A stretch of DNA of 64,000 nucleotides from Armatimonas rosea (GTDB lineage Bacteria > Armatimonadota > Armatimonadia > Armatimonadales > Armatimonadaceae). The notes beneath the pieces were generated by a model that had not been told where the DNA came from, searched no databases, and saw only the letters and a program-made list of their open reading frames with translations. Made by a program: the position numbers and the translations under genes. This document shows, one piece after another, positions 1 to 64,000 of this stretch; the first letter of the stretch is position 1; every line of letters starts with the position of its first letter. The stretch is from assembly GCF_014202505.1 (NCBI RefSeq), contig NZ_JACHGW010000001.1, positions 558,001 to 622,000 on the forward strand. Reading direction: 5' to 3'.

Positions 1-1919
1 AGCATCCGGGCGAGGTAGTCCTGTCCATCCGTGGAGAGATTCTGTGCCTCTTTGGACTTGAGCCGTCCGCCAAAGGCCTGGATCTTGCGCAGGGGCTCCT
101 TGAGGTCGTGGGAGGCGATCGAGGCGAACTCTTGGAGGGCCTTGTTGCTACGTTGGAGCTCGCTGGTCAGGCTCTGGAGCGCCTCTTCGGCCTCCTTGCG
201 CTCGGTGACATCGACCGCGGCGCCCAGGATCTGGTCGGGGCGGCCGTGATGGTTGCGCTGGAAGACCGTGTAGCGGCTGTGGTACCAGCGCCAGGCCCCG
301 CTGGCGGCTTGGAGGCGGCACTCAAACTCCAGGGTCTCATCGAGCGTACTGGAGCGCAGGCGGCGGAACTCGCGCTGGAGCATGCGGCGGTCTTCGGGGT
401 GCATCAGGCTGGCCAGCTCTCGTCCCACAAACGAGGCGCGTGTCTCGGGGGAGTAGTTGAGCATCTCCGCGATCGAGCGGTTGGCGTAGAGATCCCGGCG
501 CTGGTTGAGATCGTAGAGGTAGATCAGCATGGGGGCCGTGTCGTTGATCCGGCTGACAAAGTGATTGGCCTCGGAGAGCATGCGCACCGCCTCGGCGCGC
601 GCGGCATCATCGCGGTAGGCGCTGATGATATTGGCGCAGGCCGAGAGAAAGGGCTGTAGGTAGGCGATTGTCGCTTCGTCGTAGCCGCCGGGCCGGTTGG
701 CGATCCCCGCGATCCCCACCAGCTCGGTGCCGCGGAAGACCGGGAGCCCGAGGAAGTGCTCGAGCGGTGGGTGGTTGGGCGGGAGGCTGCCACAGCGCGG
801 ATCGTTTGTGGGGTCGTTGGCGATAACGGGTTTTTCGGTCGTCAGCACCTCACCAAAGATTGCCTCGAGGTTTCTGAACTCAAAACTACCGGTATAGGTG
901 TCACTGAGCGCCTGGGTCGCGTCGTTCCAGGCGACACTGGTGATGGCATGGGTCTTGACATAGGGCTTGCCGTCGAGCGTGTAGAGCACCTCACCTAAGA
1001 AGCCGTAGTCGCTCTTGGTGAGCGAGAGCAGGCTCTTGAGCAGGCCACCAAACGTCCCTTCAAGGTCTGCATTGTCCAGGAACTGCTGGGAGGCCATGGA
1101 GAGCGCGGCCATGAGCTCTTTTTCTTTTTGGAGTGCTTTCTCGGTCTGCTTGCGCTCGGTGATATCGCGGTAGACCCAGAGGTGACCGCGGTAGTTGGCT
1201 TCGTAGAAGATCGGCAGGTAGTCGCGCTCCAGGATACGGCCATCGGCGAGGCGGAGCTCCTCTTCCCGGACAGGCTCTTGCGCGGCGAGAATCTCTCCCA
1301 CCCGGGTGACAAACTGCTCCGGGGTCGCAAAGAGCTCCTTGCTCTGCTCGCCGGACTGGGAGCAGTCTTGGCCGATCAGCTGCTCAGGCGCGACCGGGAC
1401 CTGGAAGAGATCACAGAACTTCTGGTTGGTGAGGGCGACCTTGCGGTTCTCGTCCTCCAGGAGGACACCGGCGTAGAGATTGGCCACCAGGGTCGCGAGG
1501 CGGTTTTCGCTGGTCTCGAGGGCGCGGGCACTGCGCTTGCGCTCGGTGATATCGCGGATATAGGCCATGAAGTAGAGCGTCTCACCGGGGAGGCGATCAA
1601 TGGCAAGCTCGATATCGATCAGGCTACCGTCGCGCTTGAGGGCCGAGATCTCGATGCGCTTTCCCAGGACATGTGCCTCGCCGGTGGCGAGGTAGCGCTT
1701 CAGGCCGGCCTTGTGGGCATCGCGAAGGTCGTGGGGGACAAGCGTCTCGGCGAGCGGCTGGCCCAGGATCTCGGCGCGGGTGTAGCCAAAGAGGGTCTCT
1801 GCGGCGGGGTTGAACTCCACCACCTTGCCCTGTGTGTCCATCACCACGACCGCATCGAGCGCGATCTCCAAGAGTGTCTGTAGCCCCGTCAGCGAGGAGA
1901 GAGGGGAGTCGGGCTTCAT
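1..1919 (-). CDS. Multi-PAS/GAF sensor histidine kinase (C-terminus outside window)
   Basis: The reading frame is open from an ATG at 1919 to the window edge (639 codons). Three PAS modules are visible (about residues 10-120, 135-250, 455-575; each ends in a D(I/V)TERK box) and a GAF-like domain lies at about 270-440 (LGLPVFRGTELVGIAGIANR). A HisKA dimerisation helix follows, with the phospho-acceptor in ASHDLKEPLRK (His604). The ATPase domain must lie beyond the left edge. No transmembrane segment is seen, so this is probably a cytoplasmic sensor. Its ATG overlaps the stop of the AfsR-like regulator gene as ATGA, so the two are probably translationally coupled. It is the last visible gene of the exosortase operon. 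The signal is unknown; GAF/PAS could bind a small ligand or haem. The kinase class is confident, the partner is inferred. Confidence 0.9.
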   Translation of the reverse strand, partial: MKPDSPLSSLTGLQTLLEIALDAVVVMDTQGKVVEFNPAAETLFGYTRAEILGQPLAETLVPHDLRDAHKAGLKRYLATGEAHVLGKRIEISALKRDGSLIDIELAIDRLPGETLYFMAYIRDITERKRSARALETSENRLATLVANLYAGVLLEDENRKVALTNQKFCDLFQVPVAPEQLIGQDCSQSGEQSKELFATPEQFVTRVGEILAAQEPVREEELRLADGRILERDYLPIFYEANYRGHLWVYRDITERKQTEKALQKEKELMAALSMASQQFLDNADLEGTFGGLLKSLLSLTKSDYGFLGEVLYTLDGKPYVKTHAITSVAWNDATQALSDTYTGSFEFRNLEAIFGEVLTTEKPVIANDPTNDPRCGSLPPNHPPLEHFLGLPVFRGTELVGIAGIANRPGGYDEATIAYLQPFLSACANIISAYRDDAARAEAVRMLSEANHFVSRINDTAPMLIYLYDLNQRRDLYANRSIAEMLNYSPETRASFVGRELASLMHPEDRRMLQREFRRLRSSTLDETLEFECRLQAASGAWRWYHSRYTVFQRNHHGRPDQILGAAVDVTERKEAEEALQSLTSELQRSNKALQEFASIASHDLKEPLRKIQAFGGRLKSKEAQNLSTDGQDYLARM

Positions 1920-4582
1920 GTGGGGATCCTTAGGTTCTGCCACTGGAGCCGCATCAGCCGTGCGATGGCTCCGGGATCGTCGTTCTGGCGTGCAAGGGCG
2001 AGTGCCTCATCGGTGGCCCGGCGTGCGCCTTGGGCATCCCTTTGCTGTCCCGCGATCCGTGCAAGGCGCTCGCTGGCGATCTGGCAGAGGCGCGTGTCCC
2101 CGTTTTGTTGGAACGAGGCGCGCGCATCGCTGACCAAGGCGCGGCCGGTGGCGAGGTCTCCCTGAGCGGCGGCGACAAAGCCGAGCTCTAGCAGCACCTC
2201 CCCGATCTCCGGGAGCTCACTCTCGACCGAGTCGCCGCAGAGCTGTGCCCGCTCGCGCTCGGCCCACTGCACCGCCCAGGGATCGTCGGCACAGACCTCC
2301 GCGAAGCGCTGGAAGGCGCTGCAGGCCTGCTCGAGATTGCCGGCATCGCGTGCGGCGAGGGCGCGCTGGAAGATCGCGGTCGGCTGGCGGGGGCAGGAGT
2401 TGGTGAAGCCCTCCTCGCTGCGTGCTAGGGAGAGCTGTGCCTCGGAGAGCCGCCCCAGCGAGACCTGGAGCCGTCCGAGGCCGAGCCATGCCTCTGCGGA
2501 GTCGGGGGCGTGGGTCAGCGCGGCTTCGAGGAGCTGGGTTCCCTCCTCCGCGAGGCCGGTCGCGTTCCAGAAAGGCCAGGCTGCCGCAAGCAGCGACACG
2601 GCCTGCTCCGGGGTGCTGTACTGAAGCGCGGCGAGCAGGTTCTCCCGCTCTTCGTCGAAGAAGCGGAGCGCGAGCTCGCTGTGGGGCCCATCCCACTGGT
2701 TGCGTGCGTCTTGTGCCGCCCCCAGGAAGTGGCTGGCGTGGGCTGCTTTCCAGGTTGCGGCATGGGGAGGCTCGAGAAGGGTGCTGGCGTAGTCGCGGAC
2801 GGTCTCCAGGAGGGAGAAGCGGAGGCCGCTCTCGGTCTCTTGGGTCTGGAGCAGGGCTTGGCGCTGGAGAGCGGTGAGGGCGTGGGCCGCCTCGGGGCCG
2901 ACCACGGCGAGGGCCTGCTCTGCCCGGAAGCTGCCCCGGAAGAGCGAGAGTGCGGGCAGGGTCTGTCGGCTGTCTTCGTCGAGGAGCTCCACTGCGGCCT
3001 CCAGAACGGCGCGGAGTGATTTTTGGCGCTCGGGGATGCCGCGTTGTTCGGTGACCAGGACTTCGAAGCGTCGCTCCAGGCGCTCGACCATCTGGTGGGG
3101 GGTCAGGGACCAGGCTGAGGCCGCGATCAGCTCCAGTGCGAGTGGCCAGCCATCGAGCTTGCAGCAGAGCTGGGTGATGCTCTCGGCGTTGCGTGGGGTG
3201 AGCTGAAAGTCGGGGCGCACGGCCTGGGCACGGTCCAGGAGGAGCGCGACACTGGGGCAGCTTGCAAGGCCATCGAGGGTCGGGGTTGCGCTGGGGGTGG
3301 GGAGCGGGCCGACTGGCAGGACACGCTCTCCTGCAACCTGCAAGCTGACACGGCTGGTGACCACACAGGTCAGCGACGGGCAAGAGGCGAGGAGCTCTTG
3401 GAGCAGGCCCGCGAGCTCGTCGGTGCGCGTGTCGGCGCTGTCTAGGATCAGCAGGCTCTCTTGCTGGCGCAGGTGCTCAATACAGGCGGGGAGGGGATTG
3501 GCCTCCGCAGGGAGGTTCAGGCGAAGCGTATCGGCCAGGAGGCGCTCCAGAGGAAGTGTCTCTAGCAGCGAGAGAAACCAGACACGGCCGCTGTAGGTGC
3601 TACGGAGCGCCTCCCCGGCGGCTAGGGCCAGGCGTGTCTTGCCCACACCGCCTGGTCCCAGGAGGGTCAGGAGCCGTAGCTCGCCGGGGGCCAGCAGGAC
3701 AAAGAGCCGTGCGAGCTCGTCCTCACGCCCAAAAAAGCGGGTCAGCGGGGTGGGGAGGAAGCCGACATGCTTGGGGCGTTGTGGGGCGGGGCTGGGCTCT
3801 GGTAGGGGGGAGGACACAGGTTCTATAGGCATGGTGGGCGGGTCGATCTTGGCAGGAAGAATCGGGCTCTCGGGGGCGGGGAGGTGGCTGAGGAGCTCGC
3901 GGGTTCGCAGGGAGGGGGCTCGTCCTAGCTCTTCTCTCAGGAGCTCTTCCAGGTCCTCGTACTGGCGCTGTGCTTGTTCGGGAAAGCCTGCCTGGGCATA
4001 GAGAGTGATGAGAGTGCGGTGGTTTTCTTCGTCGAGGGGGTCGGTCTGGACGGCGTTACGGGCGGTGGCGAGTGCCTGCTCCCGCTCCCCGGCTGCCCAG
4101 AGCTGGGCGGTACGCTGGCGCAGGGCAAGGGCGAACCTATCGGCGAGGCGGCTCCGCTCCGCATCGATCCAGTCGTCGTACCAGCCGATGAGCAGTGGAG
4201 CTTTGTAGAGCGCGATCGCCTCGGCCCAGTCGCTGCGCCGGATCGCGTCCTCAAAGAGCTGGACATCGGTGGTGAAGGCCTCGGGGTTGAGGCGGAGGGC
4301 GCTACGGTCGGCGATTAAGACACGGCCCTGGATAATGCCCGGTGGTTCTAGCTGCTTGCGGAGAGAGTTTAGCGCGACACGGAAGCTATTGCGCTGGGCA
4401 TCTAACTCTGCCTCGGGCCAGAGCAGCTCTGCTAAGACCTCGCGTGCGTGAGGGCGTCCCGTAAAGTACGCGACATAGGCCAGGAGCGAGGCGATCTTGC
4501 GTGTGGCGAAGCGCGCGATGCTGCCATCGGCGCGTACCAGCTGGACGCCCCCCAGTAGTTCGATTCTCCACAGTTTATCCAC
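1916..4582 (-). CDS. AfsR/SARP-type transcriptional regulator (winged helix, BTAD, ATPase, TPR)
   Basis: This 888-residue protein starts with a GTG. The N-terminus (about 1-95) resembles the OmpR-type winged helix of SARP regulators. A BTAD helical region follows (about 100-245), then a proline-rich linker, a STAND-type ATPase with a P-loop (GPGGVGKT, about 308-316) and a Walker B-like LLILDSADT. Degenerate TPRs fill about 640-880. Proteins of this build couple ligand sensing and ATP hydrolysis to DNA binding. It lies 32 bp after the EpsI-like gene and overlaps the kinase gene by 4 bp, so it probably regulates or is co-regulated with the exosortase locus. A perfect DnaA-box 9-mer at the start codon (4575-4583) is taken as coincidence. 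No response-regulator receiver domain is present, so direct phosphorylation by the neighbouring kinase is not obvious. Confidence 0.88.
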   Translation of the reverse strand: MDKLWRIELLGGVQLVRADGSIARFATRKIASLLAYVAYFTGRPHAREVLAELLWPEAELDAQRNSFRVALNSLRKQLEPPGIIQGRVLIADRSALRLNPEAFTTDVQLFEDAIRRSDWAEAIALYKAPLLIGWYDDWIDAERSRLADRFALALRQRTAQLWAAGEREQALATARNAVQTDPLDEENHRTLITLYAQAGFPEQAQRQYEDLEELLREELGRAPSLRTRELLSHLPAPESPILPAKIDPPTMPIEPVSSPLPEPSPAPQRPKHVGFLPTPLTRFFGREDELARLFVLLAPGELRLLTLLGPGGVGKTRLALAAGEALRSTYSGRVWFLSLLETLPLERLLADTLRLNLPAEANPLPACIEHLRQQESLLILDSADTRTDELAGLLQELLASCPSLTCVVTSRVSLQVAGERVLPVGPLPTPSATPTLDGLASCPSVALLLDRAQAVRPDFQLTPRNAESITQLCCKLDGWPLALELIAASAWSLTPHQMVERLERRFEVLVTEQRGIPERQKSLRAVLEAAVELLDEDSRQTLPALSLFRGSFRAEQALAVVGPEAAHALTALQRQALLQTQETESGLRFSLLETVRDYASTLLEPPHAATWKAAHASHFLGAAQDARNQWDGPHSELALRFFDEERENLLAALQYSTPEQAVSLLAAAWPFWNATGLAEEGTQLLEAALTHAPDSAEAWLGLGRLQVSLGRLSEAQLSLARSEEGFTNSCPRQPTAIFQRALAARDAGNLEQACSAFQRFAEVCADDPWAVQWAERERAQLCGDSVESELPEIGEVLLELGFVAAAQGDLATGRALVSDARASFQQNGDTRLCQIASERLARIAGQQRDAQGARRATDEALALARQNDDPGAIARLMRLQWQNLRIPT

Positions 4583-4614
4583 AATAGTGTTTTCAGCGAT
4601 TTCTATGTAGTTCT

Positions 4615-5211
4615 TTAGAGTTCCGTGAGATGGGGAAAGCCAGAAAGTAAAGTATTTACCTGAGCACCCTCCGTGAGGGGCTCGATGAGGACAAGAACCT
4701 GCGCCTCGCTGGAGCGTCCTAGGCTCAGGCGGCGCAGGGCGCTCTCAGCCCAGGCACGGATCGGGGAGTCGTGGCGCTCGTGGCCATTGGAGAAGTAAAA
4801 GACAAGGCGGCGCTCCTGGCTGCCCTTACGCACCGTGAGCTGGCAGGCGCTCCCCCCTGCGATAGGCACTTTCTCCGAGCGCACAATCTGGTAGCCCGCG
4901 CCTTGGACACAGTAGTAGGGATCGTGGAGGGCATGGCGGTTCTGGGTGCCATCGATGACCGTCAGCATAAAGCCCTGGTGCTCCAGGGCCACCTCGCGGC
5001 GGAAGATGCGGGCCTCTCCAAAGACCTTGTGCTCCGCCTCGGTGACCTCGGCCTCTCGGGTGGCGAGCTCATGGGAAAACGCGGGCAGGCGCTCCAGGCG
5101 CTCGGAGGCATCGCGCAGCGGGACACGATCGAGGACAGCGCCTACGACAATCGTGGCGAGCAGGGCGCTCCAGAGCAGAGAGTTTTTTTTACTGTTATTA
5201 TTGTTTTTCAT
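4615..5211 (-). CDS. EpsI-like exosortase-associated protein
   Basis: A 198-residue protein with a poly-Asn/Lys N-terminus, one transmembrane segment (about 11-28) and an extracytoplasmic domain. The stretch PYYCVQGAGYQIV matches the Cys-x-x-Gly-x-Gly motif of the EpsI family (DUF3485), which accompanies exosortases and polysaccharide export. It overlaps the upstream small membrane gene by 14 bp and follows the exosortase, the usual neighbourhood for this family. In many bacteria EpsI is fused to the exosortase C-terminus; here it is separate. The exact biochemical role of EpsI is not established. The family call rests on motif, size and context. Confidence 0.75.
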   Translation of the reverse strand: MKNNNNSKKNSLLWSALLATIVVGAVLDRVPLRDASERLERLPAFSHELATREAEVTEAEHKVFGEARIFRREVALEHQGFMLTVIDGTQNRHALHDPYYCVQGAGYQIVRSEKVPIAGGSACQLTVRKGSQERRLVFYFSNGHERHDSPIRAWAESALRRLSLGRSSEAQVLVLIEPLTEGAQVNTLLSGFPHLTEL

Positions 5212-5638
5212 GGCGGGTTCGATTCCAGGGAAGAAGACAGAGCACCAGAAGCACGCTGCGGAGCCCGAGGAGCAGCAGGGCGGGCAGGTGGAGGCGCATC
5301 CCGATCATGCTTGTCAGGGGCATCCAGAGCAGAGCGGCCAAGACATAGATAAGGGAGAAGGACCTGCGCCAGGCTGCCAGGCTCAGGGCGAGACCGCCAA
5401 AGCAGAGCGCATGGATATCGGTGAGGGTGCCCAGAGCGGTGAGGGCAAGCCCGGCGGTCACGAGGGAGGGCTGGGGGAGGCGTGTGGTGCGCAGCTCCCA
5501 CAGGCTCGGGAGCGCCCAGAGCGTAAAGAGTAGCCCGCTCACCCGCTCCAGGGGCGCCGACTGCCAAGCGACAAGCAGCTCACGGGACTGCCACAGGCTC
5601 AGAAAGAAGAGGGCAAGCCCGACCGTTCGTAGGTTCAT
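5198..5638 (-). CDS. Small multi-spanning membrane protein of exosortase operon
   Basis: A 146-residue protein made almost wholly of hydrophobic segments (about four, near 5-25, 33-50, 58-85, 92-140) with basic loops and a KQ C-terminus. No catalytic motif is seen. It overlaps the exosortase gene by 4 bp (ATGA) and the EpsI-like gene by 14 bp, so it is almost certainly co-translated with them. It might be a structural partner of the exosortase, or a missing half of a longer exosortase architecture. I do not recognise a named family. Confidence 0.7.
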   Translation of the reverse strand: MNLRTVGLALFFLSLWQSRELLVAWQSAPLERVSGLLFTLWALPSLWELRTTRLPQPSLVTAGLALTALGTLTDIHALCFGGLALSLAAWRRSFSLIYVLAALLWMPLTSMIGMRLHLPALLLLGLRSVLLVLCLLPWNRTRHEKQ

Positions 5639-6444
5639 GCGCGTGGCTCCCGTCGCCGGGCAAAGAGCTTGAGGGTGAGGACAAACATCAGCACCAGCAC
5701 GAGCAGGCCCCCGCTGGCGTGGACCGGCCCCCGCGCGACATCGGCACCAAAGGTGAGGGCGATCACACAGAGCATGAGGATTCGGGCGACATTGGCGAGC
5801 CAGGCGAGCGCCACCAAGGTGAGCAGGGCGGGCAAGGCATCTTGGAGCCGCTTAACACGCTCGTTGCGCACCGCCACCGCGAGGCCCGCCAGCAGAGCGG
5901 CTTGGAGCACATTGAGCCCTGAGCAGGCCGGATCGACCGAGACCTGGAGCCCCTGAATCGTCAGGTGCACCCCCTCCTGCGCCACCGAGAGCCCGAGGAG
6001 CGAGAAGAAATGCGCGGTCGCCCCCGCCCCCGTGAGCCGAAACCACCAGGTCAGCGGCTGGCCGTCGAGCACGAGCCACGGGTAGGCCAAGACGATCAAG
6101 GGTAGGAGCGCGCGGGCGCGGGTGAGGGTCTGTGGCTCCAGGCGTGTCCGCAGGTAGCTATCGGTGAGGAAGGCCATGCTCAGTGCCAGGAGCAGGTTGG
6201 CCTCCAGGCTGAGCCCGACCATAAAAAGTACCACAGCTCCCCCAACACCCGCTGGGGTGAGAGTGAGTGGGTCTTTGCGGAGGTGCCACGGCCCGCCCAG
6301 ATAGACAAAGAGAGGAAAACCCGCCAGGATCGGGAGCGTGTCCGAGGACGAGCCCACCCAGCTACGGTCCCGGAGCCAGAGAAAGGCGCTCAGGAGGGCA
6401 AAGACCAGCAGAAAACCGCGGTCTCGCGTACTCAGTAGCTTCAT
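5635..6444 (-). CDS. Exosortase (archaeosortase/exosortase family transpeptidase)
   Basis: A 269-residue integral membrane protein with about eight hydrophobic segments. The three catalytic positions of the family are present: Cys174 in DPACSGLN, Arg221 in NVARIL and His242 in GPVHASGG. Exosortases cleave the PEP-CTERM tail of exported proteins and probably transfer them to a surface acceptor. It overlaps the TPR gene upstream and the small membrane gene downstream by 4 bp each. The likely substrates are adjacent (PEP-CTERM genes at 8350-9177, 9352-10398 and 10889-14278). No EpsI domain is fused at its C-terminus. The subclass (xrt letter) cannot be assigned by eye. Confidence 0.92.
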   Translation of the reverse strand: MKLLSTRDRGFLLVFALLSAFLWLRDRSWVGSSSDTLPILAGFPLFVYLGGPWHLRKDPLTLTPAGVGGAVVLFMVGLSLEANLLLALSMAFLTDSYLRTRLEPQTLTRARALLPLIVLAYPWLVLDGQPLTWWFRLTGAGATAHFFSLLGLSVAQEGVHLTIQGLQVSVDPACSGLNVLQAALLAGLAVAVRNERVKRLQDALPALLTLVALAWLANVARILMLCVIALTFGADVARGPVHASGGLLVLVLMFVLTLKLFARRREPRA

Positions 6445-8348
6445 GACCCACTCGCTTTGCGTGCCGCGGCGATCTGTGCTAGGTTCTCGCGCAGGGGCAT
6501 GAGGTCCGGGGCGGTGGCTAGCATCTGGCGGGTCCAGCGCTCGGCCTCGTCCCAGCGCCGCGCGGCAAAGGCCTGCCGTGCCAGGAAGGTCTGTGCCTCT
6601 AGCGACTGGCTCGCGATCTGGCGGTAGAGCCTCTCGGCGGTGGCGGTGTCCTTACGGCCGAGGGCGATTCGTGCCAGGAGCTCCTTACCCGTGGGGCTCT
6701 CTCGGAGGTCCTGCCGCGCCTGGATGGTCTGCTCGGCGGTGGGGGCCTGTCCTTGCTCCAGCTCCGTGAGGGCCTTGAGGCAGGCGGCGCGGTAGCCCGC
6801 GGGCTCGGGGAGGGCGGCGAGCGGGGTGAGCGCGGCGAGGGCCTCGGACTGCTTCCCTACTTTGAACAGGAGCTCGGCCTGGGTGACGCGGAGCGCCGCC
6901 GATGGCCTTGACTGCGCGGTGACAAACTGTAGCGCTTGGTCGTTGCCGCGGTTTTCGCGCAGTGCCTGGGCCATGCCGTAGGCGTACCAGTCGGGGAACG
7001 ACGAGAGATCTTGGTTCGCGGGAGCGAGCCGTAGCGCCGCCTCCCACCAGCCGCCGGCGAGGTAGGCCGCCGCGAGGGCGTGAGGGCGGTCTTTGAGCAG
7101 GCGCTCCAGGGCGGGGTCTGCCGACACTCCCGCATCCAAGGCGACAAAGTAGGGGTGGCGCTCCTGCTGTGCGGAGACAGTGGGCAGGGAGACACTCTGG
7201 CCCTGGCGGCGCAGGAGCTGGGCGAGGCCGCGCTCCAGGGCGGGGTTCCACGATGCCGCTCCCTTGAGCTTACCCAGCAGGGTCGCGGCCCGGCCCAGGG
7301 TACCGTCTTGGAGGCACTGGGTGAGCTCCAGGTAGATCACCTCGGGGTAGCGCTCGGCGTAGGCGGTCGCTTCGGGGAGGCCGTTGAAGCTATCGTGGTC
7401 GAAGAACTTGTTGGCGGGGACTGTCGCGAGGTGGTGGGCGAGCGCCTGCGCGGGGCCAGCCGGGTCGGGGAGCGGCGTGGACTTGGGGCTGGTTGGCGCG
7501 GCGGGGAGAGCCATCTTGTGCCAGAACAGCGAGCGTACCCGCAGAAAGTCCGCCGGGCTGCTCCATTGGCCTTCGTCCCAGGTGGCCAGCGCCTGCGTGT
7601 ACTCCCCGCGCCGGCGGTAGAACTCCCCGAGCAGGTCGCAGTGGATGGGGCTCCGCGGCGCGGCGAGGTGGGCCGCGACATACTCCACCCGCGCCTCTCC
7701 CACCCGGCCCGCGGCTTCGAGGAGCTGGCCCCGGAAGGAGCGGACATCGGGGTCTTTGGGGGCGCAGGCCATGGCTTTTTCAAGGTGTGCCCAGGCCTCT
7801 TGGCGCCCCTCGGGGGTACTGACCTTGCAGAGCAGGGCCAGCCGTAGCAGGCGCCCGGCGTCGTCGGGGCCGTCGAAGTGGCTCGTGGTCAGGAGCTTCT
7901 TGGCCTCGGCGGGCTTGTGCTGGGCGAGCAGGCCATCGGCGCGCAGGCAGAGCCACCAGGCGGGGTGTTTTGCCTTGGGCTTCCACGCGGCGATCAGGCG
8001 CTCCGCCGCCGCGGTGTCCTTGGACTGGAGCAGGCCTCGCGCCGCCAGCGCCGCGGCCTGCTCATCACCGCTCACCGACTCGGGGTTCAGCCGCCAGAGT
8101 GCCGCCAGGCGTGCGGTGTCTCCAAGGGCGACCAGGCCGGCCCTCTCCAGCTCCTTGCTCTTCTCCGACAAGCCGGACTGGCGCAGGACACCCAGCGCCT
8201 CCACGGCTCGTCCGCGCTCAATGAGCTTCTTGGCGGTCTGGGTATGGCGCTGGTCTTGCCGGTTGATCACAAGCTCACGCCAGGCGAAGAGCCCCCCCGC
8301 GAGCACGGCGAGCCCTCCTGCGAGGAGGATGAGCTTGTGCTTATGCAT
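6441..8348 (-). CDS. Membrane-anchored TPR protein of exosortase operon
   Basis: A 635-residue protein with an N-terminal signal anchor (about 5-23) followed by alanine/leucine-rich helical pairs typical of tetratricopeptide repeats (for example LIERGRAVEALGVLRQSG, and several near 120-260 and 530-620). It is presumably anchored in the membrane with the TPR part outside. TPR proteins such as PrsT are regular members of PEP-CTERM/exosortase loci, where they are thought to help export or assembly. It starts 1 bp after the stop of the DUF4114 PEP-CTERM gene and overlaps the exosortase gene by 4 bp. Function beyond scaffold is not visible. Confidence 0.8.
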   Translation of the reverse strand: MHKHKLILLAGGLAVLAGGLFAWRELVINRQDQRHTQTAKKLIERGRAVEALGVLRQSGLSEKSKELERAGLVALGDTARLAALWRLNPESVSGDEQAAALAARGLLQSKDTAAAERLIAAWKPKAKHPAWWLCLRADGLLAQHKPAEAKKLLTTSHFDGPDDAGRLLRLALLCKVSTPEGRQEAWAHLEKAMACAPKDPDVRSFRGQLLEAAGRVGEARVEYVAAHLAAPRSPIHCDLLGEFYRRRGEYTQALATWDEGQWSSPADFLRVRSLFWHKMALPAAPTSPKSTPLPDPAGPAQALAHHLATVPANKFFDHDSFNGLPEATAYAERYPEVIYLELTQCLQDGTLGRAATLLGKLKGAASWNPALERGLAQLLRRQGQSVSLPTVSAQQERHPYFVALDAGVSADPALERLLKDRPHALAAAYLAGGWWEAALRLAPANQDLSSFPDWYAYGMAQALRENRGNDQALQFVTAQSRPSAALRVTQAELLFKVGKQSEALAALTPLAALPEPAGYRAACLKALTELEQGQAPTAEQTIQARQDLRESPTGKELLARIALGRKDTATAERLYRQIASQSLEAQTFLARQAFAARRWDEAERWTRQMLATAPDLMPLRENLAQIAAARKASGS

Positions 8349-8349
8349 C

Positions 8350-9177
8350 TTAAGCCGCTACCTTTCGTCGCTGCCGAGCCAGTGCCAGCCCGATAAAGCC
8401 CAGCAGGATCAGGCCGGTTGTCGGCTCTGGGCTGGAGAGGTGGTCGATATTGGCGCGGCCCACATCGAGGGTGAAGAGAATATCGTTGTAGTCCCGGTCG
8501 CCGCCGCCGTAGAGGTCCTCAAAGCCAATCAGCAGGTAGGGAGTGCCCGGGAGCGTAAAGGCGACCGCATGGACAAGGTTATCGGGGTTGATGTGGTTGG
8601 TTGAGTATTTATTGGTTCCCCCATTGGCCCCGTTGGCGATCAGGAAGAAGTTGAGCTGGGTGTTGGCACTGAAGTTCCCCATGTTCACAAAGTCGCCGGA
8701 CTTCATGGGCTCCGATGTCGTTCGGGTAGTCCCACCGCGCTCCGACGCATCCGGGAAGATCAGCTTGGGGTCGCTGCCAAACGTGGAGGTCGAGCCTCCC
8801 TGCGAGTTGAAGCCCAGCGTGTTGTGGTAGCCTGCGCCCTCGCCCACAAAGTAGGCACGTACATCGGCGGCGGTATTGAGCTTGATCTTGGAGGGATCGA
8901 TCCGGTGGAGCTGGACATCGGAGTTGCTCATCGGGGTGCCTTCGCGCAAGTTCGTGTTGGCGAAGTTCTTGAGGGTCTTGAGCTCGTTGTTCTTAAAAGA
9001 GGCCGATGCGGAGTCCGAGCCTGCTACCTTGACATGATCGACAATGTTCAGTCCAAAGGGGCGTACAGAGGACTCCACAGACGCTGTCGTTCCTCCCGTA
9101 AGGCTAAAGCCTCCCTGAGCTTGTGCGGCACCGGCAAGCAAGACGAAAGACGTGACGAGTAAGACTTTTTTCTTCAT
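8350..9177 (-). CDS. PEP-CTERM sorting-signal protein with DUF4114 domain
   Basis: A 275-residue exported protein. The chosen ATG gives a clear signal peptide (MKKKVLLVTSFVLLAG, cleavage near AQA-Q). The body carries a DUF4114-like domain with the GGGDRDYNDILFTLD box. The C-terminus is a textbook PEP-CTERM tail: PEP at SSPEPTTG, a hydrophobic segment, then RQRRK. It is thus a probable substrate of the exosortase two genes downstream and is the first gene of that operon. A start 39 bp upstream is possible but would bury the signal peptide. The AT-rich gap of 174 bp to the divergent gene at 9352 holds the operon promoter, not resolved here. Confidence 0.9.
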   Translation of the reverse strand: MKKKVLLVTSFVLLAGAAQAQGGFSLTGGTTASVESSVRPFGLNIVDHVKVAGSDSASASFKNNELKTLKNFANTNLREGTPMSNSDVQLHRIDPSKIKLNTAADVRAYFVGEGAGYHNTLGFNSQGGSTSTFGSDPKLIFPDASERGGTTRTTSEPMKSGDFVNMGNFSANTQLNFFLIANGANGGTNKYSTNHINPDNLVHAVAFTLPGTPYLLIGFEDLYGGGDRDYNDILFTLDVGRANIDHLSSPEPTTGLILLGFIGLALARQRRKVAA

Positions 9178-9338
9178 GATGGCCCAAGTGTGGCGATGCG
9201 GACATAAAAGATGCATTAATAGATCGTTTCCATGAAATGCAAGATCTCTTAACGTATTAAGATATCTCTGCCCTATGTTTAATTTTTAAACCGGTATTAG
9301 TATCGGCTCTTGTTAATGGAATTTTTATGGTGGTCCTA

Positions 9339-9344
9339 GATAAT
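9339..9344 (+). promoter_or_regulatory. -10 box (GATAAT) for gene at 9352
   Basis: GATAAT ends 7 bp before the ATG at 9352 and there is no Shine-Dalgarno sequence, so transcription would begin at or next to the start codon. No good -35 is seen. Confidence 0.55.
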
Positions 9345-9351
9345 TGGGGCT

Positions 9352-10398
9352 ATGAAACTTGGAAATCACTTTCTGCTTGGCCTTGGGGCAACACTGGTGG
9401 TTGTCTCTCTGGGGACTGCTGCTTGGGCAGGGCCATCGGTGCCGAGAGGGGCCTATATCACGCGGCCCGTGGTGAGTGGCCAGGATCTTACGAAGCTGGT
9501 GCGGACATCGCCGTTGGTGCGCCAGCGCTATGAGAAGGCATGGGGGCTCTCGACAGTGGAGACTCTCAAGCGCTTTGCGGGGATTCGTCTGGGGAAGCTG
9601 CCACAGACCGCGATGCTGAATGTCTACTACTTCCGGCCCACGACAGGGAGCTGGGGCTACAAGCTCCGGCGGGTGAAGCAGGGGACTCCCGTCTTTCTGC
9701 GTACGGATGGGACGCCCGTGATGATGAAGATCTGCGGCAACCCGATCGCCAAGCCGGCCAAGCCGGTTTCCCCACAGGATCAGGCCAAGGTCCCTGATTT
9801 CACTCCCGAGGAGAGTATCGAGACCCTGCACACCGACACCCCGCCGCCGGCTGACCCGGCTCCCTTTCCTCCAGACCAGCGCTCGGTGGCGCTGCAAGAG
9901 TCTGGGGCTCCCCTCCCCGCCGAGCCCACAAGCCCACCTGAGACGACGTTCCTGACCGAGACCCCTGAGGCTGCGACAGACCCGGGGGCGGCTCCCAAGC
10001 AAGAGAAAAAGCGTGGAGGGGGCTTTGCGCTTCCCTTTAACCTAATCCTCAGTAGCCTGGGATCGTCTGCTGCTTCGGGACTTGTGGGAGGTGGGAGCCC
10101 TGGTGGCATGAGTACAGTAAGCCCAACCAATATGGAGGGCTTGGCTTCGTCGGCGCCTTCCGGCGGCACGGAGCCTCCCTCCCAAGTTATGGTGCGCACT
10201 CCCACTGTAGCACCGCGTGTCACGCGTACAGAGGTACTGGAGAATATCCTTGGAAATGCAGGCGGGGGAGGTGGTGGTAAGAGCGTACGGGATGGAGGAG
10301 ATGGCTCGCTCTCCGCACCGGAGCCTTCGATGGCGCTGATGCTCCCTCTGCTCCCGATGGTGCTCTGGAAGACACGGCGGCGCGACGCGGTAAAATAG
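9352..10398 (+). CDS. PEP-CTERM sorting-signal protein, proline-rich
   Basis: A 348-residue exported protein. Signal peptide about 1-26 (cleavage near AWA-G), a folded N-terminal part to about 135, a proline/threonine-rich linker (about 140-205), a Gly/Ser-rich region, then the PEP-CTERM tail (SAPEPSMALMLPLLP, ending KTRRRDAVK). It is divergent from the exosortase operon and likely a second substrate. No catalytic motif or known domain is recognised in the N-terminal part (LVRTSPLVRQRYEKAW). The start is supported by the -10 box just upstream and by the signal peptide. Confidence 0.85.
   Translation: MKLGNHFLLGLGATLVVVSLGTAAWAGPSVPRGAYITRPVVSGQDLTKLVRTSPLVRQRYEKAWGLSTVETLKRFAGIRLGKLPQTAMLNVYYFRPTTGSWGYKLRRVKQGTPVFLRTDGTPVMMKICGNPIAKPAKPVSPQDQAKVPDFTPEESIETLHTDTPPPADPAPFPPDQRSVALQESGAPLPAEPTSPPETTFLTETPEAATDPGAAPKQEKKRGGGFALPFNLILSSLGSSAASGLVGGGSPGGMSTVSPTNMEGLASSAPSGGTEPPSQVMVRTPTVAPRVTRTEVLENILGNAGGGGGGKSVRDGGDGSLSAPEPSMALMLPLLPMVLWKTRRRDAVK
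10391..10396 (+). promoter_or_regulatory. -10 box (TAAAAT) for FmdB-family gene
   Basis: TAAAAT ends 6 bp before the ATG at 10403, the leaderless spacing seen repeatedly here. It overlaps the last codon and stop of the preceding gene, so chance cannot be excluded. Confidence 0.4.
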
Positions 10399-10402
10399 GG
10401 CT

Positions 10403-10705
10403 ATGCCCACCTATACCTACCGCTGCGACGAGCCCTGTGAGACCTGCGGCGGCAATCAGGAAGTCTTTCAGCGCATGTCCGATGCGCCCCTTACCCAGTG
10501 CCAGGAGTGCGACAAGGCGATCCGTCGCGTGGTGAGCCTGCCCCTGCGCGCCGTGGTCAATAGCGGCAACCTCTCCGACAGTAATATCGAGGCCAAGGGC
10601 TTCACCAAGTATGTCCGCGCGGGAAAAGGCCGCTACGAAAAAGTGGCAGGCTCCGCCGAAGCGCCCGCGACACTCGATGGCAATAATACCGCCGACGGGC
10701 TGTAG
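10403..10705 (+). CDS. FmdB-family zinc-ribbon protein
   Basis: A 100-residue protein starting MPTYTYRC, with the paired cysteines of a zinc ribbon (C-x3-C-x2-C near 8-15, and CQECDKAIRR at about 33-42). This is the conserved N-terminus of the FmdB/CxxC_CxxC_SSSS small regulatory family, proposed to act in nucleic-acid or regulatory binding but poorly understood. It lies 4 bp after the PEP-CTERM gene and may be co-transcribed or have its own start. The C-terminal half is low-complexity. The spacing C-x3-C-x2-C of the first knuckle differs slightly from the usual C-x2-C. Confidence 0.85.
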   Translation: MPTYTYRCDEPCETCGGNQEVFQRMSDAPLTQCQECDKAIRRVVSLPLRAVVNSGNLSDSNIEAKGFTKYVRAGKGRYEKVAGSAEAPATLDGNNTADGL

Positions 10706-10712
10706 GAAGCTT

Positions 10713-10763
10713 GCCCCCTGACCCCCGCCTGCCCATGACCCCCAATTTTGGGGGCCAGGGGGC
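10713..10763. repeat. GC-rich palindromic element, type GCCCCCTGA
   Basis: Outer arms GCCCCCTG / CAGGGGGC enclose an inner hairpin CCCCCAATTTTGGGGG. The same outer arms recur at 14287-14320 and 38913-38991. It follows the FmdB-family gene and could end transcription, but there is no T-tract. Confidence 0.8.
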
Positions 10764-10827
10764 GATATAGGATATTTTCTAGGTCAAATAACGGTCTTAG
10801 GTAAGAATACCAACCGCAAAAGTGCTG

Positions 10828-10833
10828 TATAAT
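10828..10833 (+). promoter_or_regulatory. -10 box (TATAAT) for large PEP-CTERM gene
   Basis: TATAAT sits 55 bp before the ATG at 10889. Transcription from it would give a leader of about 45-50 nt containing the ribosome site AAGGA at 10877-10881. No convincing -35 is visible. Confidence 0.5.
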
Positions 10834-10888
10834 CGTCGCCAAACCTGCCGAACTGCCAGAAAATAGCATCGGCAACAAGGATATGCTG

Positions 10889-13800
10889 ATGATTTTCCGC
10901 TCTCGCGCGACCTTACTTGCCTCCCTGGGTATCGCTGTCGTCTCTCTGGGTATCGGCGATGCCCACGCTGCCGATCTCACCTGGGACAATGGCTCGGGGG
11001 ACTTTCTCTGGAACACCTCCAGTCTCAACTGGACCGGGGCGGCCTGGGTCAATGCTCCTATCAATGGCGCGATCTTCGGCGCGACCGGTGCTGGGACGGT
11101 CAGTGTGGCCAGCCCCGTTGTCGTGGATAGCCTGAATGTTACGGGGGGCGCTTACTCCTTCAATGGAGGTGGCTCGCTGATCTTTGGGGCGGGCTCTAGT
11201 ACCCAGACCACGGGGGTGGTCAATGTCGCCTCTGGGCTCACGACGCAGATCAGTATCCCGATCACTAGCACAGTGGGCTTTCAGAAGATCGGGGCGGGGG
11301 TTCTGGAGCTGAGCGGTGCCGGTAACTTCTCGGGCGGTATCCCCCTGACCTCGAATGGCAACCTCAGGGCCGATGTGATTGTCGGGGGCACCACGGGCAA
11401 CATCGCCGCCGGGACCCTGCGCCTGCTCAACTCCAGTGTCTTGCCCTCTTCCACCCGTGTCAGTATCGCCAATGGCTACCTGGATATCGGGAGCAACAAC
11501 CTAACCCTCTCGCAGCTTACTTTCGTCAACCAGACCAGCAGCGCCGCCTGGAACACGACCCTCAATGCCAACAACGGTGTGGTCGGAAGCGGCACCCTAC
11601 GCGTCCTGGGAGACATTAATGTCATTGGTGTTACGGGCAACAACTTCGGCAACTCGATCGCGGCGAACCTAGATTTAGGCGGCGGGACTCAGCTCGTGCG
11701 GGTGGGGGTCAGTAGCTCGTTCGGGCTCAACACTGCCCTGATGTTCACCGGCTCACTCAGCAACGGCTCGCTCCTTAAGATGCCGGGCTATACCTTTGCA
11801 GGGACCTACGGCTCCATCGACGGTATCAGTCTCTTTGGGAACAATACCTACACTGGCTCGACCGTGCTCAACTCTGGCACCAATGTCATTACCGGTACCA
11901 ACGCCACGACCTCCCTGAAGATCGCCGGAATCGGGGGGCCGGGCGGGAGCCAGGCGATCCTCCAGGGGGCCAATGGCTCGCTTCAGTCCGCTACCCGAAT
12001 CCAGGCGTTCGCGGCGGGAACCTTCGTGATCGACAACAACGCCGCCTCGGGAGCCAGTGGGAACAACGCCCCCAATATCCCCGCGGCGCAGAACAACGAC
12101 CGTATCCGCGACGATGCGACAATCGAGCTACGCGATGGCAACCTGATCTACCGGGGGCTGCTGAACGCGACCGCCTCGGAGACCTTTGGGGCGCTGACGG
12201 TCAGTGGCGGCCACAATGTCGTCAATATCATCACCGGCGCGGGGGCGGCGGGCTCGGGGACGGGCTCGGCCACCTTGACGGTCAATGGGAACCTTACCCT
12301 GGCTCCCCGCGCGACTATGGTGATCGGCAACACGAGCCTGGGCGGGGTGAGCAAGCTCTTTGTCAATGGCACCCTCCCCGCCGCCGACTCCACCGGAATC
12401 CTGCCGCGCATGGTGGGAACCAATGATTTTCTCACCTACAACGCCGCCACCGGCTTCACTCCCTTCACCGCCTACGCCACCGACTTCAGCACGCCGGGGA
12501 CGAATGTCACCCGCGCGGCGGCCTCGACCATTGGCAACGCCAACATCAACGCCCTCAAGACCACCGCGACCTTCACCACGACCATTGGCACGGGAAACAC
12601 CCTGAGTGTCGCCTCGGGGATGCTCTTTAGCCAGAGCGGAACCCACACCCTCGCGGGGGGAACCGTGGCCTTCGGGGCAACGCCCGGCGTCTTGTTCGGC
12701 TCGACCACCTTTGGGGCCACCGGCTTCCCGACTGCCATCACCGGCACGCAGGGGATTATTGTCGCCAACGGCACCGCCAACTTTACCACCAACGCGAACC
12801 TCTCCGGTCTCACCGGCCCGCTCACTGTCTCATCGAACGGGGCGACCGCGACCCTGGCCACCAGCACCTTCACCGGCCCGATCGACGTTCGCGCGGGGAC
12901 ACTCAACCTCAACACCAGCCAGACCGGGGCGGGCCTAGGGGCGATCACGCTCGGGGTCGCGCAGAACGACTCCAACCTGCTGGGCACGGTTCCCACCCTG
13001 AGCTTCTCCGGGGCGGGGGCCAACGCGACCTTCGACCGGCCTCTGATTGTCGATAACGGGGCCCAGAACCTGGCGGGCGATGCGCTGCCCTTCTCCATGA
13101 TGGCGCGCCTTACGCCGCTGAGCAACACCACCGGCTCCCAGACCTGGAACGGCAACATCACCCTCAACTCGCCGGTCAACCTCCAGGGCGGCGGCGGGGG
13201 CGGTACGGGCGCGACCAACTTCACCGGGACAATCTCAGGGTCGTCGGCCTTCTTTATCCCCAACGGGCGGGTAAGCTTCACGTCCACGTCGGTTCTCTCG
13301 AACGCCGGCGGGTTCACGCTGGGCAACTCGGGCAATACCATGATCGCCGACTTCCAGGGGACTGCCACGGGCAACGCCCCCCTGACGATCAACGGCGGCA
13401 ACAACAACGTTGTCAGCTATGGCTCGGCGACCAGCCTGCCGGGCGGGACGATCACCGTCCAGAACGCCTCGGGCTCGACCGCCCCGACCCTTACTCCGAC
13501 CTCGAGCTCGACCCTCGGCAACACCATCCAGCTCAACGGCGATGCCAACGCCAATGTCGCCAGCGGGCTGTCGGCGACCTGGGCCGGCCCCTTGCAGGGA
13601 ACGGGGACGCTCAACAAGAACACGGGCACGGGGACTCTGGCGCTCACTAGCAATGCCTCGACCCACACCGGCGCGATCAATGTCAACGCGGGGACGCTGC
13701 TGGTCAATGGCACGCTCGCGACCTCGACCAGCGCTCTGACCGTGGGAGCGGCGGGGACGTTAGGTGGCTCGGGGATTATCAACCGACCGGTAAACGTGAG

Positions 13801-14278
13801 TGGGACGGTGTCTCCGGGCAGTAGTCCCGGCATCCTGACGGTCAATGGCAATGTCGGGTTCAGCGCCGGCTCGACCTTCTTTGCCGAGCTGACCAGCAAC
13901 CTGGTGGGTGTAGGCTACGACCAGCTCGCCGTGAACGGCACGGTCGGGCTGGGAAGCGCCAACCTCGCGCTGAACCTCACCTTCGCCCCAACCGCCACGC
14001 AGAGCTTCTTCCTGCTCACCAATGACGGAACCGACGCGATCACGGGGACCTTCAACGGCCTCACCGAGGGCGCGCCGGTCAGCGCGACCTTCAGCGGGAC
14101 GACCTACACGGGGCGGATCAGCTACCTGGGTAACTCGACCACCAACGCCACCAGCGGCGGCAACGATGTGGTTCTCTATAACTTCACCGCCGCCTCCAGC
14201 ACGGCCCCGGAGCCGGGGACTCTTGTCCTCCTCACGCTGGGCACGCTCGGCCTGCTGATCGCCCCACGACGCAAGTAG
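10889..14278 (+). CDS. Autotransporter-passenger-like PEP-CTERM protein
   Basis: A 1129-residue exported protein. Signal peptide about 1-28 (cleavage near AHA-A), then a long Gly/Thr/Asn/Ser-rich body with the short alternating strands of a beta-helix and motifs of passenger-associated repeats (GTLNLNTSQTGAG, GAINVNAGTLLVNGT, GTVSPGSSPGILTVNG). It ends not in a beta-barrel but in a PEP-CTERM tail (APEPGTLVLLTLG, then PRRK). It is therefore a large surface or matrix protein probably handled by the exosortase. An ATG 6 bp upstream (10883) is possible; 10889 is preferred because AAGGA at 10877-10881 is then 7 bp away. The gene is GC-rich and internally repetitive. A palindrome at 14287 closes it. 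Confidence 0.88.
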   Translation: MIFRSRATLLASLGIAVVSLGIGDAHAADLTWDNGSGDFLWNTSSLNWTGAAWVNAPINGAIFGATGAGTVSVASPVVVDSLNVTGGAYSFNGGGSLIFGAGSSTQTTGVVNVASGLTTQISIPITSTVGFQKIGAGVLELSGAGNFSGGIPLTSNGNLRADVIVGGTTGNIAAGTLRLLNSSVLPSSTRVSIANGYLDIGSNNLTLSQLTFVNQTSSAAWNTTLNANNGVVGSGTLRVLGDINVIGVTGNNFGNSIAANLDLGGGTQLVRVGVSSSFGLNTALMFTGSLSNGSLLKMPGYTFAGTYGSIDGISLFGNNTYTGSTVLNSGTNVITGTNATTSLKIAGIGGPGGSQAILQGANGSLQSATRIQAFAAGTFVIDNNAASGASGNNAPNIPAAQNNDRIRDDATIELRDGNLIYRGLLNATASETFGALTVSGGHNVVNIITGAGAAGSGTGSATLTVNGNLTLAPRATMVIGNTSLGGVSKLFVNGTLPAADSTGILPRMVGTNDFLTYNAATGFTPFTAYATDFSTPGTNVTRAAASTIGNANINALKTTATFTTTIGTGNTLSVASGMLFSQSGTHTLAGGTVAFGATPGVLFGSTTFGATGFPTAITGTQGIIVANGTANFTTNANLSGLTGPLTVSSNGATATLATSTFTGPIDVRAGTLNLNTSQTGAGLGAITLGVAQNDSNLLGTVPTLSFSGAGANATFDRPLIVDNGAQNLAGDALPFSMMARLTPLSNTTGSQTWNGNITLNSPVNLQGGGGGGTGATNFTGTISGSSAFFIPNGRVSFTSTSVLSNAGGFTLGNSGNTMIADFQGTATGNAPLTINGGNNNVVSYGSATSLPGGTITVQNASGSTAPTLTPTSSSTLGNTIQLNGDANANVASGLSATWAGPLQGTGTLNKNTGTGTLALTSNASTHTGAINVNAGTLLVNGTLATSTSALTVGAAGTLGGSGIINRPVNVSGTVSPGSSPGILTVNGNVGFSAGSTFFAELTSNLVGVGYDQLAVNGTVGLGSANLALNLTFAPTATQSFFLLTNDGTDAITGTFNGLTEGAPVSATFSGTTYTGRISYLGNSTTNATSGGNDVVLYNFTAASSTAPEPGTLVLLTLGTLGLLIAPRRK

Positions 14279-14286
14279 CCCTGCCC

Positions 14287-14320
14287 GCCCCCTGACCCCC
14301 ACAAGTGGGGGTCAGGGGGC
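14287..14320. terminator. Perfect 16-bp inverted repeat between convergent genes
   Basis: Arms GCCCCCTGACCCCCAC and GTGGGGGTCAGGGGGC are perfect complements around AA. It lies 8 bp after the stop of the PEP-CTERM gene and 8 bp from the stop of the convergent mog gene, so it could act as a two-way transcription stop. There is no U-tract, so factor-independent termination is uncertain. It belongs to the GCCCCCTGA palindrome family. Confidence 0.65.
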
Positions 14321-14328
14321 AAGGCTTC

Positions 14329-14835
14329 CTACCGCGCCAGCTCCCAGGCGAGGTGCGCCAGCTCGGGGGCGATGAGCTTCTCCCAGGCGAGGACCACGGC
14401 CTTGTGGGAACCTGGCGTGGAGAAGACCACCATGCCGTGGTAGGTGCCCGCGACCGCGCGGGAGAGCATCGCCGCCGCGCCCACTTGCTCCCAGGAGAGC
14501 ATGCGAAAGAGCTCCCCAAAGCCCGGAAGGGTCTTCTCGAGCCGCGCCGCTAGCGCATCGTAGGTCGTGTCTCGGGCGGAGATTCCCGTGCCGCCATTGA
14601 AGAGAAGCACCTGCACCCCCGCGGCCGCGGCCTGCTCTAGGGCGCTCTGGACCTGGTCCGGCTCGTCTTTTATGAGCTGGTAGAGCGTCAGGTGGTGCCC
14701 TGCCGCCAGCAGCTCCCGGATCAGGAACTGCCCGTTGAGGTCGGTCTCTTTGGTGCGCGTGTCGCTGACCGTGATAATCCCGAGGGAGACCGGCCCCCCC
14801 TCGGCGGCGATTCGCTGGTGTTGCTCGTGGCTCAT
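14329..14835 (-). CDS. mog: MoaB/MogA family molybdopterin adenylyltransferase
   Basis: A 168-residue cytoplasmic enzyme that would adenylate molybdopterin before molybdenum insertion. The family signatures GIITVSDTR near the N-terminus and [11 protein letters not shown] (about 80-90) are present, and length is normal for MogA/MoaB. It is unlinked to the moaD/moaE genes at 20.8-22 kb but serves the same pathway, which also feeds the molybdenum hydroxylase at 60.9-63.7 kb. A -10 box TACGAT (14844-14849) lies 8 bp before the ATG. MoaB and MogA cannot be told apart by eye. Confidence 0.9.
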
Positions 14836-14843
14836 GTGAGGCT

Positions 14844-14849
14844 ATCGTA
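14844..14849 (-). promoter_or_regulatory. -10 box (TACGAT) for mog
   Basis: On the minus strand TACGAT ends 8 bp before the ATG at 14835, with no ribosome-binding site between them. Confidence 0.5.
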
Positions 14850-14893
14850 CCCGAATCCGCCGCTCGGGGGACGAAAGCGGGGCTGGGATGGGC

Positions 14894-14899
14894 TAGGCT
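14894..14899 (+). promoter_or_regulatory. -10 box (TAGGCT) for gene at 14906
   Basis: TAGGCT ends 6 bp before the ATG at 14906. This favours that ATG over the ones at 14930 and 14933. Confidence 0.4.
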
Positions 14900-14905
14900 G
14901 GGTCA

Positions 14906-15379
14906 ATGCAACAAAACGGCGGAGCGGACATGATGACCCAGTCTGCGCTAACCAGTGTCTTACGTGAGGTGCGGACCACGGCGGCGTTCTACGAGCAGGC
15001 GGCGCGGCGCTTTGGCCGTGCCTCTGCCTTTGCCGAACTCGCCCAAGACGAGCGCCGGCACGAGCGTCTGGTGCTGGCCCTGCTGAAGACCTACCGAATC
15101 GCGGCCCCCAAGCCCCCGCCGCCCCTGCCGCTCCCCAAGACCCTCCCCGAGGCGCTCCAGCAGAGTGTCCGTCTGGAGAAACACACGGTCGCGGAGTGTG
15201 ACCACTACCTCCGGTTTCTCAAGGCGCGCGAGATTGTCGATCTCTTCGGAGCGATCCGGGTCTCGGCGCGGGAGCTCCACCTGCCCCGGCTTCAGAAAAA
15301 ACTAGGGACGGACTCACCCTCGCACCTCAGCCCCGCACAAGTACACCGGCTCGACCAGAAGCTCAATAAACGCCGGTAA
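14906..15379 (+). CDS. Ferritin-like four-helix protein
   Basis: A 157-residue helical protein. Two helix pairs carry Glu/His combinations that could bind a di-metal centre: AELAQDERRHERLVLALL (about 43-60) and VRLEKHTVAECDHYLRFL (about 91-108), separated by a proline-rich linker (PKPPPPLPLPK). This resembles ferritin-like/rubrerythrin-type proteins in stress or iron handling, but I cannot assign a subfamily. It stands alone, divergent from mog. Start choice relies on the -10 box; ATGs 24 and 27 bp downstream remain possible. Confidence 0.7.
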   Translation: MQQNGGADMMTQSALTSVLREVRTTAAFYEQAARRFGRASAFAELAQDERRHERLVLALLKTYRIAAPKPPPPLPLPKTLPEALQQSVRLEKHTVAECDHYLRFLKAREIVDLFGAIRVSARELHLPRLQKKLGTDSPSHLSPAQVHRLDQKLNKRR

Positions 15380-15460
15380 CGCTAAGAATTCCCCCACGCC
15401 TGAGCAGATTCAGGCTAAAATGCGCGAAGAAGAAAAGGCTTGGTGGGAGGCAGACGCATA

Positions 15461-16777
15461 ATGGGTGGATTTTTGACGTGGTGGAAGTCAACGCCGCTTT
15501 ACATTCGGATCATGATCGCGCTGGTGATCGGGGCGATTGTCGGCTCGGTTTGGGGCGAGGGAGCGGCGAATCTTGAGGTTCCCGCCAAGCTGATCCTGCG
15601 GATGCTTGGGGCGCTGGCACCGCCGCTGATCCTCGTGGCCGTGATCCAAGCGCTGATGAAGACCGAGGTGCGTGGTAAGCTCGCCGCCAAGCTCGGGGGG
15701 CTGCTGGTGCTCAATACCGTGGTCGCGATCGTGATCGGGCTGATTGTCGCCAATGTGATCCAGCCGGGCACCCACGGCAAGCTAGAGCTCCCGGCTCCCA
15801 AGGCAACTCTCTCGTCGAAAGAGACCGATCCCCAGAAGAAGCTGATCCTAGAGACCATGGAGAAGGCGGGCTGGAAGGCCCCCGAGGCCAAGAAAGAGGT
15901 CTGGGAGCAGTTTCTGGACAATGTCCCCAAGAGTATCGCCGCGCCGCTGGTGGAGAACAATGTTATCGGGATCATCCTGCTGGCGCTGGCCTTTGGCTCG
16001 GTGCTGCGGCAGCTCAAGGACCGCGCGATCTCGACCGTGATGGAGGCGGTCGATGTGGCGATGGAGACCCTAGTGAGCATCCTCCATGGGGTGATTCAGG
16101 TGGTGCCCGTGGGCATCTTCGGGATTGTGTCCTCGATTGTGGGCAAGCAGGGCTTTGCGCCGTTTGCCGCACTGGGCTACTTCATTGTCGCGGTGCTGGT
16201 GGGGCTGTTCCTCCAGGCGCTCTGGTACCTGGGCCGTGTCCGCGCAGGTTCTTGGGTGCGCCCCGGCCAGCTCCTGCAGGGCTGCCGCGATGCGCTCGTG
16301 ATGGCCTTCTCCACGGCGTCGTCTACTGCCACCATGCCCGTGACCTTTGAGTGCCTCTGGACCAAGGTCGGGCTGCGCGAGCGCTCGGCGAGCATGGGCG
16401 CGCTGGTGGGCTCGAACTTCAACAACGACGGCACGGCGCTCTACGAGGCGATGTCGGCGCTGTTTATCGCGCAGATGCTCGGGCAGCACCTCACCCTCCA
16501 GCAGCAGCTTCTGATTGTCATTACGAGTATTGTCGCCTCGGTCGGGGCCGCCGGAATCCCCGAGGCGGGCCTGGTCACCATGACCCTAGTCTTCACCGCC
16601 GTGGGCCTGGATGTGCGCTACATCGCGCTGCTCTTCACCGTGGACTGGTTCTTGGACCGCTGCCGCACGATGATCAATGTGATGGGCGACATGAATATCT
16701 CCTGCCTGCTGGATGGCAAGGAGCGTGAGGAGCCCAGCGAGCGCCTGCCGGACATGCTCGCCGGCCACGAATCCTAG
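15461..16777 (+). CDS. Dicarboxylate/amino acid:cation symporter (DAACS family)
   Basis: A 438-residue inner-membrane transporter using a Na+ or H+ gradient to import C4-dicarboxylates or acidic amino acids. Family hallmarks are the serine-rich reentrant loop (MAFSTASSTATMPVTFE), SNFNNDGTALYE (usually NMDGT), ASVGAAGIPEAGLV, and DRCRTMINVMGDM near the C-terminus, whose Asp/Arg/Asn contact substrate. There are about eight transmembrane helices. The ATG is preceded by GGGAGG about 10 bp upstream. An insertion of about 60 residues (115-175) between early helices is longer than typical. Substrate cannot be fixed by sequence alone. Confidence 0.93.
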   Translation: MGGFLTWWKSTPLYIRIMIALVIGAIVGSVWGEGAANLEVPAKLILRMLGALAPPLILVAVIQALMKTEVRGKLAAKLGGLLVLNTVVAIVIGLIVANVIQPGTHGKLELPAPKATLSSKETDPQKKLILETMEKAGWKAPEAKKEVWEQFLDNVPKSIAAPLVENNVIGIILLALAFGSVLRQLKDRAISTVMEAVDVAMETLVSILHGVIQVVPVGIFGIVSSIVGKQGFAPFAALGYFIVAVLVGLFLQALWYLGRVRAGSWVRPGQLLQGCRDALVMAFSTASSTATMPVTFECLWTKVGLRERSASMGALVGSNFNNDGTALYEAMSALFIAQMLGQHLTLQQQLLIVITSIVASVGAAGIPEAGLVTMTLVFTAVGLDVRYIALLFTVDWFLDRCRTMINVMGDMNISCLLDGKEREEPSERLPDMLAGHES

Positions 16778-16798
16778 ACGCCGATTGAAATCGGCGTC
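16777..16798. terminator. Hairpin at the end of the symporter gene
   Basis: A perfect inverted repeat, GACGCCGATT then GA then AATCGGCGTC, begins at the stop codon. There is no T-tract, so it may be a stabilising 3' hairpin rather than a full terminator. Confidence 0.5.
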
Positions 16799-16817
16799 TG
16801 CAGTGGCCTTCGGCCAC

Positions 16818-16944
16818 AAAGCCCGTGCCGGGCTACAATATTGCGCCCCCCTTCGCAGCGAAGAATGAGCCGCCCAGAGGGCACCCGGCCGGAGGGGGTG
16901 GCGAGCCCTAGCGAGCCGGGGGAGGCTAGCCCGGCACGGGCTTT
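16818..16944. repeat. Large inverted repeat unit with 18-bp perfect arms
   Basis: Arms AAAGCCCGTGCCGGGCTA (16818-16835) and its exact complement (16927-16944) enclose a GC-rich centre that includes CCCAGAGGGCACCCGG (16873-16888), a core shared with the unit at 37236-37390 and, with one change, with that at 25026-25162. The 214-bp gap 16778-16991 holds nothing else I can identify. Confidence 0.85.
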
Positions 16945-16991
16945 GCGGCGGAGGAACGACGCCACTGTTGACGCCTAATTTTATTGGGCGC

Positions 16992-18323
16992 TCAGAGCCG
17001 CACGACAAGATCGAGGCCGTCGCTGTTTTTGGTACGCTTCGCCATCCCCCCATCGTCTTTTCCATCGTCCCCGACACTGTAGAGCGTGCACCCGGTGCCC
17101 TCTTTTTTGTAGCGGAGTGTCTGCTTCGTGGGCGAGAGCGGGTCGAGGGGAAGGGTGGGGGAATCGGGGAACGCGCCGGTCTTTGCCCTCTCTTCCAGTA
17201 GCGCCAGCGCGGACTCCCGTAGGTTTTTCTGTGCGAGGATCGTGAGCTGTGTCTTGCGTGGTGCCTGCGAGAAGACGGGAGCGAGGAGCAGGGCCATGAC
17301 ATTCTGCGGCAGGTTGATGCGGTCACGCTCCCAGGCTTTCAGGAAGCGGTCCATCTCTTGCATCTTGGAATAATCGTCGGTGCGTTTCGCCTCACGAATG
17401 ATCTGGAAGGCCTTGCGCCAGAAGACCAGGAGCTGCTTCTCCCAGAACGCGGCGGCAATGGGGGAGACAAGGGAGAAGGTCTTCGTGACACTGCTGCCAG
17501 CAAATCCGTAGCTGTTTCCGTCGTTGTCGATGTTTGCCTCCTCCGGGTAGGCAAGCTTGCCCTCGCGCAGGAGCTTCATGCAGACCGTGCTGAGCACCAC
17601 CTCGCCCTTGAAATAGTGCTCCGGGTCGAGGGGCGGGCCAAAGGCAGCATGGGCGGCGTGGGCCTCGGGGCTGGGGCCAAAGCGCTTGAGAGTCTCGATA
17701 TAGCCCTTGTCGGCATTGGCATGAATCGCGACTGAGACAAGCGCGGCGATGATGCACGGGGTCTCGCCGATCAGGTTGCCCAGCTTGGCGGCGCGGGTGA
17801 TATCCGCCCACGCCGCCGACGCGTCTTGTGCGAGCAGGGCGCGGCAGATGAGCGTGCGGGCAAACTGGCGCAGGACTGCAAACTCCGGGAGGAGCAGGTT
17901 GGGGCCGAGGCTCCAGTCGTAGGCGAGGTCACAGTGCGGGCGCTCTAACGCGTCCTCCACGAGGGTTATCAGCGCGGCGTAGCGGGTGAGGCCTGCGGAG
18001 AACTCCGCCTGCGCCGTTGCGTCCTTGGGGTTCTTGAGGAAGTCGCTGGCGGCCTTGTCCCAGAGGTTACACTCGCGCTTGGGAAGGGCGTTGTAGCGCT
18101 GGGTGAGCTCTTTGAGGAGCGGTCCCGCGTTCTGCGAATCAGGAACGGGGGGATTGGGCCGGAGGTCGTCTGGGGTGAGCGGGAGCCCCTCACGGCGAGC
18201 GCCCGCCCGCTGCTCCTCCAAGAGGCCCGGCCCCGTGACCCCGAGAATCATAGTGCCCACCAGCGGCGAGGCAGCCAAGGCAACTCCCGTACCCTTCAAA
18301 AGCCCACGACGTGTTACGTTCAT
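16992..18323 (-). CDS. Tat-signal secreted protein of unknown function
   Basis: A 443-residue protein with a twin-arginine-like leader (MNVTRRGLLKGTG, then a hydrophobic stretch). The body is largely helical and has no catalytic motif I know. The C-terminus has the LYSVGDDGKDDGG-type ending shared by many exported planctomycete, acidobacterial and armatimonad proteins of unknown function. It follows the VOC and ribH genes only as a strand neighbour, separated by a gap and facing away. Function cannot be stated. Confidence 0.75.
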   Translation of the reverse strand: MNVTRRGLLKGTGVALAASPLVGTMILGVTGPGLLEEQRAGARREGLPLTPDDLRPNPPVPDSQNAGPLLKELTQRYNALPKRECNLWDKAASDFLKNPKDATAQAEFSAGLTRYAALITLVEDALERPHCDLAYDWSLGPNLLLPEFAVLRQFARTLICRALLAQDASAAWADITRAAKLGNLIGETPCIIAALVSVAIHANADKGYIETLKRFGPSPEAHAAHAAFGPPLDPEHYFKGEVVLSTVCMKLLREGKLAYPEEANIDNDGNSYGFAGSSVTKTFSLVSPIAAAFWEKQLLVFWRKAFQIIREAKRTDDYSKMQEMDRFLKAWERDRINLPQNVMALLLAPVFSQAPRKTQLTILAQKNLRESALALLEERAKTGAFPDSPTLPLDPLSPTKQTLRYKKEGTGCTLYSVGDDGKDDGGMAKRTKNSDGLDLVVRL

Positions 18324-18362
18324 GGTTGCCTAAACGCAGGACACGCGGATTTGGTTACGGCC

Positions 18363-19198
<836 letters not shown>

Positions 19199-19204
19199 GG
19201 GGTT

Positions 19205-19219
19205 ATCATACCCTATAAT
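19205..19219. promoter_or_regulatory. Back-to-back leaderless promoters of ribH and DUF4127 gene
   Basis: TATGAT read on the minus strand (19205-19210) is 6 bp from the ribH ATG, and TATAAT on the plus strand (19214-19219) is 6 bp from the GTG at 19226. The two boxes are only 4 bp apart, so polymerase could occupy only one at a time. Confidence 0.65.
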
Positions 19220-19225
19220 GCCAGC

Positions 19226-20773
19226 GTGAAAATCGCCCTTGCGCCGCTCGACGAGCGCCCTGTCAATACCCGCTACCCCTCTCAGATCGCCGCGATCGCC
19301 GGTGCCGAGGTCGCTCTGCCGCCGCTTGAGATTCGTGGCGCGGCCCGCACCCCCGCCGATACCGCCGCGGTCGCCGCGTGGCTTCGGGAGCAGGCGGAGA
19401 GCGCCGAGGGGCTCGTGGCGTCGGTGGAGTATCTCGCGTGGGGCAACCTCATCAACTCCCGTATCTCCCACGAGACCACGGCGGAGGGGCTGGCGCGGCT
19501 CGCCCCGCTGGTGCAGGCCAAGGAGAGCGGCGCGCTGGTCTATGCCTTCGCACTCATCACCCGGGTCGCCAATGCCAACGACTGCGTCGAGGAGCCGCTC
19601 TGGTGGAAGACCTACGGAACCCGCTGCTACGCCCTCTCCCAGCTTCTTCATAAGCAGACGGTCGGGGCGCTGGAGGCAGGCGAGGTGGAGCGCATTGCTA
19701 CCCTGCGCGCCGAGGTTCCCACCGAGCACCTGCGCGAGTTCCTCACCCGCCGCGAGCGCAACCACGCGCTCAATCTCAGTGTGCTCAATCTCCTCGCAAG
19801 TGAAAAACTCTCGTTCTTGCTCATCACGTCGGATGACACGTCGCAGTGGGGTCTGCCCAGCCGCGAGAAGGCCTGGCTGGAGAGCTGGGCGGACCTGCTC
19901 GACGTTCGCGGCCGCATGATGCTCCACCCCGGCGCCGATGAAGTGGGCTCGGCGCTGACGGCACGCCTGCTCTGCGAGAAGCTGGGGCGGCGGCCGCGCA
20001 TCTTCCCGCTCTACGCGCTCCCCGGCGACGAAGCGATTATCGCGCCGTACGAGGACCGCGCGGTGCGCCTGACGGTCGAGGGGCAGATCGGGGCGTGTGG
20101 CGGGCTCCTGGCAGGCTCCCCCGAAGACGCTGACTTGATCCTTGGTGTCCTCACGCCCTCGCCCCGCCGTACCGAGTGGCGCGCCGACTTCGCCGATGCG
20201 GAGCGCGCGGCCCGCCAGGGTGCCTACGAGGCGTTCTTCGCGGAGCTGGGGAAATTCCAGGACTCTGGAAAGCTGGTCGCGCTGGGCGATGTGGCCTACC
20301 CCAATGGCGCTGACCCGCTCGCCATGGACCTCCTCTTTGCGGAAAGCTCACCCTGCGCGCCCGGCAAGCTCGCCAGCTTCGGTGCCTGGAACACGGCGGG
20401 CAACTCGCTGGGCACGACGGTCGCGCAAGCCGTCGCGCTCTGGCTCGCGGGCGACAAGGCCGATCTCCACGCGCAGAATATCGCCCTGACCCACCACTTT
20501 CTCGAAGGCTGGGGCTACCAGACCGAGGTCAGGAGAGAAGCGCGCGCCAAGAACACCGAGCGCTTCGGCCACCACGACCCGGCCCCCCCCGCCCCCAATG
20601 ATGGGGGAGCCATGGATCAGATCGCCTTCACGTGTGCAAGTATCGAGGCGGGGCTGCAACTTCGCCTTGCCCAGCTCCAGAAACGCGGTGTCGGGGTGGG
20701 CCTCACGCTCGTCCCTGGCTCCGTGACGCTCCCTTGGAGCCGCACCTTTGAGTGCGACTTTGAGCTGGTTTGA
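19226..20773 (+). CDS. DUF4127 family protein
   Basis: A 515-residue cytoplasmic protein starting with GTG ([20 protein letters not shown]). The PLDERPVN start and the later [18 protein letters not shown] and [13 protein letters not shown] segments are characteristic of the DUF4127 family, which has no established function; the conserved Asp/Glu/Arg positions look enzymatic. The GTG is chosen because the conserved N-terminus begins there and TATAAT lies 6 bp upstream. A GC-rich palindrome at 20582-20611 encodes an in-frame insert ([10 protein letters not shown]) near the C-terminus. The moaD gene follows 18 bp later. Confidence 0.88.
20582..20611. repeat. Palindromic element inside DUF4127 coding sequence
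   Basis: A 30-bp C-run/G-run palindrome with inner arms CCCCC and GGGGG. It is identical at 27 of 30 positions to the element at 30787-30816 inside another gene. It keeps the reading frame and adds about ten Pro/Gly/Ala-rich residues. Confidence 0.85.
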
Positions 20774-20778
20774 AGTGG

Positions 20779-20784
20779 TATCCT
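20779..20784 (+). promoter_or_regulatory. -10 box (TATCCT) for moaD
   Basis: TATCCT ends 7 bp before the ATG at 20792, partly over the 3' end of the region after the DUF4127 stop. Confidence 0.4.
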
Positions 20785-20791
20785 GAAGTCA

Positions 20792-21037
20792 ATGACCATT
20801 CGTGCCCTCTTTTTCGGCCACTACCGTGATATCGTCTCATCCGGCGAGCGGGAGCTGACTCTTGACGTGCCCGCGACGGTCGCCGATGCCGCCGCCGCGC
20901 TGGCCGCGTCGGAGCCGCGCCTCGCGGATCTTCTGAGCCGCACCCGCGTGGCCGTGGGGGCGGACTTCGCGACCGCCGAGACGCCCCTCAAAGACGGTGA
21001 CGAGCTGGCGTTCTTGCCCCCGATGAGCGGAGGGTAG
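20792..21037 (+). CDS. moaD: Molybdopterin synthase sulfur carrier subunit
   Basis: An 81-residue ubiquitin-fold protein ending in PPMSGG; the C-terminal Gly-Gly is adenylated and thiocarboxylated to deliver sulfur to molybdopterin. The start LFFGHYRDIVSSGERELTL matches the family. Its partner moaE lies at 21643, but the two are separated by a 200-residue AT-rich reading frame, an unusual break in a pair that is normally adjacent. Confidence 0.93.
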   Translation: MTIRALFFGHYRDIVSSGERELTLDVPATVADAAAALAASEPRLADLLSRTRVAVGADFATAETPLKDGDELAFLPPMSGG

Positions 21038-21038
21038 G

Positions 21039-21641
21039 GTGTTAACTCTTAAAGATCTGACATTTGAGATAGATGCGGCTTCTTTCTACGGGATCATCTC
21101 GCGTTGCAGTGGCGGTTTGCTTGATCTAAGCTGGCACCTTGAGTTTGAGATGGAGGAGAAAGAATGTGAGGGAATTCCCTGGGATATTACGATAAGCTCA
21201 TCGAATTTACGCATTTCTTTCCCTAATCCCTGCGATCTAGAAAACACAGAGTTTATTGTTCCAAATAATGATCAGGATGAAGACTCTCCCTTCCTATTTA
21301 CTTTTCTTGAACATGATCCTGTCTATGATGCAGGTCTTCAGTTTGGGGTCTGGCACGAGAACCTCATAGATTTTAAAATGCAAGCAAAGACAAATCCTCA
21401 AGCCAGCGAAGACTATGACACGAATATAGATCTTGTGATCGCTCTCGCCTTGCCCTTTAAAGGGATTTTTTGTACAACATATTCCTATGAAGCTGCTATT
21501 GGTTCTGAAGAAGCACAAGACTGGCTACGTCAGGTTGGCTTATGCCCCGAGAGTTTTAGCTCCCTGATCGAGATAACGGAGAACCCTTCGATCATTAGCT
21601 CGCAGTTTTGTTTTTTATATTCTAAAGGAGCGAGTGCTTAG
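21039..21641 (+). CDS. AT-rich orphan protein inserted between moaD and moaE
   Basis: A 200-residue protein, GTG start 1 bp after the moaD stop. It is acidic, lacks a signal peptide or transmembrane segment, and matches no family I recognise. Its base composition and codon use are clearly lower in GC than both neighbours, with many ATA/TTA-type codons, so it was probably acquired later. The size and acidic, Phe/Trp-rich character recall immunity or SMI1-like proteins, but no motif supports that. Its 3' end carries AAAGGAG (21624-21630), which serves as the ribosome site for moaE, so it is now embedded in the operon. Confidence 0.75.
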   Translation: MLTLKDLTFEIDAASFYGIISRCSGGLLDLSWHLEFEMEEKECEGIPWDITISSSNLRISFPNPCDLENTEFIVPNNDQDEDSPFLFTFLEHDPVYDAGLQFGVWHENLIDFKMQAKTNPQASEDYDTNIDLVIALALPFKGIFCTTYSYEAAIGSEEAQDWLRQVGLCPESFSSLIEITENPSIISSQFCFLYSKGASA

Positions 21642-21642
21642 C

Positions 21643-22065
21643 ATGGTGCTTTTGACGACCGAGCCGCTCCAGCCGCAGCAGGCGGTAGAGGCGGTGATGA
21701 CCGACTCCGACGGCGCGTACGTGCAGTTTGTGGGGGTGGTGCGGGACCACTCCAAGGGCCGGAGCGTGACGGGGCTGGAGTACCAGGTCTATGCCCCGAT
21801 GGCCGTGGCGCAGCTGGAGAAGCTGGTCGCGGAGGTGAAGGCGCGCTGGGGGCTGGCCTGCGCGATCCTGCACCGCTACGGCTTTATCCCTGTGGGCGAG
21901 ACCGCGGTGGTGGTGTGTGTCGCCAGTAGCCACCGGGCGGAGGCGTTCGACGCCTGCCGCTGGGCGATCGACACGCTCAAGGCCGATGTGCCGATCTGGA
22001 AGAAGGAGTTCTGCCCCGATGGCACCTTCTGGATCGAGGGCGACGAGGCGATCACGGCTCAATGA
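21643..22065 (+). CDS. moaE: Molybdopterin synthase catalytic subunit
   Basis: A 140-residue enzyme that inserts two sulfurs into cyclic pyranopterin. Recognisable stretches are GAYVQFVGVVRDHSKGRSV, LEYQVYAPMA, LHRYGFIPVGETAVVVCVAS and the C-terminal VPIWKKEFCPDGTFWIEG with the conserved lysine. The ATG at 21643 is 12 bp after AAAGGAG and 1 bp after the preceding stop; a GTG at 21634 is an alternative only 3 bp from that site. The 3' end overlaps rimI by 4 bp (ATGA). Confidence 0.93.
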   Translation: MVLLTTEPLQPQQAVEAVMTDSDGAYVQFVGVVRDHSKGRSVTGLEYQVYAPMAVAQLEKLVAEVKARWGLACAILHRYGFIPVGETAVVVCVASSHRAEAFDACRWAIDTLKADVPIWKKEFCPDGTFWIEGDEAITAQ

Positions 22066-22571
22066 GCGCGGTGACCATTCGCCCCATGGTGGGCACGGAT
22101 ATCGAGACGGTCGCGCGGATCGAGCGGCAGTCGTTTACCAGCAACTGGACCACGTCGGCGTGGGTCAATGAGCTCTCCAACCCCTTTGCGATCTATCTGG
22201 TGGCGGAGCTGGAGGGCGAGGTGGTGGGGCACTGCGGCTTTCACTTGGTCATGGACGAGGCCCATATCACGACCCTGGCGGTCGCGGAGACCTGGCGCAA
22301 CCAGAAGCTCGGAGAGCGGCTCTTGGTGGGAATGCTGGAGACCGCCCAAACCCGCGGGGCAACGTCGGCGACATTGGAGGTGCGCCGCAGCAACGCCCCC
22401 GCGCAGCACCTCTACCAAAAGTACGGCTTCTCCTGGGAAGGCACCCGCAAGGGCTACTACGACGGCGAGGATGGCGATATTCTCTGGGTGCGCCGCATGG
22501 AAGACCCCGCCTGGAAGAAGCGCTTCACCGAGAACCGAACACGGCTAATGGCAGTGGTCAGTAGCGACTGA
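22062..22571 (+). CDS. rimI: Ribosomal protein S18 alanine N-acetyltransferase
   Basis: A 169-residue GNAT-fold enzyme acetylating the N-terminus of S18 or related proteins. The acetyl-CoA loop region (LAVAETWRNQKLGERLL) and the family-specific LEVRRSNAPAQHLYQKYGF, GTRKGYYDGEDGDILWVRRM are present. It overlaps moaE by 4 bp, so is translationally coupled to the molybdopterin genes, an arrangement with no obvious functional logic. Another GNAT specificity is possible, but the C-terminal pattern is strongly RimI-like. Confidence 0.88.
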   Translation: MSAVTIRPMVGTDIETVARIERQSFTSNWTTSAWVNELSNPFAIYLVAELEGEVVGHCGFHLVMDEAHITTLAVAETWRNQKLGERLLVGMLETAQTRGATSATLEVRRSNAPAQHLYQKYGFSWEGTRKGYYDGEDGDILWVRRMEDPAWKKRFTENRTRLMAVVSSD

Positions 22572-22783
22572 GGCTAACAACGCCATCCGTGCGCTTATAC
22601 TGTTCTTGGACATGGCAGCTCTGGCAACGGGCTAGCTTCCCACGCTCCATAACTCTCTCGGCTTCACCATCAACGACGAGAAACTCCCAGTCGTAGCAGC
22701 ATGACCTCTTTGTCGGGTTGTGCCAGCAACGGGAGGGCTAGTGCCAGCAGTGACACCAGCCCCCCTAGGTATTTTGCGTCCAT
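22558..22783 (-). pseudogene. Frameshifted remnant of a secreted small c-type cytochrome
   Basis: From the ATG at 22783 a good signal peptide is encoded (MDAKYLGGLVSLLALALPLL, AQ), but that frame stops soon after. In another frame of the same strand the downstream DNA encodes YDWEFLVVDGEAERV followed by a haem site CQSCH and ends at a TGA at 22558. A single one-base shift near 22715 would join the two into a secreted protein of about 75 residues. The tail resembles the end of cytochrome P460-type proteins, which are longer, so an internal deletion is also likely. It starts 3 bp after the stop of the secreted protein gene upstream and overlaps the convergent rimI end by 14 bp. Confidence 0.55.
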
Positions 22784-22786
22784 GCC

Positions 22787-23419
22787 CTACTTTACCGACT
22801 TTTGCCAGGCAAGCGTTTCCTTGAGGTAGTCACGGAGCTTCTCGAACTCCTCGACGCCCACCAGAGTGACCTTGAGCTGGCGGTTGGCGACCGCAAACGA
22901 CTGGCCGCGCAGGAGCTTGCCCGACGAATAGATCGAGAACTCCTGGCGCTTGCCCACGACACCCATCTCCAGCGTGCAGTCCTCGGCGAGGGCGTAGCTG
23001 TAGCTGACGAGCCCCATGTCCTTGCCCTGGATCTCACGGTACTTTTGGATCGTCGCATCGAGGTACTTGAGCAGGCCATCCACCTCCTTGCTGTCCAGAT
23101 ACGCCGACGAGGTGTAGATACCGACGGCATCGGTGCGGCCTCCGAGGAAGATCTCGCCGCTGTTGTCGGCCTTGGTGTCCTGGAAGTAGAGGTAGATACC
23201 GTCCTTGCGCTCCTGCCCACCCTCGGCATCGACCGTGATGGCGGTGGCATTTGCCCAGCTCCGGCCACGTCCGCTGATGCGGCAGGGGGTGAGGCGGCGG
23301 ACGGTCGCGGCGCCGGGGGCCTCCAGGCGGGCACGCAGCTCCGACGTGTCGGCGTGGGCGGGGGAGACAAAACAGGGCAGCGCGGCGGCTGCCAGCAGAA
23401 ACAGAGTCACTTTTTTCAT
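22787..23419 (-). CDS. Secreted protein of unknown function
   Basis: A 210-residue exported protein; the ATG at 23419 gives a clear signal peptide (MKKVTLFLLAAAALPCFV, cleavage near AHA-D) with GGAGG just before it. The mature part is a mixed alpha/beta domain without recognised motif (DGIYLYFQDTKADNSGEIFL, VGVEEFEKLRDYLKETL). It lies 41 bp downstream of the galU-like gene on the same strand and 3 bp upstream of the cytochrome remnant. Function unknown. Confidence 0.75.
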   Translation of the reverse strand: MKKVTLFLLAAAALPCFVSPAHADTSELRARLEAPGAATVRRLTPCRISGRGRSWANATAITVDAEGGQERKDGIYLYFQDTKADNSGEIFLGGRTDAVGIYTSSAYLDSKEVDGLLKYLDATIQKYREIQGKDMGLVSYSYALAEDCTLEMGVVGKRQEFSIYSSGKLLRGQSFAVANRQLKVTLVGVEEFEKLRDYLKETLAWQKSVK

Positions 23420-23459
23420 CACCTCCAAAGACGACAGCGGCCTTGGAGATGTGACAGAT

Positions 23460-24356
23460 TTAGTGCAGGACCCCGGCGTGTGGCCCGAGGCTACCAAACT
23501 TCGCGAGGGTCTTGAGATACTCATCCGGCAGGCCGATATCCCAGCGCTCGCCCTCGACCAGGAGCGCACGGTAGTTGTCCGGGTTGCGCTTCCAGAGCAG
23601 CTCCTGGCCGCTCGTGAGCTGGAACTCGTTCTTGACCCGCGTGTTGGTGGCGATCAGCTCCCCGAGGCAGTCGAAGATCTCCGATGTGAACAGATGAATC
23701 CCAAAGTGTCCCAAGTAGGTGCCGTCGGCGAGGCCCTCGGTCTTGAGCGCCTGCACCTCCGCGATAGTGGGCTTCTCCTGGAGCGCCAGGATCTCGTAGA
23801 GGCCCGGAGTCTGAGTTGCCTTACCCTTGAGGATGCCCGTGACACTCACCCCGCTCTCGGGCTCCAGCCGGACGCCCGTCACCGAGCCGCCTGAGGCCTC
23901 GCCCGCCGCGAGCAGCTGGCCCAGAGGATCGCCGGTGTAGACATGGTCGCCCAGGAGCAGGAGAATCGGCTCCCCGTTGGCAAAGTCTCTTGCCTGGTAG
24001 ACCGCGTGCCCAAACCCCTCGGGCGAGGGCTGCTCGACATAGGTGATGCGCTCGGCGAGGCTCGCCAGCTTCTCTCCCTCGGCCAGGAGCCAGTCTTTCC
24101 CCGCAAACACGTTTCCTTCGTCGGCGGTGAAGGCACGGAAGTGCTCCTGGAAGGTGCCCGCGCCACCCTTCTCCACGACAATACACAGCTCCTCGATCCC
24201 CGCGGCCACACAGGTCTCGGCGATCAGCTGGATCGTGGGCTTGACCAGGCCATCGGTGTCGATTAAGGGGAGGAGCTCTTTCTGGATCGCGCGGGTGGCG
24301 GGAAACATGCGGGTGCCGCGGCCAGCGGCGGTGATAACGGCTTTACGGGTTCTCAT
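23460..24356 (-). CDS. galU: UTP--glucose-1-phosphate uridylyltransferase-like nucleotidyltransferase
   Basis: A 298-residue enzyme expected to make UDP-glucose from UTP and glucose-1-phosphate. The N-terminal nucleotide loop (AVITAAGRGTRMFPATRAIQ), KELLPLIDTDGLVKP, VEQPSPEGFGHAV, LLLGDHVYTGD and NEFQLTS follow GalU order. The C-terminal WDIGLPDEYLKTL is also typical. It starts 6 bp after the TlpA-like gene on the same strand. Related sugars (for example dTDP-glucose) cannot be excluded because the usual P-loop lysine spacing is slightly altered. Confidence 0.85.
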   Translation of the reverse strand: MRTRKAVITAAGRGTRMFPATRAIQKELLPLIDTDGLVKPTIQLIAETCVAAGIEELCIVVEKGGAGTFQEHFRAFTADEGNVFAGKDWLLAEGEKLASLAERITYVEQPSPEGFGHAVYQARDFANGEPILLLLGDHVYTGDPLGQLLAAGEASGGSVTGVRLEPESGVSVTGILKGKATQTPGLYEILALQEKPTIAEVQALKTEGLADGTYLGHFGIHLFTSEIFDCLGELIATNTRVKNEFQLTSGQELLWKRNPDNYRALLVEGERWDIGLPDEYLKTLAKFGSLGPHAGVLH

Positions 24357-24362
24357 AGGGGG

Positions 24363-24884
24363 TTAAAGATGGGCCTGGACCTCTGCCTCTAAGACACTGG
24401 GCTCGACAAGGCCATCGATAGTTGCAGCGATCTTGCCATCACGCCCCACGATAAACGTCGCGGGGATCGCACGGATGCCATAGGCCATGCCCTGCTCCGG
24501 GGTGACATTGAGCTGCGGCCAGTCCATCTCGTTGTCCTTGGCAAACTGAGTCGCCTGGGTGAGATCGTCGTTGGAGACCATCCCGATCACCTCTAGGCCA
24601 CGCGCGGCGTACTTTTTGTGTAGCGCCACGACACTGGGGAGCTCCTTGCGGCAGGGGCCACACCAGGTCGCCCAGAAGTTCACCAGGACCACCTTGCCCT
24701 TGTAGTCGGCGAGGCTCACCTGCTTGCCATCGGCGGTCTTGCCCTCGAGAGGGGGAGCGGGCTGGTCCATGAGCACACCCTTGTGGAGCTCGGGGTTGCC
24801 GGGTTTGGTGAGGAGGGTGACCGCGCTCATCAGAGCGATGGCGGCGATGCCATAGAACACAATCGGGGGGATCTGACGTTTCAT
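24363..24884 (-). CDS. TlpA-like thiol:disulfide oxidoreductase
   Basis: A 173-residue membrane-anchored thioredoxin-fold protein. An N-terminal transmembrane segment (about 6-24) is followed by a TlpA/ResA domain with the active site WATWCGPCRKELP, in the periplasm or outside the membrane. It would reduce or maintain disulfides, for example for cytochrome c maturation. The ATG at 24884 is preceded by GAGGAG at good spacing, favoured over an upstream in-frame start at 24953 that would run through the tRNA gene. It lies just downstream of tRNA-Leu and upstream of the galU-like gene. Confidence 0.92.
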   Translation of the reverse strand: MKRQIPPIVFYGIAAIALMSAVTLLTKPGNPELHKGVLMDQPAPPLEGKTADGKQVSLADYKGKVVLVNFWATWCGPCRKELPSVVALHKKYAARGLEVIGMVSNDDLTQATQFAKDNEMDWPQLNVTPEQGMAYGIRAIPATFIVGRDGKIAATIDGLVEPSVLEAEVQAHL

Positions 24885-24914
24885 GAGTCGCTCCTCAGAC
24901 GAGGAAAAAGAGTA

Positions 24915-24995
24915 TGCCGAAGGCGAGACTCGAACTCGCACGGGTTGCCCCACACGCTTTTGAGGCGCGCATGTCTACCATTTCATCACTTCGGC
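24915..24995 (-). tRNA. tRNA-Leu (anticodon CAA)
   Basis: An 81-nt cloverleaf reads on the minus strand. The acceptor arms GCCGAAG/CTTCGGC pair perfectly, followed by discriminator A. The anticodon stem CGCGC/GCGTG holds loop CTCAAAA, giving anticodon CAA. A long variable arm (TGGGGCAACCC) and T-arm GCGAG-TTCGAGT-CTCGC fit a class II leucine tRNA for UUG codons. CCA is not encoded. Confidence 0.95.
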
Positions 24996-25005
24996 TACGG
25001 CGACA

Positions 25006-25011
25006 ATTATA
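25006..25011 (-). promoter_or_regulatory. -10 box (TATAAT) for tRNA-Leu
   Basis: TATAAT on the minus strand lies 10 bp before the tRNA 5' end, giving a short 5' trailer before processing. The -35 is not clear. Confidence 0.6.
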
Positions 25012-25025
25012 CCACAGACAGAAAA

Positions 25026-25162
25026 CCTCTCCCCCTGCCCCCCGGGTACCCTCTGGGTGCGGGCGTTCGTGCCTCACTGGGAAAGGAGGGAGCCAGAGGG
25101 GGATTCCCCCCCCTTCCCCAACGAGGAACGAGTGCCTGGGGAGGGGGCAGGGGGAGGAGAGG
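25026..25162. repeat. Large inverted repeat unit (about 137 bp)
   Basis: The outer arms CCTCTCCCCCTGCCCCC and a GGGGGCAGGGGGAGGAGAGG segment are nearly complementary. Inside is a one-change copy (reverse orientation) of the core CCCAGAGGGCACCCGG found in the units at 16818-16944 and 37236-37390. It fills most of the gap between tRNA-Leu and the Gfo/Idh gene. Confidence 0.8.
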
Positions 25163-25188
25163 TTACTCGGGAGAGGTTAAAGAGGCTC

Positions 25189-26172
25189 CTACCGCCAGAG
25201 GCCTTCGCGGTAGAGGCGCTCGACCAGGGCTATTGTCGGGAGGGCGGTGACCGCATCGTAGAGGTCGGGGGCGGTCTCAGAGTCGAAGCGGCGGCCCGAG
25301 CGTAGGGCAGCGACAAACGCCTTATCGGGGGTGGGGATGCGGTAGGTGGCGGGGTCGGGGACCTCGATAGAGCAGCCGCTCTCGCGGACATAGAGCTCGG
25401 CGGGCATGCCCTCGCGCTGGTGCCAGCCTGCGGTGCCATTCTCGCCAAAGACCTGGATACGCTCTAGGGTCTCGGTGGCATCGCCCAGCAAGGTGAGCTC
25501 GGCGCGGGCATCGCTACGAAAGCGGAGCTGCACCGATGCACAGACATCCACCTCGGCGGTCCCGGCCTTGTAAAGCTGGGCGCTGGCGACGCTGAGTGGC
25601 TCGGGGATCAGGCTGAGGGTGAGGTCGAGCATCGACGCGCCGGCATCGCGCAGGAAGCCGCCGCCCTCGGACTCGTGCATGCGCCAGGTGCGCCCGTGGG
25701 TCTGGAGCCAGGGCTGGCTGCGCAGGATCGAGACAAAGCGCACCGGCCCAATCTTGCCCACCGCAGCCTGCAGGAAGCGTGCATGGCCGCGCGCGCGCCG
25801 GGTGTAGGAGACAAAGAGCGCCAGGTTCTTCTCGCGCGCCTTCTGCACCAGAGCCTGCCCCAGCGCATGATTCGTGACAAAGGGCTTCTCACAGAGGACG
25901 TGGACACCCGCCTCCAGCGCCGCGGCGATCTGGTCGGCGTGGCGGGCGTGGGGCGTACACAGAACAATCGCATCGGCACAGCCCGCGGCAAGTAGGTCCT
26001 GCTCCGAGCGGAAGAGCTGAGGGCGCTGCGGGAGGGCGCGTGCCATGCGCGAGAGCGCCTCGGCATCGGGGTCGCAGATCGCGACAATCTGTGCGCCATC
26101 GGCGACAAGACGCTCCGCATGGACCGCCCCAACCGTCCCACAGCCTGCCAGTGCTAGCCTTGGTTCCGCCAC
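25189..26172 (-). CDS. Gfo/Idh/MocA family NAD(P)-dependent oxidoreductase
   Basis: A 327-residue oxidoreductase acting on sugars, inositols or similar polyols. The Rossmann start RLALAGCGTVGAVHAERL, the CTPHARHADQIAAALEAGVHVLCEKPF motif with the catalytic-region Lys, and the C-terminal alpha/beta domain define the family. It overlaps by 1 bp the sugar isomerase gene upstream, and such pairs usually act on the same sugar derivative. The precise substrate is not predictable. Confidence 0.92.
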   Translation of the reverse strand: MAEPRLALAGCGTVGAVHAERLVADGAQIVAICDPDAEALSRMARALPQRPQLFRSEQDLLAAGCADAIVLCTPHARHADQIAAALEAGVHVLCEKPFVTNHALGQALVQKAREKNLALFVSYTRRARGHARFLQAAVGKIGPVRFVSILRSQPWLQTHGRTWRMHESEGGGFLRDAGASMLDLTLSLIPEPLSVASAQLYKAGTAEVDVCASVQLRFRSDARAELTLLGDATETLERIQVFGENGTAGWHQREGMPAELYVRESGCSIEVPDPATYRIPTPDKAFVAALRSGRRFDSETAPDLYDAVTALPTIALVERLYREGLWR

Positions 26173-27029
26173 TAGAGCCCGAGCCCCCGAAGTGCGGTAC
26201 GGATCAAGGTCGCTGCCTCGTCGGGGGTCTCGGCGACCGGCGCGGGCGCGAGGATCTCACAGGCGATAGAGCCGCTGTAGCCCGCGCGACGTAGCCCGCT
26301 CAGGAAGCTCACCAAGTCGATCTCGCCCGTGCCCGGCACCACCCGCTGACCGTCTTTGGCACCCGCCGGCCCCACTCCCACCGGCGCATCGTTGATGTGC
26401 ACATGGACAATCTGGCTATCGGTCAGGGCCGCGAGCTCGTCCTCGGTGATTCCCGTGGTGTAGCAGTGGTAGGAGTCCACGAGCAGGCCGATATTGCTCT
26501 GCCCGGTCTCGGCGATCAGCTCCAGGGTCTGCGGGAGGGTCCAGACTGTCGGGTTGGGCCCCATCTGGTTCTCGCCGCCCGCGCGCAGGTGGTGCGGCCC
26601 GACCCACTCCAGGCCAAAGCGGACACCGTAGTCGGCGAAGACCTTCCCGATCTCAGTGAAGCGCGCGACCGTGCGGGTGCGCCACTCGGACGAGTCGTCG
26701 CTGGTGGCGCTGGGCATCCAGGTGCAGCAGCGGTCGCAACCCAGCTGCTGGGCCAGCGCCGCGCGCGCCGCAAGAGTCTCCATCCCGCTGGTGAACGCTG
26801 CATCGTCGCGCCGCCACTCGACCTCGAGCCCAAAGCTCGCGGGCGCGACTCCCAGCAAGAGAAGCTTCTCACTCAGCGCGGTGGCACCCCCCAGCTCATC
26901 GGCGAGGCGCTGGGCGCTGCTGATCCCAAAGTCGATTCCCGCATAGCCCGTGCGTGCTGCCAGCTCCGCAAACTCCAGCAGGCTCAGCTTGCCCGCTCCC
27001 AGTCCTGCCCCACAGAGTGAAAGTTGCAT
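26172..27029 (-). CDS. Sugar phosphate isomerase/epimerase (xylose isomerase-like TIM barrel)
   Basis: A 285-residue AP-endonuclease-2-type TIM barrel. Likely metal-binding and catalytic positions appear in FGLEWVGPHHLR, NIGLLVDSYHCY, VHVHINDAP and GSIACEIL. The ATG at 27029 begins the barrel (MQLSLCGAGLGAGKLSL); an upstream in-frame ATG at 27086 would overlap the divergent gene's start and is rejected. It is coupled to the oxidoreductase gene and probably acts on the same carbohydrate. Confidence 0.9.
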   Translation of the reverse strand: MQLSLCGAGLGAGKLSLLEFAELAARTGYAGIDFGISSAQRLADELGGATALSEKLLLLGVAPASFGLEVEWRRDDAAFTSGMETLAARAALAQQLGCDRCCTWMPSATSDDSSEWRTRTVARFTEIGKVFADYGVRFGLEWVGPHHLRAGGENQMGPNPTVWTLPQTLELIAETGQSNIGLLVDSYHCYTTGITEDELAALTDSQIVHVHINDAPVGVGPAGAKDGQRVVPGTGEIDLVSFLSGLRRAGYSGSIACEILAPAPVAETPDEAATLIRTALRGLGL

Positions 27030-27053
27030 GCCTTTGATTTCGCCAAAGTGTGC

Positions 27054-27059
27054 TACAAT
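27054..27059 (+). promoter_or_regulatory. -10 box (TACAAT) for SRPBCC gene
   Basis: TACAAT ends exactly 6 bp before the ATG at 27066; no ribosome site fits in between. The -35 region overlaps the start of the divergent isomerase gene. Confidence 0.6.
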
Positions 27060-27065
27060 CCCTCT

Positions 27066-27521
27066 ATGCCACGCATTGAGAGCCATATCTTAATCAAGAC
27101 CTACCGGGATGCCGTGATTGAAGTCGCCCGCGACAACGAGGCCTTTCCGGAGTTCATGGACGATGTCGAGTCTGTGACGGTTCTGACGCGCTCCGAGGAC
27201 GGTAAGACCGTCACCAGCGAGTGGGTGGGGATCGTCCCCAAGCTCAAGAAGCGCATCACCTGGGCCGAGGAAGATGTCTGGGATCTGGAGCGCGGGATGC
27301 TCAACTTCAAGCAGGTCAGCGGTGACTTCGACGAGTTCCATGGCACCTGGACCTTCACCGAGATCGAGCCGGGCCTGACCAAGTTCGACTCCGTGCTGGT
27401 CTACCGCCTGGAGATCCCGCTGGTGGGAGCGCTCATCAACGCTATCATCCACAAGACCATGCAGAACAATGTCGAGGCCACCCAGCAAGCCATCAAGAAG
27501 CGCTGCGAAGGCCGCGCGTAG
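27066..27521 (+). CDS. SRPBCC family protein (START/RatA-like)
   Basis: A 151-residue protein of the START-like helix-grip fold that forms a hydrophobic ligand pocket. The N-terminal IKTYRDAVIEVARDNEAFPEF and WKx-like central strands resemble coenzyme Q-binding COQ10/RatA-type proteins and polyketide cyclases. Ligand unknown. The ATG at 27066 is preferred over 27024 because of the leaderless box and alignment with family N-termini. A short hairpin follows the gene. Confidence 0.85.
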   Translation: MPRIESHILIKTYRDAVIEVARDNEAFPEFMDDVESVTVLTRSEDGKTVTSEWVGIVPKLKKRITWAEEDVWDLERGMLNFKQVSGDFDEFHGTWTFTEIEPGLTKFDSVLVYRLEIPLVGALINAIIHKTMQNNVEATQQAIKKRCEGRA

Positions 27522-27537
27522 CCGTCGCCCTCTCAAG

Positions 27538-27558
27538 CCCGGACACTCGTTGTCCGGG
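27538..27558. repeat. Perfect stem-loop between two plus-strand genes
   Basis: CCCGGACA-CTCGT-TGTCCGGG forms an 8-bp stem with a 5-nt loop, without a T-tract. A similar CTCGTT-looped hairpin (GGCAACTCGTTGCC) lies near 34597. Confidence 0.6.
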
Positions 27559-27572
27559 AGCCCGCCAAGCCC

Positions 27573-27857
27573 ATGAACCTCCCCGATGACTACACCTTTG
27601 ATGTGCTCTCCGCGCGGGCACAGCTAGCCGCGCTGGCGCTCAAGACCCCCGATGCGCCCATCACCCTGACCCTGGCGCAGCTCGGTGCGGGAGGGCTGGA
27701 GGCGGAGTCGGACATTCGGCTAAAGGCGACCGAGGCTGCCGCGCTCCTGGAGCAAGTGGGGGAGGACCAGCGCATCCACGGCAAGCCGATCTATGTCTTG
27801 CGCATCACCGAATCGCGGTTTGAAACGCCGCCACCGCCGCCTCGGGACGATCCGTAA
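27573..27857 (+). CDS. Small hypothetical protein
   Basis: A 94-residue acidic protein (MNLPDDYTFDVLSARAQLAA) with a proline-rich end. No family is recognised. Codon use is like its neighbours and the frame starts 15 bp after the stem-loop. It overlaps the convergent 108-residue gene by 53 bp, so one of the two may be shorter than shown. Confidence 0.55.
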   Translation: MNLPDDYTFDVLSARAQLAALALKTPDAPITLTLAQLGAGGLEAESDIRLKATEAAALLEQVGEDQRIHGKPIYVLRITESRFETPPPPPRDDP

Positions 27858-28131
27858 AGGCGTAGACCTCTAGCGATTTCTCGTAGAGCGCACGGCGCAG
27901 GATGAAGTGCTGTCGGCAGATATTGTCGTGGTAGAGCAGGTCCCGAAAGAGATTGGGGTGCCGGAAGAACGCCGCATCGTGGAGCTGCTCCGCGACCGAG
28001 GTGAAGCGCCAGCCAAACTCCCCATCCGCGAGGAAAAAGTGGTCACAGGGCGGCCCCTCAATCGGGGAGCAGTCCGTGCCACAGTAAGGGCAGACCCAGC
28101 CAGGTACAAGCACAACCAGAACGTACCGCAA
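27805..28131 (-). CDS. Hypothetical protein with N-terminal Cys-pair
   Basis: A 108-residue protein with CPYCGTDCSPIEGPPCDHFF near the N-terminus, a cysteine arrangement that could bind zinc, followed by a helical part rich in aromatic and basic residues (FFRHPNLFRDLLYHDNICRQHF). No family is recognised. It overlaps the convergent gene by 53 bp. The ordered hydrophobic pattern and the cysteines make it more likely real than a shadow. Confidence 0.6.
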   Translation of the reverse strand: MRYVLVVLVPGWVCPYCGTDCSPIEGPPCDHFFLADGEFGWRFTSVAEQLHDAAFFRHPNLFRDLLYHDNICRQHFILRRALYEKSLEVYAFTDRPEAAVAAFQTAIR

Positions 28132-28199
28132 GTTCTATGCCTCTGTCAAGCGCAACCAAGTCCCGCTTCCTGTCGTCTTTTTTTAAGGAGAGATGCAAG

Positions 28200-28889
28200 A
28201 TGTTGCGGAAGATTCGGGATGGGTGGAATCGGCTGGTCTGGTGCCTTCTTCTGGGGAAGCCCTCGCCACTCGCCGAGGCTGAGGAGAGAGAGCGTGCCAT
28301 GGACCGAGCCCACGAGGCGACGGAGCAGCTCCTACAGGTACTACGGCAAGACCTAGAGCCCCTGGCACGCCTGCAAGCGCTCGAAGACCACCTCGCGCTC
28401 TATCCGGAGAGCGATCATGGGCGACGGTTTTATCTCCACCTGCTTGCGACCGAGGGGCGCACCGAGGAGGCACTCGCTCTCTGCCAGGAGTACCAGCAGC
28501 GACGCCCTGCGGGCGGCTACGGCTGGGTGGGAGTCTCGCTGTTGAGCGAGCTGGGACGCCATGAGGAGGCCTTGGCACTCTGCGAAGAGCAACGCGGGAA
28601 TCTCCCCTACCCCGAACTTGAGCACCCCTTGGCATTGCGTGTTGTCGAGCTACGCCTTGCTCAGGGGCAGCGTGAGGAGGCACGTGTGGCGCTCCGCCAA
28701 GCCCAGAGCGTCCGGCGCCACGCGCCATCGTCCGAGGAGTTTCTCCTTGAGGCGGAGCTGGAAGCGCTGGAAGGCAAGCGGGAGAGCGCGGCACGGCTCC
28801 TGAAGCGTGCTCTCTGGAGCACCCCCGATGACGGGGCACGGCCCATTCAGGAAAAAGTCGGGCGTCTGCGGCAACGCTACGGGCTGTGA
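28200..28889 (+). CDS. TPR-like helical protein
   Basis: A 229-residue cytoplasmic protein with repeated helical pairs resembling tetratricopeptide repeats (EGRTEEALALCQEYQQRRP, LGRHEEALALCEEQ, GQREEARVALRQAQ, GKRESAARLLKRAL). The ATG at 28200 is chosen because AAGGAG lies 9 bp upstream; an in-frame ATG at 28137 lacks a site. Such proteins mediate protein contacts; the partner is unknown. The globin gene follows directly. Confidence 0.75.
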   Translation: MLRKIRDGWNRLVWCLLLGKPSPLAEAEERERAMDRAHEATEQLLQVLRQDLEPLARLQALEDHLALYPESDHGRRFYLHLLATEGRTEEALALCQEYQQRRPAGGYGWVGVSLLSELGRHEEALALCEEQRGNLPYPELEHPLALRVVELRLAQGQREEARVALRQAQSVRRHAPSSEEFLLEAELEALEGKRESAARLLKRALWSTPDDGARPIQEKVGRLRQRYGL

Positions 28890-28894
28890 GCCGG

Positions 28895-28900
28895 TACAAT
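28895..28900 (+). promoter_or_regulatory. -10 box (TACAAT) for globin gene
   Basis: TACAAT ends 9 bp before the ATG at 28910, suggesting a very short leader or none. Confidence 0.45.
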
Positions 28901-28909
28901 AGAGAAACG

Positions 28910-29332
28910 ATGGCGCAGGAGCTGATAGAGAAAGAGAGCCAGAGTGTCTGGGAGCGGCTGGGGGGCACCGATGGAGGAGCGCCTGAGGCCTTTGCCGCGC
29001 TGGTCGATGCCTTCTACGATGGGGTCGCCGAGGATGCACTCCTGCGGCCGATGTATCCTGCGGAGAGCGATCTCAAGGAGGAGCGCGAGAACCTGGCGCT
29101 CTTTCTGATCCAGTACTTCGGCGGCCCGGCACTCTACGCGGTCAAGCGCGGCCACCCGCGCCTGCGGATGCGCCACAACCCCTTTAAGATCGGCCCCGCC
29201 GCCCGCGATATCTGGCTGAAGCACATGGAGGCTGCGCTGGTCGCCACCCCCGCGATCACGCCCGTGGCCCCGACCCTCCGCGCCTACTTTATCGAGGTCG
29301 CCCACTTTCTCCAGAACTCCGACACGGACTGA
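28910..29332 (+). CDS. Truncated haemoglobin, group II (O) type
   Basis: A 140-residue 2-on-2 globin. The B-helix FYDGVAED, the YFGGPALYAVKRGHPRLRMRH segment with the proximal histidine, and FKIGPAARDIWLKHM are hallmarks of group II truncated globins, including the Trp of the G helix. Such proteins bind O2, NO or sulfide and help in redox stress. The ATG at 28910 follows a -10 box; an upstream in-frame ATG at 28886 lies inside the previous gene's end and is unlikely. Confidence 0.92.
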   Translation: MAQELIEKESQSVWERLGGTDGGAPEAFAALVDAFYDGVAEDALLRPMYPAESDLKEERENLALFLIQYFGGPALYAVKRGHPRLRMRHNPFKIGPAARDIWLKHMEAALVATPAITPVAPTLRAYFIEVAHFLQNSDTD

Positions 29333-29408
29333 GATAGAGGGATATACTGAAGCTGTCCCGCCGCAATGCCAAGGGTGGCCGGTGGGCGAAAGGTTCCAGG
29401 TGATACCC

Positions 29409-29540
29409 ATGGGTGATAAATCTCCCAAGTCGGTGAAGAAGCAGGCCGGACAGAAGCAGGGCCGTGAAGATGCTGCAAAGACCAAGCGCGATGCCGACGA
29501 GGCAGCACGCATCGCGGCAAAAGTTCCCCCAAAGAAGTGA
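29409..29540 (+). CDS. Small conserved protein (MGDKSPKS family)
   Basis: A 43-residue, very basic, Lys/Ala-rich peptide beginning MGDKSPKSVKKQAGQKQ. The MGDKSPKS start is shared by short proteins of many bacteria, where function is unknown; the charge suggests nucleic-acid binding or disorder. AGGTG lies 8 bp before the ATG. A strong terminator follows at 29554. It is too short for routine gene finding but the ends and terminator are well defined. Confidence 0.75.
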   Translation: MGDKSPKSVKKQAGQKQGREDAAKTKRDADEAARIAAKVPPKK

Positions 29541-29553
29541 CTCCTCTCGAACA

Positions 29554-29590
29554 CCCCTCGCGCACCGCGCGGGGGGCTTTTGTTTTTTTA
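29554..29590 (+). terminator. Rho-independent terminator
   Basis: CCCCTCGCGC-ACC-GCGCGGGGGG forms a strong stem followed by CTTTTGTTTTTTT. It ends the small-protein transcript and insulates the aldolase gene at 29605. Confidence 0.85.
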
Positions 29591-29592
29591 GG

Positions 29593-29598
29593 TAAACT
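29593..29598 (+). promoter_or_regulatory. -10 box (TAAACT) for aldolase/dehydrogenase gene
   Basis: TAAACT ends 6 bp before the ATG at 29605 and starts 3 bp after the terminator T-tract. Confidence 0.5.
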
Positions 29599-29604
29599 AC
29601 CCGC

Positions 29605-31731
29605 ATGACTCTGACACTTCTCTCTGACCTCTGGGACGACTCTCTGGCGGCGACGCTTGATGAGCCCGAGCTGCTGCGCTATCGCTCCAACCTGCTGGGC
29701 TCCGACCCGCGCCTGACCAACTTCGGCGGGGGCAACACCAGCGCAAAAATCCCCCTGCCCGACCCCGTGACCGGCGAGACCGCGACGGTGCTCTGGGTAA
29801 AGGGCTCCGGCGGCGACCTGGGCACCATCAAGCGCGAGGGCTTCGCGACCCTCTACCAAGACAAATTAGAGGCGCTGAAGAAACGCTACCGGGGCGATGC
29901 CTTTGAGGACGAGATGGTCGATCTCTACCCGCTCTGTGTCTTTGGCACCAATCCCCGCGCGGCCTCGATCGACACCCCACTCCATGCGTTTTTGCCGTTT
30001 CGCCATGTCGATCACCTCCACCCAGACTGGGCGATCGCGCTGGCGGCGTCGGCCAATGGCCCGGAGCTGCTCGAAAAACTCCGCGCGGAGACGGGCCTGC
30101 ACCTGGTCTGGCTGCCCTGGAAGCGCCCCGGCTTCGAGCTGGGTCTCTGGCTGGAGAAGGCGGTCGCCGAGAACCCGAGCTGCGATGGGATCATCCTGGG
30201 CTCACACGGGATCTTCACCTGGGGCGATGATGCCAAGGGGAGCTACCTCAACACGCTCCGTGTCCTCGATCTCATTGGGCAGTTTGTCTTGAAGCATATC
30301 GACCATGCCACGCTCTTTGGCGGACAGATCACCGAGCCACGCTCTGACCGCCGTGCGCTGGCCCGATTTGTTCTTCCCGCGCTCCGGGGCCGCAACCTCG
30401 CCCACTTCTCCGACTCCGAGGCCGTCCTGCGCTTTGTGAGCTCCGCCGATGCCGCCGCGCTTGCGGAGAAGGGGACGAGCTGCCCGGATCACTTTGTGCG
30501 CACCAAGGTCAAGCCGCTGTTTGTGCACTGGGACGCGAAAAACGGCACGGCGTCCGACCTGCTCGCTGCCATTCAAGACGCGCTCCCCGGCTACCGCGCC
30601 GACTACGCGGCCTACTACGAAACCAACAAGGAGCCCGACTCGCCCGCCATCCGCTCCAGTGACCCGTCGGTGGTGCTCATTCCCGGTGTGGGGATGCTCA
30701 GCTTTGGCAAGAACAAGCAGGAGGCGCGCATCACTGGTGAGTTCTACACCAACGCGATCCATGTCATGGAGGGGGCCACGAGCATGGCCCCCCCCGCCCC
30801 CACAGGTGGGGGAGCCGGAAATTATGTCTCGCTGACGCCGCGCGAGGCGTTTCGGATCGAGTACTGGCTGCTGGAAGAGGCGAAGCTAAAGCGCATGCCG
30901 CCGGAGAAAGAGCTGGCGCGGCAGGTCGCTGTGGTGGTGGGGACGGGGAGTGGGATCGGGCGGGCGGTGGTGAACCGGCTCGTGAAAGATGGCGCGGTGG
31001 TGGTCTGTGCGGACATTAATCTGGCGCTAGCGCAGGAGACCGCTGCGCCGCACGGGGAGAGCGCCCTCGCCGTGGAGTGCAATATCACGGATCGCGCGTC
31101 GGTGCGGGCGGCGATGGACGCCGCGACTCTGGCCTACGGGGGAATCGACACGCTGATCGCTGTGGCTGCTGTGATCTTCTCCCCCGACGACACCGGCCGC
31201 GTCACCGAGGCGCAGTGGCGCACGACCTTCGACGTGAACACGCTCGGGAGCTACCTGGCCGCCGACGAGGCGATGCAGGTGATGCAGGCGCAGGGCAGCG
31301 GCGGTCAGGTCGTGCTAATCTCTAGCGCCAATGGCGTGGTCGCCAAGCAGGGGAGCTTTGCCTACGATGCCAGCAAGGCGGCGCTGAATCATCTGGTCCG
31401 CGAGCTGGCCGTGGTCGGTGGCCCCAGCGGGATTCGCGTCAATGGCGTCTCTCCCGCGTCGGTGGTCTCCGGCAGCCACCAGTTCCCTCGGGATCGTGTC
31501 TTGACGTCGCTGGCTAAGTACGGGATCGACTTCGACCCGAGCGAGGAGACCGAGGCGCTCCGCGAGAAGCTCGCCGGGTTCTACGCCCAACGCACACTCC
31601 TCAAGAAGCGCGTCACCCCCGAGGCGGTCGCCGAGGCGGTCTTTCTCCTTGCCTCCCCTACGCGCTTCTCTCTCACCACCGGGCAGTCGCTCCCCGTGGA
31701 CGCCGGCCTCACCGAGGCGTTTCTGCGGTAA
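29605..31731 (+). CDS. Bifunctional rhamnulose-1-phosphate aldolase/short-chain dehydrogenase
   Basis: A 708-residue fusion enzyme of L-rhamnose breakdown. The N-terminal class II aldolase domain (about 20-440; FGGGNTSAKIP, DTPLHAFLPFRHVDHLHPDW with metal histidines, ILGSHGIFTWG) would split rhamnulose-1-phosphate to DHAP and lactaldehyde. The C-terminal SDR domain (about 440-708; VVGTGSGIGRAVV, ISSANGVVAKQGSFAYDASKAAL with catalytic Ser/Tyr/Lys) would oxidise lactaldehyde. This fusion is known in Bacillus as RhaEW. A palindrome at 30787-30816 inserts about ten Pro/Gly residues (APPAPTGGGAG) between IHVMEGATSM and YVSL, where homologs I recall are continuous. No rha transporter or kinase is in the window. 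Confidence 0.93.
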   Translation: MTLTLLSDLWDDSLAATLDEPELLRYRSNLLGSDPRLTNFGGGNTSAKIPLPDPVTGETATVLWVKGSGGDLGTIKREGFATLYQDKLEALKKRYRGDAFEDEMVDLYPLCVFGTNPRAASIDTPLHAFLPFRHVDHLHPDWAIALAASANGPELLEKLRAETGLHLVWLPWKRPGFELGLWLEKAVAENPSCDGIILGSHGIFTWGDDAKGSYLNTLRVLDLIGQFVLKHIDHATLFGGQITEPRSDRRALARFVLPALRGRNLAHFSDSEAVLRFVSSADAAALAEKGTSCPDHFVRTKVKPLFVHWDAKNGTASDLLAAIQDALPGYRADYAAYYETNKEPDSPAIRSSDPSVVLIPGVGMLSFGKNKQEARITGEFYTNAIHVMEGATSMAPPAPTGGGAGNYVSLTPREAFRIEYWLLEEAKLKRMPPEKELARQVAVVVGTGSGIGRAVVNRLVKDGAVVVCADINLALAQETAAPHGESALAVECNITDRASVRAAMDAATLAYGGIDTLIAVAAVIFSPDDTGRVTEAQWRTTFDVNTLGSYLAADEAMQVMQAQGSGGQVVLISSANGVVAKQGSFAYDASKAALNHLVRELAVVGGPSGIRVNGVSPASVVSGSHQFPRDRVLTSLAKYGIDFDPSEETEALREKLAGFYAQRTLLKKRVTPEAVAEAVFLLASPTRFSLTTGQSLPVDAGLTEAFLR
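30787..30816. repeat. Palindromic element inside aldolase/dehydrogenase gene
   Basis: A 30-bp C-run/G-run palindrome, 27 of 30 positions identical to 20582-20611. It encodes an in-frame Pro/Gly loop in the linker before the dehydrogenase half. Confidence 0.85.
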
Positions 31732-31839
31732 AAACGCAGCGATCAGCCGGAGGGGGTCGGCGGTGGTGCCGCCGGGGGGAGGTAGGGCGGGCGAAAATAA
31801 ATTTCCCGGCGTCGTGAGTGTTTTTTGTTCGAGTCGTGC

Positions 31840-31845
31840 TCTAAT
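31840..31845 (+). promoter_or_regulatory. -10 box (TCTAAT) for sigma factor gene
   Basis: TCTAAT ends 9 bp before the ATG at 31855 in an AT-richer stretch. The preceding 123-bp gap has a G-rich run but no other recognisable signal. Confidence 0.4.
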
Positions 31846-31854
31846 CTCTTGACA

Positions 31855-32406
31855 ATGACACTCTGGTGGCTACGGCGGACCGGGACGGTGGCTTCTCTCT
31901 CGGAGCGTGACTTGCTGGTGCGAGCGCGCTCGGGGGACACGGAGGCGATCCGGGCCTTGCTGACGCCGCACGAGCCGCTGGTCTTCCGTCTCTGCCTGGC
32001 GATCCTGGGCAACCGGGCGGATGCGGAGGACGCGGCACAAGAGACCCTGCTGGCGGCGATTCGGGCGCTCCCCAAGTTCCGCGGCGACGCGCAGCTCTCG
32101 ACTTGGCTGGTGCGGATTGCACGCAATGTCTGCACCAAGCACCGCCGGGCAAATGCATCACTCGATGAGCTCGCGCTCTCCGTGGCGGGGCCGGAAGAGG
32201 CAGCGCTGGAGCGCGTGGTATTGCAAGAGGCGCTGGCACACCTCACGGAGCTCCAGCGTAGCTGTTTGATGCTACAAGCCGTCGAGGGCTGGAGTATCGC
32301 CGAGATCGCAAGCAGCCTTAGTGTCACGTCCAAGAAAGTCGAAAACGAGCTGTACCGCGCCCGAAAGGCGCTGGCTCGTTGGGAGGAAGACAATCATGGA
32401 AAGTAA
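31855..32406 (+). CDS. ECF-type RNA polymerase sigma factor
   Basis: A 183-residue sigma-70 family protein of the extracytoplasmic-function type. Region 2 spans about 20-95 (ILGNRADAEDAAQETLLAAIRALPKF, STWLVRIARNVC) and region 4 about 125-180 (LTELQRSCLMLQAVEGWSIAEIA, VENELYRARKAL). It would direct polymerase to a small set of promoters. Its stop overlaps the start of the membrane/ankyrin gene by 11 bp, the usual place of an anti-sigma factor. The ATG at 31855 is preferred to 31825 because it follows a -10 box. Confidence 0.92.
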   Translation: MTLWWLRRTGTVASLSERDLLVRARSGDTEAIRALLTPHEPLVFRLCLAILGNRADAEDAAQETLLAAIRALPKFRGDAQLSTWLVRIARNVCTKHRRANASLDELALSVAGPEEAALERVVLQEALAHLTELQRSCLMLQAVEGWSIAEIASSLSVTSKKVENELYRARKALARWEEDNHGK

Positions 32407-34558
32407 GTGGACGGAAGCGATTCACACCACACCCGCGCCTGAGCCGGGTGTCTTGACGGAGCGTGCGCTGGCTCAAGCACCCCAAAAGTCACGCCGTGCG
32501 CTCCGCCCCTACACCTACGGAAGCCTCGCGCTGGCTGCGACACTGCCTCTGGCTTTTTTTGCGCTGAAGAAAGCAAGCACCGAGGCACCGACAGCCATCA
32601 CGGAAAGCCCGACGACCGGCACGCCGCGACCGACGGCTGCAAAGGAAAAATCAATGACGGTTACACAAAGGCCGATGACTGAAATTGTAAGACCAACGAC
32701 TGCTCAAGTCGCTCCGAGAACTGTTTTGCAAAGACCAACGACTGCTCCAATTGCTCCGATAACTGTTTCTGTCGCTCCGACGACTGTTTTGCAAAGGCCG
32801 ATGGCTGTAACGGTCGATCAAGCCAGTCCCCTCAGTCAGTGGGAAACCGATGAGCTCTCTCGGACTCCTCCTGCCTACAATCTCCCGCTTGATCCCACCA
32901 ACCCGATCGACGGGCGTCTTTCCTTCCAGATTGGCCTTTTCCCGCTGAGGTCCCTAGAGCCGTCAAGGCACTCCGAGGTTGCGCGAGCAGTCCGCGAGGG
33001 CACTCCGGGCACCTCCCTACAAGCCGGTCTCACGCCACGTGTTGCTATCGTACTGCCTGGTGACACTCCCGATAAGCTCCTCCACCCTTGGCAGGAAAGT
33101 GCGAGAGCCCTCCAGGCCCGGTGGGGTGGTCTGACGTTCCAGCTGGGCTTGCAAGGCGTGACCGGCACGGCCTCCCGCGGACTTCTGTCGCTCGCAAAAC
33201 CGGATCGCTTGCCCACGACCCGCCTCGTGGTGGCGTCGGTGAGAGCGGAGCCCGATGGCTCGCTCGTGCTGCTTCCGTCGCCTTGCACCAGCCCTATGGA
33301 GGAGATTCTCAAGAACCCCAAGCTCCGTGACCACACCCAGGTCAAGCTCACGCCTTCCGTGGTCGCGGCACTCAAGGCCAAGGGCATCACGGAGTTTATC
33401 GGGAAGTCCATTGAGGCCAGCGGCAAGAGCGAGACAAGTCTCTACCTTTCCCGCCCCGCCTTTGAGGTGACCACGGTAACGGTGGAGAAGGCCGAGGAGC
33501 TCGCGATCACTCCCTCCGCCCCAACGAGCTTTGTGGTCGCTACGGCCACGCCCGAGGCCGACGGTGCGCTGGTGCTGAGGGCTCAGCCCCGCCAGTACGC
33601 GCTGGAAGAGGTGAAGAAGAACCCGAAGCTGCGCGACTACACGCAAGTCAAGCTCACGCCGTCGGTCGTGGCAGCGCTGAAGGCAAGAGGTTTCACCGAG
33701 CTCGTGGGGAAGGCTATCGAGGCCACGGGGAAGAGCGAGACAAGCATCTACCTTGCCTTTCCCGCGTTTGAAGGAACAACCGTGACTGTGGAGAGACCCG
33801 AGGATATCCTGATTGGGATACCCTTCCAGCAGGGACAAGGCCAGGATCTTCTGCGGCGGCTGCGTGAGGCAAAAGATCATCAGGCACGCTATGAGCTTCT
33901 GGTTAGCCCGACATTCAACGAGGTTCTCTTCGCGGCGGCGGAGCGTGGCGATGAGGCGACTGTGATCGAGCTGGTGCAGTGGTCGTGGTTTGGGGGGCCA
34001 CAGGAGGCAGCCAAGGGCGGCAATGGCGTCACGTGGGCCGCGTACTGCCCGACTATCGAGCCCGTCAAGGCGCTTCTGGAGCGCGGTATCCCCGCCGGAG
34101 TCGCCGATGCGAGTGGGAACACGGGCCTCCATCGCACCTACCGGGCCGAGATCGCCGAGCTTCTGCTCAAACACAAAGCCCCGACAGAGAGCAAAAACGC
34201 CGACGGTGAGACGCCGCTGATGGCGCAGACGCGTCAAACGGACCGCTGGCTAGGACGGCTTGGCGTCGTGCAGGCACTTCTTGCCGCCGGAGCCAATCCC
34301 AATGCTACCGACAACCAGGGACGAACCCCGCTGATGTGGGCAGCAAAGAGCGGCCTCCCCGACCTTGTGGAGGCACTCCTCAAGAAGGGCGCCGACCCGA
34401 AGCGCAAGGACAAAGCTGGCAAGACCGCCCGCGACTATACCGCTGCCTGGCCGTGGGGCACCGCTCCCGGCTTGCTCACCCACGAGAGAGCAAAACAGCT
34501 CCAGCACGACTCCGAGGCCGACCGGGCACGCGTGGAGATGCTCCTTCGAGGCAAATAA
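32396..34558 (+). CDS. Putative anti-sigma/partner protein: membrane segment, duplicated module, ankyrin repeats
   Basis: A 720-residue protein co-translated with the sigma factor. Order: short cytoplasmic part (1-40), one transmembrane segment (about 41-58), a Pro/Thr-rich repeat linker (about 62-145) built from units such as RPTTA-VAP, a unique region, two copies of a 58-residue module (KNPKLRD, TQVKLTPSVVAALKA, SGKSETSLYL), then ankyrin repeats (about 510-690; NTGLHRTYRAEIAELLLKHKA, GRTPLMWAAKSGLPDLVEALLKKGAD). In position and topology it fits a membrane anti-sigma factor, but no zinc anti-sigma HxxxCxxC motif is present. The module pair does not match a family I know. AGGAAG precedes the ATG. 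Confidence 0.75.
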   Translation: MESKWTEAIHTTPAPEPGVLTERALAQAPQKSRRALRPYTYGSLALAATLPLAFFALKKASTEAPTAITESPTTGTPRPTAAKEKSMTVTQRPMTEIVRPTTAQVAPRTVLQRPTTAPIAPITVSVAPTTVLQRPMAVTVDQASPLSQWETDELSRTPPAYNLPLDPTNPIDGRLSFQIGLFPLRSLEPSRHSEVARAVREGTPGTSLQAGLTPRVAIVLPGDTPDKLLHPWQESARALQARWGGLTFQLGLQGVTGTASRGLLSLAKPDRLPTTRLVVASVRAEPDGSLVLLPSPCTSPMEEILKNPKLRDHTQVKLTPSVVAALKAKGITEFIGKSIEASGKSETSLYLSRPAFEVTTVTVEKAEELAITPSAPTSFVVATATPEADGALVLRAQPRQYALEEVKKNPKLRDYTQVKLTPSVVAALKARGFTELVGKAIEATGKSETSIYLAFPAFEGTTVTVERPEDILIGIPFQQGQGQDLLRRLREAKDHQARYELLVSPTFNEVLFAAAERGDEATVIELVQWSWFGGPQEAAKGGNGVTWAAYCPTIEPVKALLERGIPAGVADASGNTGLHRTYRAEIAELLLKHKAPTESKNADGETPLMAQTRQTDRWLGRLGVVQALLAAGANPNATDNQGRTPLMWAAKSGLPDLVEALLKKGADPKRKDKAGKTARDYTAAWPWGTAPGLLTHERAKQLQHDSEADRARVEMLLRGK
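33311..33790 (+). repeat. Intragenic direct repeat of a 58-residue module
   Basis: 33311-33484 and 33617-33790 encode nearly the same 58 residues, differing by conservative changes (H/Y, K/R, I/F, S/A). It indicates a recent tandem duplication within the sigma-partner gene. Confidence 0.85.
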
Positions 34559-34720
34559 AACGATGCGAAGCGAGGAGTTGAAAATTCCTCGCTAAAGGCA
34601 ACTCGTTGCCAAACGTCCTGCCGGACGGTAAATACTCTTGGCCCGGAGGGCCTTCGGCGCGAAGCGCCTCTAGCGAGTGGTTTTCAACCACTCGTCACCG
34701 TCCATGGAAAAATAAAAACA
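34559..34720. repeat. Intergenic hairpin-rich repeat
   Basis: The gap holds GGCAACTCGTTGCC, a CCTGCCGGACGG unit resembling 55360-55390, GGCGCGAAGCGCC, and GAGTGG-TTTTCAA-CCACTC. No coding sense or promoter is clear. Confidence 0.6.
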
Positions 34721-35116
34721 ATGAAAAAATTAGGATATGTGATCCGTGTCACGAAGCAGACCCAAGCGAAAGAGGGACTGAACTACACACTCGAGGCGCG
34801 GCGTGTTTCTCCTGAGGCGGTGCTTGTCTCGATGGAGATTCCGCGCGAGGGGAAGCTGAAGGACATGAGCCACGTGACGATGGACATTCGGCCAAATCTT
34901 CCCCCGACGAATGGCCCCGTCTCCTACAGCCCGTTGGTCTCCGCGCCGTTGCTCGTCACCGTGGGAAAGAACGGCGCGTGGAGTGTCTCGTTTCAGCTTG
35001 CCTCCGAGCTCGCAGAGCGCTGCTCGGTGGACCTCTTGATCCCCAAGGGGCCGCGCGGCTACTTTTACTACGCGGTGGAGCTCAAGGAGTACATCACCGA
35101 TGTTTCTTCCCGCTAG
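34721..35116 (+). CDS. Hypothetical protein
   Basis: A 131-residue soluble protein (MKKLGYVIRVTKQTQAKEGL) with beta-strand pattern and a basic character. No family, signal peptide or catalytic motif is recognised. There is no ribosome site; an A-rich run precedes the ATG. It ends 23 bp inside the convergent cysteine-cluster gene. Confidence 0.6.
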   Translation: MKKLGYVIRVTKQTQAKEGLNYTLEARRVSPEAVLVSMEIPREGKLKDMSHVTMDIRPNLPPTNGPVSYSPLVSAPLLVTVGKNGAWSVSFQLASELAERCSVDLLIPKGPRGYFYYAVELKEYITDVSSR

Positions 35117-35645
35117 ACCTTGCCGGCGGGCGGAAGCGCTCCTTGAGCCGCTCCCAGACATTGAAGACAATCGGGCAGGTGGCGCAGTTCTCGACCATGG
35201 TGTAGCTCCGGGAGCGGACATTGCGCTCGTGGAGGTAGGGAAAGTCCCGGCAGGCGCGGGGCCGATCCTCGTAGACCGCGCAGTGGTTATCGTCGCCGAG
35301 GAACGGACAGGGCGGCGACGTGCGAAAGTACCCTAGGCCGTCCTGATCCACCGCCAGGTAGCGCTCGATAAAGGCCTGGGTCGTGATCCCAAAGCGCCGC
35401 GCGAGCCGCGCGGCGTCTTTCTGATCCACCACAATCTGTAGGGTTCGGCAGCAGTTGCCACAGGTGGTGCAGTCCAGCTTCTCCCAGACCGCGTCGGTGA
35501 TGCCCTGCACCACCCCATCCAGCTCGTTGTTGGAGAGGGGGAGCCGCGTCTTGAGGTACTGTCGGAAGCTCTCGTCCTCGGCCGTGTTGGTCTCCGCAAA
35601 CTTTCGAATACGGGGAAGCTCCCGGATCAGGCCATCGTCGCTCAT
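35094..35645 (-). CDS. YkgJ family cysteine-cluster protein
   Basis: A 183-residue protein with the family's cysteine pattern: CTTCGNCCRT (about 59-68), PCPFLGDDNHCAVYEDRPRACRDFPY cut here into PCPFLGDDNHC and RPRACRDFPY, and a final CATC. These cysteines probably hold a zinc or iron-sulfur site. The biochemical role of the family is unknown. It overlaps the M48 peptidase gene by 4 bp (ATGA), so they are co-translated. Confidence 0.88.
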   Translation of the reverse strand: MSDDGLIRELPRIRKFAETNTAEDESFRQYLKTRLPLSNNELDGVVQGITDAVWEKLDCTTCGNCCRTLQIVVDQKDAARLARRFGITTQAFIERYLAVDQDGLGYFRTSPPCPFLGDDNHCAVYEDRPRACRDFPYLHERNVRSRSYTMVENCATCPIVFNVWERLKERFRPPARSSGKKHR

Positions 35646-36298
35646 GGGGTTCCATACTCTGTGCGCAGGTGGGTCTGAAGGGCGGTCTTTCGGTCACGCA
35701 GCGACGGGTACCCGCGGAGTTTTTCCCAGAGCGCGGAGGGACTATCCAGCCCGAAGACTCCACTGACATCCCCGCTGTCGAGCAGCTCCGCCTCTAGAAT
35801 CTCAAAAAGAGTCAGGCACGACGCGGGGGCGTAGCCGGCAGCAAGGCAGAGATCGAGCGCGTAGGCGTCTGCTGCACGCTCTTGCTCAGGGCTGTAGAGT
35901 AGCCGCTCCGCGTGGCGTAGGAGCCCCCCGATCGCCGTGCCCACGGTCTTGCCCAAGCGCTCCAGGGCGGGACGGAGCAAGCGGACGTGGCCCAGGTCGT
36001 GGTGGGCAAGCTCATGGGCGAGCACAAACGCCACGGGCTCGTCGCTGGCCGCACGCTCTAGCAAGCGGCGTGTGATGTACAGATAGCGACCGGGGAGGGT
36101 GAAGGCATTGGCCTCCTGGAGCCAGAGAATCTCCGCGGTGAGTGCGTGGGAGCAGGCTCCGGGCTGGGCGCAGGCAAGGCGTACTCGGTTAAGCCGCTCC
36201 ATCGTGCGGCCGACGCGCTCCTGTGCCCAGGGCTCTGTCTCTAGACCAAAGCCCTCCATCAGCTTGGCATGGACCTCCTCCCCGATCTCGTCTTCCAT
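35642..36298 (-). CDS. M48-family-like zinc metallopeptidase
   Basis: A 218-residue protein with the zinc site HELAHHDLGH (His95, His99, Glu96) and a downstream ERAADAYALDLCLAAG segment where the third ligand Glu lies, as in M48 peptidases. Unlike HtpX it has no transmembrane helices or signal peptide, so it may act in the cytoplasm on misfolded proteins or act as a short housekeeping peptidase. The ATG is 6 bp from TATAAT. Confidence 0.87.
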   Translation of the reverse strand: MEDEIGEEVHAKLMEGFGLETEPWAQERVGRTMERLNRVRLACAQPGACSHALTAEILWLQEANAFTLPGRYLYITRRLLERAASDEPVAFVLAHELAHHDLGHVRLLRPALERLGKTVGTAIGGLLRHAERLLYSPEQERAADAYALDLCLAAGYAPASCLTLFEILEAELLDSGDVSGVFGLDSPSALWEKLRGYPSLRDRKTALQTHLRTEYGTP

Positions 36299-36304
36299 AC
36301 AGGG

Positions 36305-36310
36305 ATTATA
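36305..36310 (-). promoter_or_regulatory. -10 box (TATAAT) for M48 peptidase gene
   Basis: A perfect TATAAT on the minus strand ends 6 bp before the ATG at 36298, overlapping the 3' end of the dioxygenase gene upstream. Confidence 0.6.
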
Positions 36311-37187
36311 CCGGCGGCTCCCAGGTGCGGACGCCGCGTACCATGAGGCCCTGCTGGTTCTGTTTCTTCACCTCGGCGGCATGCTTCTCGGCCTCTTTGC
36401 GGGCGCTTGTGGTGGCGGCTCCGATCGTCACGTAGTCATCGGGGCGGCGGTAGCGGTGGATAAAGACCGGGCGTGGCTTTTCGGAGTGGTTCTCTTTGGA
36501 GCCGTGGATACAGCGGTAGTGGAAGAAGATCGCATCGCCCGCTTTGCCGCAGATCGGGAGCGAGCTCTCCCAGGGCCACTGCTTAGGGTCGAGCCCGAGG
36601 TGGCTAAAGGTGTCGATATGCTCCAGCTGCCCGAGTTTATGAGAGCCAGGCACCACATGGAGCGCACCATTGACCAGGTCCGTGTCCACGACATAGTTCA
36701 GGCTCGCCACGGGGCCGTCGTAGCGGTGCTCAAAGTAAGCGGAGTCTTGGTGCAGGTTCTTCGGATGCCCCCCGACCGGCTCTTTGTAGAGGCACTGGCC
36801 ATCTAAAAACAGCTCGATATTAGGCCCCAAGATCGCCTCGACAAGGTCCACCGCGCGGGTATCGAGCGCCGACTGGAGAAACGCGCCGCTGGTCGTGTAG
36901 CGCAGGGCGAGCACCATGATCTGCTTATCGCGGCTGTAGTTACCGGGTGCCTTGATCCAGAGTGTCCCATCCGGCGTGCTCCACCCGATTCCCGGCACCT
37001 CTTGTGCCTGGTCGTAGAGCGCACGTGCGGTGTCCGCCACCTGCTCCACCTCGCGGGCAATCGCCTCGGTATAGGGTGTCATCAGCCCCCGCATGACCAA
37101 GCACCCGTGCTCGGCATAGATCGCTGCCGCTTGTTTTACATCTAGCGACTCGGCGAAGACTTCGATGTCAGAAATGGTGACGTTCAT
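36306..37187 (-). CDS. Phytanoyl-CoA dioxygenase (PhyH) family protein
   Basis: A 293-residue Fe(II)/2-oxoglutarate oxygenase. The iron triad is visible as HQDSAYF (His and Asp) and the distal His in IHGSKENHSEKPRPVFIHRY, whose Arg binds 2-oxoglutarate. It would hydroxylate a small organic substrate that cannot be named. The ATG at 37187 has AAGGA 6 bp upstream, unlike the in-frame start at 37232. The neighbouring sulfatase and arabinofuranosidase suggest a role in processing plant- or algal-derived material, but that is only context. Confidence 0.9.
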   Translation of the reverse strand: MNVTISDIEVFAESLDVKQAAAIYAEHGCLVMRGLMTPYTEAIAREVEQVADTARALYDQAQEVPGIGWSTPDGTLWIKAPGNYSRDKQIMVLALRYTTSGAFLQSALDTRAVDLVEAILGPNIELFLDGQCLYKEPVGGHPKNLHQDSAYFEHRYDGPVASLNYVVDTDLVNGALHVVPGSHKLGQLEHIDTFSHLGLDPKQWPWESSLPICGKAGDAIFFHYRCIHGSKENHSEKPRPVFIHRYRRPDDYVTIGAATTSARKEAEKHAAEVKKQNQQGLMVRGVRTWEPPV

Positions 37188-37235
37188 GATGTTTCCTTGT
37201 TTGTTTTTGCCATCTCTCCGCCTTCGCACCACTCA

Positions 37236-37390
37236 GGCACCTCTCTTCCCCTAGCCACTCGTTCCTCGTTGGGAAGAGAGGCTGGCTTGTCGTGATAGGC
37301 TTGCCCCTCTTCCCGCGACGAAGGAGCAACGCCCAGAGGGCACCCGGGAAGAGGGGGTGGCCGAGGAACGAGGCCGGGGGAGATGGCCCC
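37236..37390. repeat. Large inverted repeat unit
   Basis: This GC-rich block contains several complementary segments (CTCGTTCCTCG with CGAGGAACGAG) and the core CCCAGAGGGCACCCGG (37332-37347) shared with 16818-16944. It fills the gap between the dioxygenase and sulfatase genes. Confidence 0.75.
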
Positions 37391-37393
37391 CCC

Positions 37394-38866
37394 CTACCAC
37401 TCCGGTGCTTTGTACTCCGCTCTTAGCTTCACGTAGAGCACCTTCAGCTCTGCGAGGACGCCGGCGTAGCCGGGGTCGGTGTGGACGGAGCGCAGCTCGT
37501 TGGGGTCGCGCTTGAGGTCGAAGAGGTTCCACTCCTTGGTGCTAGGGAAGTAGATCAGCTTGTGGCGGTCGGTGCGGACACCGTCGTGGGGGGCGACATT
37601 GTGGGTCTGCTCGCCGCTGTAGCGGTAGTAGATCGCCTTGCGCCAGCTTCGTGGGGTCTTGCCGGTCTTGAGGATCGGAACGATACTCTCGCCCTGGAGG
37701 TCCTTGGGAGCGGGAATGCCGGCCATCTCCAGGAAAGTCGCGGCGTAGTCGATATTCTGGATCAGCGCGTCGGGCTTGGAGCCGGGCTTGACCACGCCGG
37801 GCCAGCGGATCAGAAACGGCATCTTCACCGACTCCTCGAACATCCAGCGCTTATCAAACCAGCCGTGCTCCCCGAGATAGAAGCCTTGGTCCGACGAGTA
37901 GATGACGACTGTGTTCTTCGCCAGCCCGCTCTTGTCCAGATAGTCCAGCAGCTCCCCGACACTCTCATCGACCCCGCGAACACACCGGAGGTAGTCTTTG
38001 AGGTAGCGCTGGTACTTCCAGTGGAGCTTGTCGGCCTCGCTCATGGTGGGGAACTTCGCCAAAAGTGCCTTGTTCTCCGCCGCATACGCCGCCTTCCACG
38101 CCGCCGCTTGGTCGGGTGTCATCCGGTTGAGCTCACCCACCTTGTCGTTCTCTTGTCCCAGCGGGTTGGGCAAGACCTTCAAGTCCGATGTCCAGGTCAT
38201 GTCGGCATCGATCTGCATCTTCTGGGTCTTGAGCGTGCTAGCTCGGTTGGCGTAGTTGTCGAAGAGGCTCTTGGGCTCGGGGAAGACCGTGTCCTTGAAG
38301 ACCGTGAAGTGCTCGGGGGCGATCATCCAGTTGCGGTGCGGTGCCTTGTGCTGGCACATGAGGACAAAGGGCTTGCTCTTGTCGCGGTTCTTGTCCAGCC
38401 AGTCCAGCGCGAGCTTGGTGGTCAGCGCGGTGACATGGCCGGGGTAGCGCTTTCTGCCGCCGCCCTGCTGCAGGAAGTCCGGGTTGTAGTAGTTGCCCTG
38501 GCCGGGGAGGATCTCCCAGTAGTCGAAGCCAGTTGGGTCGGTGACCAGGTGCCACTTGCCGATAATCGCGGTCTGGTAACCTGCTGCCTGAAATGCCTTG
38601 GGAAAGGTCCACTGCGTGCCATCGAACTTGGAGTTGTCGTTGTCCACAAAGCCATTGACATGCGAGTGCTTGCCGGTCAGGATACAGGCCCGCGATGGCC
38701 CGCAGATCGAGTTGGCACAGAACGAGCTGTTAAAGATCGCTCCCTCACGGGCGATGCGGTCGATGTGCGGAGTGGGTGCGAGCCGCGCCAGCGGGCCGCC
38801 GTAGGCCGAGATCGCATTGAGCGCGTGGTCGTCGGAGAAAATAAAGAGAATGTTGGGCCGTTCCAT
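37394..38866 (-). CDS. Sulfatase (arylsulfatase family)
   Basis: A 490-residue type I sulfatase. The modified active-site cysteine is Cys55 in CGPSRACILTGK, matching C-x-P-S-R where the cysteine becomes formylglycine. Metal ligands appear in FIFSDDHALNAI near the N-terminus and IYSSDQGFYLGEHG. It would remove sulfate esters from a carbohydrate or aryl substrate. The ATG at 38866 has no cleavable signal peptide, so the protein may be cytoplasmic, unusual for polysaccharide sulfatases; a start at 38908 does not add one. No formylglycine-generating enzyme is in the window. Confidence 0.92.
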   Translation of the reverse strand: MERPNILFIFSDDHALNAISAYGGPLARLAPTPHIDRIAREGAIFNSSFCANSICGPSRACILTGKHSHVNGFVDNDNSKFDGTQWTFPKAFQAAGYQTAIIGKWHLVTDPTGFDYWEILPGQGNYYNPDFLQQGGGRKRYPGHVTALTTKLALDWLDKNRDKSKPFVLMCQHKAPHRNWMIAPEHFTVFKDTVFPEPKSLFDNYANRASTLKTQKMQIDADMTWTSDLKVLPNPLGQENDKVGELNRMTPDQAAAWKAAYAAENKALLAKFPTMSEADKLHWKYQRYLKDYLRCVRGVDESVGELLDYLDKSGLAKNTVVIYSSDQGFYLGEHGWFDKRWMFEESVKMPFLIRWPGVVKPGSKPDALIQNIDYAATFLEMAGIPAPKDLQGESIVPILKTGKTPRSWRKAIYYRYSGEQTHNVAPHDGVRTDRHKLIYFPSTKEWNLFDLKRDPNELRSVHTDPGYAGVLAELKVLYVKLRAEYKAPEW

Positions 38867-38912
38867 AGTAGCCTTAACATTCGTGGCGAGTGGGGTGGGT
38901 TCCTGCAATGTG

Positions 38913-38991
38913 GCCCCCTGACCCCCGCAAGCGGGGGAACTGCAAGGAATCCGACTCCTTATGGTTCCCCCAATCTTGGGGGGCAGGGGGC
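38913..38991. repeat. GCCCCCTGA-type palindromic element, compound form
   Basis: Outer arms GCCCCCTG / CAGGGGGC enclose two hairpins (CCCCCGCAAGCGGGGG and CCCCCAATCTTGGGGG) and AAGGA-ATCCGAC-TCCTT. It lies just after the arabinofuranosidase stop and may terminate it. Confidence 0.8.
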
Positions 38992-38995
38992 GAAC

Positions 38996-41227
38996 TTACC
39001 GTGTCTTCAGCCGCAGGATGCTGACCGAGTAGGCCGGGGCATCGTAGGTGAAGCTGGGGGCGACTCCGGTGAGTGGCTTGGTCACGGGGGCGATCCGGGT
39101 GGGCTGGGCGAAGGAGTTCTCGGCCTGCGGGTCGGTGTGGGTGAGAACGGTTGCCGTGCCCTTGCCCGTGAGCTTCCCGACATTCTGGAGGTTGATGGTC
39201 GTGGTGTGGGCGCTCTTGCCGCCGTTGACCAGCTTCACCAGAATATCGCCGGTTTTCTCGTCGCGTGTGGTTACCGCATGGATCGCGGAGGGCGGTGGGG
39301 GGAGGGTGATGTCGTGGAGGAGCTTGCCGTCGAGGTAGCACTTGATACGCGGCCCCAGGCACTCGATCTTGATATCGTACCAGCGGCCCGTCTCGATCTT
39401 CCCCTGCACTTGTGGTCGCAGGAGGCTGCTCTTGCCGCCGCTCACGGCCCGCTCGATCTCGTGGCGCGTGTTGCCCCAGCCGCCTAGGTTCCACCAGAGG
39501 AAGTCCCCGGCACTGCGGGAGTAGAACATGATCAGAAAGCCCTCGTCGCCGCCGTTTTTCTTGGCCTTGAGGGTGAGGGTGTAGTTGCTGGCGTTCGGGT
39601 CGCCGCCCGTGGCACGGAAGTCATCGCCTTGGGCATTGGTCTGGCGCAGGCCGCCCTCTGCGGTCTTCTGCCAGCTCCCTTGGCCAGGTGTCAGCGTGAC
39701 GGGCTTGCCATCGACCGCAACCTCTTTGTACTCCGCATCGGTGCGCCAGGTGCCCACTCCCACACCGCCCCGCGCTTCCGCAGTGGCCCCTTGGTCCCCA
39801 CTCTTGGGGGAAGAGACGAGCTTCGTGGGGAGGACCACATCGCCGCGGTTGGTGGAGAAGAGCTGCTGCACCCAGTAGGAAGGCGTTCCAAAGGCCTCGC
39901 TGGAGTTGAAGACAATGGCATCGGGGTTCCAGGCGCGGTTGTTGGCATTGACAAAGAGGGGGGCGTAGCTCGCCATCACGACCACATCGGAGTTGCGCTC
40001 CATGCCGGTGATAAAGGCCGCCTCCCCGAGCGCCGCGATCAGGTTCCCCTGACCACAGCCCTGTGTCACAGCGTACTCGCCCACATAGACCTTGTGCTTT
40101 TTCCGGTCGTAGCTATCGTAGCGGTTGGCCTGCTCAAAGAAGAACTGCGGCGTGTTGTAGTAGTGCTCGTCGACGATCTCGATGGGCGCAGACGTTGGCA
40201 GGCCTCCCCAGTCGTTGGCGATGGTGCGGACATAGGGGTGCTTTTTCTTGATCGCATCAAAGAGCAGCTTGTAGCGCTCGTTGTAGCGCGGGCCGCCGTT
40301 CTCATTACCGATCTCGATCAGCTTCAAGCCAAAGGGCTTAGGGTGGCCGTTTTTCGCCCGCTCTGCTCCCCACTTGGTCGTGTTGGGATCCCCGTTGGCG
40401 TACTCCAGGGCATCGAGCGCGTCCTGGATCACGGCGTCCATCTGGCTCAGAGGCGTGACATCTTTATGGCTCATCCCGCAGTTGATCACAAAGAGCGGCT
40501 CCGCCTTGAGATCGTCGCACCAGAGCAAGTACTCATGGAAGCCGAGGCCGTTGGTGCCCTTGTAGCCCCAGATACAGCGGGTGCCGCCGCGCTGATTGGG
40601 ATCGCCCAGGGTGCCTTTCCAGATAAAGCGGTCTCCGATCCGGTCTCCCTCGACATAGCAGCCGCCGGGGAAGCGCACGAAGCTGGGCTTCATCGCCGCC
40701 ACGAGAGTCGCTAGGTCTTTACGGAGCTTGGCCTGCCCCCGTGTCTCGGTGGGCATGAGCGACGGGTTCTTCAGGACGACAGGGAAGGCGACCGGCCGTA
40801 GCTCCAGGCGCGCATCCGGGCAGGAAGCGCCGGGCGTGAGGCCGACCTGGCCCTTACCCGCCTTGAGCGTCGCCTGCGCGAGCACCTTCCCCTGCGGGCT
40901 CACCAGGGTTGCCGCGATGGGGTTGGTCGCCTCCAGAGAGAGTACCAGCTTCTTGCCACGCTCCAACCCGATTCCCCAGTAGCCCTCGGTGCGGACGCCG
41001 CCGGGGCCGGTGAGGGTGAGCGCGTTGCCCTCGGTGGTTGCCTTTGCGCCGCCAAAGGCCTCCCAGTGCGCGGTCCCCTCGGAGAAGTCACGGTTGCGGA
41101 GCTTCTCGGGGTAGAGGCCGCCATCGCCGGCGTGGTTGATCTCCTCAAAGAAGATCCCATGGAGGATCGGGGAGAGACGAGGGCCGGGACGAGCACCGTC
41201 CACGGTAAGGGTTAGGTCAGGTTGCAT
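38996..41227 (-). CDS. GH51-type alpha-L-arabinofuranosidase with embedded ConA-like domain
   Basis: A 743-residue glycosidase removing arabinofuranose from plant polymers. The acid/base Glu309 lies in EIGNENGGP and the nucleophile Glu354 in VDEHYYN. The N-terminus (about 1-130) carries a carbohydrate-binding region. Between about 490 and 650 there is a lectin-like/DUF1080-like beta domain (FLWWNLGGWGNTRHEIE, WYDIKIECLGPRIKCYLDG), which fits GH51 enzymes of the longer type. No signal peptide is seen. The ATG at 41227 is 6 bp from a TATAAT box. A palindrome at 39785-39815 adds an in-frame loop (SSPKSGDQGATA). Confidence 0.93.
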   Translation of the reverse strand: MQPDLTLTVDGARPGPRLSPILHGIFFEEINHAGDGGLYPEKLRNRDFSEGTAHWEAFGGAKATTEGNALTLTGPGGVRTEGYWGIGLERGKKLVLSLEATNPIAATLVSPQGKVLAQATLKAGKGQVGLTPGASCPDARLELRPVAFPVVLKNPSLMPTETRGQAKLRKDLATLVAAMKPSFVRFPGGCYVEGDRIGDRFIWKGTLGDPNQRGGTRCIWGYKGTNGLGFHEYLLWCDDLKAEPLFVINCGMSHKDVTPLSQMDAVIQDALDALEYANGDPNTTKWGAERAKNGHPKPFGLKLIEIGNENGGPRYNERYKLLFDAIKKKHPYVRTIANDWGGLPTSAPIEIVDEHYYNTPQFFFEQANRYDSYDRKKHKVYVGEYAVTQGCGQGNLIAALGEAAFITGMERNSDVVVMASYAPLFVNANNRAWNPDAIVFNSSEAFGTPSYWVQQLFSTNRGDVVLPTKLVSSPKSGDQGATAEARGGVGVGTWRTDAEYKEVAVDGKPVTLTPGQGSWQKTAEGGLRQTNAQGDDFRATGGDPNASNYTLTLKAKKNGGDEGFLIMFYSRSAGDFLWWNLGGWGNTRHEIERAVSGGKSSLLRPQVQGKIETGRWYDIKIECLGPRIKCYLDGKLLHDITLPPPPSAIHAVTTRDEKTGDILVKLVNGGKSAHTTTINLQNVGKLTGKGTATVLTHTDPQAENSFAQPTRIAPVTKPLTGVAPSFTYDAPAYSVSILRLKTR
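39785..39815. repeat. Palindromic element inside arabinofuranosidase gene
   Basis: A degenerate member of the GGCCCC...CCCCA/TGGGGG palindrome set lies within the coding sequence without breaking frame. Its product is a Ser/Gly/Ala-rich loop just before RGGVGVGTW. Confidence 0.7.
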
Positions 41228-41233
41228 GGCCGT

Positions 41234-41239
41234 ATTATA
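41234..41239 (-). promoter_or_regulatory. -10 box (TATAAT) for arabinofuranosidase gene
   Basis: A perfect TATAAT on the minus strand ends 6 bp before the ATG at 41227. Confidence 0.6.
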
Positions 41240-41299
41240 GCCTATTTTGTTAGGGTTCCTTACCAATTAGGGGGACTCGTGAAAAAGGCGTAAACAGCG

Positions 41300-41305
41300 T
41301 ACAAT
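41300..41305 (+). promoter_or_regulatory. -10 box (TACAAT) for Gly-rich lipoprotein gene
   Basis: TACAAT ends 6 bp before the ATG at 41312, with no ribosome site. Confidence 0.55.
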
Positions 41306-41311
41306 CGTCGC

Positions 41312-42196
41312 ATGAAAAATCAAATCCCCTATCGGCTGAGCCGCGCGTGCTTTTTGCGCGGGGCGCTTGTTGGTCTGCCAGGGCTGGTGGGCGTCTTGGA
41401 AGGTTGTGGCAGTAGCAATAGTGCCAGTGCGACCCCGACGCCCAGCCCCACCCCGACTCCCACCGCGGGGCCTACTCCTACACCAACGCCTAAGGCCACT
41501 CCGAGCCCAACTCCGACACCTCGACCTACGATCAAGCAGGTCTTTAGCTACACAGGTAGCAACCAGAGCTTTGTCGTGCCCGCGGGGGTGACGACGCTGA
41601 CGGTCAAGCTCTGGGGCGCGGGCGGCGGCTACGCGGGTGGTGCCGGCGCGTTTGTCACGGGGACCTTGGCGGTAACACCTCTCAGTACGCTGACGATCGT
41701 TGTGGGCGGGGGCAATACCAACAGTGGGGTCAATGGTGGGGGTGGCTTTGGCGGCGGCGGCGGGCCTAGCGGCGGTGGCGGCGGCCTGACCTCCGGCACT
41801 GCTGGCGGGGCCAATGGGAGCTTTGGCGGTGGCGGCGGCGGGACACAAACCGCGGGCGGTGTCAATGGAGTGGGGGGCTTTGTCGGCACCTCGGGAACCC
41901 AGTTCGAGGGCGGCGATGGCACGAGCGGCGGCGGTGGCGGCGGCTACTGGGGCGGCGGGAGCGGCAGTGGGAGCGGCTTCAGCGGCGGCGGCGGTGGCGG
42001 TGGCTCGTCGCTGATTGCTAACCTGACCGCCACCACAGGAAGCGCCGCGGGGGCATCGGGGAGCCTGACCAGCACCACGGGCGCACTCCCCGGCGGCAGC
42101 ACCGACCCGGACTACGTGGCCGGAGTCGGTGTCGGCGGGACGGCTAGCACGCTGGGGGGCAACGGTCTCGTCGTGATCGCGTACCTGGGCTCGTGA
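41312..42196 (+). CDS. Glycine-rich lipoprotein with Pro-Thr linker
   Basis: A 294-residue exported protein. The leader has a basic start, hydrophobic core and a lipobox-like LEGC, so Cys31-32 may be lipidated. A (P-T)n linker follows (about 40-75), then a domain starting [20 protein letters not shown] that is typical of glycine-rich secreted proteins; poly-Gly tracts fill about 100-260. It is probably a surface or cell-envelope structural protein. GTGA overlap with the next gene suggests translational coupling to the SGNH hydrolase. Confidence 0.75.
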
Positions 42197-42966
42197 GGAG
42201 CGCGACCGCTCCGCAGCCCCTCACCCGAGGTGGTTTTCTAAGAGCGCTGGCACTCTCCCTGACGAGTCCACTGGGAGCTCTCCAGGGCTGTGGCAGTAGT
42301 GGAAGCTCGAGCCCAGAGCCGCTTACTGCCCTCGCCCCGAGCTCCCGTATCCTCTTTCAAGGGGACTCGATCACGGAGAGTGACCGTGGTCGCGACGCCA
42401 GCTCCGACTATCCCTTGGGCGTAGGCTATGCACTGCTCATCGCTGCCCGGTACACGTCGGTCTTCCCCGAGCACAAGCTGGTGTTTCTGAACCGGGGCAT
42501 CCGCAACAATACAGTCTCGGATCTCGCAGCGCGCTGGCAGCGCGATACGCTGGAGCTCAAGCCCGATATTCTAAGTATCTTGATCGGCATCAACGACACG
42601 GGCAGTACCCCTCTCGATCGCTTTGAGCCCACCTACGACAAGCTCCTGGAAGAGACACGCACCGCGCTTCCGAGTGTCCGTTTTGTGCTGATGGAGCCCT
42701 TCTTCCTGCCCAGTAGCAATGCCATCACCTTTAGTGCGGAGTGGGCTGCGGAGCTGGCGGAGCGGCAGCGCCTCACGGCGCGGCTGGCGGAAAAACACCG
42801 TGCGGCTCTGGTGTCCTGCCAGCACCTCTTCACCGAGGCGAGCAAGCGTGCGCCCGCTGAGAGCTGGCTCTGGGATGGCATCCATCCCACCGATGCGGGC
42901 CACCAGCTCCTCGCCGATGCCTGGGTGGAGGCGGTGCAAGAAGCGAAGTGGGGAAGTAGCCTCTGA
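42193..42966 (+). CDS. SGNH/GDSL hydrolase, lipoprotein
   Basis: A 257-residue exported esterase-like enzyme, GTG start overlapping the previous stop as GTGA. An N-terminal leader ends in a lipobox-like LQGC. All four SGNH blocks are present: FQGDSITE (Ser nucleophile), FLNRGIRNN (Gly), ILIGINDTG (Asn) and [11 protein letters not shown] (catalytic Asp and His). It probably deacetylates or cleaves esters of a carbohydrate at the cell surface. It is a paralog of the next gene. Confidence 0.9.
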
Positions 42967-42992
42967 GGAGGAGGGTAGAATGGTGCCATAGC

Positions 42993-43658
42993 ATGATGAT
43001 CCAAAAACGTACGGACGCCCTCGTGGCCTTTGCTCCTAACTCACGCATTCTCTTCCAGGGCGACTCGATCACCGATGGCAACCGCGGTCGTAGCGCCGAC
43101 CCGAACCATATCCTGGGCCACGGCTACGCCTTTATTATCGCCGCCAAGCACGGCGCGGCCTTCCCGGAGCGCAAGCTGGTCTTTCTGAACCGAGGCATCA
43201 GTGGCAACCAGGTCACCGATCTTGCCGCCCGCTGGCAGCGCGACACGCTGGAGCTCAAGCCGGACCTGCTGAGCATCTTGATCGGGGTTAATGACAATGG
43301 CCGCGCCCCGCTCGATATCTTCGAGCCGACCTACGACAAGCTCCTCACGGAAGCCCGAGCGGACAATCCCAAGCTGCGCTTGGTGCTCCTTGAGCCGTTC
43401 TGCCTGCCGGTTGGGCACACGCTGGAGCGCGGCGAGGCCTGGGGCGCGGAGCTGACGGAGCGGCAGAAGCTCACGGCACGGCTGGCGAAGAAGCACGATG
43501 CGGTACTCGTCCCCTGCCAGCGTGTCTTCACCGATGCCTGCAAGCGCGCGAGCGCCGACTACTGGATCTGGGACGGTATTCATCCCACCTACTCCGGCCA
43601 CCAGCTCCTCGCGGATGCCTGGGTGGAGGCCGTGCGCAAGGCCAAGTGGAGCAAGTAG
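42993..43658 (+). CDS. SGNH/GDSL hydrolase, cytoplasmic paralog
   Basis: A 221-residue enzyme with the same blocks as the preceding gene (FQGDSITDGN, FLNRGISGN, ILIGVNDNG, WDGIHPTYSGH) but no leader peptide. Identity over the shared region is high by eye, so it is a tandem duplication with different targeting. A GAGGAGGAGG site lies about 18 bp upstream, and a TAGAAT box at 42976-42981 lies 11 bp before the first ATG; an ATG at 42996 is also possible. Confidence 0.9.
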   Translation: MMIQKRTDALVAFAPNSRILFQGDSITDGNRGRSADPNHILGHGYAFIIAAKHGAAFPERKLVFLNRGISGNQVTDLAARWQRDTLELKPDLLSILIGVNDNGRAPLDIFEPTYDKLLTEARADNPKLRLVLLEPFCLPVGHTLERGEAWGAELTERQKLTARLAKKHDAVLVPCQRVFTDACKRASADYWIWDGIHPTYSGHQLLADAWVEAVRKAKWSK

Positions 43659-43661
43659 CCT

Positions 43662-44750
43662 CTACGCATAGCCAGCACGTCCTTCCAGATCACAGAGCTT
43701 CTGGTGGGTCTTGGTAGCAAAGAGCGTCCCCAGCGGCGGGCGGCTCTGGTAGCCTCCCCCATTGCATTTCAGGTAAATCTTGCCGTCTGGTGAGACATCC
43801 TCCAAAGGGGGCTCGGTGGCGGAGAGCTTGCCCGTGATAGGGTTCCAGAGGAAGTGCCAGGGACGAATCACTCTCCAGGGCTTACAGAACTCACCGTTAA
43901 GAACAACCATGCCGTCGTGAGTGAACGCAAGCGCTGTGAGGTCGAACGCTGCGGGAAGCTCGGGGGATTCTGCCTGTGGCAGGTCGGAGCCGACCGCGTG
44001 AAGCGCGACTCTCCAGAGACGCTCGGAGTGGTTGTTGCGACGCTTTTGAAGCCGTTGCTTTGCGAGTACCACGTGCTTGCCATCACGAGAGAGCGCGGCG
44101 TAGCGCTCGGTGCTGGGAAAGGTGGAGAGCATGGCACCGGAGTGGGCATCCCAGAGCTGGACAAAGCCCTCACCGCCGGGGACTCCGGCCTTGCCACTGT
44201 TCCAGCCTGTTGCAGCCACCAGCACCATGGAGCCATCTTTGGAGAAGTGCAGATTTGAAGGCCAGCCGGTCTTTCCAGCAGGTAGCTGCCAGAAGTCGAG
44301 CGGCGCTCCGGTCACTGTCTCCCAGACTTGGATCCCTGTCTGAAAGCCCCCTAAAACCCGTGCGCCGTCAGGAGTGAAGAAAACATCGTTGGTCTGGGCT
44401 GCTCCCTCGGAAGTCTGAAATACCTGACGTAGCGCGCCGGTCTGCGCTTCCCAGAGCGTGGCCGCGCCCCAAGTCTCGCTATTGGCACTCTGCACCCCCG
44501 CCGTGAGAAGTGTCTTGCCATCGGGGGAGAGAGCGAGGGAGTAGACGGGGCCCTCCACTTTTGATTCCCAGAGGAGCTTTCCCGTGGCCGTCTCCCACGC
44601 CCACAGCCAGCCGTGATGCTGGTCGAGCTGGAACTCGAAGCCACCCCCATAGAGCACTGTACTGTCTGCTGAGAAGACTCCTACGCAGAGCTGAGTGCCC
44701 AGGAATTTTTCTAAAACGGGGCGGTTCAGGAGCTTTCTCAGGAGTCGCAT
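43662..44750 (-). CDS. WD40-like beta-propeller protein
   Basis: A 362-residue cytoplasmic protein built of repeated beta blades with the pattern LSPDGKTLLTAG, VFFTPDGARVLGG, LHFSKDGSMVLVAA, ALSRDGKHVVLA. Seven or so blades would form a propeller that binds proteins or ligands. No enzymatic residue is seen. The ATG at 44750 has TAAACT 6 bp upstream. Divergent from the LOG gene. Confidence 0.8.
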   Translation of the reverse strand: MRLLRKLLNRPVLEKFLGTQLCVGVFSADSTVLYGGGFEFQLDQHHGWLWAWETATGKLLWESKVEGPVYSLALSPDGKTLLTAGVQSANSETWGAATLWEAQTGALRQVFQTSEGAAQTNDVFFTPDGARVLGGFQTGIQVWETVTGAPLDFWQLPAGKTGWPSNLHFSKDGSMVLVAATGWNSGKAGVPGGEGFVQLWDAHSGAMLSTFPSTERYAALSRDGKHVVLAKQRLQKRRNNHSERLWRVALHAVGSDLPQAESPELPAAFDLTALAFTHDGMVVLNGEFCKPWRVIRPWHFLWNPITGKLSATEPPLEDVSPDGKIYLKCNGGGYQSRPPLGTLFATKTHQKLCDLEGRAGYA

Positions 44751-44756
44751 GGACTT

Positions 44757-44762
44757 AGTTTA
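44757..44762 (-). promoter_or_regulatory. -10 box (TAAACT) for WD40-like gene
   Basis: TAAACT on the minus strand ends 6 bp before the ATG at 44750. It faces away from the box at 44780-44785 of the divergent gene. Confidence 0.5.
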
Positions 44763-44779
44763 CAGTGATTCCTTGAGGG

Positions 44780-44785
44780 TATACT
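44780..44785 (+). promoter_or_regulatory. -10 box (TATACT) for LOG gene
   Basis: TATACT ends 6 bp before the ATG at 44792, without a ribosome site. Confidence 0.55.
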
Positions 44786-44791
44786 CGCCTG

Positions 44792-45373
44792 ATGAGCAAT
44801 GCAAAGGCAATCTGTGTGTACTGTGGGTCGTCGTCGAAGGCCAAGCCGGTGTACTTTGAGGCGGCCCAGGCGCTGGGGACGGCGCTAGCGGCGCGGGGCT
44901 GGAGCCTGGTCTACGGCGGGGCGAGCTGTGGGCTGATGGGGACCGTGGCCGATGCGGCCCTGGCGGCGGGGGGCAAGGTGATCGGGGTGCTCCCGGATTT
45001 TATGGAGGACCGCGAGCTGGCCCACACGGGAATCACCGAGCTGCACATTGTCGGCTCCATGCACGAGCGCAAGGCAAAGATGGCCGAGCTCGCCGATGGC
45101 TTTATCGCGCTTCCGGGCGGCTTTGGGACGCTCGACGAGATGTTCGAGGTGCTCACGTGGGCGCAGATCGCGATCCACACCAAGCCCTGCGCCTTCTACA
45201 ATGTGGCAGGCTTCTACGATCCTCTCTTTGCGTTTCTAGACCACATGTCTGCCGAGGGCCTGCTCCGTCCGCACCACCGCGACCTGCCGCTGGTCCACCC
45301 CGAGCTGGAGCCGCTTCTCGATCTCATCGCTGCCCACGAAGGCCGCCCCGACGACAAGTGGGAGCAGGTATAG
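44792..45373 (+). CDS. LOG family protein (cytokinin riboside 5'-phosphate phosphoribohydrolase-like)
   Basis: A 193-residue Rossmann-fold protein. The start CVYCGSSSKAKPVYFEAA, the YGGASCGLMGTVADAAL loop and the PGGFGTLDEMFEVLTWAQ motif define the LOG/TIGR00730 group, which hydrolyses nucleoside monophosphates to base and ribose phosphate. In bacteria the natural substrate is often AMP-like. It stands alone behind its own promoter. Confidence 0.93.
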   Translation: MSNAKAICVYCGSSSKAKPVYFEAAQALGTALAARGWSLVYGGASCGLMGTVADAALAAGGKVIGVLPDFMEDRELAHTGITELHIVGSMHERKAKMAELADGFIALPGGFGTLDEMFEVLTWAQIAIHTKPCAFYNVAGFYDPLFAFLDHMSAEGLLRPHHRDLPLVHPELEPLLDLIAAHEGRPDDKWEQV

Positions 45374-45405
45374 CTACAGGCTATCGTTTCGATAAAAACA
45401 ATCCG

Positions 45406-45435
45406 TTGGACACGGGGCAAGCCGGGGCCTACAAT
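45406..45435 (+). promoter_or_regulatory. Promoter (TTGGAC-N18-TACAAT) for methyltransferase gene
   Basis: TTGGAC at 45406-45411 and TACAAT at 45430-45435 are 18 bp apart, a good housekeeping promoter. The -10 ends 6 bp before the ATG at 45442, so the mRNA is probably leaderless. Confidence 0.65.
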
Positions 45436-45441
45436 AGCGGC

Positions 45442-46152
45442 ATGCAACCCAAGTCCACGGTCGAGGAGATTCGCGCTCGCTTCGATGCCGATGTCGAGCG
45501 CTTCTCCAACCTAGAGACCGGCCAGACCGCCACGATGGACGCCGCCCTGGCGCTTGAGCTGGTCGCGCAGACCGCCGCCGCTGTTACGCCCGGTGCGCGC
45601 CATGTGCTGGACCTGGGCTGTGGCGCGGGCAACTACACGCTCAAGCAGCTCCAGTTTCTGCCCAACCTCGACTGCACTCTGGTCGATCTCTCCCAGCCCA
45701 TGCTGACCCGCGCCCAAGAGCGCGTCTCGGTGGCAACAAATGGGGCGGTCACGACACTCCAGTCCGATCTACGGGAGCTACGCCTCGCCCCGGAGTCTGT
45801 GGATATTATTCTGGCCGCGGCGGTCCTGCACCACCTGCGCGACGAGAGCGAGTGGGAGGCCGTCTTTGCCGCGCTCTTTGCTGCACTCTGTCCAGGTGGG
45901 GCGCTCTGGATCTTCGACCTGGTCGAGCACTCCGATGCCACGGTCCAAGCCCTCCAGTGGCAGCGCTACGGTGACTATCTCACTAGCTTCAAGAACGAGG
46001 CGTATCGGGAGCAAGTCTTTGCCTATATCGCCAAGGAAGACACCCCGCGTCCGCTACTCTGGCAGTGCGATTTGCTGGCGCGTGTCGGCTTCTCGCGGGT
46101 GGACATCCTCCATAAAAACGGTCCCTTCGCTGCCTTCGGTGCGATAAAATAA
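45442..46152 (+). CDS. Class I SAM-dependent methyltransferase
   Basis: A 236-residue methyltransferase. Motif I is HVLDLGCGAGNYTL, motif II has the acidic end of TLVDLSQPMLTRAQ, and IILAAAVLHHLRD and PGGALWIFDLVEH follow in the usual order. The substrate is unknown. The ATG at 45442 is supported by the promoter; a longer frame upstream overlaps the LOG gene and is rejected. The Uma2 gene follows 5 bp after the stop. Confidence 0.9.
   Translation: MQPKSTVEEIRARFDADVERFSNLETGQTATMDAALALELVAQTAAAVTPGARHVLDLGCGAGNYTLKQLQFLPNLDCTLVDLSQPMLTRAQERVSVATNGAVTTLQSDLRELRLAPESVDIILAAAVLHHLRDESEWEAVFAALFAALCPGGALWIFDLVEHSDATVQALQWQRYGDYLTSFKNEAYREQVFAYIAKEDTPRPLLWQCDLLARVGFSRVDILHKNGPFAAFGAIK
46145..46150 (+). 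promoter_or_regulatory. -10 box (TAAAAT) for Uma2 gene
   Basis: TAAAAT ends 7 bp before the ATG at 46158, over the end of the methyltransferase gene, so chance is possible. Confidence 0.4.
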
Positions 46153-46157
46153 GCGCT

Positions 46158-46784
46158 ATGACAACCACTGCTGAACAGCGCGAAACGACGCAGGTTCCGG
46201 GCATCACACGCCCTATGACCTATGAGGAGTATCTTGTTTCGCCTAAGGAATGCGCCCGCTACGACATCCTGGATGGTTGGAAAGTCTATCGCCTCTATGG
46301 AGAGAAACAAATGCCTGCCCCAACCACACAGCACCAAACCATTGCATTGAATCTCGCGGAGATGTTTCGTGCTTTTGAGCGTCAAACTCGGCAGGCAAAG
46401 ACAATCATTGCACCGCGTGATGTGATGGTGACCCTGCGACCAATCCATACACGTCAGCCCGATGTCATGCTTATTAGCCATGACCGCCTCGCACGAAATG
46501 CTCCTGCGGACGATCCTTCGCCCCTCGCTCCTGCTCCTGAGCTTGTTGTCGAGATTGTCTCGCCGTCAGACCGCCCTTCTGTTTTGGATGCCAAGATCGC
46601 GGACTATCGTGCTGTTGATGTCAAAGAGATCTGGCTGGCACGCTCTGGCAGCGCGACTCTTGAAGTGAAGCGTCTCTCCCTTCAGGAAATAGAAACGGTT
46701 GCTACGTATCAGCGTGGAGAGAGTGTGCAGTCTCTTATTTTCCCTGAGCTTAGCGTGCCCGTTGATGCGATTTTTGAAGAATAA
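46158..46784 (+). CDS. Uma2 family (PD-(D/E)XK-like) putative endonuclease
   Basis: A 208-residue protein of the Uma2/DUF820 family. Family features are the MTYEEYLVSPKECARYDILDG start, RQPDVMLISHDR, PELVVEIVSPSDR and the later DYRAVDVKEIW, which supply the Asp/Glu of a restriction-fold nuclease. These genes are very numerous in cyanobacteria and armatimonads and their role is unclear. Base composition is a little lower in GC than neighbours. Confidence 0.9.
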   Translation: MTTTAEQRETTQVPGITRPMTYEEYLVSPKECARYDILDGWKVYRLYGEKQMPAPTTQHQTIALNLAEMFRAFERQTRQAKTIIAPRDVMVTLRPIHTRQPDVMLISHDRLARNAPADDPSPLAPAPELVVEIVSPSDRPSVLDAKIADYRAVDVKEIWLARSGSATLEVKRLSLQEIETVATYQRGESVQSLIFPELSVPVDAIFEE

Positions 46785-46787
46785 CCC

Positions 46788-46995
46788 ATGACCCCCGACG
46801 AGTGTCGCCTCTTCCTAACCGAATATAACCGCGAGCTTCTGGAGTATCCTGAAGAGCTACACAACTGTCCCGCCGAGGTCGCCACCACAGGCTAGCTGGG
46901 ATTCCTGGAATCCTGCAATGGAGTGGGAAACAAACAGTTTCGCTGAGAAAATCCAAAACGAGAGGCAGACGTTGCTTCGGCTACGCGGCGCTTGA
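46788..46995 (+). pseudogene. Short frame-broken reading frame after Uma2 gene
   Basis: From the ATG at 46788 a 35-residue peptide is encoded (MTPDECRLFLTEYNRELLEY...) that stops at 46895. If one base is added near that stop, the frame would continue through SWDSWNPAMEWETNSFAEK to a TGA at 46995, giving about 69 residues. It could be a decayed small gene, a sequencing error, or a short real gene. No family is recognised. Confidence 0.35.
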
Positions 46996-47016
46996 GAGTA
47001 GAGAAAACAAAACACT

Positions 47017-47613
47017 ATGAAACCTTTTACGAAAATTACCGGAGTTGCGGCCCCCATGGACCGCGTGAATGTGGACACAGATCAGATCATCCCCAAGCAG
47101 TTCTTAAAGCGCATTGAGCGTACGGGCTTTGGGGAGTTTCTGTTCTTCGACTGGCGCTACGAGGCCGATGGCACGACTCCCAACCCCGCCTTTGAGCTCA
47201 ACGACCCGAAGCTGGCCGGCGCGCAGGTCTTGGTGACGGGCAAGAACTTTGGCTGTGGCTCGTCGCGCGAGCACGCACCCTGGGCACTGGAGGACTACGG
47301 CTTCCGTAGCATCATCGCCCCCAGCTATGCCGATATCTTCTACAACAACTGCTTCAAGAACGGCATGCTCCCGATTGTCCTGCCCGAGGAGACGGTCTAC
47401 GACCTCATGGGGCGCTTGCAGAGTGAGCTCGGCGCAGAGGTGACGGTCGATCTGGAGACCTACACCATCACCGGCCCCGGTGGCTTCACCGCGACCTTCA
47501 CGGTCGATGACTTCCGCCGCCACTGCCTGCTCAACGGCCTCGATGATATCGGCCTCACCCTCCAGAACGAGCCGGACATCACCGCATTCGAGGCCAAGCG
47601 AGCCGCCGCATGA
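47017..47613 (+). CDS. leuD: 3-isopropylmalate dehydratase small subunit
   Basis: A 198-residue aconitase-swivel-fold subunit of leucine biosynthesis that pairs with LeuC to isomerise isopropylmalate. [14 protein letters not shown] at the start and the substrate-specificity loop [17 protein letters not shown] are standard. LeuC is not adjacent, so the two subunits are encoded apart. The stop overlaps the SDR gene as ATGA. There is no ribosome site, only an A-rich leader. Confidence 0.95.
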
Positions 47614-48389
47614 GCAAGACCGTTCTTGATTTATTCCAGCTGACGGGCCGACGTGCCCTGGTGACGGGCGGCGGCAAGGGGCTGGGGCGTGTGATGGCGC
47701 AGGCGCTGGCGGAGGCGGGGGCAGATGTAGCCCTAGTGAGCCGCACGCAGGCCGATGTGGACAGTGCCGCGGCGGAGATTGCTGCCGCAACCGGTCGCCG
47801 GATCGTCCCGTTTGCCGCCGATGTGACCCGCGCATCGGAGGTGGCCGCGATGGCAGGGGCGATCGAGCGGGGGCTGGAAGGGCCGGTGGATATCCTCATC
47901 AACAACGCCGGGGTCAATATCCGTGGCAACCTCGCCGACCTCACCGAGGACGAGTTCGATGCGGTGCTCTCAGTCAACCTCAAGGCACCGTTTCTGGTCT
48001 CCAAGCAGTTCGCGCCGGGAATGGCCGAGCGTGGCTGGGGGCGTGTGATCAACCTCGGCTCGATCCTCTCCGTGATCGGGGTGGCCGGGCGTGTCCCGTA
48101 TGCCTCATCCAAAGCGGCGATTTTAGGCATGACCCGCGTCCTGGCGCTGGAGTACGCCACCAAGGGCGTGACCGTGAATGCGATCTGCCCCGGCCCGTTT
48201 GCCACGGACATGAACAAGCCCCTCCTAGAGAACCCCGAGGCCTACGCTGCGTTTGTGGCCAAGATCCCCATGGGCCGCTGGGGCGAGCTCCACGAGATCA
48301 CGGGGAGCGCGGTCTTCCTCGCCTCCGATGCCGCGAGCTTTATCACCGGAACGACACTCTTTGTCGATGGCGGCTGGACTGCCCAGTAG
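47610..48389 (+). CDS. Short-chain dehydrogenase/reductase
   Basis: A 259-residue SDR with the cofactor loop [24 protein letters not shown], and the catalytic Ser-Tyr-Lys set in [22 protein letters not shown], plus the C-terminal [13 protein letters not shown]. It resembles gluconate 5-dehydrogenase or 3-oxoacyl-ACP reductase types; the substrate is not clear. Translational coupling to leuD is visible but the metabolic link is not. Confidence 0.92.
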
Positions 48390-48392
48390 GCG

Positions 48393-48911
48393 CTACCAGC
48401 CCTCGATACGCTGGTACCAGTTGTCGTAGAGGCGCGTGTAGCTTCCGGCATCCTTGGGCATCTTGTGGGCATAGACAAAGCTCACGCGGTCGAAAAAGCG
48501 TCCCCCAAGGTCCAGGTGCACCTCGTTCTTCGCTTTTTCGACCACGACACTGTGAAACGTATAGAGGCCGATACGAACGGCTGTCTGGGAGCCTTGTGGG
48601 TTTGCAAGCTGCTCCTTGGCGTAGGCAGTGAGGGCGGGGGCGCTGAGGCGGAAGCGGACCATGGAGGGAATCTCTACGTAGCACATTCCCACCACCGCGA
48701 GACCCACCACTGCCTCCAGCCCAAGCTGTCCGCGCTGCTCACTGGCACTGCGTAGCGCCACGACCAGCCGGACCAGCCACGCCAGTGCGAGCACAAGCCC
48801 AACCCCCGCCACCACGATGCTACTTAAAAAGCTGGTCGGGTCGCTGGCGACGAAACAGGCGGCAAAACACCACGCCAGCAGTGCTCCCCACCAGAGCCAT
48901 GCCTTGTTCAT
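48393..48911 (-). CDS. Membrane protein of unknown function
   Basis: A 172-residue protein with three hydrophobic segments (about 5-22, 30-52, 68-85) followed by a soluble C-terminal domain (SFVYAHKMPKDAGSYTRLYD). No family is recognised. It converges with the SDR gene 4 bp from its stop. The DNA supplies no clear promoter near the ATG. Confidence 0.7.
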   Translation of the reverse strand: MNKAWLWWGALLAWCFAACFVASDPTSFLSSIVVAGVGLVLALAWLVRLVVALRSASEQRGQLGLEAVVGLAVVGMCYVEIPSMVRFRLSAPALTAYAKEQLANPQGSQTAVRIGLYTFHSVVVEKAKNEVHLDLGGRFFDRVSFVYAHKMPKDAGSYTRLYDNWYQRIEGW

Positions 48912-48931
48912 AGGGATATCTACGCGCCTCT

Positions 48932-49513
48932 CTACGAAAGTGTTACCGTCAGCCCATTGAAGCGATTGGCGGCCGCTAAGACCCCCTCGCTCAGCCAGAG
49001 CTCGGCGGCGCCCATGGCGGCGATGAGCACTTCGTCCATGAGCTTGCGGTCCTGTGGGCCAAAGACCGAGAGCACCCAGTTTACCTGCTCGCTCCCCGCG
49101 GCGGGCGGTGCTCCCACGCCGATCCGCAGGCGCGGGAAGTCATCGCCCTCCAGCTTGGCGATCAGGTCCTTAAGCCCGTTCTGCCCGCCTGCGGAGCCGC
49201 TCCCGCGCAGGCGCATCCGCCCCGGCGGCAGGTTGATATCGTCGCAGACCACGAGAATATCTCCCCGCTCCACTCCCTCTTTGCGAGCGATCGCGCTCAC
49301 GGCATCGCCGGAGAGGTTCATGTAGGTCTGGGGCTTGACCAGCATCACGCTCTGTCCCGCGATCGTCCCACGCCCCGTGACCGCCTTGTCGCGGCGGTTG
49401 GTCAGCGCGATCCCATGGGCCTTGGCGAGGGCATCGACCAGCTCGAAGCCGATATTGTGCCGTGTCTTGGCATAGGTTGTTCCGGGGTTTCCCAGCCCCA
49501 CGATCAGTTTCAT
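48932..49513 (-). CDS. pth: Peptidyl-tRNA hydrolase
   Basis: A 193-residue enzyme releasing peptides from stalled peptidyl-tRNA. MKLIVGLGNPGTTYAKTRHN (catalytic His19), QTYMNLSGDAV, VCDDINLPPGRMRLRGSGSAG and HNGLK-like QNGLKDL are typical. The ATG at 49513 is where the family begins; an in-frame extension upstream would cover the DnaA-box cluster and is rejected. GATAGT (49520-49525) lies 6 bp upstream as a possible -10. Confidence 0.95.
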   Translation of the reverse strand: MKLIVGLGNPGTTYAKTRHNIGFELVDALAKAHGIALTNRRDKAVTGRGTIAGQSVMLVKPQTYMNLSGDAVSAIARKEGVERGDILVVCDDINLPPGRMRLRGSGSAGGQNGLKDLIAKLEGDDFPRLRIGVGAPPAAGSEQVNWVLSVFGPQDRKLMDEVLIAAMGAAELWLSEGVLAAANRFNGLTVTLS

Positions 49514-49528
49514 GTTTACACTATCGCC

Positions 49529-49565
49529 TGTGGATAACCTGTGGATAAGTGGCACGTTATCCACA
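49529..49565. promoter_or_regulatory. Cluster of three perfect DnaA boxes
   Basis: TGTGGATAA occurs at 49529-49537 and 49540-49548, and its complement TTATCCACA at 49557-49565, all exact 9-mers. Spacing is 2 and 8 bp, two boxes in one orientation and one opposed. The cluster lies just upstream of pth, between it and the small membrane gene. It could be a DnaA-responsive promoter, a DnaA titration site, or part of a replication origin; dnaA and dnaN are not in the window. Confidence 0.75.
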
Positions 49566-49567
49566 GG

Positions 49568-49678
49568 CTAGTGCTTCACCCCGCTGGCGTCCTTGAGTGC
49601 CGCCCCAGTCACCATGACGATCATGATGAGCATCAGTACCCCGAAGTAGATCAGGCTATTGCGGATTTTTTTATCCAT
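49568..49678 (-). CDS. 36-residue single-span membrane peptide
   Basis: From the ATG at 49678 the peptide MDKKIRNSLIYFGVLMLIMI continues through a single transmembrane helix to a short polar tail ending DASGVKH. A TAGCAT box (49686-49691) is 7 bp upstream, like the leaderless starts elsewhere. It ends 2 bp before the DnaA-box cluster. A longer in-frame start at 49750 is less likely. No family is known to me; such small membrane peptides are often missed. Confidence 0.6.
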   Translation of the reverse strand: MDKKIRNSLIYFGVLMLIMIVMVTGAALKDASGVKH

Positions 49679-49685
49679 GGGCTCT

Positions 49686-49691
49686 ATGCTA
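49686..49691 (-). promoter_or_regulatory. -10 box (TAGCAT) for small membrane peptide
   Basis: On the minus strand TAGCAT ends 7 bp before the ATG at 49678, supporting that start. Confidence 0.4.
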
Positions 49692-49750
49692 CCATCTGAG
49701 TAAACATTTGGGCTCTGCCTGCGTCTGGGTTTGCAAAGGAAACCCAGCAC

Positions 49751-50560
49751 ATGTCACACACACTCTTACCGGTCCAAAAAGATATCGCCTATGGCTCTGA
49801 TCCCGCGCAGAAGCTCGACATCTACCCTGCCTCGCGCGAGCAGAGCGGGGGGGCGCCGGTGGTGATCTGGGTGCACGGCGGGGGCTGGCGCAACGGCGAC
49901 AAGGACAATCGTAGCGGCACGGCGCTCTGCAAGACCTGGAGCCAGGAGGGGATTGTCACCGTGAACCTGAACTACCGACTGACTCCTGCGGTGGTGCATC
50001 CTGCCCATATCCAGGATATCGCGGCGGGTGTGGCCTGGGTGCAGGGCAATATCGCCAAGCACGGGGGGAACCCACGGCGCCTCTTCTTGCTGGGGCACTC
50101 CGCGGGCGCGCACCTCGTGGCCCTAGTGGCGACCAACCCCATCTACCTCAAAGTCCATGGCCTCACCCCCAAAGCGACCCTTGCCGGGGTCATGCCCATC
50201 GACACGGCGAGCTACGACCTCAACGCGACCCGGAGCCCTCTGGTTCGCAAGATGATCCGCGATGCCTTTGGCACCGACCGTGCGGTGCTGGAGGAAGCCT
50301 CGCCGCTCCCACAGGCCCGGAAAAACCGCGAGAGCTGCCCCCCATTTCTGATCGCTACCGCCAAGCAGCGCCTGGAGGCCGTGCAAGAGTCCCAGGCACT
50401 CGACAAGGCGCTCCCAAGCAGCAAGCTAATCCTGCAAGACTACCCCGGCAGCGGCCAGCTTGCCGCCCACGGACAGATTGCCAAGGACCTGATGGACCTC
50501 AAGAACCCCATGACCGTCCAGCTGCTCGCGTTCGTGCAAAAAAGCCGCCCAACCTCCTGA
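49751..50560 (+). CDS. Alpha/beta hydrolase (carboxylesterase-like)
   Basis: A 269-residue esterase/lipase-type hydrolase without signal peptide. The oxyanion motif WVHGGGWRNGDK, the nucleophile elbow LGHSAGAHL and a late AAHGQIAKDL with the catalytic His fit the BD-FAE/kynurenine formamidase-like group. The substrate is a small ester or amide. AAAGGAAA precedes the ATG by about 10 bp. Confidence 0.9.
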   Translation: MSHTLLPVQKDIAYGSDPAQKLDIYPASREQSGGAPVVIWVHGGGWRNGDKDNRSGTALCKTWSQEGIVTVNLNYRLTPAVVHPAHIQDIAAGVAWVQGNIAKHGGNPRRLFLLGHSAGAHLVALVATNPIYLKVHGLTPKATLAGVMPIDTASYDLNATRSPLVRKMIRDAFGTDRAVLEEASPLPQARKNRESCPPFLIATAKQRLEAVQESQALDKALPSSKLILQDYPGSGQLAAHGQIAKDLMDLKNPMTVQLLAFVQKSRPTS

Positions 50561-50586
50561 GTTCCTGCCGACTGCATGGCTTTAGC

Positions 50587-51567
50587 CTACCACTGTTTCT
50601 CGAAGAGCTCGCTGACCGAGTCGTCGCAGTGGATGCGGCGGATGGCGTCGGCGAGGAGCTCGGCGACGGAGAGGACGGTGAACTTGCTAGCGGCGGGGTG
50701 GTCGGCGTAGCGGAAGGGGATGGTGTCGGTGAGGACGACGCGCTCGATGGGGCTGGCGCTGATGCGGTCGATGGCGGGCTCGGAGAGGACGCCGTGGGTG
50801 CAGCAAGCGGTCACCGACGCGGCACCGCGGGCGATGAGGGCCTGGGCACCGCTGACTATCGAGCCCCCCGTGTCGATCATGTCGTCGATAATGATGCAGT
50901 TCTTGCCAAAGACATCCCCGATAATCTCGGTGATCTCGACTTTATTGGGCGCGGGGCGGCGCTTGGAGATGATCGCCAGCGGGGTCTGCAGGGTCTCGGC
51001 TAGGGTGCGGGCGCGCGTCACCCCGCCTTCGTCGGGGGAGACCACGCAGGTGTCGCCGTTGATGAGGCCCACCTCCTTGAAGTGTGCCCCCAGGATCGGG
51101 CCCGCGTAGAGGTGGTCCACCGGCAGGCGAAAGAAGCCCTGGATCTGCTTGGCGTGCAGGTCGATACAGACCACGCGGTTGGCCCCCGACTCGGAGATCA
51201 GATCGGCGACCAGGCGGGCGGTGATGGGCTCGCGGGACTTGATTTTCTTGTCCTGGCGGGCGTAGCCGTAGTAGGGCAGCACCACCGTGATGCGCTGCGC
51301 CGACGCGCGCCGGAAGGCATCGAGAAGGATCAGCAGCTCCATCATGTTGTCGTTGACGGGAGCACAGGTGGGCTGGATCAGAAAGACATCCATCCCACGC
51401 GCCGACTCATCGACTTGGACGCGGATCTCGCCATCGGCAAAGCGCGTCACCAGCATCTTGCCCAGCGGGACGCCGAGCTCCGTGGCGATGGAGTCGGCGA
51501 GGGCGGGGTTGCCGCTGCCCGCAAAGACACGCAGGTTCTTGCCGATCGGAAGGGCCTTTTTAGCCAT
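50587..51567 (-). CDS. prs: Ribose-phosphate pyrophosphokinase (PRPP synthetase)
   Basis: A 326-residue enzyme making PRPP from ribose 5-phosphate and ATP. FADGEIRVQVDESARG, YGYARQDKKIKSREP, the histidine in VCIDLHAKQIQGFF and the PRPP loop IDDMIDTGGSI are present. The ATG at 51567 starts the family N-terminus (AKKALPIGKNLRVFAG) and overlaps the end of glmU by 8 bp, the common glmU-prs pair. Confidence 0.97.
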   Translation of the reverse strand: MAKKALPIGKNLRVFAGSGNPALADSIATELGVPLGKMLVTRFADGEIRVQVDESARGMDVFLIQPTCAPVNDNMMELLILLDAFRRASAQRITVVLPYYGYARQDKKIKSREPITARLVADLISESGANRVVCIDLHAKQIQGFFRLPVDHLYAGPILGAHFKEVGLINGDTCVVSPDEGGVTRARTLAETLQTPLAIISKRRPAPNKVEITEIIGDVFGKNCIIIDDMIDTGGSIVSGAQALIARGAASVTACCTHGVLSEPAIDRISASPIERVVLTDTIPFRYADHPAASKFTVLSVAELLADAIRRIHCDDSVSELFEKQW

Positions 51568-52924
51568 TTTGGAGCCGTTCTTCTTTCTCACGGCGCTTCT
51601 TCTGGCGCCGCGCTGTCTCTGCACCGTCGAGGTTGCTCTGCTTCTCCCGCGCGATCGCAATGGCCTCCGCGGGGACCTCTTTGGTAATCACCGAGCCCGC
51701 CGCAGTCAGGGCACCATCGCCGATGGTCACCGGGGCGATCAGGGTGGAGTGGCTCCCGATAAAGGCATCGGCGCCGATCCGGGTCTTGCTCTTGGTGAAG
51801 CCATCGTAGTTGCAGGTGATCGTCCCCGCACCGATATTGGTCTTGGCCCCGATCTCCGTGTCGCCCAGGTAGCTCAGGTGCGACGCCGAGACGCGCTCGG
51901 CGAGCGTGCCGTTCTTGACCTCGACAAAGTTGCCGATCTTGCAGCCCTCACCGAGCACCGCCTTGCCGCGGAGCTGGGCAAACGGCCCCACCTTGCAGCC
52001 ATTGCCCACGGTGGAGTCCGTGATGACGGTGTAGGGGCCGATGATGCAGTCCTCCCCGATCTGGGTCTCGCCGCGCAGGTGGGTGCCGGGGTGGAGGACC
52101 GTGTCCTGCCCCACCGTGACCCCGACCTCCACGTAGGTTGTCGCCGGGTCCAGCACGGTCACGCCCGAGAGCATGAGCTCCTTCAGAAGTTGCTTGCGGA
52201 GGATCTCATTGAGCTCGGCGAGCTCGACCCGCGTGTTGATCCCGAGGGTGACATTATTGTCCTTGGCGACCACGGCGCGCACGGGCTCCCCGGCGGCGCG
52301 GGTCATGCCGATCACATCGGTTAAGTACAGCTCGCCCTGGGCATTGTTGGGGGTGAGGTTCTTCAGGCGCGCAAAGAGCGACTTTCCATCGAAGACATAG
52401 ACCGCCGCGTTCATCTCGCGGATCGCCTTTTGCTCGGGGGTGGCGTCCTTGGCCTCCACAATCGCCTCCACCGAGCCGTCGGCGGCGCGGACAATCCGCC
52501 CATAGCTCCCGGCATCGTCGAGCACTGCGGAGAGGAGGGTTGCCCCGCCGGTGTGGGCCGTGAGCAGCTCGCTCAGTACGTCGGCGGAGAGAAGCGGCGC
52601 ATCGCCAGGGACCACCAAGACCGGACCGTCGTGCTCGGCGAGGGCGGCCTCGGCCTGCTGGGCGGCGTGGCCCGTGCCGCGCGGGTTGTGCTGCCAGACA
52701 AACTCGATATTCTGCCCCGCGTAGGCCGCCTCGACCCGCGCCTGGACTGTCTCCCCCTCGTGCCCGATCACCACAATGCGGCGCTGGGCACCCGCGGCGG
52801 CGAGTGCATCGAGGATATGGAAGAGAACCGGCTTTCCACAGACCGGATGAAGTACCTTGGAGAGCTTAGAGCGCATCCGTGTGGACTTGCCCGCTGCGAG
52901 AACAATAGCTGCTGTCGTGCCCAA
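51560..52924 (-). CDS. glmU: Bifunctional GlmU (GlcNAc-1-P uridyltransferase/GlcN-1-P acetyltransferase)
   Basis: A 454-residue enzyme of UDP-N-acetylglucosamine synthesis for cell wall and lipid sugars. The uridyltransferase domain starts AAIVLAAGKSTRMRS and has HNPRGTGHAAQQ; the C-terminal left-handed beta helix begins about 250 (isoleucine-patch hexapeptides such as IGEDCIIGPYTVI) and carries HLSYLGDTEIG and NIGAGTITCNYDG. The start codon is TTG, with AGGGGG about 8 bp before it, and a TATAAT at 52949-52954. Confidence 0.97.
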   Translation of the reverse strand: MGTTAAIVLAAGKSTRMRSKLSKVLHPVCGKPVLFHILDALAAAGAQRRIVVIGHEGETVQARVEAAYAGQNIEFVWQHNPRGTGHAAQQAEAALAEHDGPVLVVPGDAPLLSADVLSELLTAHTGGATLLSAVLDDAGSYGRIVRAADGSVEAIVEAKDATPEQKAIREMNAAVYVFDGKSLFARLKNLTPNNAQGELYLTDVIGMTRAAGEPVRAVVAKDNNVTLGINTRVELAELNEILRKQLLKELMLSGVTVLDPATTYVEVGVTVGQDTVLHPGTHLRGETQIGEDCIIGPYTVITDSTVGNGCKVGPFAQLRGKAVLGEGCKIGNFVEVKNGTLAERVSASHLSYLGDTEIGAKTNIGAGTITCNYDGFTKSKTRIGADAFIGSHSTLIAPVTIGDGALTAAGSVITKEVPAEAIAIAREKQSNLDGAETARRQKKRREKEERLQNG

Positions 52925-52948
52925 AAAAAAGACCCCCTGACCACGCCG

Positions 52949-52954
52949 ATTATA
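52949..52954 (-). promoter_or_regulatory. -10 box (TATAAT) for glmU-prs
   Basis: On the minus strand TATAAT lies 24 bp before the TTG start, so unlike many genes here this mRNA has a short leader holding the ribosome site. Confidence 0.55.
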
Positions 52955-52988
52955 GCATGGTGCCGGGGGGCTGTCTATGCAGGAGAGG

Positions 52989-53732
52989 CTAGACCAGTGT
53001 CATGGTGAGCTCATTATCCAGGGGGGCTGGGATAGGGGCACCCATCTTGTTGATCACCTCTGGGCGGAGGACTTCCGAGTGCTCGCGTGCGAGGTTGAGG
53101 TAGGCACTGGAGGCGACCTCAAGCGCGAGCAGGGCTGCCTGGCTCGTGCGGAACCCGCCGGGAGTCAGGACGGCCTGGAAGCGCCGGCGCGACTCGGTGA
53201 TAAGCTGCTGCGCCGCTCCGTGGCTGGCGTGTGCCTCCAGGTAGGCCGACCAGCCCGGCTCACGCATGGCCGCGGCGGCTTTTCGTCCGAGAGCCGTCAC
53301 CGCCTCGACGGTCTTGGTGAGCTCATGGCGGATAAAGTCGTTGTGCTCGTTGAGGCTAAGAATGGGGAACTCGATATGGCGGCGTAGCTGGGTGATGGGC
53401 CGCAGGAGCTGGTAGCTTCGGAAGATGCGGTTGAGGCGCGCGGTCTGGAAGCGGCTCAGCGATGTGTCCAGCAAGACGCTGCGGAAGGTGCCCTCAAACT
53501 GCTCCGAGTCGGCGAGAAAGTGGGAGAATGTCGAGGCGGTCTCCGGGACGTTGTGCCCGAGGCGGCACATGGCCAGCTCCGCCACAGAGACGGAGGCCAT
53601 CAGGCTGATGTCGCGCTCCAGCTTGTCCAGCGTGGGATTGGGGGTCTCGACCACCGCCCTCTTGGCATTGGGCTGTACGGGCAGCGGCTGTGGCTGCGCT
53701 TTTTCATAGTTGTTACGCCAGGCGATTCTCAT
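52989..53732 (-). CDS. Helical hypothetical protein
   Basis: A 247-residue protein of unknown family. A basic, proline-rich start (MRIAWRNNYEKAQPQ) is followed by long amphipathic helices (LERDISLMASVSVAELAMCR, FRSYQLLRPITQLRRHIEF). No transmembrane segment is seen. It is divergent from the LysR gene with a 59-bp gap, so may be its target or simply share a promoter region. Confidence 0.65.
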   Translation of the reverse strand: MRIAWRNNYEKAQPQPLPVQPNAKRAVVETPNPTLDKLERDISLMASVSVAELAMCRLGHNVPETASTFSHFLADSEQFEGTFRSVLLDTSLSRFQTARLNRIFRSYQLLRPITQLRRHIEFPILSLNEHNDFIRHELTKTVEAVTALGRKAAAAMREPGWSAYLEAHASHGAAQQLITESRRRFQAVLTPGGFRTSQAALLALEVASSAYLNLAREHSEVLRPEVINKMGAPIPAPLDNELTMTLV

Positions 53733-53791
53733 GTCTGGTGTAGAATGCAGTTTCTATGCCAAAAATTTCACACGGTAAAGATTACTGGTAG

Positions 53792-54652
53792 ATGGAGATT
53801 TTTCAGCTCCGTTATTTTGTTGCGGCGGCGCGTCGCCTGAACTTCACGCAGGCGGCGGCGGAGTGTCATATCGCCCAGCCGTCGCTCTCGGCACAGATCG
53901 CGGCGCTGGAGAAGGAGCTGGGGACGAGCCTCTTTCACCGGCAGGGACGGAGCGTCCGCCTGACCGATGCGGGGGAGGCGCTCCTGGGCTACGCCGAGCG
54001 GCTGATCGGGCTGGAGGAAGAGGCGCGGCTGGGAGTCCGGCGCGTGGTGGGGCTGGAGGCGGGGCGGCTGAGTCTCTGGACCCTGCCCACTCCCGGCCAG
54101 CATCTCTTGCCTCCCTTGCTCGCTCGGTTCCGCAGCGCCCACCCGGGAATCAGTATCTCCGTGCACGAGGCGGTCCCTGCCCGCACGATCGCGGAGGCGG
54201 TCCTGGCAGGCCGCGCCGACCTGGGCGTGGTGCACCTCCCCTGCGCCCTGGAGGGCCTGGAGCAGCGCCCCTTGCTCACCGAAGAGCTCGCCCTGATCGT
54301 CCCCGAGACCCACCCGCTGGCGGGCACGACCCCGACACTGGCCTCGCTGGCCGACCAGAGCTGGGTCTGGGTTCCCGAGGGGCAGTCGCCGGAGCACCCG
54401 ATCTTTGCGGCCTGTCTGGCGGCCGGCTTTACCCCACGGATCGCCTGTGTCTCGGGCTCGGCGGGGGGGATGCAGGCGCTCGTGGCGGCGGGGCTGGGAA
54501 TCGCGCTCCTGCCCCGGCTCGCGCTCAGCCCGCCTCCCGGAACGGTCGTGGTCGAGCTCGCTGCCCCCCGCCCGACCCGGACTCTGGCGCTGGTCTGGCG
54601 CGCGGGCGAGGTGCCGTCCCATGCGACGGTGGCATTTATGGATTTATTGTGA
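53792..54652 (+). CDS. LysR family transcriptional regulator
   Basis: A 286-residue activator/repressor. The N-terminal winged helix (MEIFQLRYFVAAARRLNFT, then AAECHIAQPSLSAQIAALE, about 1-60) and the C-terminal type 2 periplasmic-binding-like effector domain (about 90-286) are of normal length. The effector is unknown. LysR proteins usually control a divergent neighbour, here the 247-residue helical protein gene. No clear T-N11-A box was resolved in the short gap. Confidence 0.9.
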   Translation: MEIFQLRYFVAAARRLNFTQAAAECHIAQPSLSAQIAALEKELGTSLFHRQGRSVRLTDAGEALLGYAERLIGLEEEARLGVRRVVGLEAGRLSLWTLPTPGQHLLPPLLARFRSAHPGISISVHEAVPARTIAEAVLAGRADLGVVHLPCALEGLEQRPLLTEELALIVPETHPLAGTTPTLASLADQSWVWVPEGQSPEHPIFAACLAAGFTPRIACVSGSAGGMQALVAAGLGIALLPRLALSPPPGTVVVELAAPRPTRTLALVWRAGEVPSHATVAFMDLL

Positions 54653-54857
54653 ATAAAAAAATAAATCTTTCAAAAAGTGGCAATATTTATTTAGGGATGA
54701 TAGAACAAGGTCGTGCTTTTTCAAGGTATGACCTTCTGCCTTGAAATCCCCATATAACAGTCCCCGTTCTGCCCGCTCCGGTTCTTCCGCTTTTGGCTCC
54801 TCGTTTCCTGTTGTCTGTGTTTTCAGCACGAATTCTGAAGGTTCACAGGAAAAACGA
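54653..54857 (+). promoter_or_regulatory. AT-rich leader of the RRM gene
   Basis: A 205-bp stretch with an AT-rich first half and TATAAC near 54753. If transcription starts near 54765 the mRNA has a leader of about 90 nt, pyrimidine-rich, ending in an AGGAAAAACGA site. No known riboswitch is recognised. Long leaders are usual for cold-induced RNA-binding genes. Confidence 0.4.
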
Positions 54858-55157
54858 ATGCGTATTTTTGTTGGCGGAATGCCTTACACCACGAACTCCG
54901 AGGGACTCCGCGCCCTCTTCGCCGCTAAGGGCGAGGTCACCGATGCCAATGTGGTGATCGACCGTATGTCGGGCGACTCCAAGGGCTTTGGCTTTGTCGA
55001 GATGCCCAACCAGGCCGAGGCTCAGGCCGCGATCAATAGCCTCAATGGCTACAGCATGGGCGGACGCAGCCTCTCCGTGAACGAGGCTCGTCCTCGTGAG
55101 GAGTCCGGTGGTGGTCGTAGCGGCGGTGGAAACCGTGGCGGCGGCAATCGCTGGTAG
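54858..55157 (+). CDS. RRM-domain RNA-binding protein
   Basis: A 99-residue glycine-rich RNA-binding protein like cyanobacterial Rbp. RNP2 is MRIFVGGMPY at the start and RNP1 is SKGFGFVEM, followed by a Gly/Arg-rich tail (GGGRSGGGNRGGGNRW). Such proteins bind single-stranded RNA, often as cold-stress chaperones. The ATG at 54858 begins the domain; AGGA lies 9 bp upstream. A perfect terminator follows. Confidence 0.93.
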   Translation: MRIFVGGMPYTTNSEGLRALFAAKGEVTDANVVIDRMSGDSKGFGFVEMPNQAEAQAAINSLNGYSMGGRSLSVNEARPREESGGGRSGGGNRGGGNRW

Positions 55158-55181
55158 CTTCCCCCTTTTAGGGTGAGAAAG

Positions 55182-55216
55182 AGTGCGCGACGGCTACCGT
55201 CGCGCACTTTTTTTTC
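55182..55216 (+). terminator. Rho-independent terminator of the RRM gene
   Basis: AGTGCGCGACGG-CTA-CCGTCGCGCACT is a perfect 12-bp stem with a 3-nt loop, followed by a run of T. Confidence 0.95.
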
Positions 55217-55242
55217 GTGTCGGCAATGGTGTGATTGCCCTC

Positions 55243-55360
55243 GACGGTAAACCTCGGGGCTTTGGGGCGAGCAAGTCGCCGCCTCGCTTCGCTTCGCTCA
55301 AATTGTACCGACGAGGCACGAGGAGGCGGCCGAAGGCCCCAAAGCCGGACGTTTACCGTC
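55243..55360. repeat. Large inverted repeat unit
   Basis: GACGGTAAAC (55243-55252) pairs with GTTTACCGTC (55351-55360), and GGCTTTGGGGC pairs with a GCCCCAAAGCC segment inside, over a GC-rich centre. The gap 55158-55465 holds the terminator, this unit, and a T-rich stretch near 55410; no gene is seen. Confidence 0.8.
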
Positions 55361-55465
55361 CTGGCTTGCCGGACGATCTCCGTCCTGGCGGCGATTTCCG
55401 ACAGAATAACTTTTTTTTCGTGTCGTGATCCTTTTTGGCTTCTGGTTGCGCCTACTTATGTGAAG

Positions 55466-56917
55466 ATGCAAACTACCGACCCAACCAATGAGCTTGAGCT
55501 GTTCCGTGCGGCACGCCAGGGGGACCACCGTGCTGCGGCAGGACTCATGGAGCGCTTCCGGCGGCTGGCAACCACGACCGCACGGCTCGCACTCCGAAAC
55601 ACCGACGATGCCCAAGATGTGGCTCAAGAAGCCCTTGTCTACGCGTTGCTCCACCTGCACCAGTGCCGCGACGAGAGCAAGTTTGGGCCGTGGCTCCGGC
55701 AGATCACGTTCTCGCTGTGCGCCGACTACCGCCGTCGCCGAGGCACTCGCTCGCTGGGAGAGCCAATGACGGTCTTAAATGAGGCGACGGAGGAGGCGCA
55801 CTTTGCCGAGCGCATAACAATCCAGAGTGCACTCGAAAGCCTCGGGGAGCCCCATAAAACCACGGTTCTGCTCCACTATGTCGGGGGCTGGTCGGTAGAG
55901 GAAACGGCCTCGCTTCTTCATGTGCCCATCAATACCGTGCGGAGCCGCCTCATGGCCGCGAAGGCCCGCCTCCGCACCGATCTGATCACGCTGATCCCGG
56001 ATAGAAAGACAAAAATGTCCACCCTGACCACAACGACGCTTACAGAAAACCACTCAACGCTTCTCTACAGCGCCTTTCCCGGCGCACGAATTCTCTCCCT
56101 GGAAGACTCGCCTGAGCCCTGGATGCCCTTCCGTTTCCGCATTCGTCTCGAAACCGCCGACGGCCAGGAAACGACGGTTGAGCTGCGCGACGACCTCACC
56201 CCTGAGCGCGCCGCTCTGCTGCCCGCTCTGGAGCAGGCAGGGATTCCTGGCCCAAGGGTTCTGGCGGGCCCGATAGCCGACGGACGCGGTGGGTTTCTGA
56301 GCCTCTGCCAGGCGGCACGCGGTGAGAACCTACTGCTCTGGGCGCTGGGCGGAACCCCGCACCGGCTGCGGCTTGCCACCGAGCGCGCCTTCGATGCGAT
56401 TGACGCACTCCAAGCGGCGACGGCAACCCTAGAAGCCAATCCCGCGACCAAGAATCTCCCGCGCAGGACGCTTACCGATGAGGCTGAGGCGATTATCAAC
56501 GCTGGTGGGCCGTGGCTCTCCGACGGCTGGTTTCTCACGGCGCTGGAGAAGACCCGCACTGCCATTGGCGAGCTCACCGACCCACTTGTCTATACCGACA
56601 ACACCCACTTTTTCCCCAATTTCGTGCGGATTGCGACGGAGACTGGTCCGGTGGTCGAGCTGGTCAACCCGTTTGGGCACTTTGGCGATCCGCTCCTCGG
56701 GCTGGCGATGGTCTGGGTCTACGACTGCTACCCCTTTGTCCACACGGGCTTTGTCGAGCAGTTTCTCTGGCGGCGCGGCAAGACCCAGCGCGACTTTGGC
56801 CCTCGGCTGGCGCTCCGTGCCCTCCAGACCCTTCAAAAAGAGACCCAGCCCGGTGACACCGGCGAGTACCCGAGCGCCCTCCGCGGCTGGGTGGAGCAGG
56901 GCCTGAGCTGGCTGTAG
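55466..56917 (+). CDS. ECF sigma factor fused to an aminoglycoside-phosphotransferase-like domain
   Basis: A 483-residue fusion. Region 2 of an ECF sigma factor lies at about 10-90 (NTDDAQDVAQEALVYALLHL, FGPWLRQITFSLC) and region 4 at about 115-170 (LGEPHKTTVLLHYVGGWSVE, INTVRSRLMAAKARLRTD). From about 184 a second domain begins with its own methionine (MSTLTTTTLTENHS) and ends with YTDNTHFFPNFVRI, then VELVNPFGHFGDPLLGLAM, which follows the order of the catalytic loop and GDP(L)xDLA motif of APH/choline-kinase-like proteins, but His-Gly-Asp is changed to Tyr-Thr-Asp. The fusion, or two genes joined by stop loss, is unusual. The start at 55466 is chosen for the sigma domain; no clear promoter is seen. 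Confidence 0.75.
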   Translation: MQTTDPTNELELFRAARQGDHRAAAGLMERFRRLATTTARLALRNTDDAQDVAQEALVYALLHLHQCRDESKFGPWLRQITFSLCADYRRRRGTRSLGEPMTVLNEATEEAHFAERITIQSALESLGEPHKTTVLLHYVGGWSVEETASLLHVPINTVRSRLMAAKARLRTDLITLIPDRKTKMSTLTTTTLTENHSTLLYSAFPGARILSLEDSPEPWMPFRFRIRLETADGQETTVELRDDLTPERAALLPALEQAGIPGPRVLAGPIADGRGGFLSLCQAARGENLLLWALGGTPHRLRLATERAFDAIDALQAATATLEANPATKNLPRRTLTDEAEAIINAGGPWLSDGWFLTALEKTRTAIGELTDPLVYTDNTHFFPNFVRIATETGPVVELVNPFGHFGDPLLGLAMVWVYDCYPFVHTGFVEQFLWRRGKTQRDFGPRLALRALQTLQKETQPGDTGEYPSALRGWVEQGLSWL

Positions 56918-56926
56918 CACTCCAGA

Positions 56927-57640
56927 CTAGGGGGCAGCAGTAAAATCGACGGTACTCAGGCTCTCGGGCTTGCGCCACTTCGCGCTGCCGTCGTAGCGGA
57001 GGGTGGTGAAGCCGCCGCTGTGCCGGAGAGGGTAGTGGGTGTGGGCCGTGTCCGCGCTCACAGGGAAGATCCCCCAGACCGGCCCGGAGTTGCCCGCGCG
57101 CGTGTCCGCACAGCCGGGAGTGCGTGCGTGGTCCCAGACAAAGAGGACGCTTGGGTTGGTCACCTCGGCATCGGGCTTTCCCATAGGCCCGACCGTCACA
57201 TAGCTCATGGCATAGCCGACTTGCCCTTGGGGGTAGCTGGGGCACTTGAAGATCGCCAGGTTCTTCGCGTAGGGCTGGAGCATCCCGGCTTTGGTTGCCG
57301 TGTTGTACGGGACACTCACCGGGCTCGGTGGCTCGGGCGAGATCGCGTTATCATACGGAGCCCACCAGGTCTCGTTGGGGCCGGTCGCGACGGTCGGGCT
57401 GGCAGTGGAGCAGAGCGCATCGCCGACCCGGTCCGGGCAGAGTCGATGGCGCGGGTTGATCTGGTCGTAGTCCTGGCGGTACATCACAATCGCCAGCCCG
57501 AGCTGCTTGGCATTCGAGAGGCAGGAGGTCTGTCGGGCTTTCTCGCGTGCCTGGGTAAAGACCGGGAAGAGAATCGCCGCCAGAATCGCGATGATCGCGA
57601 TCACGACAAGAAGCTCGATCAAGGTGAAGGCATGGGGCAT
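56927..57640 (-). CDS. Type II secretion pseudopilin-like protein (DUF1559 type)
   Basis: A 237-residue prepilin-like protein. The N-terminus [20 protein letters not shown] is a type IV prepilin signal, cut before the Phe by prepilin peptidase, then [20 protein letters not shown]. The C-terminal globular part is that of the many DUF1559-type proteins of planctomycetes and armatimonads ([21 protein letters not shown] with the late GG). These proteins are probably assembled on the cell surface. The ATG at 57640 begins the signal; a large repeat lies just upstream. Confidence 0.9.
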
Positions 57641-57651
57641 GGGGCGTGTCG

Positions 57652-57775
57652 GGGCCTGAAAGTCCCCGCCTTGGGCCGCGCAAGCGCGAAGCGGCCCGGG
57701 GCCGCGTAGAGCCACGTCTTCTGCGGGCTCGGCCCGCTTCGCCGAAGGCGGCCGTAGACGGGGACTTTCAGGCCC
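57652..57775. repeat. Large inverted repeat with 17-bp perfect arms
   Basis: GGGCCTGAAAGTCCCCG (57652-57668) is exactly complementary to 57759-57775, around a GC-rich centre. It lies just upstream of the pseudopilin start, where the promoter would be expected, so it may affect that gene's expression. Confidence 0.85.
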
Positions 57776-57826
57776 TGGCAACAACATGACAAAATTTATA
57801 CCATCTCCCCTTAGGCAAACAGTTGC

Positions 57827-57855
57827 TTGACAGATTTCGCAAAGACGGTTAAACT
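57827..57855 (+). promoter_or_regulatory. Housekeeping promoter TTGACA-N17-TAAACT
   Basis: TTGACA (57827-57832) and TAAACT (57850-57855) are 17 bp apart, the best canonical promoter in the window. Transcription should begin near 57862, giving a leader of about 144 nt ahead of the ankyrin gene. Confidence 0.85.
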
Positions 57856-57861
57856 AGTCCC

Positions 57862-58005
57862 AACAGGCATGCAGGGTGCCTCCTATCCGCGGGAAGAGCT
57901 GAGTTCACCTGAGTGTTTTTTTTTGGCGTCGTTGGCTTCTCACCCAAGCCTCCTTTTTGCCCGAGCGAGCGGATACCGGGCGCAACACCAAAAAGGAGGA
58001 CTCCC
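57862..58005 (+). promoter_or_regulatory. Structured 5' leader that sequesters the ribosome site
   Basis: CCTCCTTTTTG (57949-57959) is perfectly complementary to CAAAAAGGAGG (57989-57999), which contains the Shine-Dalgarno sequence of the ATG at 58006. Inside, CCCG (57960-57963) pairs with CGGG (57977-57980), leaving an 8-nt bulge. The stem would block ribosome binding unless opened, so it may be a riboswitch, thermosensor or protein-controlled switch. The upstream leader also contains a poly-T run (57915-57924) and a possible upstream reading frame from 57869. It matches no riboswitch class that I recognise. Confidence 0.7.
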
Positions 58006-59232
58006 ATGTCCGCTCGTCACCTACCCGTCCGACCCGATCTGACACAGCTCAAGCACCAAGCGAAAGAGCTGCTCACTGCGCTCCACGCAGGTGCCCCCGA
58101 GGCCCTCGCCGACCTGCAAGCGTTTCACCCCGCTCCCCCGAGTCCCGCTAAAGCCCAGCTCGCCGATGCCCAGCTCACGCTGGCGCGTGCCTACGGAGTC
58201 CCGAGCTGGCCGCGTCTCGTGCTTGCCTGCGAGCTGATCGATGCCATCTGGCGCGGCGACCTCGGGGCCGTCCGCGGGCTCATCGAGAAGCACCCATCGC
58301 TGCTAAAAGAGAACGCACGCGGCACCGCGCAGTGCAACTGGGGCCCGACTCTCTCCTATGCCGCCAATGTGGGCCAAGACGAGCTGGTCAAGCTGCTCCA
58401 TAGCCTCGGGGCCGACGGTGTCCAGCATGCCTTTGAGCGTGCGTGCCTGCGGAGCAAGCTGGACACCGCGCGGCTGCTCTACTCGATGGGCGCACGCCCC
58501 CAGCCCGGCTCGGTGATGGGGCCGTGTGAGACACTCAGCGCGGTGGGGCTGGCGCTGCAACTTGAGCTGGGCGCATCGCTGGTCGATGCAGACGGCGACC
58601 GGCTGGCACCGCTGGGGCTGGTTCTGGAGACCTACTCGCGCAACCCCGACGGCAAGCACGGGTGCTTGGAGATCTTCGCCCAGCACAGCTACGCCCTCCC
58701 CGACAACGCCGTTTTTGCCGTCCACCGGGGCCGCCTCGACTTACTCGCCGTCCAGGTCCAGCGCGACCCGAGCGTCCTCACCCGACAGTTCGCCCACGAG
58801 GAGATCTACCCCCCGGAGCTAGGCTGCCACACCGACCACACGCTCGCGCTCTGTGGGACACCCCTTGCCGGGGGGACGCTTCTGCATATAGCCGTCGACG
58901 ACGACGCCTACGAGGTCGCACAGTGGCTCTTGGAGAACGGGGCCGATGTCAATGCGCCCGCCGCTATCGACTCCGACGGCTTCGGGGGCCACACGGCGCT
59001 CTTTGGTTGTGTCGTCTCGCAGGCCTATCGCTGTAGCCGCCCGAGCGAGCGCATGGCCCGTCTCCTCCTTGATCACGGTGCAGACACAACCGTCCGCGCC
59101 AACCTGCGGAAAGAGCTACGCTTTGTCGAGGACGAGACCCTGCACGAGTACTTCGATGTCACCCCACGCACCTGGGGCGAGCGCTTCCACGACCAAGCTT
59201 GGGTCAATCCCGCGGTGCTGGCGCTGGTGTAA
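58006..59232 (+). CDS. Ankyrin-repeat protein
   Basis: A 408-residue cytoplasmic protein. An N-terminal helical segment (RPDLTQLKHQAKELLTALHA) resembles that of bacterial ankyrin proteins of this type, followed by ankyrin repeats (GPTLSYAANVGQDELVKLLHSLGAD, GTLLHIAVDDDAYEVAQWLLENGADVNAP, MARLLLDHGADTTVRA). It would bind other proteins. The ATG has a strong AAGGAGG 6 bp upstream that is occluded by a leader hairpin, so translation is probably controlled. Confidence 0.85.
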   Translation: MSARHLPVRPDLTQLKHQAKELLTALHAGAPEALADLQAFHPAPPSPAKAQLADAQLTLARAYGVPSWPRLVLACELIDAIWRGDLGAVRGLIEKHPSLLKENARGTAQCNWGPTLSYAANVGQDELVKLLHSLGADGVQHAFERACLRSKLDTARLLYSMGARPQPGSVMGPCETLSAVGLALQLELGASLVDADGDRLAPLGLVLETYSRNPDGKHGCLEIFAQHSYALPDNAVFAVHRGRLDLLAVQVQRDPSVLTRQFAHEEIYPPELGCHTDHTLALCGTPLAGGTLLHIAVDDDAYEVAQWLLENGADVNAPAAIDSDGFGGHTALFGCVVSQAYRCSRPSERMARLLLDHGADTTVRANLRKELRFVEDETLHEYFDVTPRTWGERFHDQAWVNPAVLALV

Positions 59233-59358
59233 CCTTTCCTCCCCAACCCTCCTCTCCCGGGCAGTCGCAAGCTCCTTGGGAAAGGAGGGAGTCAGAGGGT
59301 GGATCGTTCCCCTTTCCCAGTGAGGTACGAACGCCCTGGAGAGGGGCTAGGGGAGAGG
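59233..59358. repeat. Large inverted repeat unit
   Basis: AACCTTTCCTCCCC-type sequence at the left pairs with GGGGAGAGGTT at the right, over a block with GGAAAGGAGGGAGTCAGAG that resembles 25080-25110. It lies between convergent genes. Confidence 0.7.
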
Positions 59359-59955
59359 TTATAGCGCCTGCCAGTCCGTAAGCGTATCGACATCAACTCT
59401 GCCGTCGGGGAAGGCCACTGTGCGGCAGGGGTATTTCTTGAGGAGCTTGCGTGCCCCAGAGTCGCCGGTGAGAGTGAGGAGCTCAGGAAAATAGGCTCGG
59501 TCGAAGACACACGGCGGCCCGAGTGCCTCGCCGTAGTCCGACGCCACAATGCTTCCTGGCTCCCACGCCTGGAGAAGCGCCTGCAGGAGCTCGGTCGTCA
59601 CCCGCGGCTGGTCACAGAGCATCACGAGGGCGGCATCGCAGTCGCCTGCGGCCATGATTCCCGCCCGCAGCGATGCCGCCATGCCCTCTTGCCAGCCGTC
59701 GGCGAGGGTGATGGTTACCGGCAAGCCGTCCAAAGTTGGCGCAATCTGCTCGGCGTTTGCGCCCAGCACGACAATCACCTCTCCCACGAGTACCTCTCCC
59801 CCCCGGCCCCCCTCACCTAAAGGCAAGGGGGGAGTGTGCGGGGGAAGGTTGCATGCGAGCTCCGCGGCGTGCCGTAGAAGCGTCTTGCCTTGGTAGGGCA
59901 GGAGCTGCTTGGGCTGCCCCAGCCGCACCGATGCCCCCGCGGCCAGCAGAACCAC
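59359..59955 (-). CDS. MocA-like molybdenum cofactor nucleotidyltransferase
   Basis: A 198-residue NTP-transferase (MobA-like fold) expected to attach CMP to molybdopterin for molybdenum hydroxylases. VLLAAGASVRLGQPKQLLPY (nucleotide loop) and LVMLCDQPRVT define the group. The likely start is the GTG at 59955, shortly after the xdhC stop; no ATG is available. An in-frame palindromic block inserts LPPHTPPLPLGEGGRGGEVL between CN and VGEVIVVLGAN. It is the last gene of the IorA/IorB/XdhC operon. Confidence 0.85.
   Translation of the reverse strand: MVLLAAGASVRLGQPKQLLPYQGKTLLRHAAELACNLPPHTPPLPLGEGGRGGEVLVGEVIVVLGANAEQIAPTLDGLPVTITLADGWQEGMAASLRAGIMAAGDCDAALVMLCDQPRVTTELLQALLQAWEPGSIVASDYGEALGPPCVFDRAYFPELLTLTGDSGARKLLKKYPCRTVAFPDGRVDVDTLTDWQAL
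59792..59847. repeat. Palindromic element inside MocA-like gene
   Basis: A block of G/C runs (CTCTCCCCCCCGG..., and its complement GGCAAGGGGGG...GGGGG) lies in frame in the coding sequence and adds about 20 Pro/Gly/Leu residues, the PLPLGEGG-type insert seen in repeat-derived segments. Confidence 0.7.
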
Positions 59956-59963
59956 CGCGAGCT

Positions 59964-60977
59964 TCAGTGGATTGGCCCTTCGCGGAGCGTCAGCGGCCTG
60001 CCATCGCGGCCCGCCGACCAGGCGCGAATCTCGGCGACCAGCGCCAGCGCGATCTCTTCGGGGTTGTCCGCACCGATATCCAGGCCAAGAGGCGCATGCA
60101 GTTTTCCCCCGTTCATGGGGGCTAGGGGGCTATGTTCCAGCAGGCGCTCGGTGCGGCGGCGGGGGCCAAGGAGGCCGAGGTAGCCGACGGGAGTGTTTAG
60201 GAGTTTGGGGAGGAGCTCCTGGTCGGCACTGAAGCTGTGGGTCATGAGCACGGCGGCGTCGGTGGGCTCCAGGGTGGAAATAGGGAAGCTCTGCACGAGT
60301 CCTGCCCCGGGGAAGCGCTCAGGGTGGAGGGTGAGCGAGCGGCTATCCACGACTGTCACCTGCCAGCCTAGTAGCTCCGTGGCGATTTTAACGAGCGGGA
60401 CCACATCGTGGCCCGCTCCGAAGATCACGAGGCGCTGGGGTGGGGTGACCAGCTCGTAGAAGGTCTCGTCGCGCCAGAAAGATTTTTGGGTTGCGAGGGC
60501 CTCTTGCGCCCCGGTAAGTAGCGATTCGTCGCCCCAGAACTCCCCGCTGGGCTCCAGCGCGAGGCGCTTGCCCTCGCCGGTCGTGGCGAGCACGCCGAGG
60601 GTGCGCTCCGTCTGCCAGCGCTCCAGGCGGGCGAGGTGTGCGACCGTGGTTTCTGTAAGGCGCTCCAGCAGGACCTCGACCACGCCGTTGCAGCCCAGCC
60701 CAAAGCCCCACTCGATGTCTTCGTCCTCTTGGGTGGAGTCGTAGACCACGCGCGCCGGGCCGCTCTCCGTGCGCCACCACGCGCGCTGGAGCACGTCGTT
60801 TTCTAGGCACCCGCCGCTGATCGAGCCCGCCGCCCAGCCCTTCTCGGTGAGCAGCATCCGCGCACCGGGCCGGCGATACGTGGAGCCGCCCACACGGATC
60901 ACGGTCGCCAGAATCGCCGACTCTCCCAAAGCAAAGGCGGCTTGCGCCGCCCTTGCCACTCTAAGAAGCTCGGTCAC
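59964..60977 (-). CDS. xdhC: XdhC family molybdenum hydroxylase maturation protein
   Basis: A 337-residue protein, GTG start directly after the stop of the IorB-like gene. The N-terminal XdhC/CoxI domain (ILATVIRVGGSTYRRPGARML, GSISGGCLENDV with the conserved Cys) and C-terminal XdhC Rossmann domain (RLVIFGAGHDVVPL, TVVDSR, YLGLLGPRRR) are in the usual order. XdhC protects the sulfurated cofactor and delivers it to the hydroxylase. A palindromic insert (60102-60131) adds SPLAPMNGG between LLEH and KLHAPLGLD. Confidence 0.92.
   Translation of the reverse strand: MTELLRVARAAQAAFALGESAILATVIRVGGSTYRRPGARMLLTEKGWAAGSISGGCLENDVLQRAWWRTESGPARVVYDSTQEDEDIEWGFGLGCNGVVEVLLERLTETTVAHLARLERWQTERTLGVLATTGEGKRLALEPSGEFWGDESLLTGAQEALATQKSFWRDETFYELVTPPQRLVIFGAGHDVVPLVKIATELLGWQVTVVDSRSLTLHPERFPGAGLVQSFPISTLEPTDAAVLMTHSFSADQELLPKLLNTPVGYLGLLGPRRRTERLLEHSPLAPMNGGKLHAPLGLDIGADNPEEIALALVAEIRAWSAGRDGRPLTLREGPIH
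60102..60131. repeat. Palindromic element inside xdhC
   Basis: CCCCCGTTCATGGGGG with flanking CTAGGGGGC forms a palindrome of the same style as 20582-20611. It keeps frame and adds about nine residues in a loop. Confidence 0.75.
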
Positions 60978-63161
60978 TTATCCCCACGAATAGCCCGACT
61001 TGGCCAGTGGGAGGGTCCGCACGCGCTCGCCGGTGGCGGCGAAGACGGCGTTGGCGATAGCCGGCAGGATCGGGGGGAGCGCGGGCTCGCCGAGGCCGGT
61101 GGGGCGGTTGTTGGACTTATGGAAGTGGACATCGATCTCGCGCGGGGCCTCGTTGAGGCGCACCATCGGGTGTTCGGAGAAGTTCTCTTGGACAACCCGG
61201 CCCTTGGCGAGCGTGATCTCCTGCGCCATCATCTGGCTCATGCCGTCGATGATCGAGCCGCAGACCTGGCTCTCCGCCGCGACCGGGTTGATGATCGTGT
61301 GGCCCACATCGCCGACCACCCAGACCTTCTCGACCTTGATCGCTTTCTTGGCGCTCACTTTGACTTGCACCACCTCGGCGAAGTAGCCGCTGTGGCTAAA
61401 GTAGAACGCGACTCCCATGCCCGTGCCCTTGGGAAGGGTCTTCTTGCCCCAGCCTGAGCGCTCGACAGCAAGGTTCAGGACAGTGCGCATGCGCTCAATA
61501 TCCATCCCGCGCTGGTTGCCGGGAAGTGCTTCGAGCGCCGCGAGCTGCTCTAAGCGAAACGCCACGGGGTCTTTTCCCGCCGCGTGCGCTAGCTCATCCG
61601 TGAGGCACTGGAAGATAAAGGCATGGACATTGCTGCCGGGCGCGCGGAGAGCTCCGGTTCGCACGGCGAGCGGGACCATCGAGAGGCCTAGGGCGTAGTT
61701 GGGGATCGTGCGGACAGGGAACTCGCCCGGCCCGACCCCGCCGCTATCGACAAAGCGGTCGTTCTCGCCGTAGCCGACAAAGTGGTCGTGGAGGGCGACT
61801 GTCTTGCCGCTGGCGTCCAGCCCGATCTTGAAGTGGTGCCAGCCGCCCGCGCGGTAGTAGTCGTGCGCGAAGTCGTCCTCACGGCTCCAGAGCAGCTTGA
61901 TCGGGACACCGGCTATCTCCTTGGCGATCCAGGCGGCGTCCACGACCATATCGTTGTAGAGGCGCCGTCCGAAGCCGCCGCCGGCGCGGTGCAGGTGCAT
62001 GGTCACGGCGCTCTCGGGGATGCCTACGACGCGGGCAGAGCCGCTGCGTCCCCCGGTGGGAATCTGGCTCGTGCTCCAGAGCTCCAGCTTGCCGTCTTTG
62101 AAGAGCGCGGTGCAGTTCTGCGGCTCCAGCGGAGCGTGGGCGATAATCGGGTAGGCGTAGCGTGCCTCGATCACCTTGGCGGCTTTTTCCAGCTCGGCGT
62201 CGGGGTCGCCCACTTTTCCGACCGTGCGGGCCGGGGTCTTGCCCAGGAGCTCAGCGGCCTTTGCGAAGTGCTCCTTGCTCTCGTAGCTCGCCCACTTGCC
62301 TTCGTCCCAGGTCACCTCCAGCTGCTTGCGTGCGGTCTGTGCCTGCCACCAAGTCGCGGCGACAATCACGACGCCGGACTCCAGCCCGACTCCGGGGTTG
62401 CCCTCGACCACGAAGGCCTTCTTCACGCCGGGGAGCTTGGCAACGGCTTCGGTGTTGGCCTTGACCACTTTTCCGCCCAGAACCGGGGTCTTGTGGAAAG
62501 TCGCGTAGAGCATGCCGGGCAGGTGGACATCGATCCCAAAGAGGGGCTTGCCGGTCACAATCTTGGGCACATCGACCCCGCCGGTGGGCTTGCCAATAAT
62601 CTTGTAGCTCGCCGGGTCCTTCATCTTGAGGGTTGCCGGATCGGGGAGGGGCATCGCCAGCGCTTTTGCCGCGAGGGCACCGTAGCCGAGGCGTCGGTTG
62701 GTGGCGGTGTGGAAGACCTCGCCCGATGCCGTGTGGCAGTCGGCCTCCGCGGCTCCCCACTCCTTGGCGGCGGCGGCGATCAGCAGCGCACGCGCTGCGG
62801 CCCCGACCCGGCGCACGGGCTCCCAACCACTGGGCGTCCCGCCGCTGCCACCGGTGAACTGCCCACCGTAGCGTGGGTCCACATCGGCCTGCTCGACCCG
62901 CACGGACTTCCAGTCGATATCGAGCTCCTCCGCGATCAGCATCGGGAGCGTCGTCTTCATCCCCTGCCCGATCTCCGGTGCGCGGGAGAGAATCGTGACG
63001 GTGCCATCGGCGGCGATCTTGATAAAGGCGCTCGGCTCCAGCGGCGGTGGCCCCTGGCGCGGCGGCTGCGCTTGGGCGGGTGTCTCGGAGTCGGAGTAGA
63101 GGCCGAGGGCGAACCCTCCGCCGATCAGCGCGGTGGCCTTGAAAAAGTCACGTCGGTTCAT
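60978..63161 (-). CDS. Molybdenum hydroxylase large subunit (IorB/aldehyde oxidase type), Tat exported
   Basis: A 727-residue molybdopterin-binding subunit of isoquinoline 1-oxidoreductase type. A twin-arginine leader ([16 protein letters not shown]) shows export with cofactor bound. Family segments include [55 protein letters not shown] and [18 protein letters not shown] with the catalytic Glu. It would hydroxylate N-heterocycles or oxidise aldehydes. The ATG overlaps the small-subunit stop as ATGA. A longer frame upstream is an artefact. Confidence 0.92.
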
Positions 63162-63676
63162 TTCTTCCCTCCGGTCTTGGGCTTGACTGCGGGCTTTGCG
63201 GCTGGCTTCACCACGGGCAGCGGGGTCATGGAGGCGGCGCGGTGGACCGCCTTGCGAATGGACATGTGGGTCCCACAGCGGCAGAGATTGCCACTCAGTG
63301 CCTCGTCGATATCGGCATCGGTGGGGCGGGGCTTCTTTGCCAGCAGCGCCGCCGCCGAGAGAATCTGCCCGGCCTGGCAGTAGCCACACTGCGGGACATC
63401 GACTTCCTGCCACGCGAGCTGGAGCGGGTGCTTGCCATCGGGAGAGAGCCCCTCGATAGTCGTGACCTTCTTGCCCGCCGCCTCGGCGATCGTGGTCTGG
63501 CAGGAGCGCACGGCCTCGCCATTGACATGCACCGTGCACGCGCCGCAGCTTCCGATACCGCAGCCGTACTTGGTGCCAAAGAGGTGCAGAATATCGCGCA
63601 ACACCCAGAGGAGCGGGGTATCCGCGGTGGCGTCCACTGTGGCGGGTCGCCCATTGACCGTGAGTTTATAAGGCAT
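63158..63676 (-). CDS. Molybdenum hydroxylase [2Fe-2S] small subunit (IorA type)
   Basis: A 172-residue electron-transfer subunit. The N-terminal plant-ferredoxin cluster is bound by [17 protein letters not shown] and a later Cys, the C-terminal one by [10 protein letters not shown] and NLCRCGTH. It has a Lys/Pro/Ala-rich tail ([10 protein letters not shown]). It partners the large subunit directly downstream. The ATG is 6 bp from a TATACT box, the promoter of the four-gene operon. It has no leader of its own and may be co-exported with the large subunit. Confidence 0.95.
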
Positions 63677-63682
63677 GGCCAA

Positions 63683-63688
63683 AGTATA
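63683..63688 (-). promoter_or_regulatory. -10 box (TATACT) for the molybdenum hydroxylase operon
   Basis: TATACT on the minus strand ends 6 bp before the ATG at 63676. Confidence 0.55.
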
Positions 63689-63716
63689 CCCGGCATCCCC
63701 CCGGCGGTGCATCCCC

Positions 63717-63870
63717 GGCATCCCCCCGCTCGCACCACTCGCGACCCCCTTCGCCTTTTCGCTCCTTCGTCGCTGCGAAGGGGATTAAGGAAGCCCCCCA
63801 ACCCCCTTCGTCCCTCGGAACGAGGGTTTCAAGCGAAGGGGGTCGCGAGCGGTGCGAGCGGGGGGATGCC
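63717..63870. repeat. Large inverted repeat with 38-bp arms
   Basis: 63717-63754 and 63833-63870 are complementary at 37 of 38 positions (starts GGCATCCCCCCGCTCGCAC). It is the longest stem of its class here. The rest of the gap 63677-64000 is a smaller G/C repeat and, from about 63885, an AT-rich stretch. Confidence 0.9.
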
Positions 63871-63946
63871 AAAGACTTGCTTGATAAACTCTTAGTTTGT
63901 TTTTCATAAATAATTAATCTTCTAATTTCAGTATTTTTTCATCATC

Positions 63947-64000
63947 ATGCCGCATCCTATAGAGCAAGACGAAACGCTAATAGATTCTAACCTTGGATGG
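63947..64000 (+). CDS. Possible start of a gene running off the right edge
   Basis: An ATG at 63947 opens a frame of 18 codons to the window end (MPHPIEQDETLIDSNLGW). It follows an AT-rich region that could hold a promoter. Too short to recognise; it may be chance. Confidence 0.3.
   Translation, partial: MPHPIEQDETLIDSNLGW

Follow-up and report, generated by a model that had tools for sequence, protein, structure and literature searches.

Clusters of DnaA boxes outside oriC are a known kind of element. Those of Bacillus subtilis (DBCs) were reportedly described by Okumura et al. in 2012, and a DnaA-box cluster of Streptomyces is said, in the title of Smulczyk-Krawczyszyn et al. (2006), to be involved in the regulation of chromosome replication. 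Two papers on B. subtilis also treat such clusters (PMC5295017, PMC4447404), and the joint removal of six of them led to early initiation (PMC5295017). Escherichia coli carries datA and DARS (PMC5742627, PMC8682772, PMC12371093): the DARS core has its box I opposite to boxes II and III, and the essential boxes of datA all point the same way, an IHF site separating them (PMC5742627). The titration of DnaA by chromosomal boxes was proposed long ago, its direct test in E. coli being only recent (PMC12371093). Concerning the Armatimonadetes, a single search turned up one paper that mentions DnaA boxes, of which it reports only a few in Fimbriimonas (PMC4072686); our literature search retrieved no report of triplets like those described below in Armatimonadota.

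The locus compared here with these systems belongs to Armatimonas rosea and lies in a window of 64,000 nucleotides, the whole stretch of DNA analysed (C1:558001-622000, C1 being one of the 19 contigs of a 6.33 Mb genome). The earlier note on this window had placed three exact DnaA boxes in 37 bp upstream of pth, and a rescan for exact 9-mers confirmed these coordinates. The features of the locus, in positions of the window, are:

49529..49537, minus strand: DnaA box 1, perfect TTATCCACA, preceded by G (-1) and followed by GG
49540..49548, minus strand: DnaA box 2, perfect, in tandem with box 1 at 11 bp
49557..49565, plus strand: DnaA box 3, perfect, in inverted orientation, 17 bp from box 2
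49526..49538, no strand: left arm (13 bp) of an inverted repeat made of boxes 1 and 3 with their flanks, read from the sequence
49556..49568, no strand: right arm (13 bp) of the same repeat, likewise read from the sequence
48932..49513, minus strand: pth, peptidyl-tRNA hydrolase (Pfam PF01195, E 7e-64), ATG at 49511-49513, the nearest box starting 15 bp before it
49568..49678, minus strand: 36-codon ORF with a hydrophobic stretch, its N-terminal half similar in the congener

Start-to-start spacings are thus 11 and 17 bp and the strand order is --+, i.e. divergent; the 13-bp inverted repeat is perfect. Both genes being on the minus strand, 54 bp separate the stop of the 36-codon ORF from the ATG of pth, and the boxes cover 37 of them (49529-49565), 15-51 bp 5' of the ATG. 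The small ORF had no match in a Pfam search and was not seen ahead of pth in the four other genomes of the family that were read. In the congener, prs lies directly 5' of the 36-codon ORF, which is followed by pth; in the window, a plus-strand alpha/beta-hydrolase gene separates prs from the ORF (49568-50560).

That three such boxes could not meet by chance, as the earlier note had held, is borne out at several scales. Counting boxes with at most one mismatch, the window contains 15, where 100 shuffles gave 3.64 on average and never more than 9, and the whole genome contains 55 perfect 9-mers, against 9 for a reversed-pattern control. When the 40 perfect boxes found outside oriC were placed at random, no triplet within 60 bp arose in 200,000 trials. 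The pth cluster is moreover one of seven satellite triplets and is kept in the congener.

A profile search returned a single Bac_DnaA match in the genome, at C1:172136-172618; the window starting only at C1:558001, the earlier note was right that dnaA is absent from it. This dnaA is a 605-residue ORF with the N-terminal, ATPase and C-terminal domains of DnaA. Beginning 180 bp after it, 15 perfect boxes (C1:173416-173761) sit in an 871-bp stretch of 48% GC ahead of the next ORF, which we designate the oriC cluster. The pth triplet, with its three perfect boxes in 37 bp, is 434 kb from this dnaA-oriC region and hence an extra-oriC cluster. It is also one of several, as the 40 boxes outside oriC in the whole genome divide into 19 solitary ones and 21 arranged in seven triplets, five of which are kept in the congener:

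C1:607529, order --+: triplet 1, intergenic, before pth
C1:899817-899867: triplet 2, inside a CBM9-like gene (L033:4818-4868)
C1:1252977: triplet 3, where an N-acetyltransferase (Acetyltransf_2) gene and a GDSL lipase gene face each other, the boxes overlapping the 3' end of the former
C2:52541: triplet 4, intergenic, with divergent enolase-like and TPR genes on either side
C2:156938: triplet 5, intergenic, with a tRNA-Leu gene on one side and an M16 peptidase gene on the other
C2:449566: triplet 6, ahead of a flavodoxin-like gene and overlapping an MFS gene at its 3' end
C8:114025: triplet 7, ahead of a GH127 gene and overlapping, at its 3' end, a gene whose HEAT match is below threshold

Box spacings in the triplets are 11, 12, 17 or 21 bp, and four strand orders occur, namely --+ (one triplet), +++ (one), minus for all three boxes (two) and ++- (three, with spacings of 12 and 11). 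Four of the seven triplets are in or overlap coding sequence, three of these at gene 3' ends, and Pfam annotation of the flanking genes revealed no common theme. Since the contexts are unrelated and partly coding, the common feature is the DNA itself. The boxes are in fact more alike than the 9-mer requires: a G at -1 precedes 15/15 oriC boxes and 20/21 satellite boxes (the exception being box 2 of the pth triplet) against 0/19 solitary boxes (Fisher p 7e-14, with boxes that are partly non-independent as adjacent ones have spacer bases in common). The 12-mer GTTATCCACARG accordingly occurs without mismatch 32 times in the genome; oriC accounts for 15 of these copies and the triplets for 17, with none elsewhere. 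Such extended boxes may select for tighter DnaA affinity. An avoidance of full boxes outside clusters, which the lack of G at -1 in all 19 solitary boxes might evoke, is not claimed, because the congener (G001) has eight solitary copies of the 10-mer GTTATCCACA. The triplets were also considered as copies of one mobile repeat, an idea rejected as their order and spacing vary and their similarity is confined to the extended boxes and short spacers. In the stretch L035:3235-5082, an ORF resembling rnpA by eye is found some 1.4 kb away from the C2:52541 triplet; in other genomes, rnpA often neighbours dnaA.

The earlier note had suggested looking for the cluster upstream of pth in relatives. It is present in the congener with identical order and spacing and with 27/27 box bases unchanged; the five base differences counted by eye in the 54 bp ahead of pth all fall outside the boxes, whereas 83/192 third codon positions of pth differ between the two species. 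When the 500 bp upstream of pth were inspected in 43 of 55 pth-bearing relatives, the triplet was found in the congener only, the 42 other regions being without a cluster and two of them having one box with one mismatch. Across the genome, five of the seven triplets have counterparts at matching positions in the congener, with 15/15 boxes perfect there and order and spacing kept at 5/5 shared sites; this comparison draws on a single congener. These five, pth and four matched by similarity of flanking DNA (L033-L053, L034-L055, L037-L052, L038-L054), are all the triplets that the congener has. At the site matching C2:52541 it has one box and no triplet, so that triplets seem to grow or shrink, and at the site matching C2:156938 the two flanks fall on separate contigs and the stretches inspected contain no perfect box.

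At the scale of the phylum, 27/291 genomes, A. rosea included, have perfect boxes paired in the same direction at a distance of 11 to 23 bp. Among the matches listed, only A. rosea and its congener have pairs at more than two loci, two genomes (G030, G186) have them on two contigs and most have them on one. With the looser TTWTNCACA at 11-bp spacing, pairs occur in 6/41 genomes, again at more than two loci only in A. rosea and the congener. Within the sensitivity of these scans, which covers these box types and spacings only, the triplet set is genus-specific.

The triplet at C1:899817 is an in-frame insertion in a conserved gene, as judged from comparison with its homologues. Its boxes translate as PVDN three times within a 20-residue stretch that is common to A. 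rosea and the congener and absent from 8/8 homologues covering that place (L234-L240, L242; L241, which ends before the insertion place, was dropped). Such a stretch can therefore arrive within a gene. All 12 box codons are identical between the two species, while 79/308 third positions changed across the CBM9-like gene; at that rate, 12 codons would all escape a third-position change with a probability of about 0.03, which is weak alone. A triplet maintained within a coding gene shows how strongly such sites may be favoured.

We propose, with a probability of roughly 0.55, that the pth feature is a predicted high-affinity DnaA-binding triplet in a genus-specific set of seven sinks. Among the possibilities raised by the earlier note, that of a second DnaA-binding locus is the one that gains support, the locus being one of seven satellite triplets and kept in the congener. 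The 21 satellite boxes, against 15 in oriC, would bind DnaA cooperatively and, as sinks, would hold free DnaA below the initiation threshold until enough has been made; once replication copies the sites, the sink would double and re-initiation would be delayed. The boxes are mostly about one or two helical turns apart and are not tied to promoters. Full-motif boxes being almost restricted to the seven triplets and oriC, few sites hold most of the predicted sink. No second, Hda-type Bac_DnaA protein was detected in the genome with the Bac_DnaA model, which may miss some Hda, nor was YabA found by a search that matched its B. subtilis and Lactococcus controls. Given this, and the 21 boxes against 15, titration is a plausible main brake on initiation. 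A wider proposal, which we put forward tentatively and regard as possible though doubtful, is that initiation would be controlled by DNA only, without detected Hda or YabA: seven triplets, placed wherever the chromosome tolerates them (in one case as 20 codons inserted in frame into a conserved protein gene) and having more boxes in total than oriC, would set the initiation mass by titration, the convergent ones possibly being reactivation sites. Two observations go against sinks. At two of the seven sites the congener has no triplet, and no other examined relative has the set, so that its role must be dispensable in the phylum; besides, sinks need no fixed order or spacing, yet both are kept at every shared site. 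With relatives devoid of triplets, the genus offers a clean natural test of titration.

Compared with the described systems, the set resembles the DBCs of B. subtilis in consisting of several dispersed box clusters outside oriC; unlike them, the Armatimonas triplets are uniform, carry an extended motif, are partly coding and belong to another phylum. With datA it has in common boxes of high (here predicted) affinity far from oriC, which at datA restrain initiation, and a single direction in three of the seven triplets; datA needs an IHF site, and the pth triplet, with its mixed directions, departs from the one-direction arrangement. Unusual in this set are the insertion within a coding gene and the uniformity of the triplets.

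Several other explanations have to be weighed against the sink reading. That replication might start at pth, from a second origin or from a displaced one (in the earlier note, an origin set apart from dnaA), has the clustering of three strong boxes as its sole point in favour, and we reject it as extremely improbable. The 15-box cluster, AT-rich DNA and the turn in GC skew are all beside dnaA, at C1:173 kb: minimum GC per 50 bp falls to 0.24 near the oriC boxes versus 0.38 near the pth cluster, a value at or below which 26% of the 104 segments of the window lie. GC skew, which the earlier note had proposed for locating an origin, is negative in three of the four C1 stretches left of the oriC boxes (-0.036, +0.042, -0.006, -0.051) and positive in 19 of the 21 to their right, window included (the other two being -0.007 and -0.009). 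The sign thus changes across the dnaA cluster (-0.051 to +0.025), 434 kb away, and is positive on either side of pth (+0.048 at 510 kb, +0.027 at 680 kb). Coarsely sampled, and with only a short left side to read, skew supports rather than proves an oriC at dnaA; taken with the boxes and the AT-rich DNA, these data support an oriC adjoining dnaA. Very unlikely, too, is a hairpin in the pth mRNA, formed by the inverted repeat, that would control translation or end transcription. The fold computed for the pth strand does reach -32 kcal/mol (z -5.8), which none of 200 shuffles equalled, but the same 9-mers make up six other triplets and oriC, including one-direction triplets unable to fold in this manner, the outer stem past the boxes is by eye not kept in the congener, and neither a terminator scan nor an Rfam search gave a match at the locus; this candidate was set aside on these grounds.

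DnaA bound at the boxes might otherwise repress pth or time it with the replication cycle, the conservation then serving regulation, a reading that we hold to be rather unlikely. The boxes lie immediately ahead of pth and are kept in both species despite different upstream genes, and two further triplets (C2:52541, C2:156938) are intergenic before genes; against this, a consensus scan from 49450 to 49800 gave no promoter, and hence none overlapping the boxes (some -10-like stretches are visible by eye), 42 other pth genes have no boxes, and the flanking genes have no common theme. With more than half of the triplets in or over coding sequence, three at 3' ends, regulation of neighbours cannot be the common role. 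A control of pth and of the 36-residue membrane gene by DnaA, as suggested in the earlier note, is therefore locally possible and fails as a general role; under the sink reading, DnaA held at the boxes may incidentally reduce pth transcription too, since they take up most of the space ahead of the gene and leave hardly any room for a promoter. A further alternative, quite unlikely, is that the triplets, or the three ++- ones, act like DARS (ADP release) or datA (ATP hydrolysis) and are not plain sinks. The conserved order and spacing at shared sites would suit such switches, and the ++- triplets reproduce the box order of the three-box DARS1 core, in which one box converges on two others in tandem, though at spacings of 12/11 instead of 14/12. 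The E. coli stretch compared (bioD-uvrB), which we take to be DARS1, has its core in the order + - - at 14 and 12 bp; a DARS2 core was not found in the stretch examined for it. The pth triplet is divergent, opposite to that core, and differs in spacing, so that the reactivation site envisaged in the earlier note does not fit it; only three other triplets have the order. Four different orders among seven triplets, and a ++- arrangement found near dnaA in 90/119 loci of other bacteria among the matches listed, also argue against switches. The ++- order is a common way of arranging boxes and thus not DARS-specific; a DARS-like action of the three ++- triplets is possible.

These 119 listed loci are, by their titles, mostly from Lachnospiraceae. 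The exact arrangement of box, 2 bp, box, 3 bp and inverted box recurs (L061-L179) in many Lachnospiraceae and some Bacillales, at loci that have a dnaA match, and also in Elusimicrobia, Spirochaetia and Treponema, at loci whose retrieved DNA has none. In the window itself, a fourth perfect box, solitary and without G at -1, lies at 4575, with a one-mismatch box 11 bp before it (4564-4583).

Follow-up and report, generated by a model that had tools for sequence, protein, structure and literature searches.

A predicted APH-fold, catalytically degenerate tail on an ECF sigma factor of Armatimonadota: probably a one-protein sensor-switch

The window, a stretch of 64,000 nucleotides from Armatimonas rosea, carries a gene in which an ECF sigma factor continues in frame into a long C-terminal domain. 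A gene for an RRM protein lies upstream on the plus strand, and a gene for a DUF1559 pseudopilin-like protein lies downstream on the minus strand. The ATG-started frame encodes 483 residues and contains no internal stops, and its start at 55466 is backed by conserved promoter spacing and by the alignment of relatives. The initial annotation had placed ECF regions 2 and 4 in the N-terminal part and had described a sigma factor running without a stop into a domain of about 300 residues; the Pfam matches and the open frame agree with both statements. In particular, region 2 is followed by region 4 with no other sigma region, as in ECF (group IV) factors, and the protein scores above the cut-off of the NCBIfam sigma70-ECF model. 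The parts of the gene are as follows:

55466-56917, plus strand: complete fused gene, an open frame of 483 amino acids plus stop
55544-55744, plus strand: sigma region 2, residues 27-93 (PF04542, Sigma70_r2, 1.1e-8)
55820-55972, plus strand: sigma region 4, residues 119-169 (PF08281, Sigma70_r4_2, 1.6e-11)
56015-56914, plus strand: predicted APH-fold tail, residues 184-483, catalytically degenerate (homology through tail-only relatives, fold matches in the PDB)

Rfam gave no match to a structured RNA in the gene region. Just 5' of the gene, positions 55243-55389 hold a palindromic REP/MITE-like intergenic repeat, of which about 40 more copies, roughly 71-95% identical, are found in the same genome.

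The fusion was sought in close relatives and then in 291 genomes of the phylum. Nine complete single-frame sigma-tail fusions, that of the window included, were found in eight Armatimonadota genomes (G000, which is that of the window, G008 with two copies, G017, G029, G108, G119, G121 and G126). Thus, a search for other ECFs with the same tail, which the initial annotation had recommended, yielded seven further genomes, and none of the nine copies has a stop between the domains. With an extra domain conserved C-terminal to region 4 on one polypeptide in eight genomes, the protein belongs among the ECFs with C-terminal extensions. In a further genome, G004, a region 2 piece and a region 4-plus-tail piece lie on separate contigs, most likely as the result of an assembly break. 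Matches to the tail occurred in 13 of 397 related genomes scanned (291 of the phylum and probably about 100 outside it), and all 13 were marked as belonging to the same phylum or closer. No second copy of the tail was found in the window's own genome, and no relatives were found in viral contigs and plasmids.

Among the nine fusions, mean pairwise identity is 54% for the tail and 50% for the sigma part, and the correlation between tail distances and sigma distances is 0.87. Set against other Armatimonadota ECFs, the sigma parts of eight fusions group together with good support, and the clade of all nine, which takes in the diverged member from G121, is less firmly supported. Judged from these comparisons, sigma and tail are co-inherited and both are constrained. 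Two sigma-less tail copies, degenerate or truncated, were also seen (L056, G029:C157:7848-8156; L091, G122:C52); one has internal stops, and the other breaks off near a contig end. On the two G008 contigs (L050, G008:C822; L051, G008:C199), flanking genes are 96-99% identical and the fusion proteins only 73%, and one of the contigs bears an additional nuclease/transposase-like gene. In a single MAG, such a pattern may reflect a strain mixture, a duplication or an allele swap.

Residues 184-483 gave no match in Pfam, NCBIfam or PHROGs, and their sole match by sequence in the PDB was at chance level. The identity of the tail was reached through free-standing relatives from G008 and G002 (L054:1126-2930 and L055:4961-5965), which the window tail matches at about 2e-19 and which themselves match the Pfam APH family PF01636 at 4e-14, above the Pfam cut-off; more tail-only relatives occur as pieces in G076 and G077. 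In L054, the start of the gene overlaps the stop of the gene that precedes it, which has no recognised family. A full-length AlphaFold2 model, made from a shallow alignment of three sequences, has a mean pLDDT of 55, and the isolated tail of one relative reached a pLDDT of 39. When the low-confidence full-length model was submitted to Foldseek, APH(4)-Ia, APH(2'') and APH(3') ranked top in the PDB for the tail, and the front of the model matched ECF sigma structures. Alignment of model residues 192-483 with 3w0m by VIA-align gave a Z of 9.5 and an rmsd of 11.8; because this rmsd is large, the lobes of the tail are not well placed in the model. Homology through intermediates and the structure search of the model together confirm the tail as a predicted APH-fold domain, homologous to PF01636 without a direct Pfam match. 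The APH-like fold first proposed for it is therefore upheld, also by the structure prediction that had been called for, and the relatives carry the fusion rather than two genes.

The catalytic centre of this domain is degenerate; its two motifs and the best-conserved stretch of the tail are as follows:

56591-56623, plus strand: degenerate catalytic loop YTDNTHFFPNF, residues 376-386, aligned with SSGDYQPGNFL of the tail-only relatives
56657-56692, plus strand: degenerate metal-binding motif ELVNPFGHFGDP, residues 398-409, aligned with YLDFEKAGFEDP, with Asp replaced by V400
56687-56761, plus strand: DPLLGLAMVWVYDCYPFVHTGFVEQ, residues 408-432, the stretch of strongest conservation in the tail, with residues invariant in the fusions

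The active site of the tail-only relatives reads SxGDYQPGNFL...GYLDFEKAGFEDP; their motifs are near-intact (SxGD..N, DFE), with GD...N and DFE kept. The window protein does not carry the signature of active APH enzymes (HGDxxxxN ... DxE/DFE), as T380 and V400 stand in place of its two aspartates and neither position is a conserved acid. T380 takes the catalytic Asp position in an ungapped alignment, and V400 takes the metal Asp position after two extra residues are allowed for. In L090, whose loop is of equal length, ungapped alignment places Leu at the catalytic and Val at the metal Asp position. Across the fusion family, the catalytic Asp position is occupied by T, L, M or H and the Asn position of the catalytic loop by N, Q or G, and a search of this loop for an invariant acid found none. 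The initial annotation had taken Tyr-Thr-Asp for an altered His-Gly-Asp. This assignment has to be given up: the Asp of that triplet, D378, lies two residues before T380, and relatives have Ser, His or Asn in its place. No member of the family retains either catalytic Asp, and the sequences therefore favour a pseudo-kinase. That part of the earlier proposal of a pseudo-kinase regulating the sigma factor stands, and the regulation itself, like the ligand sensing also suggested there, is something we infer.

Upstream of the gene are two promoter-like boxes:

55426-55431, plus strand: -35-like box TGATCC of the conserved TGATCY-N16-GCGCCT-like motif
55448-55453, plus strand: -10-like box GCGCCT of the same motif, 12 nt before the ATG

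The motif was the best pair in a free search for hexamers spaced 14-18 nt apart, with a score of 99 in the real set compared with 78.2 ± 1.1 (maximum 81) in 60 shuffled sets. It precedes all nine complete fusion genes, matching at 9 to 12 of its 12 positions, with 5-12 nt between its end and the start codon. A pair of boxes with 16 nt between them is typical of ECF promoters, and transcription of the own gene is common among ECFs. As an ECF-like pair of boxes stands before a gene of this kind, autoregulation via TGATCY-N16-GCGCCT is the natural reading of the sequence, and a transcript from the predicted promoter would begin at or very near the ATG. A regulon search with the motif (strict in 20 genomes, with up to two mismatches in five fusion genomes) revealed no second recurrent gene; apart from the promoter of the fusion gene itself, almost every match lay within a long frame. 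A single visible target is odd for a sigma factor, since the motif precedes no other recurrent gene, and another sigma could drive this promoter. Inspection of neighbouring genes recognised no anti-sigma gene at any fusion locus and no conserved neighbour or partner across the loci, save between the two G008 copies.

The domain make-up with intact sigma regions 2 and 4, the degenerate active site, co-inheritance, the orphan context and the promoter motif are the observed base of the model that we propose. We consider it reasonably probable that the fusion is an orphan, self-regulated ECF with a catalytically degenerate APH-fold tail as its on-board regulator; it is probably a one-protein sensor-switch. 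The pseudo-APH tail would bind a small molecule or a partner in the former substrate/nucleotide cleft, and binding would alter the contact of the tail with sigma regions 2 and 4. As a consequence, the sigma part might be released for core RNA polymerase or, if control runs in the opposite direction, held back from it. The active sigma would then transcribe its own gene from TGATCY-N16-GCGCCT, provided that it is the factor that reads this motif, which would close a positive loop. Moreover, the conserved M184 may let ribosomes produce a free tail.

This last step concerns one codon at the junction:

56015-56017, plus strand: junction methionine M184, candidate internal translation start (Met in 10/10 homologues, peak of low mRNA structure)

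The methionine with which the tail was said to open is kept in ten of ten homologues and is the sole invariant linker column between -12 and +12, whereas Met accounts for 2.2% of the residues at 101-300. In a folding test devised after the conserved Met had been noticed, the mRNA at the junction was less folded than synonymous recodings, with a mean z of +1.2 at M184 itself and of +1.5 five codons further downstream (background over 84 positions: mean -0.05, SD 0.40); the four offsets with the highest values fell between -5 and +10. An SD-like AAGGA(G) lies 6-8 nt before the codon in four copies, compared with 0.96 expected from synonymous recodings, and SpaO/SpaO-short is a documented pair of full-length and internal-start products (PMC13059759). 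These signals are suggestive of an internal start that makes a free tail. However, the window's own copy shows no clear SD and a z of -0.19, control ECFs with other tails also show a rise in z, weaker (up to +0.8) and somewhat upstream of the junction, and slow codons at the domain border could yield the same signal; alternatively, M184 could be a vestigial start codon. That the gene has two products, the full-length sigma-tail protein and a free APH-like domain acting in trans, is therefore a tentative proposal. The free tail might serve as a decoy, a dimer partner or an anti-sigma-like titrator, and would supplement the on-board regulator rather than replace it. With similar caution, one gene may be imagined to give two regulators, an ECF with an in-cis pseudo-phosphotransferase sensor and a free M184-started sensor that tunes it in trans, within a self-activating loop with a dedicated promoter.

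It is unlikely that the tail has no regulatory role and acts as a scaffold or in localisation, while transcription from the promoter of another regulator alone determines sigma activity. Such a tail would fit a locus whose candidate self-promoter we infer and whose sigma-tail interface and ligand are hypothetical, but the tail is conserved like the sigma part and co-inherited with it, and most described ECF C-terminal extensions regulate their sigma factor (PMC8999054).

Slightly more doubtful still is a tail that remains enzymatic, as an atypical APH phosphotransferase that uses a rearranged site to modify a small molecule or the sigma part. Besides the APH fold, this idea draws on two invariant residues proposed as those used, R241 on the predicted third strand and E398, two residues before the lost metal Asp position, and on the strongly conserved block near the pocket (DPLLGLAMVWVYDCYPFVHTGFVEQ), in which DCYPFVHTG and the next VEQ are invariant in all nine fusions. 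Against it stand the replaced metal Asp, the variable catalytic Asp and Asn positions and the lack of an invariant acid in the loop; an active APH enzyme was set aside, as the catalytic residues are lost in all fusion members. Since R241 and E398 are retained, nucleotide or ligand binding by the pseudo-kinase is possible, and so, to some extent, is residual nucleotide chemistry in the tail. Finally, although the second half opens with a methionine like a separate gene, a merger of two genes through sequencing error, misassembly or recent stop loss can be ruled out for practical purposes, because the same in-frame joint recurs in eight genomes of several families, among them G108, a single-contig assembly of 5.2 Mb for which misassembly cannot account.

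If the on-board regulator is indeed a pseudo-phosphotransferase sensor, a fold of antibiotic or metabolite kinases has been turned into a receptor coupled to RNA polymerase, and this in a little-studied phylum that is rich in ECF-tail fusions. The TGATCY-N16-GCGCCT promoter would be a cheap reporter in the hunt for the signal, and the junction methionine makes a second product a testable prediction.

ECFs with C-terminal extensions are known, as the initial annotation remarked, and have been reviewed; those with regulatory extensions usually lack an anti-sigma factor, and the review names SnoaL (ECF41 and others), TPR (ECF42), WD40 (ECF57), Cys-rich (ECF238) and anti-sigma-like extensions, none of which has an APH fold (PMC8999054). 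A literature search for ECF together with APH, with the 2021 ECF classification outside its scope, found no description of the combination. The APH-fold extension would thus be an addition to the known class of ECFs with regulatory extensions. Like the fusion, ECF41 factors (SigJ, Ecf41Bli) are orphan ECFs whose soluble C-terminal domain is presumed to control them through a conformational change; their extension is SnoaL-like, whereas the tail of the fusion is a 300-residue domain of predicted APH-type kinase fold, and the window protein has no SnoaL match. ECF42 and ECF57 share with it a long C-terminal extension and the lack of an anti-sigma factor, but their tails are of the TPR and WD40 kinds, for neither of which Pfam gives a match in the window protein; relatives of both kinds are common in Armatimonadota. 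The APH/choline-kinase-like phosphotransferases (PF01636) have a fold homologous to that of the tail, which differs from them in having lost both catalytic aspartates and in being joined to a sigma factor. In the ECF43 pair EcfP-PknT, a kinase-superfamily protein is likewise tied to an ECF without an anti-sigma factor; there, however, the Ser/Thr kinase is a separate active enzyme working in trans, whereas the APH-type domain of the fusion looks inactive and is placed in cis. Armatimonadota also hold many other single-frame ECFs with long, unrelated tails (L068, L069, L075, L079, L081, L188-L190 and L192-L197), including WD40, TPR-like and bifunctional nuclease domains and others that are unnamed. 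To judge from these sequences, one-piece sigma switches are a phylum-wide habit.
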